Source of the DNA: Candidatus Methanoperedentaceae archaeon HGW-Methanoperedenaceae-1
GTDB lineage: Archaea > Halobacteriota > Methanosarcinia > Methanosarcinales > Methanoperedenaceae
Direction: 5' to 3'
NCBI GenBank assembly: GCA_002839545.1
Contig: PGYG01000001.1
Location: 1 to 45,123, forward strand
DNA length: 45,123 nt
Under the pieces are notes generated by a model. The model saw nothing but the letters and a program-made list of their open reading frames with translations. It did no database searches and was not told the origin of the DNA. Below are positions 1 through 45,123 of the stretch, in pieces. The position numbers were made by a program, and so were the translations under genes. Positions within the stretch are counted from its first letter, which is position 1. Each line of letters starts with the position of its first letter.

Positions 1-873
1 AATCATTGGTCCTGTCTGCTGGAGGAAGTTCTTGGGTGCGCCGCCGCCAACCTCAAGCGCGCCTCTTGTTATGTTTTCATTCATGCTGTGAAACACTATC
101 GCTGCACTTTCAAGAACATCCATTGTAGGACTCGGGTCAACAAAATCCGATGGAGCCATCTTATTTGCGCCTTTCCTGGAAGCTGCAATTATTGGAAGGA
201 AACCCGTGCCCATTCCTACGGATGAATCGGCATATGCAGGTACAAAAACAGGAACATTATGTTTGGATGCGGATGCGATAAACGACTTTTCCGGATGTTT
301 TGCAGTCTCAATAACGCCGTCCCCGAGGGTTTTATAGTAAAAGGCTGTTGAGAATTTTTCAGGGAAAATATTCCTCTCAACTGCTTTTTCAGTAAGTGCC
401 TGGATAATATTATCCTGCGCTACAAGCGTGCGTTCCATGTCGATATACACATCATATATCCGCACAACGTCATGTTCTGCCAGGACATTGTCGTCTGCCG
501 AAAAATCCCCCTGGTGCACCGGCAAACCGTATGCAAAATGAAGGTCATGATAAGTATTTGCGCCGGTTGTGACAATCCAGTCGATGAAACCCAGTTCAAT
601 CATCTTGATTATCACGCCGCCCATACCAACAGGGGTCATGGCACCTGACATCGTAAGGCATATTGTGGAACCTTCATCAATCATGGTCTTGAAAAGATGA
701 CATGCTTCTGCCAGTCTTTTGGCATTGTATCCCATGCAGTCAAACACGTTGTCCACAAGCCCGGTAATGGTCATGTTTTCATTAAGGGATAGTGGGGATA
801 TGGGTTTGCCCTGCCAGCAGGATAGTGGGGATATGGGTTTGCCCTGCCAGCAGTCATGTTTCATATGGTGCAT
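1..873 (-). CDS. Deoxyhypusine synthase family protein (C-terminus runs off the window)
   Basis: Minus-strand reading frame from ATG at 873: MHHMKHDCWQGKPISPLS...TMSGAMTPVGMGG...DWIVTTGANTYHDLHFAYGLPVHQGDF...EVGGGAPKNFLQQTGPM; the GGGxPKN motif is typical of the DHS family. Missing from the ORF track because it is open at the edge. Confidence 0.88.
   Translation of the reverse strand, partial: MHHMKHDCWQGKPISPLSCWQGKPISPLSLNENMTITGLVDNVFDCMGYNAKRLAEACHLFKTMIDEGSTICLTMSGAMTPVGMGGVIIKMIELGFIDWIVTTGANTYHDLHFAYGLPVHQGDFSADDNVLAEHDVVRIYDVYIDMERTLVAQDNIIQALTEKAVERNIFPEKFSTAFYYKTLGDGVIETAKHPEKSFIASASKHNVPVFVPAYADSSVGMGTGFLPIIAASRKGANKMAPSDFVDPSPTMDVLESAAIVFHSMNENITRGALEVGGGAPKNFLQQTGPMI
788..853. 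repeat. Perfect 33-bp tandem duplication (788-820, 821-853) inside the DHS-like gene
   Basis: gatagtggggatatgggtttgccctgccagcag occurs twice back to back; 33 bp = 11 codons, giving CWQGKPISPLS twice. Confidence 0.97.
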
Positions 874-1077
874 TTTGATGTTCTCCGGAATATAAGGGTA
901 TAAGTTACCTTTACGAAATTAAATGTATGGTATTTTTATTTCAAATGCCCTGCATGATATTAAAAACTTGTAATATCCGGGCTGCCAGAAAGTTTTGTGT
1001 CCTGGAAATAAACAGCCACGGGGAATACTGGGGTCACAAATAATTTGTGTTCCATGTGCCCGTGGTTTTCCGGTCAA

Positions 1078-1782
1078 TCATTCATCAGATGCCGGGTTTT
1101 TCTCTTTATCCCGCAACTGCCTCATAACCTCTTCATACTCAAGCGGATGCTCATGTTTCATCTGTTCTTCCGAAAGGTTGCCTGTCAGCCATGCCTTTGA
1201 CATGGGGAAGACCTCCGGGCTGTAATGCACATTCCACCAGTGCACTATGAATATGAACAGGGTCGCAAGCAATGCTTCATCCGTATGGATAAGGGCTGCG
1301 AGATGGACATACGCATACGGTATGTATTTCATCGAAATGAAAGGGAACATGATAATAGGTCCTGTAACACCCAGCATTACCATTCCCCAGAAAGCGCCCC
1401 AGTAGTCGAATTTCTCTTTCCAGCTGTAACGGCTGTATTTCGGATGCTCTGCCCTCCCAAGGTAAAACATAATCGTCTGCCAGAAATCCCTGACATCCTT
1501 TGGTTTTGGCCAGACATCACTATTAAATATGGACTCTTTGGTGAGGAATACATGGAACACGATATGGTATATCCCGAGAAGAATCATCCCGAACCCTGCA
1601 TAATGGTGTATCAGTGTCCTCATCTCAAACCCGCCCATAAGGTTTATTAGTATAGGCGACCACCACGCATCCGGGAATTTGACGGGCATGCCTGAAACCA
1701 CTAAAAGCATGAAAGTCAGTATCATTACCCAGTGCTGTGCAAGCTGGTTGAACGTGAACCGCTTGAATTGTATTTCACCCAT
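1078..1782 (-). CDS. Membrane-bound cytochrome b (formate dehydrogenase/thiosulfate reductase-type b subunit)
   Basis: Multiple TM segments with spaced histidines (FNQLAQHWVMI, LIHHYAGFGMILLGIYHIVFH, ATLFIFIVHWWNVHY). Confidence 0.8.
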   Translation of the reverse strand: MGEIQFKRFTFNQLAQHWVMILTFMLLVVSGMPVKFPDAWWSPILINLMGGFEMRTLIHHYAGFGMILLGIYHIVFHVFLTKESIFNSDVWPKPKDVRDFWQTIMFYLGRAEHPKYSRYSWKEKFDYWGAFWGMVMLGVTGPIIMFPFISMKYIPYAYVHLAALIHTDEALLATLFIFIVHWWNVHYSPEVFPMSKAWLTGNLSEEQMKHEHPLEYEEVMRQLRDKEKNPASDE

Positions 1783-1783
1783 A

Positions 1784-2740
1784 TTACCATCTCCTGTGAA
1801 GTTTAAATCGTGAAAGTAAATCCAGCAAAACCATACCTGCGAAGAAACCTATAACTCCGGTTGTCAGGATTTTGAAAAACTCAGCAATCCAGTACGCAAG
1901 GTCAAAAGGACCTAAATAATATGCCTTCATCTGCGGGGACATGCCAGTCTTATCAAATACCAGTTTGCCGGTATGCAATGACTCTTTATCGTGAACAAGA
2001 CCTGATGCAATATTAGTACCTAATTCAACTCCAGGATGACATCCATCCTTTCCGCAGGTATCAGGGAGATTGGCAGGATACGTACTGGAGTCCGTGTCGG
2101 TATGGGCTTTTGTCTTGTGGTTCTCGTGGCAATCGGAACAGGTAGCCACGAGTACATACCCTTTTTCAAGCGCTTTCCAGTGGTATGATTCTTTATAGGT
2201 GTCGAACCGGTCTGTCTTGATACCGTAATACCATGCACTCATAATATCAGGGTTTGAGTGGCATTTTGCGCAGGTTTCAGGACTGTTATGGTGGTTTGAA
2301 GGTGAGTCCGGGTCATCTATTGGACGTATTTGATGCAGTCCGTGGCAGTCTGTGCATGTTGCTGCTTCTGGATGACCGCTTTTAATTGCATCCCAGTGGA
2401 TGCTCTGTTTATAATCCGATGTTTCACGTGGGTGGCATTTTGCGCATATCTGGGTTATATTTTCCCTTGTCGGGCGACCGATGAAATCACCGGACATCAC
2501 ATTGACGGAAACAATAGAAGCATTCGACTGGGAACTGCCGCCATGACAATCCGCACATGTGAAGCCTTTTTCATAATGGACATTATTCCTGAATTCTGTT
2601 ACTGTTTTCGTATGGCAGTGATAACAAGAAACGTCATCACTGGCTGAGACTACAATAACCAGTGAAAAAAACACAATGGCTGCCATCATAAAACATTTCA
2701 TTTTAGATATAGGGCGAAAGCTCCTACCAGTTAACGACAT
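1784..2740 (-). CDS. Multiheme c-type cytochrome (six CxxCH plus one CX4CH) with N-terminal signal/TM and C-terminal TM
   Basis: CYHCH, CADCH, CAKCH, CTDCH, CAKCH, CSDCH and CGKDGCH; C-terminal hydrophobic helix; 1-nt gap to the cytochrome b gene. Confidence 0.92.
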   Translation of the reverse strand: MSLTGRSFRPISKMKCFMMAAIVFFSLVIVVSASDDVSCYHCHTKTVTEFRNNVHYEKGFTCADCHGGSSQSNASIVSVNVMSGDFIGRPTRENITQICAKCHPRETSDYKQSIHWDAIKSGHPEAATCTDCHGLHQIRPIDDPDSPSNHHNSPETCAKCHSNPDIMSAWYYGIKTDRFDTYKESYHWKALEKGYVLVATCSDCHENHKTKAHTDTDSSTYPANLPDTCGKDGCHPGVELGTNIASGLVHDKESLHTGKLVFDKTGMSPQMKAYYLGPFDLAYWIAEFFKILTTGVIGFFAGMVLLDLLSRFKLHRRW

Positions 2741-3070
2741 TATTTTGTACTCCTGTGATATTTTTTAGATTTTTCAATATCCTATCCTGTTGTATTGTTC
2801 GACCCGTTTTCCCCGTTTTACTCGTTTTGCCGTTTTGAACTGTTTTTCCCTTGTTGTTTAATTATATTTTCCACTTGATGATTTAAATACCTTGTGATTT
2901 TTTTATTTTTGGAAATAAGACCGGGCAAGGCATTTGTAATATCTGCAAGTTCACAATGCTGCTCATTGGAATAATATTGTAATATGCGGGGATAAGACGA
3001 TAGTGGCTGAAAAGTCTGATAGGGATGAAGCGGATGATTGAGGCGCTGGTAAGTGTGCAACGAATTTATG

Positions 3071-3484
3071 TTATTTTAATCTCTCAAGCCTTTCCCTGAA
3101 CTCTTTCCTGTGCCTCTTTTCCTCATCAAGAATATGCCTGAGAACTCCAACCACTTCCTTATCAGCATCCCCGATTACTTCGATATGGCGCTTATACCTC
3201 TCAACTGCACCGGATTCAAGCGATGCCTGTCTCGCAAGCATGCCTTTTAAATCATCGCCACCGAAATCAAGCTCATGGTGCTCCATGCTCGGCTTCCCGC
3301 CCCGTTTCACAATCAGGTCTGCAAGCCAGTTCATGTGCCTCATCTCATCAATACCGATAGCCTCCGTAACCCTGCTCGGGTCACACTCCTTCATGATAAA
3401 AGCGTTTCTCACATAAACCAGCGCAGCCTCTATTTCAAATACAAAATCCTCATTTAGCAGTTTGATAATTTCTTTAACGTCCAT
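3071..3484 (-). CDS. Ferritin-like (bacterioferritin/rubrerythrin-type) diiron domain protein
   Basis: Helical protein with E...DEMRHMNWLADLI and DEEKRHRKEF motifs typical of ferritin-like domains. Confidence 0.75.
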   Translation of the reverse strand: MDVKEIIKLLNEDFVFEIEAALVYVRNAFIMKECDPSRVTEAIGIDEMRHMNWLADLIVKRGGKPSMEHHELDFGGDDLKGMLARQASLESGAVERYKRHIEVIGDADKEVVGVLRHILDEEKRHRKEFRERLERLK

Positions 3485-3590
3485 TTAGTATGCCTCCCAT
3501 CAAGTATTGGAATAATTAATACATAATCTTAATCGTATTTTAACAGTTACGTCACCATACTTTTTATACATCCTTGTTTAACATCAGTCC

Positions 3591-4049
3591 GTGCTTGAAA
3601 CAATCGAATCCTTACTGTTAAACTACGGCTACCCTGGACTCTTCACCGCCAGCTTCCTCGCATCAACGATATTACCTTTCGGCAGCGAGGGAATTCTTGT
3701 CTACCTTATAAGCATGAAATTCAATTTCATGACAGTTGTACTTGTAGCCACAACAGGAAACTTCCTCGGCGCATGCACCAGCTATTACATCGGCTTGAAG
3801 GGGCGGGGATATGCCGAAATAATGCTAAGGATAGGACCTGGTGAGATTGAAAAAGCCGAAAAATACTTCTCAAAATACGGCTCATACGTCCTGTTATTCA
3901 CCTGGCTTCCATTAATCGGGGATGTATTCACGGTAGCCAGCGGAATCCTGCGCCTGCGGTTTGATATTTTCTCCATCCTCGTTTTCACGGGTAAATTCCT
4001 GCGCTATCTTGCTGTTGCATACTTTGCAGGGGTTTTAATACCGGGATAA
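3591..4049 (+). CDS. DedA/SNARE-associated (YqaA-like) small membrane protein
   Basis: LLLNYGYPGLFTASFLASTILPFGSEG...GNFLGACTSYYIG...KYGSYVLLFTWLPLIGDVFTVASGILR; GTG start. Confidence 0.8.
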   Translation: MLETIESLLLNYGYPGLFTASFLASTILPFGSEGILVYLISMKFNFMTVVLVATTGNFLGACTSYYIGLKGRGYAEIMLRIGPGEIEKAEKYFSKYGSYVLLFTWLPLIGDVFTVASGILRLRFDIFSILVFTGKFLRYLAVAYFAGVLIPG

Positions 4050-4057
4050 TAACTTTT

Positions 4058-4756
4058 TCATGATTTCATAACCACATATAGTAGCAGTACTGTAAGGAAT
4101 ATTACATTAACTATCATCGTAAGAAGTAACGCAAACAACAGCGGCGATTTCAAACTAAACACGTCTCTCCATGATGTTCTTTTTAATGACTGCCAGCTAT
4201 CAGCACTTCCAGCTTTTTCATCACCGTCCAGTTTAAGTACATGATTCATGGTAGTCTGGATTGCTATTTCAGTCTGGCTGTCGAATGCCCCTCTCGTTTC
4301 AAGGTACAATACCGCCGACTCCCTCTCAGGAATCCTGTTATTCAAACTCCTGAGCATTTTTATAACCCTTTCCGGCGTGTCATAAGACACCATCCCATTC
4401 AGGTTATCTATAACAACAACACCCTTTCCGGATTTATCCAGCAATTCGTCAAGATACCTCATAAGGCAGTTGTAATCAGTAGGAGATTTACAATACGCAA
4501 CATTTTCCTTTTCCTGTTTCAACCCCATCATACAGCTAATCATATCAATAAACAATATTGACTGGAAAGTAAGACCATACGCACCCATTTTATTTTCAAC
4601 AAATCCAGGTGTCTGCTGGTAGCAAACCCAGACAACAGCATCTAATTTTAACTTATTTACAGACTCATAAACCGCCCTGTAAAGCTGTTCTTCTGAATTA
4701 CGTGACGGCGAAACCGATACCAGTGTACTGTCTTTTGAGAGTACATTTTTAAACAT
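4058..4756 (-). CDS. KaiC/RAD55-like domain protein lacking Walker A, with C-terminal TM anchor
   Basis: VVVIDNLNGMVSYDTPERVIKMLRSLNNR resembles the Walker B region; no GxxxxGK[ST]; hydrophobic C-terminus. Follows a KaiC-like ATPase gene. Confidence 0.55.
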   Translation of the reverse strand: MFKNVLSKDSTLVSVSPSRNSEEQLYRAVYESVNKLKLDAVVWVCYQQTPGFVENKMGAYGLTFQSILFIDMISCMMGLKQEKENVAYCKSPTDYNCLMRYLDELLDKSGKGVVVIDNLNGMVSYDTPERVIKMLRSLNNRIPERESAVLYLETRGAFDSQTEIAIQTTMNHVLKLDGDEKAGSADSWQSLKRTSWRDVFSLKSPLLFALLLTMIVNVIFLTVLLLYVVMKS

Positions 4757-4775
4757 TTACCTCCAGCTATACGAC

Positions 4776-5501
4776 TTAACCACTGAGCAGTACATCATAC
4801 CTGCTGTACACTTCAATACCGTTATCCGTGAAATCAAATTGCCTTATTTCCCTCATATGTTTTATCCATCTCATCTTTGCAATCTGGATTACGTGTGTTA
4901 TTTCACTCAAATCCTGTGACTGTACCCTGCGAAGCACCAGAAGCCCGTCTGTCGCATACTCAACTATGGCGTTCTTTGTGATGCCTGATGCTGCCTCAGC
5001 CTCTGCTGTTATAAATGCAGTTGAATTATTATCTTTTATCATGCTGAACAGACCGAGAAGACGGCTTCTGCTTTCAATCTCATTTTTGCAAAGCATGATA
5101 AAATCCGTTATCGGGTCAATAATAACAACTTCCTTTTTTATCTCGTTTACAATACGAGGCAATTCATCGGTATAGTTTGAGACAAGGTGGAATTCTTCTC
5201 CCCTTAACACAAACTGGACCGGCTTCAGGCACATAAGGGCAAGTTGTTTATTTTCGATATACGGTTCGATGTCCCATCCGTAACGCTTAGATTGTAATAC
5301 CAGTTCCCGCTCGGAGTGGCTCCCCGATATATAAAGGCAGTTGTTGCCATCGGTCAATGATTTATAAAGGAACTGTAGCGACATAAGGGTTTTACCGCTG
5401 CCCGGCGGACCGACCAGACCCACCACATTACCCCTGTTAATTCCTCCATAAAGCATCTCATCGAGACCGGAAATACCTGTACTGAGTTTACTTTCGTCCA
5501 T
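4776..5501 (-). CDS. KaiC-like/RAD55 family ATPase
   Basis: STGISGLDEMLYGGINRGNVVGLVGPPGSGKTLMSLQFLY (Walker A); EVVIIDPITDFIML (Walker B). Confidence 0.88.
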   Translation of the reverse strand: MDESKLSTGISGLDEMLYGGINRGNVVGLVGPPGSGKTLMSLQFLYKSLTDGNNCLYISGSHSERELVLQSKRYGWDIEPYIENKQLALMCLKPVQFVLRGEEFHLVSNYTDELPRIVNEIKKEVVIIDPITDFIMLCKNEIESRSRLLGLFSMIKDNNSTAFITAEAEAASGITKNAIVEYATDGLLVLRRVQSQDLSEITHVIQIAKMRWIKHMREIRQFDFTDNGIEVYSRYDVLLSG

Positions 5502-5597
5502 AACACACCCACAATACTATTTTAATTAATTCAATATAACAGTATGCTCCGAATTATAAAATATTTTGCATTAAATCCTGGAATGTGCGGTGACGGA

Positions 5598-6773
5598 TTA
5601 AAAAAGTGTCCTGAAAGCAACCCCGAACAACCTGATAAGCTGCTTCTTCTGGCTTCCGCCCAGGAGTTTCCTGAAAAGGACAGACGGATGGTCCATATCC
5701 CCGTATTCCGTAATTACGTCCCTTATTTCAGGCTGGTTAAGATAAGCTATAAACTCGTTAAGGTTCTCGTCATTTAATTTCCCAAGTGATTTGTGAATCA
5801 TCATCCCGACAGAAAGTTCCCTGCCGACAGCACTGCGCCACCGTTTTTCGTACTCATCAACAGTTGCTTCGCCACGTACTGCTTTTGCCGCAACCTCACC
5901 TGCTATTTTGGCACATATTGCTCCCATGTATATGCCGCCGCCTGACGTTGGCTTGACCTGTCCTGCCGCATCACCCACAAGCATCACGTTATCCTTTACG
6001 GTCTTATCAGGACAACCAAGCGGGATGCCGCCAACCACATGCTCGGTACGCGAACCCTGGTACCTTGATGCAACAACAGGATGCAGAAGCAGTTTCTCAA
6101 GATAATAACTCGCAGGCTTATCACCAGGATTCTTGGCAAGACCGATTCGCGCCATGCCGTTAAAAGGAACAGCCCAAGCGAAAAAACCGGGTGCAACATC
6201 ATTTCCCGTAAATATCTCGACATATTCAGGGTCGTTGGGGGCATATGGCGCTTCAAACTGCATACCGCCCAGGAACTTGTCGCATTTCGAAAGACCGGCT
6301 GACCGGCAAACTGCGCTCTGCAACCCGTCCGCCCCGATAACCATACCTGCCTGAATCTCTTTTCGCTCACCGTTTGAGATGACAGATACCCTGTTTTTCA
6401 CAACACTTGTGAAACGGGTTTTCATAAGAATGTCCACCCCGCAGTCAAGGGCTTTTTCTACAAGAGCCCTGTCGAAAATTTTCCTGTCAATAACATACGC
6501 CATGACCTCTTTTCCGTTAACGGCAAGTTCAGTCCCATCCGGCGCATACACATAGGCACCTTTCATCTTATTCAGTACGAAACTTCCTTCCCCTATTTCG
6601 CACTCATTGAGGGCTGGCGTACTGATAAGCCCTGTACACTGCACAGGCGAGCCGATACTTGCATGCTCCTCTATTAACAGCGTACGTGCGCCGTTTTTAG
6701 CTGCATATTTTGAAGCCATTGCCCCTGCCGGTCCTGCACCAACTACAACAACATCGTATTTCACGTACTCCAA
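5598..6773 (-). CDS. Geranylgeranyl reductase family FAD-dependent oxidoreductase
   Basis: YDVVVVGAGPAGAMASKYAAKNG; GSPVQCTGLIS; VMLVGDAAGQVKPTSGGGIYMGA. Confidence 0.92.
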   Translation of the reverse strand: MEYVKYDVVVVGAGPAGAMASKYAAKNGARTLLIEEHASIGSPVQCTGLISTPALNECEIGEGSFVLNKMKGAYVYAPDGTELAVNGKEVMAYVIDRKIFDRALVEKALDCGVDILMKTRFTSVVKNRVSVISNGERKEIQAGMVIGADGLQSAVCRSAGLSKCDKFLGGMQFEAPYAPNDPEYVEIFTGNDVAPGFFAWAVPFNGMARIGLAKNPGDKPASYYLEKLLLHPVVASRYQGSRTEHVVGGIPLGCPDKTVKDNVMLVGDAAGQVKPTSGGGIYMGAICAKIAGEVAAKAVRGEATVDEYEKRWRSAVGRELSVGMMIHKSLGKLNDENLNEFIAYLNQPEIRDVITEYGDMDHPSVLFRKLLGGSQKKQLIRLFGVAFRTLF

Positions 6774-6833
6774 TTATCCCGACGGATAATTAATACTTGG
6801 CAGGAAGGATTTATGAATAACTGATAACATAAC

Positions 6834-7316
6834 ATGCAAGCAATGTCTGACCTATTATACACGGTTTCAATGCCATTCAGAAGGAAGGGAAAGGATGTAC
6901 TTAAAGAAAGCGAGTTCATCCTTGCGTTATCCATTGACCTTAAATGGTTCCCGCCTGATTTGGCAAAAACCGTACTGGCACAAGCCGAAAAAGAAGGGCT
7001 CATAAAAAAAGAAGGAGATAATGTCTCGCCTGCTTTTGATGTATCTTCTGTCAAGATACCTTCAGGTTTTAAGCCTGACCCTGGTATTTTCGAGGAAAAG
7101 AGCCTGTTTGACAGGGCTATTGAAAAAATCATGCTCGGAACCGGCATGGAAAAAAGGAACGTAATAGCACTTATAAACAAAAAAAATGAAGAGCTGTCCA
7201 AAATGGTTGAGATAGAGGTCAGTGCCATCCTCGTTGCAATTGAGCAACAAGTGGAGGCTGATGACCTCATTGACGAGGAATATTCAGCTTTAATTAATCC
7301 TTCGTCTTCTCAGTGA
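6834..7316 (+). CDS. DUF2240 family archaeal protein
   Basis: MPFRRKGKDVLKESEFILALSIDLKWFPPDLAKTVLAQAEKEGLIKKEGDNVSPAFD, pattern of the archaeal DUF2240 family. Confidence 0.7.
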   Translation: MQAMSDLLYTVSMPFRRKGKDVLKESEFILALSIDLKWFPPDLAKTVLAQAEKEGLIKKEGDNVSPAFDVSSVKIPSGFKPDPGIFEEKSLFDRAIEKIMLGTGMEKRNVIALINKKNEELSKMVEIEVSAILVAIEQQVEADDLIDEEYSALINPSSSQ

Positions 7317-7572
7317 AGAGCTTGACGAACGCATCACATTCCTTAATTATATCCTTGGACGCCTTCTTAATCACATCAATAGGCTCTGCACCATCCGTTC
7401 TCACGAAAAGTATCGGGTCGCTTATTGTCGGATGTTTAATATCGTATGTTGCTATTTCAACATGCTTATTTTTTAACAGGGCAGTCTTTAAGAAGTTCAT
7501 GAGAGTATGGGACTCTCCGACAATCTTTATATTTATTTCGTTTTCGGTCTTATTAACGATTGTAAGTTGCAT
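7294..7572 (-). CDS. rpoL: DNA-directed RNA polymerase subunit L (Rpo11)
   Basis: INIKIVGESHTLMNFLKTALLKNKHVEIATYDIKHPTISDPILFVRTDG, typical RpoL. Confidence 0.92.
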   Translation of the reverse strand: MQLTIVNKTENEINIKIVGESHTLMNFLKTALLKNKHVEIATYDIKHPTISDPILFVRTDGAEPIDVIKKASKDIIKECDAFVKLFTEKTKD

Positions 7573-7580
7573 GATATCAC

Positions 7581-8381
7581 CTATAATATACCTGTTCCAT
7601 AAGCAGACGAGAGTTTTCTTGTTTCGGTTCTTTCACATTTCGGACATTTCAGTTTATCATTACCGTTATCTTTCACAAGCACAGTCCTGCATTTTGTGCA
7701 GTACGCTTTCATCACGCCGAGTTCCTTACCAACAGTTGAAAGACGCAGGTTCCTCATATCGATAACTTTTGCCTTGACTATGTCAAACGCCGCAAACTCG
7801 TAATTAAGGTCTTTAACATACGCATCCTTGACATTAGAAACATGTATCGCAGCATTTATGTCACCAACAATCCCTCTTTCACCTTTACCTTTTATTCCGG
7901 CAATTTCAACCAGTGCTACCGATTCCCTCATATTGGTTACCTGACCGACTACAATATCACCTAAATTCAATATCGTCGGGCTGTTTGTAAGGGGGATGAC
8001 CGAAACAGACCGGTTTTTATTATTTATATTTACAGTACCTGTGGTTGCCGCATATATATTTCCCCTGTCCTCATAGGTTCCGTTTCTTGAAGTAAATTCC
8101 TCAGAAGTCCCGACAAGGTCGCCCGGTAAGACGAATTCACCCTTTTCTTCAGGTGTTTCCTCTTCAATATTACCCTTTCCAGCCTGGTGTTTAGCAGGTT
8201 CTTTTTCAATAGGTGCTGCCTTTTCCTCTTCGGCATCTGTAATTATTTCCTCTTCGGTTTCGGCTGTTGTTTCCTGAATGACTACTTCTGTTGCCTCTTC
8301 AGCTACTTCTTCTGCCATCTCTTCCACTACAACCTCATCGTTCATGTTCATTTCCTCGCCGTTGCCAGTCTCTTTATCCAT
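7581..8381 (-). CDS. csl4: Exosome complex RNA-binding protein Csl4 with long acidic N-terminal extension
   Basis: VLPGDLVGTSEEFTSRNGTYEDRGNIYA; S1 domain; C-terminal zinc ribbon CTKCRTVL...LKCPKCER. Confidence 0.9.
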   Translation of the reverse strand: MDKETGNGEEMNMNDEVVVEEMAEEVAEEATEVVIQETTAETEEEIITDAEEEKAAPIEKEPAKHQAGKGNIEEETPEEKGEFVLPGDLVGTSEEFTSRNGTYEDRGNIYAATTGTVNINNKNRSVSVIPLTNSPTILNLGDIVVGQVTNMRESVALVEIAGIKGKGERGIVGDINAAIHVSNVKDAYVKDLNYEFAAFDIVKAKVIDMRNLRLSTVGKELGVMKAYCTKCRTVLVKDNGNDKLKCPKCERTETRKLSSAYGTGIL

Positions 8382-8436
8382 CCCAAGCTTTCTCCGGCTT
8401 GTGGGTTTCTTTCTTTTTATTCTAATAATAATCCCT

Positions 8437-9027
8437 CTATCTTTTCTCGATTCTGTAAATCTCTACTTCTATGACCTGTACATCTTTTTTATGAAATCCA
8501 AATGTTCTTTTCATTGGAAAACCGGTTACTTTGTAATCTGTTATTACTGATGGGGTTATGAATTTTTTTATGAATTCCAGGCTTCCTGCGTTGTGTATGG
8601 AGTAAACCACTTCACTTATTTCGAGGGCTTTCCTCAAAAAAGGACGGTCACTCCCTTTTACCTGGGCGCCAAACGGAGGATTCATAACCACCGTATGCGC
8701 ATTCCCGCATACGCTGCTTATATCTATGCATACAAACTCGATTTCTACACCAAGCCTTTCTGCATTTTCTTTTGCTGTCTCAAGGACTTCTTTATCATCA
8801 TCAAAACCTATAACTTTTTCTGCTCCGAGGAGTTTTGCACCGATTGCCATAATCCCGCTTCCACACCCGAGGTCATACACACTTCCTGCAAGGTCTCCCC
8901 TCATATAAGCGAAATGAAGGAGTTCCGAAGCCACGGTTGCAGGTGTTGCATATTGCTCTTTTGATGCTTCAGGTGACCTGAAACCTTCAACCTGTTCAAG
9001 CATTATTTCAAGATGTCTCTGTTTCAT
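8437..9027 (-). CDS. METTL5-like SAM-dependent methyltransferase
   Basis: [16 protein letters not shown]...[19 protein letters not shown]...[10 protein letters not shown]; start chosen at the internal Met. Confidence 0.85.
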
Positions 9028-9031
9028 ATCC

Positions 9032-9682
9032 TTATATTTTCCTCGCAGTGATATGAAGAGCCGGAAGCATGGCTTCACCGTCCATTTTTACGGAAGTAAG
9101 GTACTGTCCGGTAAGTGTCTTGATTTCCATCCTTTCCCTGCCTTTTTCATTTTTCAAAATGTTTCCCAGTATTTTAAGGTGCGACCTGCCAAATTCATCA
9201 GGGATTGTAATATCGCGTTTAACACTCTCGACAGTAATCTCCCCGAAACCGGAAACGTCAAGAATGCGTGTCAGGTCTTCAAGTTCATGCCTGTACAATA
9301 CTCCCCTTCTTTCCAGTATCTCATTAAATAAAAGGGTTGAACGCTGCGGTTCGTTTTGCGGCAACCATAATGTCGTCATGAACGAGAATACGGAATCCCT
9401 GTTAATTATCCTTGCTGTTTCCTTAAACACCATAAGAAGCCATTTTAAAGGCACAATGTCAAAATAATGATACGATACTACAGCATCAAATGCTGGTTTT
9501 CTAAAGGGTAAATAGTAAGGACTCATAATAACGGCATTGCCTGCTTTTTTTACTTTTGTTATACCTGAAACTGCAAGGGGCAATTCAACTGATAGCATGC
9601 CCCCTAAATCAAGTACGCGGGAGCCGGGATTCAGTGGGGTGCGTTCGATGAAGTCCAGTCTGTCTTTTGCTGTGTATGGCAT
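9032..9682 (-). CDS. Class I SAM-dependent methyltransferase-like protein
   Basis: [25 protein letters not shown]...[21 protein letters not shown]...[17 protein letters not shown]. Confidence 0.6.
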
Positions 9683-10025
9683 GGGTTTGTTTTGTTAGTT
9701 TATTATACTTCTTAATCAGCTCTTTAGTAAGCGCATCCAGTGAAAAGTTTTGATTCTCCATACATGGCTGAATATTTTAGAAGTGGAACTCATCCCTCAA
9801 TTCCAATGATTGCCAGACTACAAACAGCATGTATTTTCATAGTTTTTATCGATTTTGATAACATTGATATCCTTCTTTCCCCAATCAATTATATAACTAT
9901 GCAATAGCCTGCGCCTCAGTGTCTGAAAGCGGGATATACAGCGAAACAAGATATAGGCTGATGATGGTATATTTAACCAGATACTTATTTAATGTTCAAA
10001 TGCCATCATTAAATGTTGATACTGA

Positions 10026-10262
10026 ATGTCAGAAGGCAAATATATCCAGAGCGAACTTGAGAGACAGTTATATTTCGAGTTGAAAAAGACCGCAGAAAAA
10101 CAAGGCATTTCGATAAAAAAGGCAATAAGGGAAGCAGTGTTAGAATGGGTCAGGGATAAATCCGGTTTTGATAAGAATGACCCTTTTTTCAGTATGCATA
10201 CTTTCAGCGCATCAAAAGACCTGTCAGAAAAACATGATGAGATATATGAGGAACAGGGATGA
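10026..10262 (+). CDS. Putative VapB-type antitoxin
   Basis: Ribbon-helix-helix-like short protein (IQSELERQLYFELKKTAEKQGISIKKAIREAVLEWV) overlapping a PIN toxin by ATGA. Confidence 0.75.
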   Translation: MSEGKYIQSELERQLYFELKKTAEKQGISIKKAIREAVLEWVRDKSGFDKNDPFFSMHTFSASKDLSEKHDEIYEEQG

Positions 10263-10669
10263 TCTTCGTTGATACATCGGCTTTTCTGGCTATTGTGAAT
10301 GAAAAAGACAATAATCACATAGCAGCGAAAAATTTCCTTGGAGAAATAAAGAATGGCAAGGCGAGGGTAAAGAAAATCATAACATCGGATTATATAATCG
10401 ATGAAGCCCTGACTCGAATACGTTACTCAGCCGGACATAAGGAAGCTGTCAAATGGGGAAAGGATATTCTTGCATCAAGAGTTGTTGAGAAAATCGAGGT
10501 GGGAAAAGATATATTTGAGCTTGCCTGGGAAATATTTGAAACTTATGAAGATAAGAAGCTAAGTTTTACAGATTGCACAAGTTTTGCCTTAATGAAGATA
10601 AAAAATATTGAAAAGGTTTTTTCCTTTGATAAAGATTTTATGAATTTGGGATTTATTCTCATGCCCTGA
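10259..10669 (+). CDS. vapC: PIN-domain (VapC-type) toxin
   Basis: MIFVDTSAFLAIVNEKDNNH...SDYIIDEALTRIRY...LSFTDCTSFALMKIKNIEKVFSFDKDF: PIN acidic residues present. Confidence 0.9.
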   Translation: MIFVDTSAFLAIVNEKDNNHIAAKNFLGEIKNGKARVKKIITSDYIIDEALTRIRYSAGHKEAVKWGKDILASRVVEKIEVGKDIFELAWEIFETYEDKKLSFTDCTSFALMKIKNIEKVFSFDKDFMNLGFILMP

Positions 10670-11115
10670 TTATCTGGATATTTTCTTTTTCCCCTCGACC
10701 GGTTCACCATACGCAGCTTCCAAGGCACGTCTGCTGATTTCTTCATAGCAGCCGCCCATTTTTTTATTAAAATCATCTTTACTATCCCAGAATTGCGGTG
10801 TTCCCAGCCGTTTTATAATTGCCGCATGCACCTCAGGCTGGGACACCTCCACTGAAAACTCAAGTTCCTCTCCAGACCAGAAACCATCGATGGGCAGAGA
10901 TATTTCTTTTTGTATGTCTGGCACGCTGGTCACAGATGCTTCCAATTCAAGAGGTTTTTCAGTACCTGCGGCGAGCCTGATTTTGGAGGGCGTCCCCTGC
11001 GTTTGGCAGTTGAAATGCCGGAGGACTCACCCCCTAAGAAGAAGTCTCCCCTGTCACCTGGAGCTTCAGGCGGTTTCCATATCCCATGCAGGACTATCAT
11101 TTTAATCCAGTTCAA
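10670..11115 (-). pseudogene. Probable frameshifted remnant of a SNF2-type helicase N-terminal region
   Basis: Two overlapping minus ORFs (10930-11115 and 10670-10945): MNWIKMIVLHGIWKPPE...GDFFLGGESSG...KRRGRPPKSGSP then ...LEASVTSVPDIQKEISLPIDGFWSGEELEF. 'MIVLHGxW...FxLxGE' recalls archaeal SNF2 helicase N-termini; the rest is absent. Confidence 0.4.
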
Positions 11116-11223
11116 AAATGTTTTTTATGACTTAAAACTATCCTTTTCATTACGTACATGGCGAAAGTAATCTCATCTCACTTGAAACAAAGATGTGTTT
11201 TTACAGCCCCATCAATTTAAGCC

Positions 11224-12726
11224 TTATCCTTTCGCCACTCCCAGAGGCATTACCCTTACAACTTTGCGTGCAATACCAAGATTGTGGACAACATCAACAA
11301 CATCCCCGCTTACCTTGTACACAGCCGGGGCTTCTTCTGCTATTACTGACGGATGCGTGGCTCTCACGGATATTCCCGCAGCAGCCAGTTCCTTCTGTAT
11401 GTCTTCTCCCCTGAATTCCCGTTTTGCAGCAGCGCGGCTAGCCACCCGTCCTGCGCCGTGGCATGCACTCCCGAACGTAAGTTCCATTGCTTCCTGCGTA
11501 CCGTGAAGCACGAAAGAAGGTGTTCCCATACTGCCAGGAATGAGGACTGGCTGTCCAACTTTACGGTATGTATCAGGGACGTCATGATGCCCAGGCGGGA
11601 ATGCCCGCGTTGCTCCTTTCCTGTGGACGTAAAGCATCTTTTTCTTACCGTTTATCGTATGCTCTTCAAGTTTGGCGACATTGTGCGCCACATCATAAAC
11701 AAGCTCCATCCCGAGGTCATCCATGTCGCGCCCGAAGAAATTCGTGAATGTCTCCCTTACCCAGTGGGTTATGACCTGCCTGTTCGCCCATGCATAATTG
11801 GCGGCAGACGCCATTGCACCAAAATAAGCCTGACCTTCAGGCGATTCGGCAGGAGCGCATGCAAGCTGCCTGTCAGGAAGCACTATCCCGTACTTGCGCG
11901 TGGCTTTTTCCAGGATACCAAGGTGGTCGGTGCATATCTGGTGACCTGCGCCGCGCGAGCCGCAGTGTACCATAATCGTGACCTGCCCTTTTGTCAGACC
12001 GAAAACTTCCGCCACCTTATCATCATAAACCTCATCCACGTACTGAACCTCAAGGAAGTGGTTGCCGCTTCCAAGTGTCCCGAACTGGGGTTTTCCCCGT
12101 TTGCGTGCTTTCTCACTTACTTTTGAAGGGTCAGCAGCATCCATGTAACCGTTTTCTTCACAGTGCCGGATATCGTCTTCAGTACCATAGCCGCTTTCAA
12201 CCGCCCATTTAGCGCCGTGGAGGAAAGCGTCTGTCAGTTCCCGGTCAGAAGCACGAATCTTGCTTTTTGAACCCACACCTGATGGAATTTCATTAAACAG
12301 TTTTTCAATCAGGTCTTTCATTCTTGGGCGCACTTCATCCACAGTAAGGTTTGTCTTTATTATCCTGACACCGCAGTTTATGTCATATCCCACGCCTCCA
12401 GGACTTATTATTCCGTTTTCCCTGTCAAAAGCAGCCACGCCGCCGATGGGGAAACCGTAACCTGTATGTGCGTCAGGCATTGCCATTGCATATTTCTGGA
12501 TGCCTGGCAGGGTTGCCACGTTGGCAGTCTGCTCGATGGTTTCTTTTTCAAGGCTGGAAAGCAATGCCCTTGAAACGAATATTCGTCCCGGTACCCTCAT
12601 ACCAGGTTTGTAATCCTGCGGTATGTCCCACGTATAATCATTGATTTTGGTAAGGATGCTTCCTGCATCAATCTGTGTTTCTTCAGGCATGTTATCATCC
12701 GGTAACTTTAATTTATTCTCCAGCAC
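11224..12726 (-). CDS. rtcB: RNA-splicing ligase RtcB
   Basis: [61 protein letters not shown]; no intein apparent. Confidence 0.96.
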
Positions 12727-12782
12727 GATAATGATAATATGTTATGACATGTTATTAAGTTTGATGCAGGGGCGTATTTTCG

Positions 12783-13235
12783 TCACGTATCCAGCACAAC
12801 CTGGACGCAAAACCCGTCGTCTTTCCTGACTTTTAGTTCATGGAAAGTCACAGCCTTTACCTGGGTATCAAACGAGTGTTTTGACAGGTCGATGTTTTCA
12901 CCCATTGCTTTTGCACTTAACGAAAAACCATCTCCTGTATGTTTAATACTGCCTACCTCAAACTTACTGAATATGATTCCCTCTACCTCAAACAGGTACA
13001 GCAACTCGGAAAGCCAGTCAACAAGCAATGTTTCAATATCATGTGAGGTTAAGTCTACCTGTTGCATTATTTCATGTTTGAGGTTGGTCGTATCTGTCAT
13101 GACATTAAACATAGCCAGTGCAGCGTTCCCGAAAACCTCCTCAAGCGTGCAGCCGTATGCACGGAACTTGGCATCTGCTATGTGGTATAGGTACTCATAT
13201 TTCGTCTTCCGCCCCGCACCTGGTTCCAGAGACAT
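12783..13235 (-). CDS. Archease (RtcB cofactor)
   Basis: YEYLYHIADAKFRAYGCTLEEVFGNAALAMFNVM...LLVDWLSELLYLFEVEG; adjacent to rtcB. Confidence 0.92.
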   Translation of the reverse strand: MSLEPGAGRKTKYEYLYHIADAKFRAYGCTLEEVFGNAALAMFNVMTDTTNLKHEIMQQVDLTSHDIETLLVDWLSELLYLFEVEGIIFSKFEVGSIKHTGDGFSLSAKAMGENIDLSKHSFDTQVKAVTFHELKVRKDDGFCVQVVLDT

Positions 13236-13237
13236 AG

Positions 13238-13534
13238 TTATTCGGAGCCTGTTTCTTCTATATCTGTCATCATCTCCCGAATCTTTCCAAATTCGGTATT
13301 AAAACCGGAATGCGCCTCATGAGCCGACTTTGATGCAACTGCTCCCTGTGTTGTTGGTGTTATAAGTCCCTGCTGCTCAAGAACCCGCAGCGAATACCTC
13401 ACCTGATGGTCAGGTATCTTTGTCTCCATTGAAAGTTTCATGATACCGATTGGTCCGCTGTCCATCACCTTTCTTAACACAATAATGTGCCTTTTTAACA
13501 ATTCCAGTTCATTCCTGACTCTTGAGGTTAGCAT
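13238..13534 (-). CDS. Winged-helix transcriptional regulator-like protein
   Basis: LLKRHIIVLRKVMDSGPIGIMKLSMETKIPDHQVRYSLRVLEQQGLITPTTQGAV. Confidence 0.65.
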   Translation of the reverse strand: MLTSRVRNELELLKRHIIVLRKVMDSGPIGIMKLSMETKIPDHQVRYSLRVLEQQGLITPTTQGAVASKSAHEAHSGFNTEFGKIREMMTDIEETGSE

Positions 13535-13674
13535 AGACTACTATATTGATGTTATTCGTGGCATATCTAATTTAGCATTTGGGCTGGATATGAATATTCC
13601 TATAAGCACAAAACATCCTGCTAAAAACAGAAAATTAACAGACAGACCCTGAAAGCCTGTCCGTGTAAAAAAAG

Positions 13675-13854
13675 TTACGCTGACTTAACGATAGCTTTTG
13701 GTGAGCGTGGTATTTTCCTGCGCTTTGAACCTGATGAAGTATAGCGCTGTCCAGGACCTGGACGTTTATGAGTGAGTTCGGATTCGGGAACCATTATAAC
13801 TTTTCCTTTCCTGCCTTTTACTCTGCCCCATTTTGTGGTGCCGGTTTTTCCCAT
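13675..13854 (-). CDS. Small basic archaeal protein (possibly DUF5350 family)
   Basis: MGKTGTTKWGRVKGRKGKVIMVPESELTHKRPGPGQRYTSSGSKRRKIPRSPKAIVKSA; family assignment from memory. Confidence 0.5.
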   Translation of the reverse strand: MGKTGTTKWGRVKGRKGKVIMVPESELTHKRPGPGQRYTSSGSKRRKIPRSPKAIVKSA

Positions 13855-13906
13855 GTAATCTATGTCCTCCAATGTATTTCTTTGGCTCCACAATACTTGT
13901 GTTCAC

Positions 13907-15076
13907 TCATAAACCTTTCCCATCCTTAATTCTCTTCTTAATCATGTACATCTGTACCTTCTTGGCTTTTGCCTGATTAAGTACCTTATCAAGTCCTTCC
14001 CTGCCAAGTTCTTCAATCCTGACATAGCCGCGGTCCTCTGCATCATTGAATAGCTCAAGACCCAGCCCCGTACGCGCAAGAACAGTAGTATACCCGTCTT
14101 TTGAGCCGACACCTCCGAAAGACAGGTCTGACTTTTCAGCAGTCAGGTCAGTGCATACTGTACAGGAGCCGTTCCTGTATGCATCGAGTTCACCAAGCGG
14201 AAACTCGTGTTCTGAGCCTGCACCGACACGGAACATTCCTTTCTTGATTTTCATTTCCGAAACAGTAGAAAGTGGTATGCCCTTTCCCTCAAGGTAACTT
14301 TTCAAGCCGTCATAATTGAACGTGTCCATGCAGAAAAGACCAAGTTTCAAAATATTAGCCCTCATGAACATATGCAGTAAACCATATGGGGATTTTGTCA
14401 TTTTATCAACTGCGTCAATGTTGCATGACGGTCCGACAAAACCTATGGAACGCGAACCCTGTTTTATTGCGCTCATCAACGATTCCATTGTAAGGGAGTG
14501 CACATAAATAGAACCAGCCGACCTTAAAATATCTTCACGACTCTGCGCCACTATCGGTATCGGTTTCCACGGTTCATCATCGCTTTTAACCGTAACAACC
14601 GCGCTGTCAATCAATCCTTCCTCAAACGCATACAGGAGCATGGATGTCACAACGCCGCCGTCCTGCCCTTTCACTTCTGGAACAAGTGATTTTGCCGTAA
14701 AAACATCACGAACAGTGCCTATCAGGGCTTTCTCGGTGGTAATTGTACGCGGGCACTGGTTGTAACATACGCCGCAGGCAGTACACTTGCCGGTAAGGGC
14801 AGGTTTCCCGTTTACCACAGAGAGAACTTCACAGCTTGCCGCACACGCACCGCAAAGCGTGCAGATTCCGGGGTCAATAACCTCGCGCCTGAGCTTGCCG
14901 AAGGATATTTTTTCCTTATCCTTTAACGAGCGCCTGACGCGGATAACGCTTTTATCAAGCTCATCATATTTCTTTTTACAGGCATCCGAACAGAAATGGT
15001 ATTCCTTGTTTTTGTAAACCGATTTGAACGGAGTTTTTTCATCAACGTTCTGGTTGCATATTGGGTCAACTGGCAT
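13907..15076 (-). CDS. F420-dehydrogenase beta-subunit (FrhB/FpoF-like) iron-sulfur flavoprotein with N-terminal YHS domain
   Basis: N-term DPICNQNVDEKTPFKSVYKNKEYHFCSDACKKKY (YHS); CTLCGACAASC and CTACGVCYNQCP (4Fe-4S); KGQDGGVVTSMLLYAFEEGLIDSAVV and FVGPSCNIDAV (FrhB). Confidence 0.88.
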   Translation of the reverse strand: MPVDPICNQNVDEKTPFKSVYKNKEYHFCSDACKKKYDELDKSVIRVRRSLKDKEKISFGKLRREVIDPGICTLCGACAASCEVLSVVNGKPALTGKCTACGVCYNQCPRTITTEKALIGTVRDVFTAKSLVPEVKGQDGGVVTSMLLYAFEEGLIDSAVVTVKSDDEPWKPIPIVAQSREDILRSAGSIYVHSLTMESLMSAIKQGSRSIGFVGPSCNIDAVDKMTKSPYGLLHMFMRANILKLGLFCMDTFNYDGLKSYLEGKGIPLSTVSEMKIKKGMFRVGAGSEHEFPLGELDAYRNGSCTVCTDLTAEKSDLSFGGVGSKDGYTTVLARTGLGLELFNDAEDRGYVRIEELGREGLDKVLNQAKAKKVQMYMIKKRIKDGKGL

Positions 15077-15288
15077 TATTTCCTATTCAACTCCAAAGCT
15101 TAAAATGTTTTCATTTGTCATCGGTTAAGGATTTCTTACAATACTTCCAAGTAGCTCGTTCGGAACTAAGCTAAATCGGAAGTACTGTCTCGTACATAAA
15201 ATATAAATGCCATGTAAAGGTATTAGGTCTGCCCGAATTAAAGGGCTGCGCCGGTGAGGACCGGGGCTAAAGCCAAAGGAGGATAACA

Positions 15289-15894
15289 ATGGCTAAAGAA
15301 GATAACAAAACTAAAATAGAAAAAACAGTACAGGCAGCAGTAAAACAAGCTCCTGTAGAAGAAAAGCCTAAAGAGGCAAAGAAAGAGCGCAAAAATGCTC
15401 CTCCGAAAGGAGAAAAGAAACCATCCGGGAAACCCCAGGAAAAAGACGATGAAATAAAACACCTGGTTCGTATTGCCGGTACTGACCTTAAAGGCAGTAG
15501 AAGCGTTTTATTAGCAATGACCGGAATAAAAGGCATCAACAGGAGGGTAGCCAAGATACTGGTATTACACTCAGGCGTTGACCCGAAAGCTACGATTGGT
15601 TATCTTGAAGATGCCCAAATCGAAAAATTACAATCATCAGTTGATAATATTTCAAACATCATCCCGACATGGATGATGAATAAACAAAACGAGTTAATTT
15701 CAGGCGAATACAAACATGTTATCGGAACTGATGTTTACATGAGCCTGACTGAAGACTTGAATACCATGAAAAAGACCCGTTCCTACAAAGGCTTGAGGCA
15801 TGACAGGGGTCTGCGGGTGCGCGGACAGCGTACAAGGGCTACAGGCAGGAGAGGAACCACGGTGGGCGTATCGAGGTCAGCCCCAAAGAAGTAA
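15289..15894 (+). CDS. rps13: 30S ribosomal protein S13 with ~55-aa charged N-terminal extension
   Basis: HLVRIAGTDLKGSRSVLLAMTGIKGINRRVAKILVLHSGVDP...RSYKGLRHDRGLRVRGQRTRATGRRG. Confidence 0.95.
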   Translation: MAKEDNKTKIEKTVQAAVKQAPVEEKPKEAKKERKNAPPKGEKKPSGKPQEKDDEIKHLVRIAGTDLKGSRSVLLAMTGIKGINRRVAKILVLHSGVDPKATIGYLEDAQIEKLQSSVDNISNIIPTWMMNKQNELISGEYKHVIGTDVYMSLTEDLNTMKKTRSYKGLRHDRGLRVRGQRTRATGRRGTTVGVSRSAPKK

Positions 15895-15908
15895 GGAGCT
15901 GTTAAATT

Positions 15909-16535
15909 ATGGGATACCCAGGAAAAAACACTAAATCGTATGATACGCCGAAACATCCCTGGCAAGCTGTCAGGATGGCATCTGAGGTCGAACTTGTAAA
16001 AGCATACGGGCTAAGAAACAAAAAGGAAGTATGGAAAACCCACAGCAACCTTAAAAAATACAGGGAACTGGCAAGAAAACTCCTTGCAGAGAGTGCAAAA
16101 GGAAAACTTGAGGGTCATATTTCCAGGGATTCTGAAAATATCCTGAACCGCCTGAAAAGATACAGCCTTTTACCCCAGGATGCAGGGCTCGATGACATTC
16201 TCTCGCTTGAAATAAATCATTTCCTTGAGAGGCGCTTGCAGACACAGGTGCATAAACAGGGACTTGCCAACACGGTAAAACAGGCAAGGCAGTTTATTGT
16301 ACATGGTCATATCTCGGTTAACGGTCGTAAGACAACCATACCAGGTTATATTGTTTCAAGGGAAGAGGAATTATTGCTGGATTATTACCGTGGTTCACCA
16401 CTTTTAAGTGAATCACACCCTGAAAGACCTGCAAAGGTCGTAGAAAAAGTGGTAAACGTAACAGAGAAGCAAAACGAAAAGAAAACGCCGCCGCACTCAA
16501 ATGCGGGAGCGGATGTAACTAAGGCGGAGGTATAA
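15909..16535 (+). CDS. rps4: 30S ribosomal protein S4
   Basis: [26 protein letters not shown]...[35 protein letters not shown]. Confidence 0.96.
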
Positions 16536-16537
16536 TA

Positions 16538-16918
16538 ATGGCAACAGAGAAGTGGGGTGTAGCCCATATATATTCGTCGTTTAATAATACCCTGATAACC
16601 ATTACTGATGTAACAGGTGCAGAGACTATAGCAAAAATAAGCGGCGGCATGGTGACAAAAGCGGCAAGGGATGAAAGTTCCCCGTACACTGCCATGCAGA
16701 TGGCAACAGAGATTGCTGATAAAATCAGGGACAAGGGACTTGTAGGCGTACATATAAAAGTAAGGGCGCCAGGCGGCAATAACCACCGCAGTCCAGGTCC
16801 TGGAGCACAGGCAGCAATACGGGCTTTTGCAAGAGCAGGAATTAAAATCGGACGAATTGAAGATGTAACACCCATTCCCCATGATGGTACATGGGTTAAA
16901 AAGGGAAGGCGCGTCTAA
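16538..16918 (+). CDS. rps11: 30S ribosomal protein S11
   Basis: [32 protein letters not shown]...[25 protein letters not shown]. Confidence 0.97.
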
Positions 16919-16919
16919 A

Positions 16920-17705
16920 ATGGATATTGATATAATCGAGATTTCCGAGCGTAAGGCAAAGTTTATCCTTTCAGGTGTATCCACTGCGTTTGCAAACGGA
17001 CTCAGGAGGAGCATCCTGGCTGAAGTTCCGGTTTTAGCAATAGATGATGTGAATATCTATGACAACACATCAGTCCTGTATGATGAACAGCTTGCCCTGA
17101 GAATGGGGTTGATACCCCTGAAAGCAGATACCAGCACCTACGTTTTACCGGAAGATTGTTCCTGCGGCGGTGCAGGCTGTGCATCCTGCCAGGTCACACT
17201 GACCCTGAGTGCTGAAGGTCCTAAGCTGGTTACCTCATCTGAGCTGGTTTCAACCGATCCTGGTGTCAAGCCGGCTGATGATACAGTACCTATTGTTGAA
17301 CTTAAAGAAACGCATAAGGTTGTTGTTGAGGCAATTGCAAGGCTCGGAACTGGCAGGAATCATGCCAAATGGCAGGCAGGCGTTGCAAGCGGATACAAGA
17401 AAATGCCGGTTATAACAATCGGGGAATGCGATTATTGTGAAAAATGCGTTGAAGCGTGCCCCCGAAATGTTCTTGAAATAAACGGGAACAGTATTAAAGC
17501 AGTAAATCTTCTCGACTGCTCGATGTGCAATTTATGTGTTGAAGCATGTGATATGGACTCAATTAAGGTCACTGAGGAAGATGATTCATTTGTCATGACG
17601 TTTGAAACCACAGGTGCCATGACGGCAGCAGAACTTGCCGTTGAAGCAGTAAACACTATTAAGAAAAAAGCAGGGCAATTAGGCGAAATACTTGACACTC
17701 TTTAA
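16920..17705 (+). CDS. rpoD: DNA-directed RNA polymerase subunit D with ferredoxin-type domain
   Basis: ANGLRRSILAEVPVLAIDDVNIYDNTSVLYDEQLALRMGLIPL; CDYCEKCVEACPRNV and CSMCNLCVEACDMDSI; start reset to ATG 16920. Confidence 0.95.
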   Translation: MDIDIIEISERKAKFILSGVSTAFANGLRRSILAEVPVLAIDDVNIYDNTSVLYDEQLALRMGLIPLKADTSTYVLPEDCSCGGAGCASCQVTLTLSAEGPKLVTSSELVSTDPGVKPADDTVPIVELKETHKVVVEAIARLGTGRNHAKWQAGVASGYKKMPVITIGECDYCEKCVEACPRNVLEINGNSIKAVNLLDCSMCNLCVEACDMDSIKVTEEDDSFVMTFETTGAMTAAELAVEAVNTIKKKAGQLGEILDTL

Positions 17706-17731
17706 AGGAAAGACTTTGTTTTCTTTCCTTT
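17704..17731 (+). terminator. Hairpin terminator after rpoD
   Basis: AAAGGAAAGA-ctttgttt-TCTTTCCTTT, perfect 10-bp stem followed by T-rich sequence. Confidence 0.65.
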
Positions 17732-17794
17732 AATTTATTTACGATAATTGCAAAAATATATCTTATGGCTATGTCATAAGGATGGTATCCAGTT

Positions 17795-17879
17795 GCGGAG
17801 GTCGCCCAGACCGGTCAAAGGCGCCAGCTTGAGGGGCTGGTCTCGTAGGAGTTCGTGGGTTCGAATCCCATCCTCCGCA
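17795..17879 (+). tRNA. tRNA-Leu (anticodon GAG)
   Basis: Acceptor GCGGAGG/CCTCCGC; anticodon arm CCAGC-TTGAGGG-GCTGG; long variable arm; GTGGGTTCGAATCCCAT T arm; CCA not encoded. Confidence 0.95.
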
Positions 17880-17997
17880 CTTAAATCCCTTTACATTTTC
17901 ATTTCAATTGTTTTTTCTACGTATTTTTTAAAAAGTAAACCGTATAAAAACCAAAACATTTAAAAAGATATACATCTCTATTGAGCATGGTGATTTA

Positions 17998-18606
17998 ATG
18001 AATGATAGCGCGTCGAAGGTTCCGATTTATATCGCAATAATAGTAGCATTATTAATTGTTGCAGCAGGTGGATATTATTTAACATCCGGTGGTGGTTCAG
18101 CGTCAGATAATTCTGGTAAAGTAACTCCGGAAACACATGAAACACCCGCTGATACGCAAAAAGATATTAAGGCTGCTGAATCAACAAAAGAAGTGAAAGC
18201 ATCAGCTCCAACCCCTGCACCGGTTGCAGAAAAAAAAGTTGAAACAATAAAGTGCGAATTATGCCATACTGAGCCGCAGAAAATTAACCAGCATTTAAAT
18301 GGTGGAAAACTCTGTATAAACTGCCACGGCAGCCAGGTTCATAATATCCATATAGGACAGGGGACAATTGGTTTGAACTGTGACACATGCCATGGTTTCC
18401 CGCCAACTATCCCGACAGTGGAAAAAGGAGAGGGTCCGGGTCATTACACAGTATGTGAGAAGTGCCATGCCGCACCGCCCAATTCACTTAAGCCCAGTAA
18501 TGGTGACCTGATTATAGTACATCTCTCAAGAGGAAAGTACTGTACAAACTGTCATGGTACTGATATTGGTACAATACACATGGCGGCACTTGGAAAAACA
18601 AAGTAA
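17998..18606 (+). CDS. Membrane-anchored five-heme c-type cytochrome
   Basis: N-terminal TM (YIAIIVALLIVAAGGYYL), Ala/Pro/Lys-rich linker, then CELCH, CINCH, CDTCH, CEKCH, CTNCH. Confidence 0.93.
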   Translation: MNDSASKVPIYIAIIVALLIVAAGGYYLTSGGGSASDNSGKVTPETHETPADTQKDIKAAESTKEVKASAPTPAPVAEKKVETIKCELCHTEPQKINQHLNGGKLCINCHGSQVHNIHIGQGTIGLNCDTCHGFPPTIPTVEKGEGPGHYTVCEKCHAAPPNSLKPSNGDLIIVHLSRGKYCTNCHGTDIGTIHMAALGKTK

Positions 18607-18609
18607 TTA

Positions 18610-18635
18610 ATAAAAGGGTTTCAATACCCTTTTAT
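18610..18635 (+). terminator. Hairpin terminator/attenuator between the cytochrome and small membrane protein genes
   Basis: TAAAAGGGT-ttcaat-ACCCTTTTA followed by AT/T-rich tract. Confidence 0.55.
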
Positions 18636-18663
18636 ATTTAATTTTATCAGATTGGAGGGTATA

Positions 18664-18909
18664 ATGGGTATCAAGTTAGACCCAAGTGACAGATTATTTG
18701 CAGGTGTGGTTTTAATCGTAGTCGGGCTTGTCGGGCTTGTATACAGGATAACCGGTTACGGGATGCTTATCGGAGACATAAGTGGTACTTATACGTATTA
18801 TAGCGGTGGTTGCAACCTGTTATCACTCGTTGTCACTTCAGTTTTTTTAATCGTAACATTTCTGGGGATTTACGTTGTATATGATACGATAAGAAAAGAC
18901 TCTGATTAA
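18664..18909 (+). CDS. Small two-TM membrane protein
   Basis: ATG at 18664 preceded by ggaggg; hydrophobic RLFAGVVLIVVGLVGLVYRI and LLSLVVTSVFLIVTFLGIYVVYD. Confidence 0.65.
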   Translation: MGIKLDPSDRLFAGVVLIVVGLVGLVYRITGYGMLIGDISGTYTYYSGGCNLLSLVVTSVFLIVTFLGIYVVYDTIRKDSD

Positions 18910-18934
18910 ACAATCGTATATTCATTATTCATTT

Positions 18935-20599
18935 ATGACATCTTTTGAAGAGTTTGCAAAGGTATGTAACAAAGTAGAGGGAATTCCAGGTTCCCTTGAA
19001 ATGACATCGGTAGTTGCGGGTTTTTTAAGGGAAGTGGATGATGAAGAACTTGGGATTGTTACAAGATTCATTATGGGCAGTGTTTTCCCTGTCTGGAGCA
19101 GCCAGGAACTCGGTATCGGTCCGAGCCTTCTATATGCTGCAATATCAAAGGCTTCGTCGCTTCCTGTTAAGCGCATAGAAGGTTTTGTAAAAGAAACCGG
19201 CGATGTCGGGCTGGCTGCTGAAAAAGCAATGGAGTCCGGGAAAACGCACCTTAATTTATTCTCAGAAGGTGAACTTTCAGTCAGTGATGTGTATTCACGT
19301 TTTAAGAAGATTGCCACCCTCACAGGTAAAAATTCGCAGGATTCGAAAATCAAGAATTTGCAGTACCTTTTCGGGACGGCAAAACCAGGTGAAGCGGTTT
19401 ACATAGCGCGCCTTTCAATTGAGGAAATGCGTATCGGTGTCGGGGAAGGAATTGTACGAAATGCAATTTCTGAGGCATTCGGGGTTCCTGTGGGAATTGT
19501 TGAGCGCGGGTATATGCTTACGAATGATTTCGGGGAAGTTGCATACACTGCTAAGAAAGAAGGTGAGCAGGGTCTTCTTAAACTGGGTATTGAAGTCGGA
19601 AGACCGCTAAAGATGATGCTGGCCCAGGTTGCATCAGGCATAAACGAAGCCGTGGGAGAAATGGGTTTAGTTGCGGTTGAGTGGAAGTTTGACGGTGCGC
19701 GTATCCAGGTACATAAAAACGGCGATAAGGTGACCATCTATTCCCGGAAACTTGAAGACGTGACCGCTTCACTTCCCGATGTCGTGAGTTCCGTAAAAAA
19801 ACATGTAAATGCGGAAAAGGTTATTCTTGACGGTGAAGCTGTTGCTTTGGGAAAAGATAAAAGACCTATGGCGTTCCAGGAGATACTCAGGCGTTTCAGG
19901 CGAAAGCATGACGTTGCAGCTACTGCACAGGAAATACCATTGCATTTTTACCTTTTTGATATTCTTTACCTTGACGGTGAAAGCCTTATTGACGAACCCA
20001 TGGAAGTCCGCAGGAAAAAGCTTGAAAGTGTATGTGACCCTGAGGTTCTTGCAGTACAGACTGTGACAGGCAATGTTTCAGAAATAGAGGATATATACGG
20101 GAAAGCACTGGCTGGAGGGCATGAAGGAGTTATGCTGAAAAGCCCTGATTCGCTGTACATGCCTGGTAAACGGGGTAAGAACTGGCTTAAATTAAAACCT
20201 GTTATGGAGACCCTTGACCTTGTGGTAGTAGGAGGGGAATGGGGAGAAGGGCGGCGGGCAAACTTCATCGGTTCATACCTGCTTGCATGCCGTGACCCGG
20301 ATTCTGACAGGCTGCTTACCATAGGGCGCGTTGCTACCGGAATTACGGATGAGCAGCTTTCTGACCTGACAGCTATATTTAAGGAACTTGTGATTTCAGA
20401 AAGCGCAAAGAATATTGATTTTGAGCCAGAGGTTGTGTTTGAGGTGGCTTTTGAGGAAATACAGAAAAGCCAGAATTATAAATCAGGTTATGCCCTGCGT
20501 TTTCCCAGGCTTGTAAATGTCAGGAGTGATAAGTCGGCGCAGGATAGCGATTCAATAGAACGGGTCGAACAGTTGTTTATCGGGCAGAAAGGACGTTAA
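18935..20599 (+). CDS. lig: ATP-dependent DNA ligase
   Basis: VEWKFDGARIQVHKNGD (KxDG); GGHEGVMLKSPDSLYMPGKRGKNWLKLKP; FEVAFEEIQKSQNYKSGYALRFPRLV. Confidence 0.96.
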   Translation: MTSFEEFAKVCNKVEGIPGSLEMTSVVAGFLREVDDEELGIVTRFIMGSVFPVWSSQELGIGPSLLYAAISKASSLPVKRIEGFVKETGDVGLAAEKAMESGKTHLNLFSEGELSVSDVYSRFKKIATLTGKNSQDSKIKNLQYLFGTAKPGEAVYIARLSIEEMRIGVGEGIVRNAISEAFGVPVGIVERGYMLTNDFGEVAYTAKKEGEQGLLKLGIEVGRPLKMMLAQVASGINEAVGEMGLVAVEWKFDGARIQVHKNGDKVTIYSRKLEDVTASLPDVVSSVKKHVNAEKVILDGEAVALGKDKRPMAFQEILRRFRRKHDVAATAQEIPLHFYLFDILYLDGESLIDEPMEVRRKKLESVCDPEVLAVQTVTGNVSEIEDIYGKALAGGHEGVMLKSPDSLYMPGKRGKNWLKLKPVMETLDLVVVGGEWGEGRRANFIGSYLLACRDPDSDRLLTIGRVATGITDEQLSDLTAIFKELVISESAKNIDFEPEVVFEVAFEEIQKSQNYKSGYALRFPRLVNVRSDKSAQDSDSIERVEQLFIGQKGR

Positions 20600-20631
20600 A
20601 ACCGGATGAATTTTTCTTGTTCCCGGATTTA

Positions 20632-20970
20632 CTATTTCTTAACAAGTTCAAAAATCCAGTCTGTCAGGGGCATGCAGCGTTCAGGGAAACATTCAATTGT
20701 GCAGCCGGTGCACGGGGCAAACATATTCTCTACAAGCAGCAGGGAAAAGTCCTTGAGTTCTTCTTTTTTCCTCTTGAGATACCTGATACGGTAGGTTCTT
20801 GAACCCTTACCTGATTCCAGGTTTCTTGTAATTATTCCATCCTTTTTCAGCTTGTCGATTATCCGTGAACATTTCCTGCGGTCAATTCCTGCATCTTTCC
20901 ACAGGTCTTTCTGGAGAATACCGTCTTCACTTGATTTTATTATTTCAATGACTTTTTCTTCAGTTTCCAT
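20632..20970 (-). CDS. Winged-helix transcriptional regulator with C-terminal cysteine cluster
   Basis: METEEKVIEIIKSSEDGILQKDLWKDAGIDRRKCSRIIDKLKKDGIITR...; C-terminus CTGCTIECFPERCMPLTDWIFELVKK. Confidence 0.78.
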   Translation of the reverse strand: METEEKVIEIIKSSEDGILQKDLWKDAGIDRRKCSRIIDKLKKDGIITRNLESGKGSRTYRIRYLKRKKEELKDFSLLLVENMFAPCTGCTIECFPERCMPLTDWIFELVKK

Positions 20971-20971
20971 T

Positions 20972-21226
20972 TTACTCCGCAACAGGAACAATAAGAATTA
21001 TGTTGTTTCCTCTTAATACAACTGAACCAAGGGAACGGGCTTTCACTCCTTCATTAATCTCATGTGTGTCAGTAAGATGAAGGTTCAGGTAATCGTCAGC
21101 ACTTTCAAGTTTTCCTTCAAGAGTGTTTTTGTCACCTTTCATTTCAACCTGGATTCGTTTACCTATCAATGTCTGTACTTTCTTTGTGGGAAACAATGTT
21201 TTACCTCGTTCGCTAATTGTGTCCAT
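20972..21226 (-). CDS. Sm-like (Lsm) domain protein
   Basis: KVQTLIGKRIQVEMKGDKNTLEGKLESADDYLNLHLTDT...LGSVVLRGNNIILIVP, Sm1/Sm2-like motifs. Confidence 0.75.
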   Translation of the reverse strand: MDTISERGKTLFPTKKVQTLIGKRIQVEMKGDKNTLEGKLESADDYLNLHLTDTHEINEGVKARSLGSVVLRGNNIILIVPVAE

Positions 21227-21252
21227 TAGTACTTCTATTTTTTGATGATTTA

Positions 21253-21948
21253 TTACAGAATCGCACAAGGAATAATCTGCGGGTTTTCAAGTACGGTTAT
21301 TCCTTCAAGCAATTTCAGGAGCTCTACGTTCCTTGAATCCACATCCCTGACCCTGAGTGTTGCCAATCCGCCCTGGATGGCACCATAACTGCACAATTTG
21401 ATGCATTCCCCGCATCCTGTACACTTCAGTAGTTGTATCTGGTCGGTTATTGCATTGTGCGGGCAGTGTTCACGCGGCGGGCAAAGCTCGCATTTCATGC
21501 ATATTTCCCGGTCTATGAAATAAGGCATCCGTGATTCTATGGTGCCTGAAATATCAACAGGGACTATGTAAACCGGTACGCTGCCTTTCACTGCCTGTGC
21601 CACTATGTTTGTTATGAGCGTATCTGCTATCCCATGGGCTATTTTTGCAACTGTGTTGGATGTTGCTGGGGTTACGATAAGGCAGTCGTATTTGTGGAGC
21701 AGGAACCTGCCTGCTTTCGGGATGCTTGCACCCTGCCCGCTTTCAGGGAAGAGCTCTTCAAGGTATTCGCCGCTGGATATTGATTTGAGTTTGTCTTCAA
21801 GTCCGTACATCCTGGCAACTTCTTCACCTGCGCTTGAGAGGAATGTGGTGACTTTCAGGTCGTTGTTATTTTGTTTTAGGTCTTTGAAAACGTCAAAACT
21901 TTCGCGCAGGAAATGCCCTGCACCTGTTATTCCCCATGCGATTTTCAT
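21253..21948 (-). CDS. dmrB: Dihydromethanopterin reductase (acceptor)-like flavoprotein with two 4Fe-4S motifs
   Basis: MKIAWGITGAGHFLRESF; DCLIVTPATSNTVAKIAHGIADTLITN (flavoprotein fold); CMKCELCPPREHCP and CTGCGECIKLCSYGAI. Confidence 0.72.
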   Translation of the reverse strand: MKIAWGITGAGHFLRESFDVFKDLKQNNNDLKVTTFLSSAGEEVARMYGLEDKLKSISSGEYLEELFPESGQGASIPKAGRFLLHKYDCLIVTPATSNTVAKIAHGIADTLITNIVAQAVKGSVPVYIVPVDISGTIESRMPYFIDREICMKCELCPPREHCPHNAITDQIQLLKCTGCGECIKLCSYGAIQGGLATLRVRDVDSRNVELLKLLEGITVLENPQIIPCAIL

Positions 21949-21975
21949 ATTGTTACCTGATATTTTGAATAAGAT

Positions 21976-22626
21976 TCATGATTTATTGAGTTCCTTAATT
22001 TTCCGAAGCACAAGAACGGCATCCTCACGCTTCACATCAACTTCGTTCTCCACGAAATAATCAACCAGCTTATTCCGGTCTTCCTCCCCGATAACTCCTT
22101 TTTTTACACATTCATCTGCGATATTCCTGAAATTCCTGTCAGGATAAAATATCTTACGGGTAACATCAAGCACTCCAGCCGCCTGTTCCTGCGTGAGTAC
22201 TCCTGCATCCTGTGCAGCATCAAGTGTCAGCCTGATATTCACAAGCGGGACAGACAACGGCTCAAGCGTCTCAGGGTCAAACGTAACCGCGACTTCATCA
22301 TCAGACTCAAGTACACCGTTTTTATACATCTCATAAATCCTGCCAACACCAATCATCCCGTAAGGCTCAAGCTCATAAGCACGAAGCGCCCCCATGCTTG
22401 ACCCCCCGACAACGGTAATCCCTTCTTTTAGCGCCTCGATAATCTCACGGTGCGCAACAGCCGCGCTGTTAAAAAAAACTCCTTCTATTATACCGATGAT
22501 ATCCGGCGAGGAACCTATTATCTTCCTGATATCATCGCGCTTCACAGGCGGGCGGTAATCTGCATCCAGAATATTCTTCGCTTCGCTGTGGCTTATACTC
22601 ATACCTGTATAGACCACGACTTTCAT
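21976..22626 (-). CDS. tfuA: TfuA-related McrA-glycine thioamidation protein
   Basis: VVVYTGMSISHSEAKNILDADYRPPVKRDDI...GIIEGVFFNSAAVAHREIIEALKEGITVVGGSSMGALRAYEL; 4-nt overlap with ycaO. Confidence 0.92.
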   Translation of the reverse strand: MKVVVYTGMSISHSEAKNILDADYRPPVKRDDIRKIIGSSPDIIGIIEGVFFNSAAVAHREIIEALKEGITVVGGSSMGALRAYELEPYGMIGVGRIYEMYKNGVLESDDEVAVTFDPETLEPLSVPLVNIRLTLDAAQDAGVLTQEQAAGVLDVTRKIFYPDRNFRNIADECVKKGVIGEEDRNKLVDYFVENEVDVKREDAVLVLRKIKELNKS

Positions 22627-23864
22627 GCCGCTCTCACTCTCTTCTTATTTATCCTGATACGCTTTCCTGTGCGCTCCCTGTCAATCGTATAAAGTTCAAA
22701 ATACGGGATAACCGCCCTTACAACAGGGATATCCACTCCGCGTGAAAGATTGACTATTATTGCCCCCTCGGCAGCATCATCAAGAAGTTCAATTACCGTA
22801 TTGATATTCGCATAAGGCGTGTTACTGGATTTATCTTCCATTTCATCCATCCGCACGGTCTCAAGTTCCTCGTACCAGAACCAGTTCATCCGTTTCATGT
22901 GCTCATACCCGAAAGTACGCACAACCTGTTCCCTGTCCGTATCCTCGCGCGCCCCGTGTATCTGGACGACACGGCTCTGCGCCGCTTCTGTAAGCGCCCT
23001 TGCCACAGCTATCTCAGGCGACAGGTGCGAGCCGGCTCCCATGACAAGAAGCGCAGGGTCATGAAGGACCGTATCATCTGTTGCAGCAACGACAGTTGGT
23101 AAACCCACGTCATGGTCAAGGAGCCAGAGTTTTACCTGCACGCCAGCTTCTTCCATGCGCCGCTTGAGTTCGTAATTCAAACCGTCTGATTCGTCAAGCA
23201 CGATTTCCCGCCCAGGATTCCTGGTATATTCTGCAATCCCGAGTGCATCCCTTTCAATAACCTCAAGCAGACCGTGAAGAACCGCTTCCTCAATGGTATT
23301 CCCTGAGGCAAGACCGTTTGTATTGCTCCTGAAAAGCTGGCTGCTGCCCGCAGGGTTATACGGGTGGAACACGGCATTTGACGGAACCATGACTTCGACA
23401 TCATTCAAAATATCCAACCCTGAAATCCATTCAATAGAGGTATCACTGGCAAACGGCATAGGTAAAAGCAGGGCATCAGGATACAATGTCGGGTAACTCT
23501 CACTGATGCTTTCGTAAGTATCGATTACCCGTTCGGCTTCAAGCTGGATACCGTTTAAGTTGTTGCTGGTTTCAGGCTGTTCCGCAAGACATCTCTCAAA
23601 GCTTTCCATGATTGCAGAAATCCTCGCATTGGTCTCGGTTGAGCCTTTTCCTGAATAAATTGAAATTGCACCCTGTCCCGCGCTTGGTCTTATTGCTGAA
23701 AATACCGGGATGCCGACACGGTCAAGGTCTGTAATATTGGCTATCCGTGTCACGCCGATTTCAGGGAGGAGCTTTGTGGTATTCAGAAGCGTGGTCTCAG
23801 GGTCAAGTACCCGTTGTGTTCCTTCCATATACCTGATATTCGGGTCGATTGTAATCTTGCTCAT
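22623..23864 (-). CDS. ycaO: YcaO-related McrA-glycine thioamidation protein
   Basis: Internal start MSKITIDPNIRYMEGTQRVLDPE...PSAGQGAISIYSGKGSTETNARISAIMESFERC...GLLEVIERDALG. Confidence 0.92.
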   Translation of the reverse strand: MSKITIDPNIRYMEGTQRVLDPETTLLNTTKLLPEIGVTRIANITDLDRVGIPVFSAIRPSAGQGAISIYSGKGSTETNARISAIMESFERCLAEQPETSNNLNGIQLEAERVIDTYESISESYPTLYPDALLLPMPFASDTSIEWISGLDILNDVEVMVPSNAVFHPYNPAGSSQLFRSNTNGLASGNTIEEAVLHGLLEVIERDALGIAEYTRNPGREIVLDESDGLNYELKRRMEEAGVQVKLWLLDHDVGLPTVVAATDDTVLHDPALLVMGAGSHLSPEIAVARALTEAAQSRVVQIHGAREDTDREQVVRTFGYEHMKRMNWFWYEELETVRMDEMEDKSSNTPYANINTVIELLDDAAEGAIIVNLSRGVDIPVVRAVIPYFELYTIDRERTGKRIRINKKRVRAA

Positions 23865-23991
23865 AGTGACGGATTCCTGCATTTTGTAGGGTGTGGATTT
23901 GAGAATACTATACCTTGCGGTAAAGGGGAATAACCTAATAAACTTAATGGATGGGAACGCGAATATTGAATCAAAAAAGGAATAAGGCCTT

Positions 23992-24954
23992 ATGGAACTT
24001 GAACTCACGAACACTGTTGATAACCTCTGCGATTACACATATAATTTCACATGGCAGGACCAGAAACTGCGCCCTGGCGACATAATACCTTCACAGAAGG
24101 ATACGGATTTTACGTTCGGGAACCTTGTTGATGAACTGAAAAAACAAAAAGAGGTCAGGATTTCCGGGAATGCCGGGAAAAGGCTTGGTTACAGCATGGG
24201 CGTGGGTTTAAAGCATTTCGGCGGAAAGGGCAAACCTGAAAAAGCTGGAACCATTTATGTGGAAGGAAACGTTTCTCCTGAGATGGGAATGGGCATGGTT
24301 TCAGGTACAATCTATGTTAAAGGAAGTATCGAAGAGCCGGTGGGCAATATTGTCGAGGTTGTGTCTGATGAGGAAGGATTCCGAAAATTCAGGTCGATTA
24401 CTGATATTCTCTGCAATGGATTGGGGAAAGACGAGCTTTCAGGGAACAGTTTTGACAGGAAAAAGAAACACCTGTTGCTGGATGACAGGATACTTCGCGG
24501 GACAGTTGCAGCGCGGTGTGACTGTGATTCCCTTATCACGGTGGAAGGCGATGTATATAACGGCACAGGGCTTTTGATGACAAAAGGCACAGTCCACGTT
24601 ACCGGGGATGCGGGAATGAACACAGGCGCGCACCTTGACGGAGGAATGGTTGTGGTTAAGGGACTGGCTGGTGAGTTTGCCGGCGCGTACATGAAAAAAG
24701 GAACTATTATCCTGAAAGACGCAAAGGGTTTTGCAGGCGCGAATCTTGAAGACGGGATAATTTATGCACGAAAAAGCATCAGGACATCAAAACCTGTGGA
24801 AGAGCTTGGGATGTCAGAGGTTGACGGGAAAGTCATAATGAAACATCTCGGTATCAGGCAGGTCGAGGCTATGAGTTACCATAAGTACGGGATACTGAAA
24901 GAGAAGCTTTTCCGTATGCGTGACGGGTCTTTTATGCTGAGGAAGATTGAATAA
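23992..24954 (+). CDS. GXGXG-motif beta-helix protein (FwdC/FmdC- or glutamate synthase C-terminal-like)
   Basis: Repeating GTIYVEGNV.., GTIYVKGSI.., GTVHVTGDAGMNTGAHLDGGMVVVKGLAGEFAGAYMKKGTIIL motif pattern. Confidence 0.78.
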   Translation: MELELTNTVDNLCDYTYNFTWQDQKLRPGDIIPSQKDTDFTFGNLVDELKKQKEVRISGNAGKRLGYSMGVGLKHFGGKGKPEKAGTIYVEGNVSPEMGMGMVSGTIYVKGSIEEPVGNIVEVVSDEEGFRKFRSITDILCNGLGKDELSGNSFDRKKKHLLLDDRILRGTVAARCDCDSLITVEGDVYNGTGLLMTKGTVHVTGDAGMNTGAHLDGGMVVVKGLAGEFAGAYMKKGTIILKDAKGFAGANLEDGIIYARKSIRTSKPVEELGMSEVDGKVIMKHLGIRQVEAMSYHKYGILKEKLFRMRDGSFMLRKIE

Positions 24955-24995
24955 CAGTATTTAACCTGCCGTAACACTAATGCGGCAATATATCC

Positions 24996-25042
24996 CACAG
25001 TAATATTAATATACTACTTATTACTCATAGTAATACTGATAT
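24996..25042 (+). promoter_or_regulatory. Direct-repeat operator candidate upstream of HTH-CBS regulator
   Basis: CACAGTAATATTAATAT (24996) and CATAGTAATACTGATAT (25026), 30 bp apart, just upstream of the 25044 start. Confidence 0.4.
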
Positions 25043-25043
25043 T

Positions 25044-25601
25044 ATGTTCCTTCCAACACCTGAAGACCTTAAAAAAATAAGGCATGAACTTGGGCTTACC
25101 CAGAATGAAGTTGCATCGCGCGCAGGCGTGAGCCAGCCATTGATTGCGCGTATCGAAGCAGGGGATGTTGACCCGCGTCTTTCAACGATGCGTAAGATAT
25201 TCAATGCATTTGACCTGGCAAGGAAGGAGCGGGTTGAGGTCAGGAAAATCATGCATACGCCTGTGATTCATACGAGTTCTGACCATTCGGTTGAGCAGGC
25301 AGCAAGGATTCTGGAAGAGCACGGTTTTTCCCAGATGCCTGTTATTGATGGCGGTGTGCCTGTCGGGAGCATTTCAACCGACCGGATTGTTCATTCAATG
25401 ACAGACCAGGATATCAAGAAGCTTTCAAATCTTCCTGTCGGGGATATAATGGATGAATCGTTCCCGACGGTTTCCCCGAATACGGATGCTAATTCTGTTT
25501 CAAGGATTGTGGAACAGCACCCTGCTGTCCTTGTGCTTGAAAAGGGAAAAGTGGTGGGTGTCGTGACAAAGCACGACATCATGAAGATGCTCAGGGGATA
25601 A
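25044..25601 (+). CDS. XRE-type HTH protein with two CBS domains
   Basis: LKKIRHELGLTQNEVASRAGVSQPLIARIEAGDVDPRLSTMRKI (HTH); EEHGFSQMPVIDGGVPVGSIS and HPAVLVLEKGKVVGVVTKHDIMKML (CBS). Confidence 0.92.
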   Translation: MFLPTPEDLKKIRHELGLTQNEVASRAGVSQPLIARIEAGDVDPRLSTMRKIFNAFDLARKERVEVRKIMHTPVIHTSSDHSVEQAARILEEHGFSQMPVIDGGVPVGSISTDRIVHSMTDQDIKKLSNLPVGDIMDESFPTVSPNTDANSVSRIVEQHPAVLVLEKGKVVGVVTKHDIMKMLRG

Positions 25602-25620
25602 ATACATATTACCTGAGTAC

Positions 25621-25809
25621 TATTAGGTGCTGTCCGGCCTACGAACCGGACCAATCGTGTTGTTAGGTCCTTGCGCAAGAACGGCAAAGCCAGTCTATGA
25701 CCGTACAGACAACCCCAACGCGGTACACGCGATAATGCCTGATACAGGGTTTTTACGGTGACAGACAACGGCAATTGCCAGTGGTTGAAGTCACTGGGTT
25801 AGTATTAGG
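25621..25809. other. Hairpin-dense intergenic segment, possible structured RNA or mobile-element end
   Basis: GTCCGG..CCGGAC, CTTGCGCAAG, CGCG-GTACA-CGCG, GGCAATTGCC, CCAGTG-GTTGAAGT-CACTGG; TATTAGG near both ends; lies between convergent genes. Confidence 0.4.
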
Positions 25810-25843
25810 CTACAGCAACTTTTACTTTGTTTTCTCCAATCTG

Positions 25844-27115
25844 TTACATCTCATCAGCGCTGCGCCCATCGATGATTGGCTCAAGCATGAAGTACTTCTC
25901 AACGTACTTTTTAAGCTCCTCATCAGAAATGGCTGACACGCGCTTCTCCTGGTTATACAGCTTCTGTATATCAGCCTGTATGGCTTTCACGCGCGGGTCT
26001 TGTTTATCAACCGTTGTTTCGATATGCATTAACTCATTCAGTGTCTCCTCAACCTTGAAGCGAATAACCTCAAGCCCTGAAGAATCACCTATCAATAACA
26101 GCCTCTTCCCACCCACAAGTTCAGGAAGGTACGGCTCGTATGTGAACGGGTTCTTTATCACGCCTGCTGTATGAATCCCGCTTTCATGGGCAAAGATATT
26201 CTTCCCCACAACAGACTTATTGCGCGGAACCCTGATACCTATCTCCTTTTCCATATATCGTGCAAACTCGGTGACACATTCCAGGTTGTATTTATCAAAC
26301 CCTTCAACCCTCTGCATGAGGAAAATAGCAATCTTCTCAAGCTCTGCATTCCCTGCCCGCTCGCCAATTCCCAAAAACGTAAGGCTTGACCAGTTAGCGC
26401 CATGCCAGTACCCTGCAAGGGAGTTGGAAATAGACAAACCGAAATCATCATGTATATGCGTCTCGATGTTTATTGCCCCGATTTCCCGGAGTCTCCGGGT
26501 CAGGTAAGGGATGCCATACGGTTCACCAACATCAGCAAAAGGAAGACCGTAACCAAGCGTATCGCACATCCTGATTGTACAACCAGGGTCAATCTCAAGC
26601 AGTTTCTTAACAAGCGGCAATACGAATCCCTCGTTATCAGCGCGGGTCATATCCTCAATATGCGCCCTTGTGCGAAGCCCGTGGTCAACTGCGTACTGAA
26701 GCGCGTCTGTGTATTTCTTCTCAGCCTCCTCGCGGCTTGCAAGCCCCATCTTGTCAATAATATGTGAATCAGACACCGACATTAAAATACCAGTTTCCTT
26801 AATCCCGTCCATCTTAAGGACAACATCAATATCCTTCGGGTTTGCGCGCGCCCACCCTGTAACTTCGGGAAACTCGTAACCCCTGTCAAGCATTTCCCTG
26901 ACAGCTTCCTGGTCGCGCTCGTTATACACAAACGTTTCAAGCTTTTCGATACCAATCTGGTGAAGGTACTCGAAAATCTGGAGCTTGTGCCTCTTTTTCA
27001 TCACTATTCCCGGCATCTGGGAGCCGTCCCTGATAGTGCTGTCGCTGATAAAAACTTCCTGCCCGAACGGCAGTTTTATCTTGGGTAAATCCTCGTATGT
27101 TTTGTAAACTTTCAT
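25844..27115 (-). CDS. Homocitrate/isopropylmalate synthase family (HMGL-like) protein; could be Re-citrate synthase or a homocitrate synthase
   Basis: VFISDSTIRDGSQMPGIVMKKRHKLQIFEYLHQIGIEKLETF; ETHIHDDFGLSISNSLAGYWHGA; GKNIFAHESGIHTAGV; lacks the LeuA allosteric domain. Confidence 0.85.
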   Translation of the reverse strand: MKVYKTYEDLPKIKLPFGQEVFISDSTIRDGSQMPGIVMKKRHKLQIFEYLHQIGIEKLETFVYNERDQEAVREMLDRGYEFPEVTGWARANPKDIDVVLKMDGIKETGILMSVSDSHIIDKMGLASREEAEKKYTDALQYAVDHGLRTRAHIEDMTRADNEGFVLPLVKKLLEIDPGCTIRMCDTLGYGLPFADVGEPYGIPYLTRRLREIGAINIETHIHDDFGLSISNSLAGYWHGANWSSLTFLGIGERAGNAELEKIAIFLMQRVEGFDKYNLECVTEFARYMEKEIGIRVPRNKSVVGKNIFAHESGIHTAGVIKNPFTYEPYLPELVGGKRLLLIGDSSGLEVIRFKVEETLNELMHIETTVDKQDPRVKAIQADIQKLYNQEKRVSAISDEELKKYVEKYFMLEPIIDGRSADEM

Positions 27116-27219
27116 TGGCTGGATGATAGCGTTCAGGATTTATATCACTTTTGGTTTTTTCTGTTCTGTCAAAAAAAATACAGATAAATTAAAGACGACT
27201 CACCCCAAAAAGACAATAT

Positions 27220-28122
27220 ATGATACTACTCACAGGTGCAACCGGTTTCATAGGCGAGAGGGTTCTGCAAAAATTGTCTGAAAATAACCTGTCCGTAAGA
27301 TGCCTTGTAAGAAAACCTGTAAACTTTGGAAAACAAGGTGTCAGCCATATAATAGGCGACGTACTTGATTACGACTCCCTTGCCAGGGCAACCGAGGGTA
27401 TAAATACTGTTTATTATTTCATCCATATGATGGGAAAGCAGGACGAACAGGAACGGTTCGATGTCCTTGACAGGCGCGCCATAACAAACATGGTCAAAGC
27501 CTGCAAGGTAAACGGCGTGAAGAGGATTATACACTTAACCGGCATGAGCAATCCTGAAGAGAAACTGTCACACCATCTTGCAAGCAGGAAGGAAGTGGAA
27601 GAGATAATCAAGAACAGCGGTATCGATTATACTATTTTCAGGGCATCCGTTATTATCGGAAGGGAGGGTGCGGCGTTTGAGCTCCTTGATACGGCAGTCA
27701 GGAAATTCCCGGTAATCCCGGTAATGGACTGGCAGAATACAAAGGTTCAGCCCGTATATATCGGGGATGTTATCCGCTACCTCGTAGAGTGTCTTGATAA
27801 ACAGGAAACAATTAACAAATGTTACGATATCGGCTGTCCCGATGTGTTTACTTATAAGGAACTGATGCAGGAATACGCAAAAGAGCTTGGTTTAAAAAGG
27901 ATTTTCGTGCCGGTTCCGGGTTCATGGCGGCGGCTTTCAGCGTATGTCCTTGGAAAACTTGCTCCGGTTGATGCGAATGTTGCTTACTGGCTGATAGAGT
28001 CACTGCACAATAACATGCTCGCAGAACCAAATGACCTTGACAGGATTTTCGGGTTTGAGCCACTGTCGTTCAATGAGAGTATAAGGAAAATCAAAGAGGG
28101 CGGTCAATGTTATATGCCGTGA
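27220..28122 (+). CDS. NAD(P)-binding NmrA/NDUFA9-like short-chain dehydrogenase family protein
   Basis: MILLTGATGFIGERVLQKLSENNLSVRCLVRKP; VYYFIHMMG; VKRIIHLTGM; FRASVIIG. Confidence 0.88.
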   Translation: MILLTGATGFIGERVLQKLSENNLSVRCLVRKPVNFGKQGVSHIIGDVLDYDSLARATEGINTVYYFIHMMGKQDEQERFDVLDRRAITNMVKACKVNGVKRIIHLTGMSNPEEKLSHHLASRKEVEEIIKNSGIDYTIFRASVIIGREGAAFELLDTAVRKFPVIPVMDWQNTKVQPVYIGDVIRYLVECLDKQETINKCYDIGCPDVFTYKELMQEYAKELGLKRIFVPVPGSWRRLSAYVLGKLAPVDANVAYWLIESLHNNMLAEPNDLDRIFGFEPLSFNESIRKIKEGGQCYMP

Positions 28123-28176
28123 ATTTAGTGATAACACATAAGCTTAAAGTCCAGGTAGTTATATTATCAAAATCTT

Positions 28177-29376
28177 ATGTTTATGCGCCCTGATGAAAGG
28201 ATAATACGGAACAAGAAAAACACTCCCGATGACACATTAAACACAGTCCATCCGCAGGAAGCAGCGCTTTTGTTCAAAAAAGGATGTGACATGATGGATA
28301 AAAGCATGTATGCCGAAGCTGCACGATTCTATAGGAAAGCTCTCGGGATTAACCCTGGATCAGCAAGTTTATGGTACCACCTCGGGCTTGCAATGGAGAG
28401 AATGATGAGACTCTCGGATGCTGTTGCGTGTTACGACATGGCGCTTGGGATAAAGCCGGGAAACGAGTCTATTATCCACAACAAGGCTCTTGCGCTTGTC
28501 TATCTTGGTGATACTTCAGGAGCAGTCAGGTGTTATGACATCCTTATCGGTTTGAATCCGCGCGACATTGATGCGTGGCGCGGTAAAGGGGATGTTATGT
28601 TAGGAAGAGGGGACCCTGAGGGCGCGATTTCTTTATACGACAGGCTGCTCGGGATTGACCCTGATGATGCAGCCGCGTGGAATAACCGGGGTATTGCACT
28701 TGAAAAAACAGGTTGTTTTTCAGAAGCCGTTGATTCGTATGACAGGGCACTTGGTATTGACCCTAAAATTGAAAAAATCTGGAGAAATAAAGGGCTTGCT
28801 GTTTCAAAAAAGAGGGAGAAAGAAAAAAATGCAGTTTTTACTAAAAACACTCCGTCCATCCATGATAATAAAAAGGCATTGCCATTTATAAATAAACCAC
28901 ACCATGTGCCAGGATTAAATCCGGCTGCAGGGCAGTCAGGGACAGACGCCGGGAAATCCCAACCGCATGGTGATGATGAAGAATCAAAAGAATACCTGGT
29001 GATGGGAAATACCATGTATTCAGAAGGCAGGTACGGGCAGGCAATCGAAAATTATGACAAATCACTCCTGCTAAATCCTGGTAATAATACGGCGTGGAAC
29101 AATAAAGGGCTGGCACTTGCAAAATCCGGGAAAATTGATGAAGCGATTGATTGTTATGATAAAGCCCTTGAAATTAATCCCGTGGATTACGTGGTTTATA
29201 ATAATAAAGGAAATGCGCTTTACCGGAAAGGGAATATTGATGAAGCTTTTAAATGTTTCCAATCTGCTTCCGGATTGAATAAGGACAGCAAAACTGCAAA
29301 AAACGGCATGGCGCTTTGTATGGATACACTGGAAAACACACGCCATCAGGATGGCAATTATAAAAAACGACCGTAA
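28177..29376 (+). CDS. Tetratricopeptide repeat protein
   Basis: Repeated AWNNKGLALAKSGKIDEAIDCYDKALEINP-type units in two blocks separated by a polar linker. Confidence 0.9.
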   Translation: MFMRPDERIIRNKKNTPDDTLNTVHPQEAALLFKKGCDMMDKSMYAEAARFYRKALGINPGSASLWYHLGLAMERMMRLSDAVACYDMALGIKPGNESIIHNKALALVYLGDTSGAVRCYDILIGLNPRDIDAWRGKGDVMLGRGDPEGAISLYDRLLGIDPDDAAAWNNRGIALEKTGCFSEAVDSYDRALGIDPKIEKIWRNKGLAVSKKREKEKNAVFTKNTPSIHDNKKALPFINKPHHVPGLNPAAGQSGTDAGKSQPHGDDEESKEYLVMGNTMYSEGRYGQAIENYDKSLLLNPGNNTAWNNKGLALAKSGKIDEAIDCYDKALEINPVDYVVYNNKGNALYRKGNIDEAFKCFQSASGLNKDSKTAKNGMALCMDTLENTRHQDGNYKKRP

Positions 29377-29466
29377 TGTTTATAACGTTTCCTTTAATTC
29401 AGGAGAGGTAACTCCCATAAATAAATATCATACTCATCATAATAATGTAGATTAAGTATATAAACC

Positions 29467-30330
29467 ATGGGATGTATAGTTTATTACGGATATAGAAAGG
29501 ATAGGAAAGGCGAACACTTGCCAAACGGAAACACGGAAAACGGAAAAAAGAAATCAATATTACATACGCTAACACGAAGCATACCAAAAGATAATTCATC
29601 TTCGGGTTTAGCAGATGAAATTCTTCCTGAGCAGATAAACAGGCTTACAGGGATTCCCGTTCTTGACCGGACCCTTGGTGGTGGTCTGCCTTCCGGTTCT
29701 GTTGTATATATCTATGCAGATGCCAAGTCCATGGCTGAAGTCTTTTTGTACCAGTTCACGCAGTCAAGGAAAACATATTATTTTTCAAATGAAAGGCGTA
29801 CTTCGTACGTAATGCGTGACATAAACAATCTCGGATTTAATACGAATAATACGATGTTTGTGGATATTTACAGTGAATATTATATAACGCCGCAGGGAGA
29901 CATGGTTGATAATATCGGCAATGAGTTCGTGGATAACAAGATTGTGGAATTCACGGAATACAACCTGAAAAAATTACTTGCAGAAGAAGATGGGGATATT
30001 AATATTATTTTTGACTCGTTTTCGTTTTACATGAACCTGCATGTTAATCCAGGTATAATCAAGCGTCTTGTAAATATAATATACGAGGCGACCAAGACAC
30101 TCAATTGTGTAACCTATTTATACGGTATCAAGAACGGTAACGGGAAACTTGAAAATGACATCCTGAAATCATGTGATGTTATATTTGATGTGGAACTCGA
30201 AAAAAATTCAGATAAGATTTCCAACAAGCTCTCAGTACCAAAGATAAGGGGCAGGACACCCACAACCGAAATGATAAGGTTCAAGGTCGGGGACGGCGTC
30301 CAGATAGATACTACAAAAGATATTGCCTGA
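29467..30330 (+). CDS. KaiC/RAD55-like protein with degenerate P-loop
   Basis: RLTGIPVLDRTLGGGLPSGSVVYIYADAKSMAEVFLYQF: KaiC-like context but ADAKSMAE replaces GxxxxGK[ST]; INIIFDSFSFYMN at the Walker B position. Confidence 0.65.
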   Translation: MGCIVYYGYRKDRKGEHLPNGNTENGKKKSILHTLTRSIPKDNSSSGLADEILPEQINRLTGIPVLDRTLGGGLPSGSVVYIYADAKSMAEVFLYQFTQSRKTYYFSNERRTSYVMRDINNLGFNTNNTMFVDIYSEYYITPQGDMVDNIGNEFVDNKIVEFTEYNLKKLLAEEDGDINIIFDSFSFYMNLHVNPGIIKRLVNIIYEATKTLNCVTYLYGIKNGNGKLENDILKSCDVIFDVELEKNSDKISNKLSVPKIRGRTPTTEMIRFKVGDGVQIDTTKDIA

Positions 30331-30367
30331 ACACTGTTTTTTATAGGTTTTTCTATAATCCTGTTAT

Positions 30368-30979
30368 TTATTGAATCTGGCTGGTCTTAGATGCCGGAAT
30401 GCGAATCATATCCCCGTAGATAGCGCCGTATTTTCTTTTTAATCCTGCATAATCGTATTTTAAAAACCCGGTGACTCCGTACTCGCCGTTTTTGCCTGTT
30501 GAAACATACTCTTCAGTTAACGATTTAATAAGCTCATCGTATTTTTTCCGTGAATTTCCATGCGCAAAATTCTTGCCAGGTAAACGTCTTACATCCCCGT
30601 TGAATAGCGGGGAGATGTGGTATAATTCATGGAATACGGTTGCCAGTCTGTTCATCTGGCTGCCGTGGTTCAGGAAACGCGGTAAATGGAAGTAGATTAC
30701 ATACAGGATATTGACACCGTTTATGTTGATGTCCGGTATTGTGTATTCCCGTCCCCTGATTGTTTTTGTCTTATTCCCGCCCTCAAAGCGCATTGGTCGA
30801 AGCTTTGCAAGGACACCGTTTTTACTGCCGTTTGATGGTGATACTGCAATAAAAACATTATCCGGATTAATATGTGAAAAAACCGGGTGTGTTGCGATAA
30901 TATCCTGCACAAGCAGGGTCATGCTGCCTGTAAAATCAAAACCCTCTGGTTTATTTTTTCCTGAATCTTTTTGCAGCAT
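30368..30979 (-). CDS. Putative zinc metallopeptidase (HExxH)
   Basis: RLATVFHELYHISPLFNGDVRR; overlaps the pgk 3' end by 29 nt (start may be downstream). Confidence 0.6.
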   Translation of the reverse strand: MLQKDSGKNKPEGFDFTGSMTLLVQDIIATHPVFSHINPDNVFIAVSPSNGSKNGVLAKLRPMRFEGGNKTKTIRGREYTIPDININGVNILYVIYFHLPRFLNHGSQMNRLATVFHELYHISPLFNGDVRRLPGKNFAHGNSRKKYDELIKSLTEEYVSTGKNGEYGVTGFLKYDYAGLKRKYGAIYGDMIRIPASKTSQIQ

Positions 30980-32174
30980 TTTTTAATGCCTCGATGCCCG
31001 GAAGTTTTTCGCCTGCAAGGAAATCGATACAGGCACCGCCTCCGGTACTTACATGGGAGAATTTATCGGAAATCCCGAGCTGTTCCACTGACGCTGCAAT
31101 GTGCCCGCCGCCGACTATGGAGAATTCCGATTCGGTTCCTGCTTTTATTAACTCGTATGTACCAAGTGCGAATGACTCGTTTTCGAACACGCCTGCTGGT
31201 CCGTTCATTATCACGGTTTTTGCGCTTTTTATTTCGTTTGAGTATTTCACCATGGTTTCGAGACCGATATCGTTAATAGGTAACTCCGTTTTCAGGTTGG
31301 GGACTTTTTCCTCGATACGTGTGCCGTTGCGGTTAAGTGCAACGTCAACTGGCAGCCCGATTTTATCACTGAAACGAACGAGGAGTTCTTTTGCGAGTTC
31401 AATCTGGTCAAGATACCCCTGTTTTTTAATGAAATTAAGGTTCGGGCTTCCGATATCCACGCCAGAGGCTGCAAGGAATACATTGGCTACCACGCCTGTG
31501 ACAAGCACCCTGTTTGCGCTCCCGTTTTCGAGCACGTTTTTCGTGACTTTGATTGAATCGTCCACTTTCGTGCCGCCAAGTACGAATATGCAGGGGTGGT
31601 TATTTCCATGCAGTCCCTTGCTTAGGCAGTCTATTTCTTTCTCCATTACCCTTCCGGCGATGCCCGGCATAACTTGTGTGAAGCCTGTAACCGAAAGATG
31701 CGACCTGTGGGATACTGAGAAAGCGTCGTTTAAGAAAACGTCACATACAGGGGCAAGACGCCGTACCATATGGGTTTCGGCATGTTCCTGTGCAGGTCGT
31801 TTTATGTCTTCCTCGGAATAGAACCTCGCATTCTCAAGCACGATTATTTCGCCGTCGTCCATTTTTTTAATGGATTCAATCGCATGCGAGCCGAAAATGT
31901 CATCTACATAACAAATATTCCGGCGCATGAGTCTGGATAACAGTCCTGAGTGGGGTTCCATGGTGGTAAAATCGCTTTTTCCTGCACGGCTCTGGTGGGC
32001 TAGGATAACGACTTTTGAGTCTTCAAGCTCTTTGAGTGTGGCAATGTGGCTCCTGAACCTTTTGTCGTCAAGGATGGTTCCTTTCGGGTCCATGGGCGAG
32101 TTAAGGTCGAGCCTGCACAGGACGGTCTTGCCGTCAAGGTTTATGTCATCGAGCGTCAGGTAATCGCGAGCCAT
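30951..32174 (-). CDS. pgk: Phosphoglycerate kinase
   Basis: KTVLCRLDLNSPMD; HQSRAGKSDF; DVFLNDAFSVSHRSHLSVTGF; VLGGTKVDDSIKV; FSIVGGGHIAASVEQLG. Confidence 0.95.
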   Translation of the reverse strand: MARDYLTLDDINLDGKTVLCRLDLNSPMDPKGTILDDKRFRSHIATLKELEDSKVVILAHQSRAGKSDFTTMEPHSGLLSRLMRRNICYVDDIFGSHAIESIKKMDDGEIIVLENARFYSEEDIKRPAQEHAETHMVRRLAPVCDVFLNDAFSVSHRSHLSVTGFTQVMPGIAGRVMEKEIDCLSKGLHGNNHPCIFVLGGTKVDDSIKVTKNVLENGSANRVLVTGVVANVFLAASGVDIGSPNLNFIKKQGYLDQIELAKELLVRFSDKIGLPVDVALNRNGTRIEEKVPNLKTELPINDIGLETMVKYSNEIKSAKTVIMNGPAGVFENESFALGTYELIKAGTESEFSIVGGGHIAASVEQLGISDKFSHVSTGGGACIDFLAGEKLPGIEALKNAAKRFRKK

Positions 32175-32253
32175 AGGTTTTTATAATTCTTTTATATGGC
32201 TATATAAATAACGGAAAAAATCCATAAAATGCGCTGGAATTGCCGTGAATGAG

Positions 32254-33111
<858 letters not shown>

Positions 33112-33164
33112 ATTTTTCCAAATAATCCTCGAAAAACAAAACTTCTAAATAAAAAAATAAGGGC

Positions 33165-33731
33165 TTAAAGAAGCCCCAGACCGTCAAGTTCCTCGACAAT
33201 CTTATCAACAGCAGCAGCGGCATCCTCAGGCTTCTTCCCGCCAGTCACAACAAGCTTACCAGAACCGAAAAGCAGCATAACAACCTTTGGTTCAGCTATC
33301 CTGTACACAAGACCAGGGAACTGCTCAGGCTCATACTCGATATTCTCAAGTCCCAGACCGATAGCGATAGCATTCAAGTTCAGCACAGTCTTAAGGTCAG
33401 CAGAAGCCACTATATTCTGGATTTTAACCTCAGGATTTTCCTCGATAACAATATCAAGCTGCCGCAGCTTCTCAAAGACCTTAGTAAGACCTGTGTGCAC
33501 ATCAGCGATACTTTTCGCGCCCGTACATACAATCTTCCCGCTTCCGAAAATGAGTGCTGCCGTTTTTGGGTCCTTAGTCCTGTAAACAACACCAGGGAAC
33601 CTTTCCTTGTTATAATCCGCACCGTCAAGAATCCTGATGACCTCGTTAAGGTCAAGCTTTACTCCTATTCCGGTCGATGCTACTACGTTTTCAATCTTAA
33701 TCGTTTTTTTAGACTCTTCAGCTTTGGACAT
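33165..33731 (-). CDS. tbp: TATA-box-binding protein
   Basis: Two direct repeats: [19 protein letters not shown]...[30 protein letters not shown] and [19 protein letters not shown]...[30 protein letters not shown]. Confidence 0.97.
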
Positions 33732-33752
33732 AATGTTCTCCCTTTATATAGG

Positions 33753-33772
33753 GTATTTAAAGCTTTAAATAC
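33753..33772 (-). promoter_or_regulatory. Perfect 20-bp palindrome with TATA-like sequences in the tbp promoter
   Basis: GTATTTAAAGCTTTAAATAC equals its own reverse complement; on the minus strand it is followed by CCCTATATAAAGGG before the ATG. Confidence 0.7.
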
Positions 33773-33871
33773 ATTATGGTAAAAAATTCGAATTGTACTA
33801 TTCCAGCGCATTTCAGCCGGAAAAACTGGCATACCTTTAATAACCATGGAATAGTCTTAGCCAGCCATGTG

Positions 33872-33911
33872 GCGGGATAATCTCCCGCAGGGATGTGGCC
33901 CGTAAGCGGGC
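33872..33911 (+). promoter_or_regulatory. Two hairpins in the L15e 5' leader
   Basis: GCGGGA-taatc-TCCCGC (33872-33888) and GCCCG-taag-CGGGC (33898-33911), ~27 nt before the start codon. Confidence 0.6.
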
Positions 33912-33938
33912 TGAACCGTAAAACACAAGGTGAAAACA

Positions 33939-34526
33939 ATGAAATCAATGTATGGTTATATCAGGGACGCATGGAAAAAACCTGATGAGACGTATGTAAA
34001 AGGTCTCCAGTGGGAGAGATTGCAGGAATGGAGACGTGAACCGTCTGTATTAAGAATAGACCGCCCGACAAGACTTGACAGAGCCCGCTCCCTTGGCTAC
34101 AAAGCCAAACAGGGAATAATTGTCGCACGCGTCCAGGTCAGGCGCGGCGGACGGAGAAAATCAAGATACGTTCGCGGCAGACGGTCAAAACACATGGGTG
34201 TTAATAAGATAACGCCTGGCAAGAGCATCCAGAGGATTGCCGAAGAAAGAGCAGCCCGGAGATACCCGAACACGCAGTTACTGAACAGTTACTGGGTCGG
34301 TCAGGACGGCAAGCGCAAATGGTACGAAGCCATACTTGTGGACACAAGCCACCCTGTCATTATGAAAGACCGCAACCTTAACTGGATATGCAACAATACC
34401 CATAAAGGACGTGTTTTCAGGGGCAAGACAAGCGCTGGTGCAAAAGGCAGAGGACAGAGAACGAAAGGTAAAGGTACCGAAAAGACAAGACCAAGCCTGC
34501 GCTCGCACAACAACACCGGCAAGTGA
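33939..34526 (+). CDS. rpl15e: 50S ribosomal protein L15e
   Basis: [74 protein letters not shown]. Confidence 0.97.
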
Positions 34527-34945
34527 TGGAAATACATCATATAACAATCAGAGCCATTGCTCAAGCCACTGAGAGTGAAGACAGGGTGAAAACCGCCCTG
34601 TCACTTTTTTTACCGGATAACGATATAGAAATTATAAGTTCAGAAGGGCATTTCGGGAACCCGATTACTATTTTCCAGTCAAGTATAACAGGCAGGAAAT
34701 GCCGCCGGTTTATTGATTTTTTAAAAACATCCCTTCATGGAAAAGATATGGGATTGCTTAAAAACCAGATAACAGAAAGGGTTGATGAACAGTGCGCCCT
34801 TCATATCAGGTTTGATAAGCAGGCAGCGTATGAAGGCATTGTGCAGCTTGCCACAACCCCTGACACGATAGCTGCAAGAATAAAAATAAAAGCCTATCCT
34901 GCCAGACGTGAAATAGCGATTAAAGTTGCAGAAACGCTTTTTTAA
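34526..34945 (+). CDS. Archaeal RNA-binding protein (COG1325/exosome-associated type)
   Basis: [30 protein letters not shown]...SEGHFGNPITIFQSSI; coupled to rpl15e. Confidence 0.8.
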   Translation: MEIHHITIRAIAQATESEDRVKTALSLFLPDNDIEIISSEGHFGNPITIFQSSITGRKCRRFIDFLKTSLHGKDMGLLKNQITERVDEQCALHIRFDKQAAYEGIVQLATTPDTIAARIKIKAYPARREIAIKVAETLF

Positions 34946-34996
34946 TCAAAACCTTTATCCTTTTTAGGTACATTAACGGGAGTTACTCCACAAGGT

Positions 34997-35072
34997 GCCT
35001 GGGTGGGGTAGCTGGTCATCCTATGGGACTGTGGATCCTACGACTCGGGTTCGAATCCCGACCCGGGCCCCA
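34997..35072 (+). tRNA. tRNA-His (anticodon GTG), CCA encoded
   Basis: Acceptor GCCTGGG/CCCGGGC, discriminator C plus CCA; anticodon arm TGGGA-CTGTGGA-TCCTA; T arm TCGGG-TTCGAAT-CCCGA. Confidence 0.93.
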
Positions 35073-35190
35073 TTTTTTAAAAATTGGGTTAATTAGCTAA
35101 TTTGACGTTTTGCTTCGGAGATACTGGGGCGCATCGTCATCCTTATATAGAACTTCAAACATTGTTTTACCAAAATCCATAGCAGTGCAG

Positions 35191-35215
35191 ATATAATATC
35201 TTTTGAATATTATAT
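35191..35215 (+). promoter_or_regulatory. Inverted repeat in the thermosome promoter
   Basis: ATATAATAT-cttttga-ATATTATAT, 63 bp upstream of the ATG. Confidence 0.45.
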
Positions 35216-35277
35216 AATGCATATGCGGAATGGAAAGATGCATTTCAATAAGATATAATACATGGAGGATATTATTT

Positions 35278-36897
35278 ATGGCAGGACAACTTGGCGGACA
35301 GCCAATCATCATTTTAAGGGAAGGTACTGAGAGAATACATGGAAGGGAAGCCCTCAGCGGCAATATCATGGCTGCAAAAGCAGTGGCAGGAGCGGTTCGT
35401 TCAACACTCGGACCAAAAGGAATGGACAAGATGCTTGTGGGCGGAAGCATTACAATCACAAACGATGGTGCAACAATCCTCAAGGAGATGGAGATAGTCC
35501 ATCCTGCTGCAAGGATGCTCATTGAGGTAGCCAAGACAATGGACGACGAGGTAGGAGACGGTACGACAACAGCAGCAGTGCTAACCGGCGAATTGCTCGA
35601 ATGCTCGGAAAGCCTGCTTAACCAGGGAGTCCACCCAACCATTATTGCACACGGTTACAGGATGGCTGCTGAAAAAGCCATTGAACTTCTTGATGGCATT
35701 ACACATACCATCACAGAAAATGATGATGAAGCCCTTATTAACATTGCACTAACCGCAATGACAGGAAAAGGCGCAGAAGCTTCAAAAGATAAATTATCAA
35801 AAATAGTGGTGTCTGCTATTAAATCCATAGTTGACGAGGAAGATGGCAAGAAGGTAGTAGATATCAATAACATAAAAATCGAGAAAAAAGTCGGCTCAAG
35901 CCTGGATGATTGCGCATTAATAGAAGGCGTCATTCTTAACAAGGACAAGGCGCACCATAACATGCCGGATAAAGTAAAAGATGCAAAGATTGCCTTAATC
36001 ACGCGCCCGATTGAGTTTAGCAAGATGGAACTTGAAGCTGAGATTAAGATTTCAACTCCTGGTGAACTCCAGAAGTATCTTGACCAGGAAGAGCAGATTG
36101 TTAAGGATATTGTTGACAGGATTGCAGCAACAGGAGCTAATGTAGTACTTTGCCAGCTCGGTATCGAGGAACTTGCACAGCATTTCTTCGCAAAGGCAAA
36201 CATCCTTGCAGTTGAACGGGTTGAGCGAAATGATATGGATAAACTTATCAGGGCAACAGGGGCAAAATTAATCACAAGCGTTGATGATTTCAGTTCATCG
36301 GATATCGGAACTGCCGGACTTGTTGAGATAACAGGGCACGGCGATGATAAGTTCCTGAATATTAAAGAATGCAGTAACCCAAGAGCGGTATCCATACTGA
36401 TTCGCGGCGGTACGGAACACGTGGTCGACAGTACTGAGAGGGCTCTTGAGGATGCCTTGAGGGCGGTCGGCACGGCTGTCGAGGACGGGAAACTTGTTGC
36501 AGGTGCAGGTTCAGCGGAAATAGAACTTGCGCTCAGGCTGCGGGAGTATGCTTCCACATTATCCGGAAGGGAGCAGCTGGCTGTCCTCAGGTTTGCGGAT
36601 GCGGTTGAGGTTATCCCGAAGGCGCTTGCCGAGAATTCAGGTCTTGACCCGATTGATATGCTTGTTGAACTGAGAAGCCAGCATGAGAAAGGCAATAAGG
36701 ACGGCGGTTTGAACGTGTTCACCGGCAAAGTCGAGAATATGTGGGATAACGGCGTTATCGAGCCGTTGCGCATTAAGACACAGGCGATTCTTTCTGCAAC
36801 TGAAGCAGCAGTCATGATTTTGAGAATCGATGACCTGCTTGCGGGAACAGGTATGCCTGATATGGGCGGTATGCCAGGGATGCCGGGAATGATGTAA
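35278..36897 (+). CDS. ths: Thermosome (group II chaperonin) subunit
   Basis: [54 protein letters not shown]...[16 protein letters not shown]...[10 protein letters not shown]. Confidence 0.97.
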
Positions 36898-36916
36898 GGG
36901 TGAATACTTTCGCCCT
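36897..36916 (+). terminator. Hairpin directly at the thermosome stop codon
   Basis: AGGGTGAA-tact-TTCGCCCT, 8-bp stem. Confidence 0.45.
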
Positions 36917-36953
36917 GCTATCATAGCGTACTAATAACCTTAAAGCGTTAACC

Positions 36954-37011
36954 GGATTGGGTTGGAGACTCTGGCATCGCAGTTTTCAATCCCATCCCCT
37001 TTGTTTTTTTT
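36954..37011 (+). terminator. Second hairpin plus T-run downstream of the thermosome gene
   Basis: GGATTGGGTTG ... CAATCCCATCC (10 of 11 pairing) followed by ccctttgtttttttt. Confidence 0.5.
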
Positions 37012-37035
37012 GGTGTTTTATTAATCTGGAAATTT

Positions 37036-37614
37036 CTATTCAGGGGACATAAAATAGCTTCCAAAACTTAATCCCCATAGCAAAACAGGATATGCTATCA
37101 TCCTTTCCATTCCTCCTGCCCCAAGTCCTAAATAAGTCTCAAAACCCATCAGGACAAAGGCTGTCAGGCTCATAATCCCCAGAAGGACTGAAAAATAAGA
37201 ATATGGCATTTTTACTAATTTACAGGAATAAATTGCAGAGAGTGCCCCAAATAGAAAAGCTATTGCAGAAACGATAAAATGCAGCTTTCCTGCGGTTTCG
37301 GGGAAAACACCAACTCCAATTGCTCCTGCTCCGGTTAATACTAATAATACTGACATGAACTTGTTCTGGAATTCCTGCCATATGAAATACGTACCAGCTA
37401 AAATAAAGATGCCCAGGAATATTACCGAAATATTGAATATAGTGGCAGAAGGCTGGTATATCACACAGGTATCACGACATGTTGCCCCGAGGTCGCTGAT
37501 ATAATTTGCAGATACGCTGTATCCGGGATATAGAAGCTCTGCCAGGAGCATTCCAATAATGAACTGGAAAGCCCCTGCAAATACTATTACTCCTGCTTTT
37601 TGGCGATTTTCCAT
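37036..37614 (-). CDS. DUF998 family membrane protein
   Basis: Six or so TM helices, YPGYSVSANYISDLGATCR and GVFPETAGKLHFIVSAIAFLFG motif. Confidence 0.8.
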   Translation of the reverse strand: MENRQKAGVIVFAGAFQFIIGMLLAELLYPGYSVSANYISDLGATCRDTCVIYQPSATIFNISVIFLGIFILAGTYFIWQEFQNKFMSVLLVLTGAGAIGVGVFPETAGKLHFIVSAIAFLFGALSAIYSCKLVKMPYSYFSVLLGIMSLTAFVLMGFETYLGLGAGGMERMIAYPVLLWGLSFGSYFMSPE

Positions 37615-37800
37615 GAATTAAAATTGGTTTGTTTATTATAAGTTTTTTTCTGTATGGAGTTGTAATTCGGGATTTGTGACTGCATGCAAGTATATATATT
37701 TATAGAGTGTCGGCGCCGTAAAAAATATTGTGTATTTTTAGTTTTCAATCAATAACTGTGGATTTGCTGAATATTTATGAAAACAAAATTAATCAAAAAA

Positions 37801-40623
37801 CTATTCTTTTTTCATTTTCAAAAAGGCCAAATTGCTTTCGCACTTTTCAATTAGACTGTTGAATCCCGAACTTTCCATTTCTTCAAAAATATCCTGAGGA
37901 ATTAGAATATATTGCCATTCTCTGGGTTGGACTATCGGGGGAATTGTTTTAATTTTTGAAAAATCCCTACATTTCTGCTCTGCTGCATTTGCTTTTCTTT
38001 TCACATCAATATCATTCTTAGCATCTTTTGCAGATTTAGTTTCAATTATGTACATCACGTCTTCGGTTTTCACTAAAAAATCTGGATAATACGGCACTAA
38101 GTATCCCATTGAATTGATATAGAGAATTGAAAATTTATGCACATATTGATTTAATTTAACATAAGAAATTACAGCAGGGTCATTTTTTAAAATATCAACC
38201 GTAAACTTTCTTTCAAGTCCTCCTTTGTATGGAAAATCGATAGATGGATAAAGGCATTTTTTTGTTTCAATAGATCGTTCCAATCGGATTTTTAAATCTT
38301 TAAATTCTGATAAGCGAATCCATTCTGCTTCAATGACATCATGTGATTTTGAATTTTGTAAAAATGTGTTTATAGATTCTCTTAATTTGTTTGTGATAAA
38401 ATAGACTAATTGTTGGTTTCTCAATTTATCAACATTTTCGTCTTTTGAAAAATCAATTTTTTTGCCGAAGATTTGTTGTGAAACATAGTGATCTATTATC
38501 CCCGCTATCTCTGGCGCATAACGTGATAGACTCACACGACTGTCTTTTCTTGAACCTATTAGTTCACGAACAGTATTTCGGATAAATCCACCATAGGTAA
38601 AATTCGAATCAAGCAGTTGCCATTCTGAACGGAATTGAGTGGTTGGATGATAGTCAGTTATTAAAATCTTGTTAGGATGAATGTCTTCAAATGGTAAAGG
38701 TGATAATGGTAATTTAGATATATCAAACTGTGAAAAATCCAAATCCTCTTCTGTTTTATGTGTCAAAGAAATTGGCCAGCTTATATCATATTTATCGACC
38801 CTTTTTTCATCCACTTGGATTAAAACACTTTTAGCATCAAGTGAGATCTCAATACTGCTTCCGCTGGCTATATGGGCGCCTGCTTCTGTTAATTGGTTGT
38901 AAATATCGTTGTATTTGGGGTGTTCAACGATAAAAAGAAGGTCATAAGCATTGATTAAATTTTCTTTCTCTACTAATTTTTTGTAGTTTTCAACCTTATC
39001 CTGTAAATACTCAGGTTCAGGGAACATCAACCTGATGCCTCTACCAATTACCTGTTCAGTAAGCAGGTCTGAATCGGAACGTCTCAGTACAACAAGAACG
39101 CATACATTTTTTACGTCAAATCCTTCCCGTAACATCATGACACTAATGATTACTCTTACAGGACTGGAAGCATCATCACTTGCAAAAACAGTATTTTTAA
39201 GTTTTTTATAGTCATCATCGGAGAGAGTGTCTTTTTTCTTTGTGTGAATGGTTATTACCTGTTCTCCATTTGATTCATCCCCGAATAGAAATCCATTCGA
39301 ATCTTCTTTTTCTTTAATGTAGTTAGTAATAACATCCGCTTCTTCGTTATTGTCTGCCATTACAAACATTACAGGTTTTTTGTTAATCTTCAGAGCTTTG
39401 AAATCTTTTTGTAGATTATCCAGTTTAGCGATACCCACATCTATCATGTGTTTCTGGACTTCTGACAATTCGATTACATTTTTTGCATCGTCTTTGTATG
39501 CTGTAATCATTAATTTTTTATTATCAGGAAGTTGCTGTATCTTGCCTGACAGGAAACTGCTTTTTTCTATAAATATCTGTTTTACAAGCATATCCTGCAT
39601 TGCTTCAACTAAACCATAGTCGTAAATAACGTGTGAGAAAAACTCTTTTTTCGTTCCTTTTATTGTGAAGGGCGTTGCTGTGAAATCATACTGTATAAAA
39701 AGACTGTTTTCGTTTTCTCTCATCCTGTTTCGCAGTATTTCTATGGATTCCTGCCAGCGTTTTAACTCTGAGTCTGTTGAGTTGTGTACATGATGTGCCT
39801 CATCGTTGATTATCATGAGGTCATTGTTGTATGACAGGAAATCCATAAATCTCTCGACACGCAGGGATATGGAGTCGCTTTTCATATCAATACCAAGGGA
39901 TTCGGAAAGGGTTTCTTCTTTTTTCTTGGAGGTATCTGTTAATTGATGCCAGTTTGTTATGAGTAAAAATGGTGAATCAGTGTATGGCACATTTTCTTGA
40001 AGGTCGTTTTTTGTGAATACAGAAAGATAGAAATCCTGCCTCCAATCATCGGGCATGAATAGTTTGCGGTTGATATCAATAGTCAGAGGCTGTCTTTTTT
40101 CGTTCTTCACCTTGCCTATAAATGAATCCAGAAGACGTTCATATACGATATTTCCGGGTGCTACCAATGCAAAGTGGGATGTAAATCTTTTATCTTCAAG
40201 TTTTACGCGGTTAAAATACTGCCATATAATTATGGCATTCATGACCCATGTTTTACCTGTTCCGGTTGCCATTTTTACGGCGTATCTCGGATGTTTTATG
40301 TTTTCAATGCCATAACGAAGGTTTTTGTCTTCGAGAGATTCTTTGGAGAACGTCTCAAACAGTGTGCTTACAGATGGAATTTCAAGAATCTCGTAACAAT
40401 AAACAATTGATTCAATGGCTCTTTGCTGGCATTCAAAAAAGCATTCGCCTTCGTGTACACCATCAGAGAACCAGTAGTTGAAAAGCTCCCGCGTGATATG
40501 GGTAATCTGTTTTCCATTAACAGCAGGATAACCATTTTCAGACCATTCTTTAATTACAGGTTCTATTGAACTTGCAAGTGGATGCTTACCGAACAGTTCG
40601 GTTTTAGAGCTTTTCTTTGCCAT
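37801..40623 (-). CDS. res: Type III restriction-modification system restriction subunit (Res), SF2 helicase-nuclease
   Basis: VKMATGTGKTWVMNAIIIW; LMIINDEAHHVHN; REGFDVKNVCVLVVLRRSDSDLLTEQVIGRGIRLM; PDFLVKTEDVMYIIETKSAKD (PD-(D/E)xK-like). Confidence 0.93.
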   Translation of the reverse strand: MAKKSSKTELFGKHPLASSIEPVIKEWSENGYPAVNGKQITHITRELFNYWFSDGVHEGECFFECQQRAIESIVYCYEILEIPSVSTLFETFSKESLEDKNLRYGIENIKHPRYAVKMATGTGKTWVMNAIIIWQYFNRVKLEDKRFTSHFALVAPGNIVYERLLDSFIGKVKNEKRQPLTIDINRKLFMPDDWRQDFYLSVFTKNDLQENVPYTDSPFLLITNWHQLTDTSKKKEETLSESLGIDMKSDSISLRVERFMDFLSYNNDLMIINDEAHHVHNSTDSELKRWQESIEILRNRMRENENSLFIQYDFTATPFTIKGTKKEFFSHVIYDYGLVEAMQDMLVKQIFIEKSSFLSGKIQQLPDNKKLMITAYKDDAKNVIELSEVQKHMIDVGIAKLDNLQKDFKALKINKKPVMFVMADNNEEADVITNYIKEKEDSNGFLFGDESNGEQVITIHTKKKDTLSDDDYKKLKNTVFASDDASSPVRVIISVMMLREGFDVKNVCVLVVLRRSDSDLLTEQVIGRGIRLMFPEPEYLQDKVENYKKLVEKENLINAYDLLFIVEHPKYNDIYNQLTEAGAHIASGSSIEISLDAKSVLIQVDEKRVDKYDISWPISLTHKTEEDLDFSQFDISKLPLSPLPFEDIHPNKILITDYHPTTQFRSEWQLLDSNFTYGGFIRNTVRELIGSRKDSRVSLSRYAPEIAGIIDHYVSQQIFGKKIDFSKDENVDKLRNQQLVYFITNKLRESINTFLQNSKSHDVIEAEWIRLSEFKDLKIRLERSIETKKCLYPSIDFPYKGGLERKFTVDILKNDPAVISYVKLNQYVHKFSILYINSMGYLVPYYPDFLVKTEDVMYIIETKSAKDAKNDIDVKRKANAAEQKCRDFSKIKTIPPIVQPREWQYILIPQDIFEEMESSGFNSLIEKCESNLAFLKMKKE

Positions 40624-40632
40624 AGCAATCCC

Positions 40633-42654
40633 TTACCTCAGGTCAAGTTCTTTTATTGCAGATGCATCGTTCCCAAATACATCAACTACCCTTACTGCAA
40701 TTGTGTATTTCTTGCCCCGTTTGAGATTTCCATCTGCGATAATTGGTACTGGTTCACTTTTCTTCTTGTCTCTTATTGCCTGCCATTTGCTCCTGAAAAC
40801 CTCACCGTCATAGTCCCAGTCAACAGTCCAGAAATCGATTAGCGCAGAGAAATTATTGTGCAGCATTTCTTCAATTTCGGGTCTTTTTTGCTCATCTTTT
40901 AGTGGAATGTCAAGTATAACATACTGGTCTATTTTTATGGTGGTTGTAACTGAATCTTCATTCATGCTCTTGACTTGCGGTTCACCCAACCGCATATACG
41001 GTTTCTGGTAGAATGTTATCTTGTCGGCAATTGAGACGTCACCCACATTTGTACTTCTTAGATAGCGGTAAACGTCAGAAGGTATAACTTTGAACTCAAC
41101 TTCAGCCATTTGTTTTGTTTTCGTGTTTTTCTTAAGCCTTGCAAAGTCTTCTTCAAAATTATACTCATAATCCCATGCAAGAATTACAAGCTGTTTATAA
41201 CCCCTGCCGTCTGCTGTGGCTGCATTCTTTGCAAGTTCGATGGCTTTCTTTCCTGTTACCGGTCTGTCTGGTTCTGATACAAATACAAGGGTGTCCTTTT
41301 CGTCCTTTTTCATACCAAAACCCTGCCAATCCTCACGGGGGACGGCGCCGTAAAGTTTCAGGACTATGTTGTACATCTCTTTGAGTTTCACATCCTTAAG
41401 GTAGATGAGCTGGCGCTGATAGTTGCCAAGGTTCTGGACAAGGAAGGGCGCAGCATCCTGATTGACAAGTCTGCTTCTTGCTACCTGAATGGCAGTTTTG
41501 GACAGGTCAGACGTTATCCAGCGCCGCCCGAGTTTTTCAGCAACTGCGGCGGTAGTCCCAGAGCCGCAGAATAAGTCGGCTACAAGATCTCCTTCGTTTG
41601 ATGAGGAATCAATTATTAGCTCTAACATATTTTCCTTTTTTTCAGTTGGGTATCCAAAATTAAAAGAGTATGCAGTAATGTCATCCCATAAACTGTCGCG
41701 CAGTATATGGGTGCTTGCTGGAATAAAGTATTCTGGTTTTCCAGTATTTGGATTTGGTCTTAATCTCCCTTCTTCAATAGCTTTGTCAGCATTTTCTTTA
41801 GTCCATGCCCAATGTCTCCCTGTTGGGGGTTTATGTCCAAATAAATCATAATCAAGATGCTTTCTCAAACCATTAGCATCCAAAGCATGCCAACGCTCAG
41901 ATTTAGGCTCTTCTTTTAGAGGAGGTGAAATCAAATTATCTGACGTTTTGGCATAAAAGAAAATAGAATCGGTTCCAACATTCATGCGCGGCACACGTTT
42001 TCTCTCACGAATATTTTTTCGAATTCTTCGAACAATAATTTCATTTCTGAAATTTTCCCTCCCAAAAATTTCATCCATTATTATTTTTATATAGTGGCTT
42101 GCATTATTGTCACAATGGACATAAATAGCCCCATTACTTGAAAGCAACCGCCTCATTAATTGCAATCGCGGATAAAGCATATCTAGAAAACTATCAATCC
42201 CCCTTTCCCACGTATCAGAATATGCCAGTCGTTCATTCATCGGCATTTCCCGTTCATAGTTCTTATCCCCAATCTTCACCTCATTCGGAAAATTAAAATT
42301 TTCCCCTGTATTGAACGGCGGGTCAATATAAATCAGATCAATCTGCCCCTCATACCCCTGTGCAAGCAGCGCCTGCATCACCAGCAGGTTATCACCCCAT
42401 ATCAGCCGATTCGGCTGGCTGGAAATCTCGTCCTCGCCAGAATCAAAGAAACTCGTCAGGTTGCCGGTCGCCTTATTCGGATACACTTCCTCAGCGGTCT
42501 GGAACTCAAGGTCTTTGGGAGAGGGTTCACGGCGCGGCTTTGATGCCCAGATGAGGCGGGCAGTGTCTTTCTGGCGCTTTTTCTCCCCATTATATTTTAT
42601 ACGTTCTTCTTGAACTGAAAATTCAGTAATCGTACCGTTTGGTTCATCTGACAT
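40633..42654 (-). CDS. mod: Type III restriction-modification system DNA methyltransferase (Mod)
   Basis: DLIYIDPPFNTGENFNFPNE (DPPF/Y motif); GDLVADLFCGSGTTAAVAEKLGRRWI (FxGxG SAM motif); adjacent to Res. Confidence 0.93.
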   Translation of the reverse strand: MSDEPNGTITEFSVQEERIKYNGEKKRQKDTARLIWASKPRREPSPKDLEFQTAEEVYPNKATGNLTSFFDSGEDEISSQPNRLIWGDNLLVMQALLAQGYEGQIDLIYIDPPFNTGENFNFPNEVKIGDKNYEREMPMNERLAYSDTWERGIDSFLDMLYPRLQLMRRLLSSNGAIYVHCDNNASHYIKIIMDEIFGRENFRNEIIVRRIRKNIRERKRVPRMNVGTDSIFFYAKTSDNLISPPLKEEPKSERWHALDANGLRKHLDYDLFGHKPPTGRHWAWTKENADKAIEEGRLRPNPNTGKPEYFIPASTHILRDSLWDDITAYSFNFGYPTEKKENMLELIIDSSSNEGDLVADLFCGSGTTAAVAEKLGRRWITSDLSKTAIQVARSRLVNQDAAPFLVQNLGNYQRQLIYLKDVKLKEMYNIVLKLYGAVPREDWQGFGMKKDEKDTLVFVSEPDRPVTGKKAIELAKNAATADGRGYKQLVILAWDYEYNFEEDFARLKKNTKTKQMAEVEFKVIPSDVYRYLRSTNVGDVSIADKITFYQKPYMRLGEPQVKSMNEDSVTTTIKIDQYVILDIPLKDEQKRPEIEEMLHNNFSALIDFWTVDWDYDGEVFRSKWQAIRDKKKSEPVPIIADGNLKRGKKYTIAVRVVDVFGNDASAIKELDLR

Positions 42655-42739
42655 TATAATCTAACCTTATTTGGAATAGATAAAGATACATGATTAAAAA
42701 TTTTTCTATATAGTAAAGGTCATGCCAAAGAAAATTAAC

Positions 42740-42801
42740 CACAGAGAACACGGAGTTCACAGAGGATTGTTGCGTTCTCTATGTCCTCTGTGCGCTCTGT
42801 G
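42740..42801. repeat. Inverted array of 9-bp-period CACAGAG repeats
   Basis: Left arm CACAGAG(42740) CACGGAG(42749) CACAGAG(42758); right arm CTCTATG(42777) CTCTGTG(42786) CTCTGTG(42795). Confidence 0.9.
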
Positions 42802-42888
42802 GTTTTTGAAACATTTAATAAAATAATAGAATATCTTCTCCCACATCCCCCCAAAAAAACATATAACCCATCAAACCAATCCCTGACC

Positions 42889-43500
42889 ATGCTCACAAAA
42901 TCCGAGGGAAAACTTGCAGTAAAACTTGCACGGCAGGCAATTAATGAATGTCTCAGGGAAAACAAAAAAACCAACCCCGAAAACCTGCCTCCTGTATTTA
43001 ACGAAAACCGGGGCGTATTCGTAACTTTAAACCGGAAAAACAGTGAAATAAAAGAACTGCGCGGGTGTATCGGCAGACCATATCCTGTAATGCCGTTAAA
43101 AGATGCGATTATAATTTCCGCAATAAACGCTGCCCGTGATGACCCTCGTTTTACTCCTGTAACTCCTGAAGAAACAGGCGGGCTTTTAATCGAGGTGACA
43201 GTACTCACAGTCCCTGAACGCATTAACTCCAAACCGGAAGACATGCCAGAAAAAGTCATTATCGGAAGACACGGACTGATTATATCTGCTGGCATGTACT
43301 CAGGACTCCTACTTCCACAGGTTGCTGTGGAACACGGCTTTGACAGCACTGAATTCCTGTGCCAGACCTGCATGAAAGCAGGACTCATGCCAGATGCGTG
43401 GCTTGAAGGCGCACAGGTTTACCTGTTTGAAGGGCAGATATTCGAGGAAATTGAACCTGCCGGAGAAACAAGGGAAAAAATATTATCAGATGGGTGTTAA
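42889..43500 (+). CDS. AMMECR1-domain protein (AmmeMemoRadiSam system protein A-like)
   Basis: GVFVTLNRKNSEIKELRGCIGRPYPVMPLKDAIIISAINAARDDPRFTPVTPEE...IGRHGLIISAGMYSGLLLPQVAVEHG. Confidence 0.92.
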   Translation: MLTKSEGKLAVKLARQAINECLRENKKTNPENLPPVFNENRGVFVTLNRKNSEIKELRGCIGRPYPVMPLKDAIIISAINAARDDPRFTPVTPEETGGLLIEVTVLTVPERINSKPEDMPEKVIIGRHGLIISAGMYSGLLLPQVAVEHGFDSTEFLCQTCMKAGLMPDAWLEGAQVYLFEGQIFEEIEPAGETREKILSDGC

Positions 43501-43543
43501 TACTACTTTAGAAAAGACAATGTGTAATTAACCGGGGTAAAAT

Positions 43544-43936
43544 ATGTCGGAAATTCGAATATCAGAAAATTCCTCAAGCGAGGAAATATATCCTTTTGCA
43601 AAAATGGTATATGAACTGGTTTCCCTTCCAGTAACCATGCGCAGCAAGAATAAAAAAGGTGTCAGGATTGAGCAGGGAAAATTAATCGATAATGATTATA
43701 CTGGTCCCATACTTGAAGAGGCGCTTGAAAAAAACTGTGTGATACACACAATACCCCGCAGCGGGGAATATAAAGGAATCCCTGTTGTGGTTACGCCAGT
43801 GCATGATACTAAAGGGAATACGATAGCTGTTATTGGTTTAGTAGATGTTGTGAGTACGATAGATATGGCTTCTGTATTCGGCAATTATCCTGAGATAGTA
43901 AGACAGGTGGAAGAAAATAAAAAATCCATCCGTTAA
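43544..43936 (+). CDS. DUF2111 family archaeal protein
   Basis: PFAKMVYELVSLPVTMRSKNKKGVRIEQGKLIDNDYTGPILEEALEKN...GIPVVVTPVHDTKGNTIAVIGLVD. Confidence 0.78.
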   Translation: MSEIRISENSSSEEIYPFAKMVYELVSLPVTMRSKNKKGVRIEQGKLIDNDYTGPILEEALEKNCVIHTIPRSGEYKGIPVVVTPVHDTKGNTIAVIGLVDVVSTIDMASVFGNYPEIVRQVEENKKSIR

Positions 43937-44096
43937 GGTTTTCTGTACCGTATTTCCGTTTATCCACAGGATAAATATGCTGTATTCCTGTTAAGGGGCA
44001 GGAAAGCTGGACTTAATTCCCGTACTATCAAAAAGGTTATATTAGCTTACCTCAATTAAAAAGCTCCAATCATATTAATTAAAAGAGGATATATTC

Positions 44097-44498
44097 ATGA
44101 CTGAAAAACTTGGAATACTGGCACTTGGACACGGAAGCAAACTTCCATACAACAAAGACGTAGTTACAGGCGTAGCAGAATTAATCGGAAAACAGAACAG
44201 CGATGTAGTCGTAAGAACCGGCTTTATGAACATGAATAACCCCACAATGCAGGAAGGGCTTGAATCATTCAAAGGCACCGGAGTATCAACGATTGTAGCG
44301 GTTCCTATTTTCCTGGCACACGGGGTTCATACCACAGAAGACATTCCCCAGATACTTGGTGTCAGCAGGGAATCAAGGAAAACGACTGTGAAAATCGACG
44401 GCAGGGATGTCACCCTTATTTATTCGGAACCTCTCGGCGCAGATGAACTGGTTGCCAGGCTGGCATTCCAGAGGGCAAAAGAAGCACTTTTAAAGTAA
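44097..44498 (+). CDS. cfbA: Sirohydrochlorin nickelochelatase/cobaltochelatase
   Basis: [19 protein letters not shown]...[17 protein letters not shown]...[19 protein letters not shown]. Confidence 0.92.
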
Positions 44499-45123
44499 TG
44501 TCTATTGATAGTTCTTCAAGAGTTGCAGTACTTGATTTAACGCACGGCGGCATAGTATTAGCCCGGACGCTATCTGACTTTGTTAAGTCGGTGACAGCAA
44601 TAGACGTATATAAGACTCTTGACCCCGAAATCCTTGAAAGTCTTGGAAACGAGGGAATAAAGACATCTGTTGAACCAATTGATGTATCGGGTTTTGATAT
44701 TATAGTTGCGCCGGTGCATCTTGATTCCAACTACCCGATGCTAATAGGGGCAGTGGGAAAAGGGATTCCTGTCATCACGCACCATGAAGCGGCAGGTGGG
44801 ATTTTATCACAGCTTTACGGCAAAGCTCTTGAAAATAAAACTTTAATCGAACTTACAGGAACGAAAGCCAAAACAAGCACAGCACATCTTCTTGCAGGAA
44901 TCCTGTCAAGGGATAGGAAAGTTGTTTCGCATACAAGCCGGGGAGTCGAGGACTGGAGTACAGGCAGCGTATTAAAGAAGGGCTTGAGTATAACCCCTGC
45001 AAGTATCCTTAATGTCATGGATGCTGTTGCGGATGCGAAACTTGAGCCTGACGTTATTATTTTTGAAATATCACTCGGCGGAACAGGTTATGCTGATATC
45101 GGCGTCATAACAACAATATCGAA
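44498..45123 (+). CDS. cfbE: Coenzyme F430 synthase (MurF-like), partial at the window edge
   Basis: Open frame from ATG 44498: [42 protein letters not shown]...KTLIELTGTKAKTSTAHLLAGIL...SRGVEDWSTG; overlaps the cfbA stop. Not in the ORF track because it runs off the end. Confidence 0.88.
   Translation, partial: MSIDSSSRVAVLDLTHGGIVLARTLSDFVKSVTAIDVYKTLDPEILESLGNEGIKTSVEPIDVSGFDIIVAPVHLDSNYPMLIGAVGKGIPVITHHEAAGGILSQLYGKALENKTLIELTGTKAKTSTAHLLAGILSRDRKVVSHTSRGVEDWSTGSVLKKGLSITPASILNVMDAVADAKLEPDVIIFEISLGGTGYADIGVITTIS

Follow-up and report, generated by a model that had tools for sequence, protein, structure and literature searches.

A conserved two-hairpin RNA gene of the Methanoperedenaceae with the features of an archaeal box H/ACA guide and two predicted pseudouridylation targets in 23S rRNA

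The window, i.e. the whole stretch of 45,123 nucleotides that was analysed here, comes from a genome of the Methanoperedenaceae (the ANME-2d family), in line with its AksA-like protein, the nearest relative of which (91% identity) stems from a MAG labelled Candidatus Methanoperedenaceae. Its segment 25621-25809 lies, in agreement with the initial annotation, between two convergent genes, which code for a helix-turn-helix/CBS (HTH-CBS) protein upstream and for an HMGL-like, homocitrate-synthase-type protein downstream. Inspection of the reading frames revealed no convincing open reading frame in this segment, which bears out another statement of the initial annotation, and a protein gene was rejected on that ground. 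The features of the locus are presented in Table 1; they include a small-RNA gene on the + strand, the transcript of which would be expected to end near position 25817 (ACA+3). Two adjoining genes further upstream, coding for TfuA-like and YcaO proteins, are found at 21976-24014 on the minus strand. In methanogens, such a TfuA/YcaO pair is linked to the thioamidation of peptides or proteins.

Table 1 Features of the RNA locus and its surroundings. Positions are those of the window.
Feature	Position	Strand	Sequence or pairing	Basis or remark
HTH-CBS gene	25044-25601	+		upstream neighbour, ~30 nt before the RNA gene
Weak TATA-like element	25600..25611	+	AAATACATATTA	sequence; putative promoter
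Small-RNA gene	~25632-25818	+		non-coding
Short 5' hairpin	25632..25651	+	GTCCGG-CCTACGAA-CCGGAC	Methanoperedenaceae alignment
Initial motif	25632-25637 / 25646-25651	+	GTCCGG / CCGGAC	
Hairpin 1	25655..25723	+		covariation, helices 1-4; model alignment
Hairpin 1 lower stem	25655-25662 / 25716-25723	+	TCGTGTTG / CAACGCGG	
Pocket 1, 5' guide	25666..25669	+	GGUC	pairs with GACC of 23S GGGUU-[U]A-GACC
Initial motif	25670-25679	+	CTTGCGCAAG	
Hairpin 1 upper stem		+	UUGCG/CGUACA	GA..UGA kink-turn-like motif
Pocket 1, 3' guide	25711..25715	+	AACCC	pairs with GGGUU of 23S
Initial motif	25719-25722 / 25728-25731	+	CGCG / CGCG	
ACA box of hairpin 1	25725..25727	+		sequence; ACA, AUA or AAA in relatives
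Hairpin 2	25737..25810	+		covariation, helices 5-7; model alignment
Hairpin 2 lower stem	25737-25745 / 25802-25810	+	GCCTGATAC / GTATTAGGC	
Pocket 2, 5' guide	25746..25751	+	AGGGUU	pairs with AACCCU of helix 69
Hairpin 2 upper stem	25756-25762 / 25790-25796	+	CGGTGAC / GTCACTG	
Initial motif	25770-25779	+	GGCAATTGCC	
Initial motif	25778-25783 / 25792-25797	+	CCAGTG / CACTGG	
Pocket 2, 3' guide	25798..25801	+	GUUA	pairs with UAAC of helix 69
3' terminal ACA box	25812..25814	+		sequence, conserved
T-rich run	25820..25834	+	TTTTACTTTGTTTTC	sequence; probable terminator
HMGL-like, homocitrate-synthase-type gene	25844-27115	-		downstream neighbour, convergent

The folding energy of the segment is unremarkable (z = -1.47 on the + strand, with 16 of 200 shuffled sequences folding as well), and the minus strand gives a similar value (z about -1.4). 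Since this is only mildly better than shuffled sequence, counting hairpins is not sufficient by itself to make a case; the segment stands above chance because of its conservation in the Methanoperedenaceae and its strong covariation. A structure of 33 pairs, built by hand and scored on 44 distinct copies, has standard pairs in 93.7% of the cells and changes on both sides at 25 of the 33 pairs, with a covariation score of 0.499, compared to 0.232 for shuffled alignments and at most 0.10 when the structure is slid. For 20 copies from other families, the alignment of which was fitted to the model made from the 44 copies, the score was 0.716 (0.270 shuffled). The structured RNA proposed as a candidate in the initial annotation is thus strongly supported, both covariation and copies in related genomes having been found, the opposite of what would speak against it. 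All of the motifs listed at that time are present in the sequence (Table 1), and two of the five proposed hairpins are retained in part or in full: GTCCGG/CCGGAC forms the 5' hairpin of the Methanoperedenaceae, and the GGC/GCC core of GGCAATTGCC is kept. The other three find no support in the comparison. Neither CTTGCGCAAG nor CGCG..CGCG is conserved as a hairpin in relatives, and it is with CGGTGAC, not CCAGTG, that the CACTG arm forms its stem, which leaves the suggested mutually exclusive switch without support. As to the TATTAGG repeat reported near both boundaries, its second copy falls within the 3' strand of a stem, and its first copy lacks conservation in relatives.

The architecture that emerges is that of two hairpins approximately 10 nt apart. 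In each of them a pocket lies between a lower and an upper stem, and an ACA box comes after the hairpin. According to the rule published for archaeal H/ACA RNAs, the lower stem has 7-9 bp, and 14-16 nt separate the ACA from the pair closing the pocket (PMC4652768). The lower stems of the window RNA, with 8 and 9 bp, are within this rule. The distance from the ACA to the closing pair in hairpin 1 is 14 nt when a GUC/GAC pairing in the pocket is formed and 16 nt when it is open, while in hairpin 2 it is 15 nt in the window and approximately 17 nt in those Methanosarcinaceae copies that carry a CG bulge. Both 3' guides begin 14 nt before their ACA. In both upper stems a GA on the 5' strand and a UGA on the 3' strand are conserved; judged by eye, they resemble a kink-turn, which (or a K-loop in its place) is the L7Ae-binding element in the upper stem of archaeal H/ACA guides.

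The pockets were read by taking as target the reverse complement of the 3' guide, followed by UN and the reverse complement of the 5' guide. The predicted targets are 23S GGGUU-[U]A-GACC for hairpin 1 and helix 69 of 23S rRNA, GUAAC-[U]A-UAACCC, for hairpin 2. Placing them by sequence context, we take these sites to be the equivalents of E. coli U2586 and U1915, respectively. The E. coli numbering of the target sites also rests on the numbering table of Grosjean et al. (PMC2584109). In 14 of the 15 genomes, both 23S sites are among the four highest-ranking of 577-960 uridines, rank 1 not being reached everywhere; in the fifteenth (G046) only pocket 1 fails, as there is no match for hairpin 1. 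The guide-target duplexes are short (9-11 bp each), and the sequence of the hairpin 1 site does not vary among the 15 genomes. Helix 69 varies among families, and the guide co-changes in part: Methanoperedenaceae combine UAACCC with the guide GGGUUA and family f4 combines UGACCC with GGGUCA, while in family f2 UGACCC faces GGGUUA through a G-U pair. A mismatch adjacent to U1917 is kept by many guides of the Methanosarcinaceae. As the sole target of hairpin 2, U1917 is not favoured in the window, but it comes out level with U1915 in several genomes of the Methanosarcinaceae. For pocket 1, the 16S sequence GGGUU-UA-AAGGG slightly outscores the 23S site in both Methanoperedenaceae genomes. It was nevertheless rejected as the conserved target of this pocket, since 16S rRNA reads GGGUC in three other genomes (G150, G042 and G055). 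Two peculiarities of the pockets should be mentioned. The conserved GUC/GAC pairing of pocket 1 competes with the target and would need to open for binding, and in the genus of the window an insertion of approximately 3 nt on the 5' side of pocket 2 (25746-25755, AGGGUUUUUACGG vs AGGGUUACGG) moves the guide away from the upper stem. Of the four proteins Cbf5, Nop10, Gar1 and L7Ae, the first two were searched for, and both are encoded in the same genome (443.9 and 74.7 bits, respectively).

Because structure, boxes, spacing and targets were all tested and agree with those of archaeal H/ACA guides, the RNA was provisionally placed in that class, and we consider it very probable, judging from sequence, that the segment encodes a two-hairpin box H/ACA small RNA guiding two 23S pseudouridylations. 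Neither the competing pairing in pocket 1, nor the insertion in pocket 2, nor the 5' hairpin, nor the absence of a third hairpin (stem I, described below) changes this verdict. In each hairpin, an open pocket would separate two stems, the second of which bears a kink-turn-like motif, and the ACA box would come next. Once transcribed and assembled with Cbf5, Nop10, Gar1 and L7Ae, the RNA would accommodate two segments of 23S rRNA in its pockets, and the particle would present one uridine of each segment to Cbf5, which would convert it to pseudouridine. For hairpin 1 this would be the peptidyl-transferase uridine that corresponds to U2586, and for hairpin 2 the helix 69 uridine that corresponds to U1915, with U1917 as a possible further target, as proposed for haloarchaea. 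A guide is thereby predicted in the Methanosarcinales, including the genetically tractable Methanosarcina, for two pseudouridines of central functional importance, in helix 69 and the peptidyl transferase centre.

The gene is widespread. A DNA search recovered it in nearly every Methanoperedenaceae genome at approximately 80-90% identity, with weaker matches in other families of the order, and a sequence-only model detected it in 179 of the order's 188 genomes, with a single copy in almost all of these. The structure model derived from the Methanosarcinales matched at full length in 216 of 298 genomes (88 of 109 genera) sampled across the phylum, numerous other families being among them; the weakest of the matches lie near E = 0.001-0.01. 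One genome (G188) has two strong full-length copies, on contigs 9 and 24, compared to one almost everywhere else. In two 4-Mb genomes of family f23 (G359 and G419, contig 1 in each), the RNA gene is located within approximately 0.5-2.3 kb downstream of a 23S gene, on the opposite strand. The Rfam scan proposed with the initial annotation gave no match to the segment: Rfam 15 matched it neither in the window nor in ten homologous loci. The covariance model of RF00064 (HgcG/Pab40) in particular has no match at the gathering score, nor at E up to 10 in the window, and the RNA is not assigned to that family. A riboswitch was rejected as well: when E values up to 10 were allowed, the top Rfam hit was azaaromatic (yjdF), on the minus strand, with 16.8 bits, far below the gathering score of 45. 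The kind of RNA, by sequence an H/ACA guide, is already known, while the family is absent from Rfam, and the present analysis yields a covariance model for it. Elsewhere in the window, at 33873-33922, the eL15-Euryarchaeota ribosomal protein leader (RF03144) was detected with 48.1 bits.

The lack of a matching Rfam family, together with an accessory 5' hairpin that is conserved and has an invariant loop, would also suit an RNA of some new class, acting in trans as a regulator or scaffold, that merely resembles H/ACA RNAs. We regard this as improbable in view of the two ACA boxes, the pocket spacing, and the rRNA matches at two sites known as pseudouridines, seen in nearly all tested genomes. 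The start of the RNA approximately 30 nt after the HTH-CBS gene in this genome raises the question of a cis-acting element of that gene, either a riboswitch or a 3' UTR element. However, the neighbours of the RNA gene and their orientation vary from family to family, the downstream gene is convergent, and the RNA is preceded in relatives by a TATA-like box, which in the aligned copies is clearer than in the window (CCTATATACTTAAAAA, approximately 29 nt 5' of the 5' hairpin), making a cis-acting role very improbable. Indeed, the TATA-like box in relatives, the T-rich run and the varying neighbours make the RNA gene look like an independent, + strand transcription unit. The mobile-element relic considered in the initial annotation (a transposon end, an IS200/IS605 right end or an omega-RNA, expected in multiple copies near tnpB) has nothing but intergenic hairpins in its favour and can be practically dismissed, as the element is single-copy in the window's genome and near-universal in the order at one copy per genome, none of the six neighbouring proteins scanned (HTH-CBS, HMGL-like, GXGXG, YcaO, TfuA and NAD-binding) is a tnpA or tnpB product, and the hairpins are two ACA-terminated guides with covariation and H/ACA pockets.

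As for the H/ACA guide that we favour, its closest known counterparts include hairpins of haloarchaea. The 23S rRNA of H. marismortui carries pseudouridines at positions 1956, 1958 and 2621 (E. coli 1915, 1917 and 2586; PMC2584109). Two haloarchaeal H/ACA hairpins were predicted by Grosjean et al. (2008, PMC2584109), HP1 being directed at 2621 and HP2 at 1956/1958, and these authors related the two to stems II and III of the Pyrococcus RNA Pf7, which has three hairpins. Since the hairpins of the window RNA have the same order and the same 23S targets as HP1/HP2 of Haloferax volcanii and others, it was taken to be their Methanosarcinales counterpart and is probably their ortholog, the comparison being one of published descriptions. 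HP1 and HP2 are however described with a long spacer (PMC2584109), unlike the closely spaced hairpins of the window RNA. Pf7 of Pyrococcus furiosus and Pab40 of P. abyssi (HgcG, RF00064) are also multi-hairpin H/ACA guides, although Pf7 has three hairpins and the window RNA two. Also similar by description is Afu4 of Archaeoglobus fulgidus, an H/ACA guide cited for the helix 69 position E. coli 1915 (PMC2584109). The literature searched contains no report of an H/ACA guide of this sort in the Methanosarcinales, and earlier knowledge of copies is possible; the available portion of the Methanolobus transcriptome study names SRP RNA, RNase P and three C/D RNAs, and no H/ACA RNA (PMC5378194).

In several other families, a third H/ACA-like hairpin ending in ACA, stem I, stands directly 5' of the two hairpins, as in Pf7 (loci L244-L251 and L254, as well as L155-L158, L160 and L165). 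Its pocket fits 23S GGCUUGC-[U]A-CCUCG best or nearly best in most genomes tested, and this site, which from sequence context we presume to lie at approximately E. coli 2496, is present in every 23S sequence where the search could read that region. Stem I is absent from the locus in the Methanoperedenaceae and Methanosarcinaceae, which suggests loss. Between families, the case thus displays both guides that change along with their targets and a guide hairpin that appears to have been lost. At the place of stem I, the Methanoperedenaceae have the short 5' hairpin, the loop of which (CTACGAA, or CUACGAA in the RNA) is invariant in 30 of 30 copies. The loop was rejected as an antisense element: its exact complement UUCGUAG was found in neither the 16S nor the 23S rRNA of two Methanoperedenaceae genomes, and the loop does not fit the stem I target. 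It is a tentative and rather doubtful suggestion that this hairpin might be a conserved binding or pairing module, giving the Methanoperedenaceae RNA a second function beside rRNA guiding. The same CUACGAA loop also occurs in two copies of family f4 (L163 and L168).
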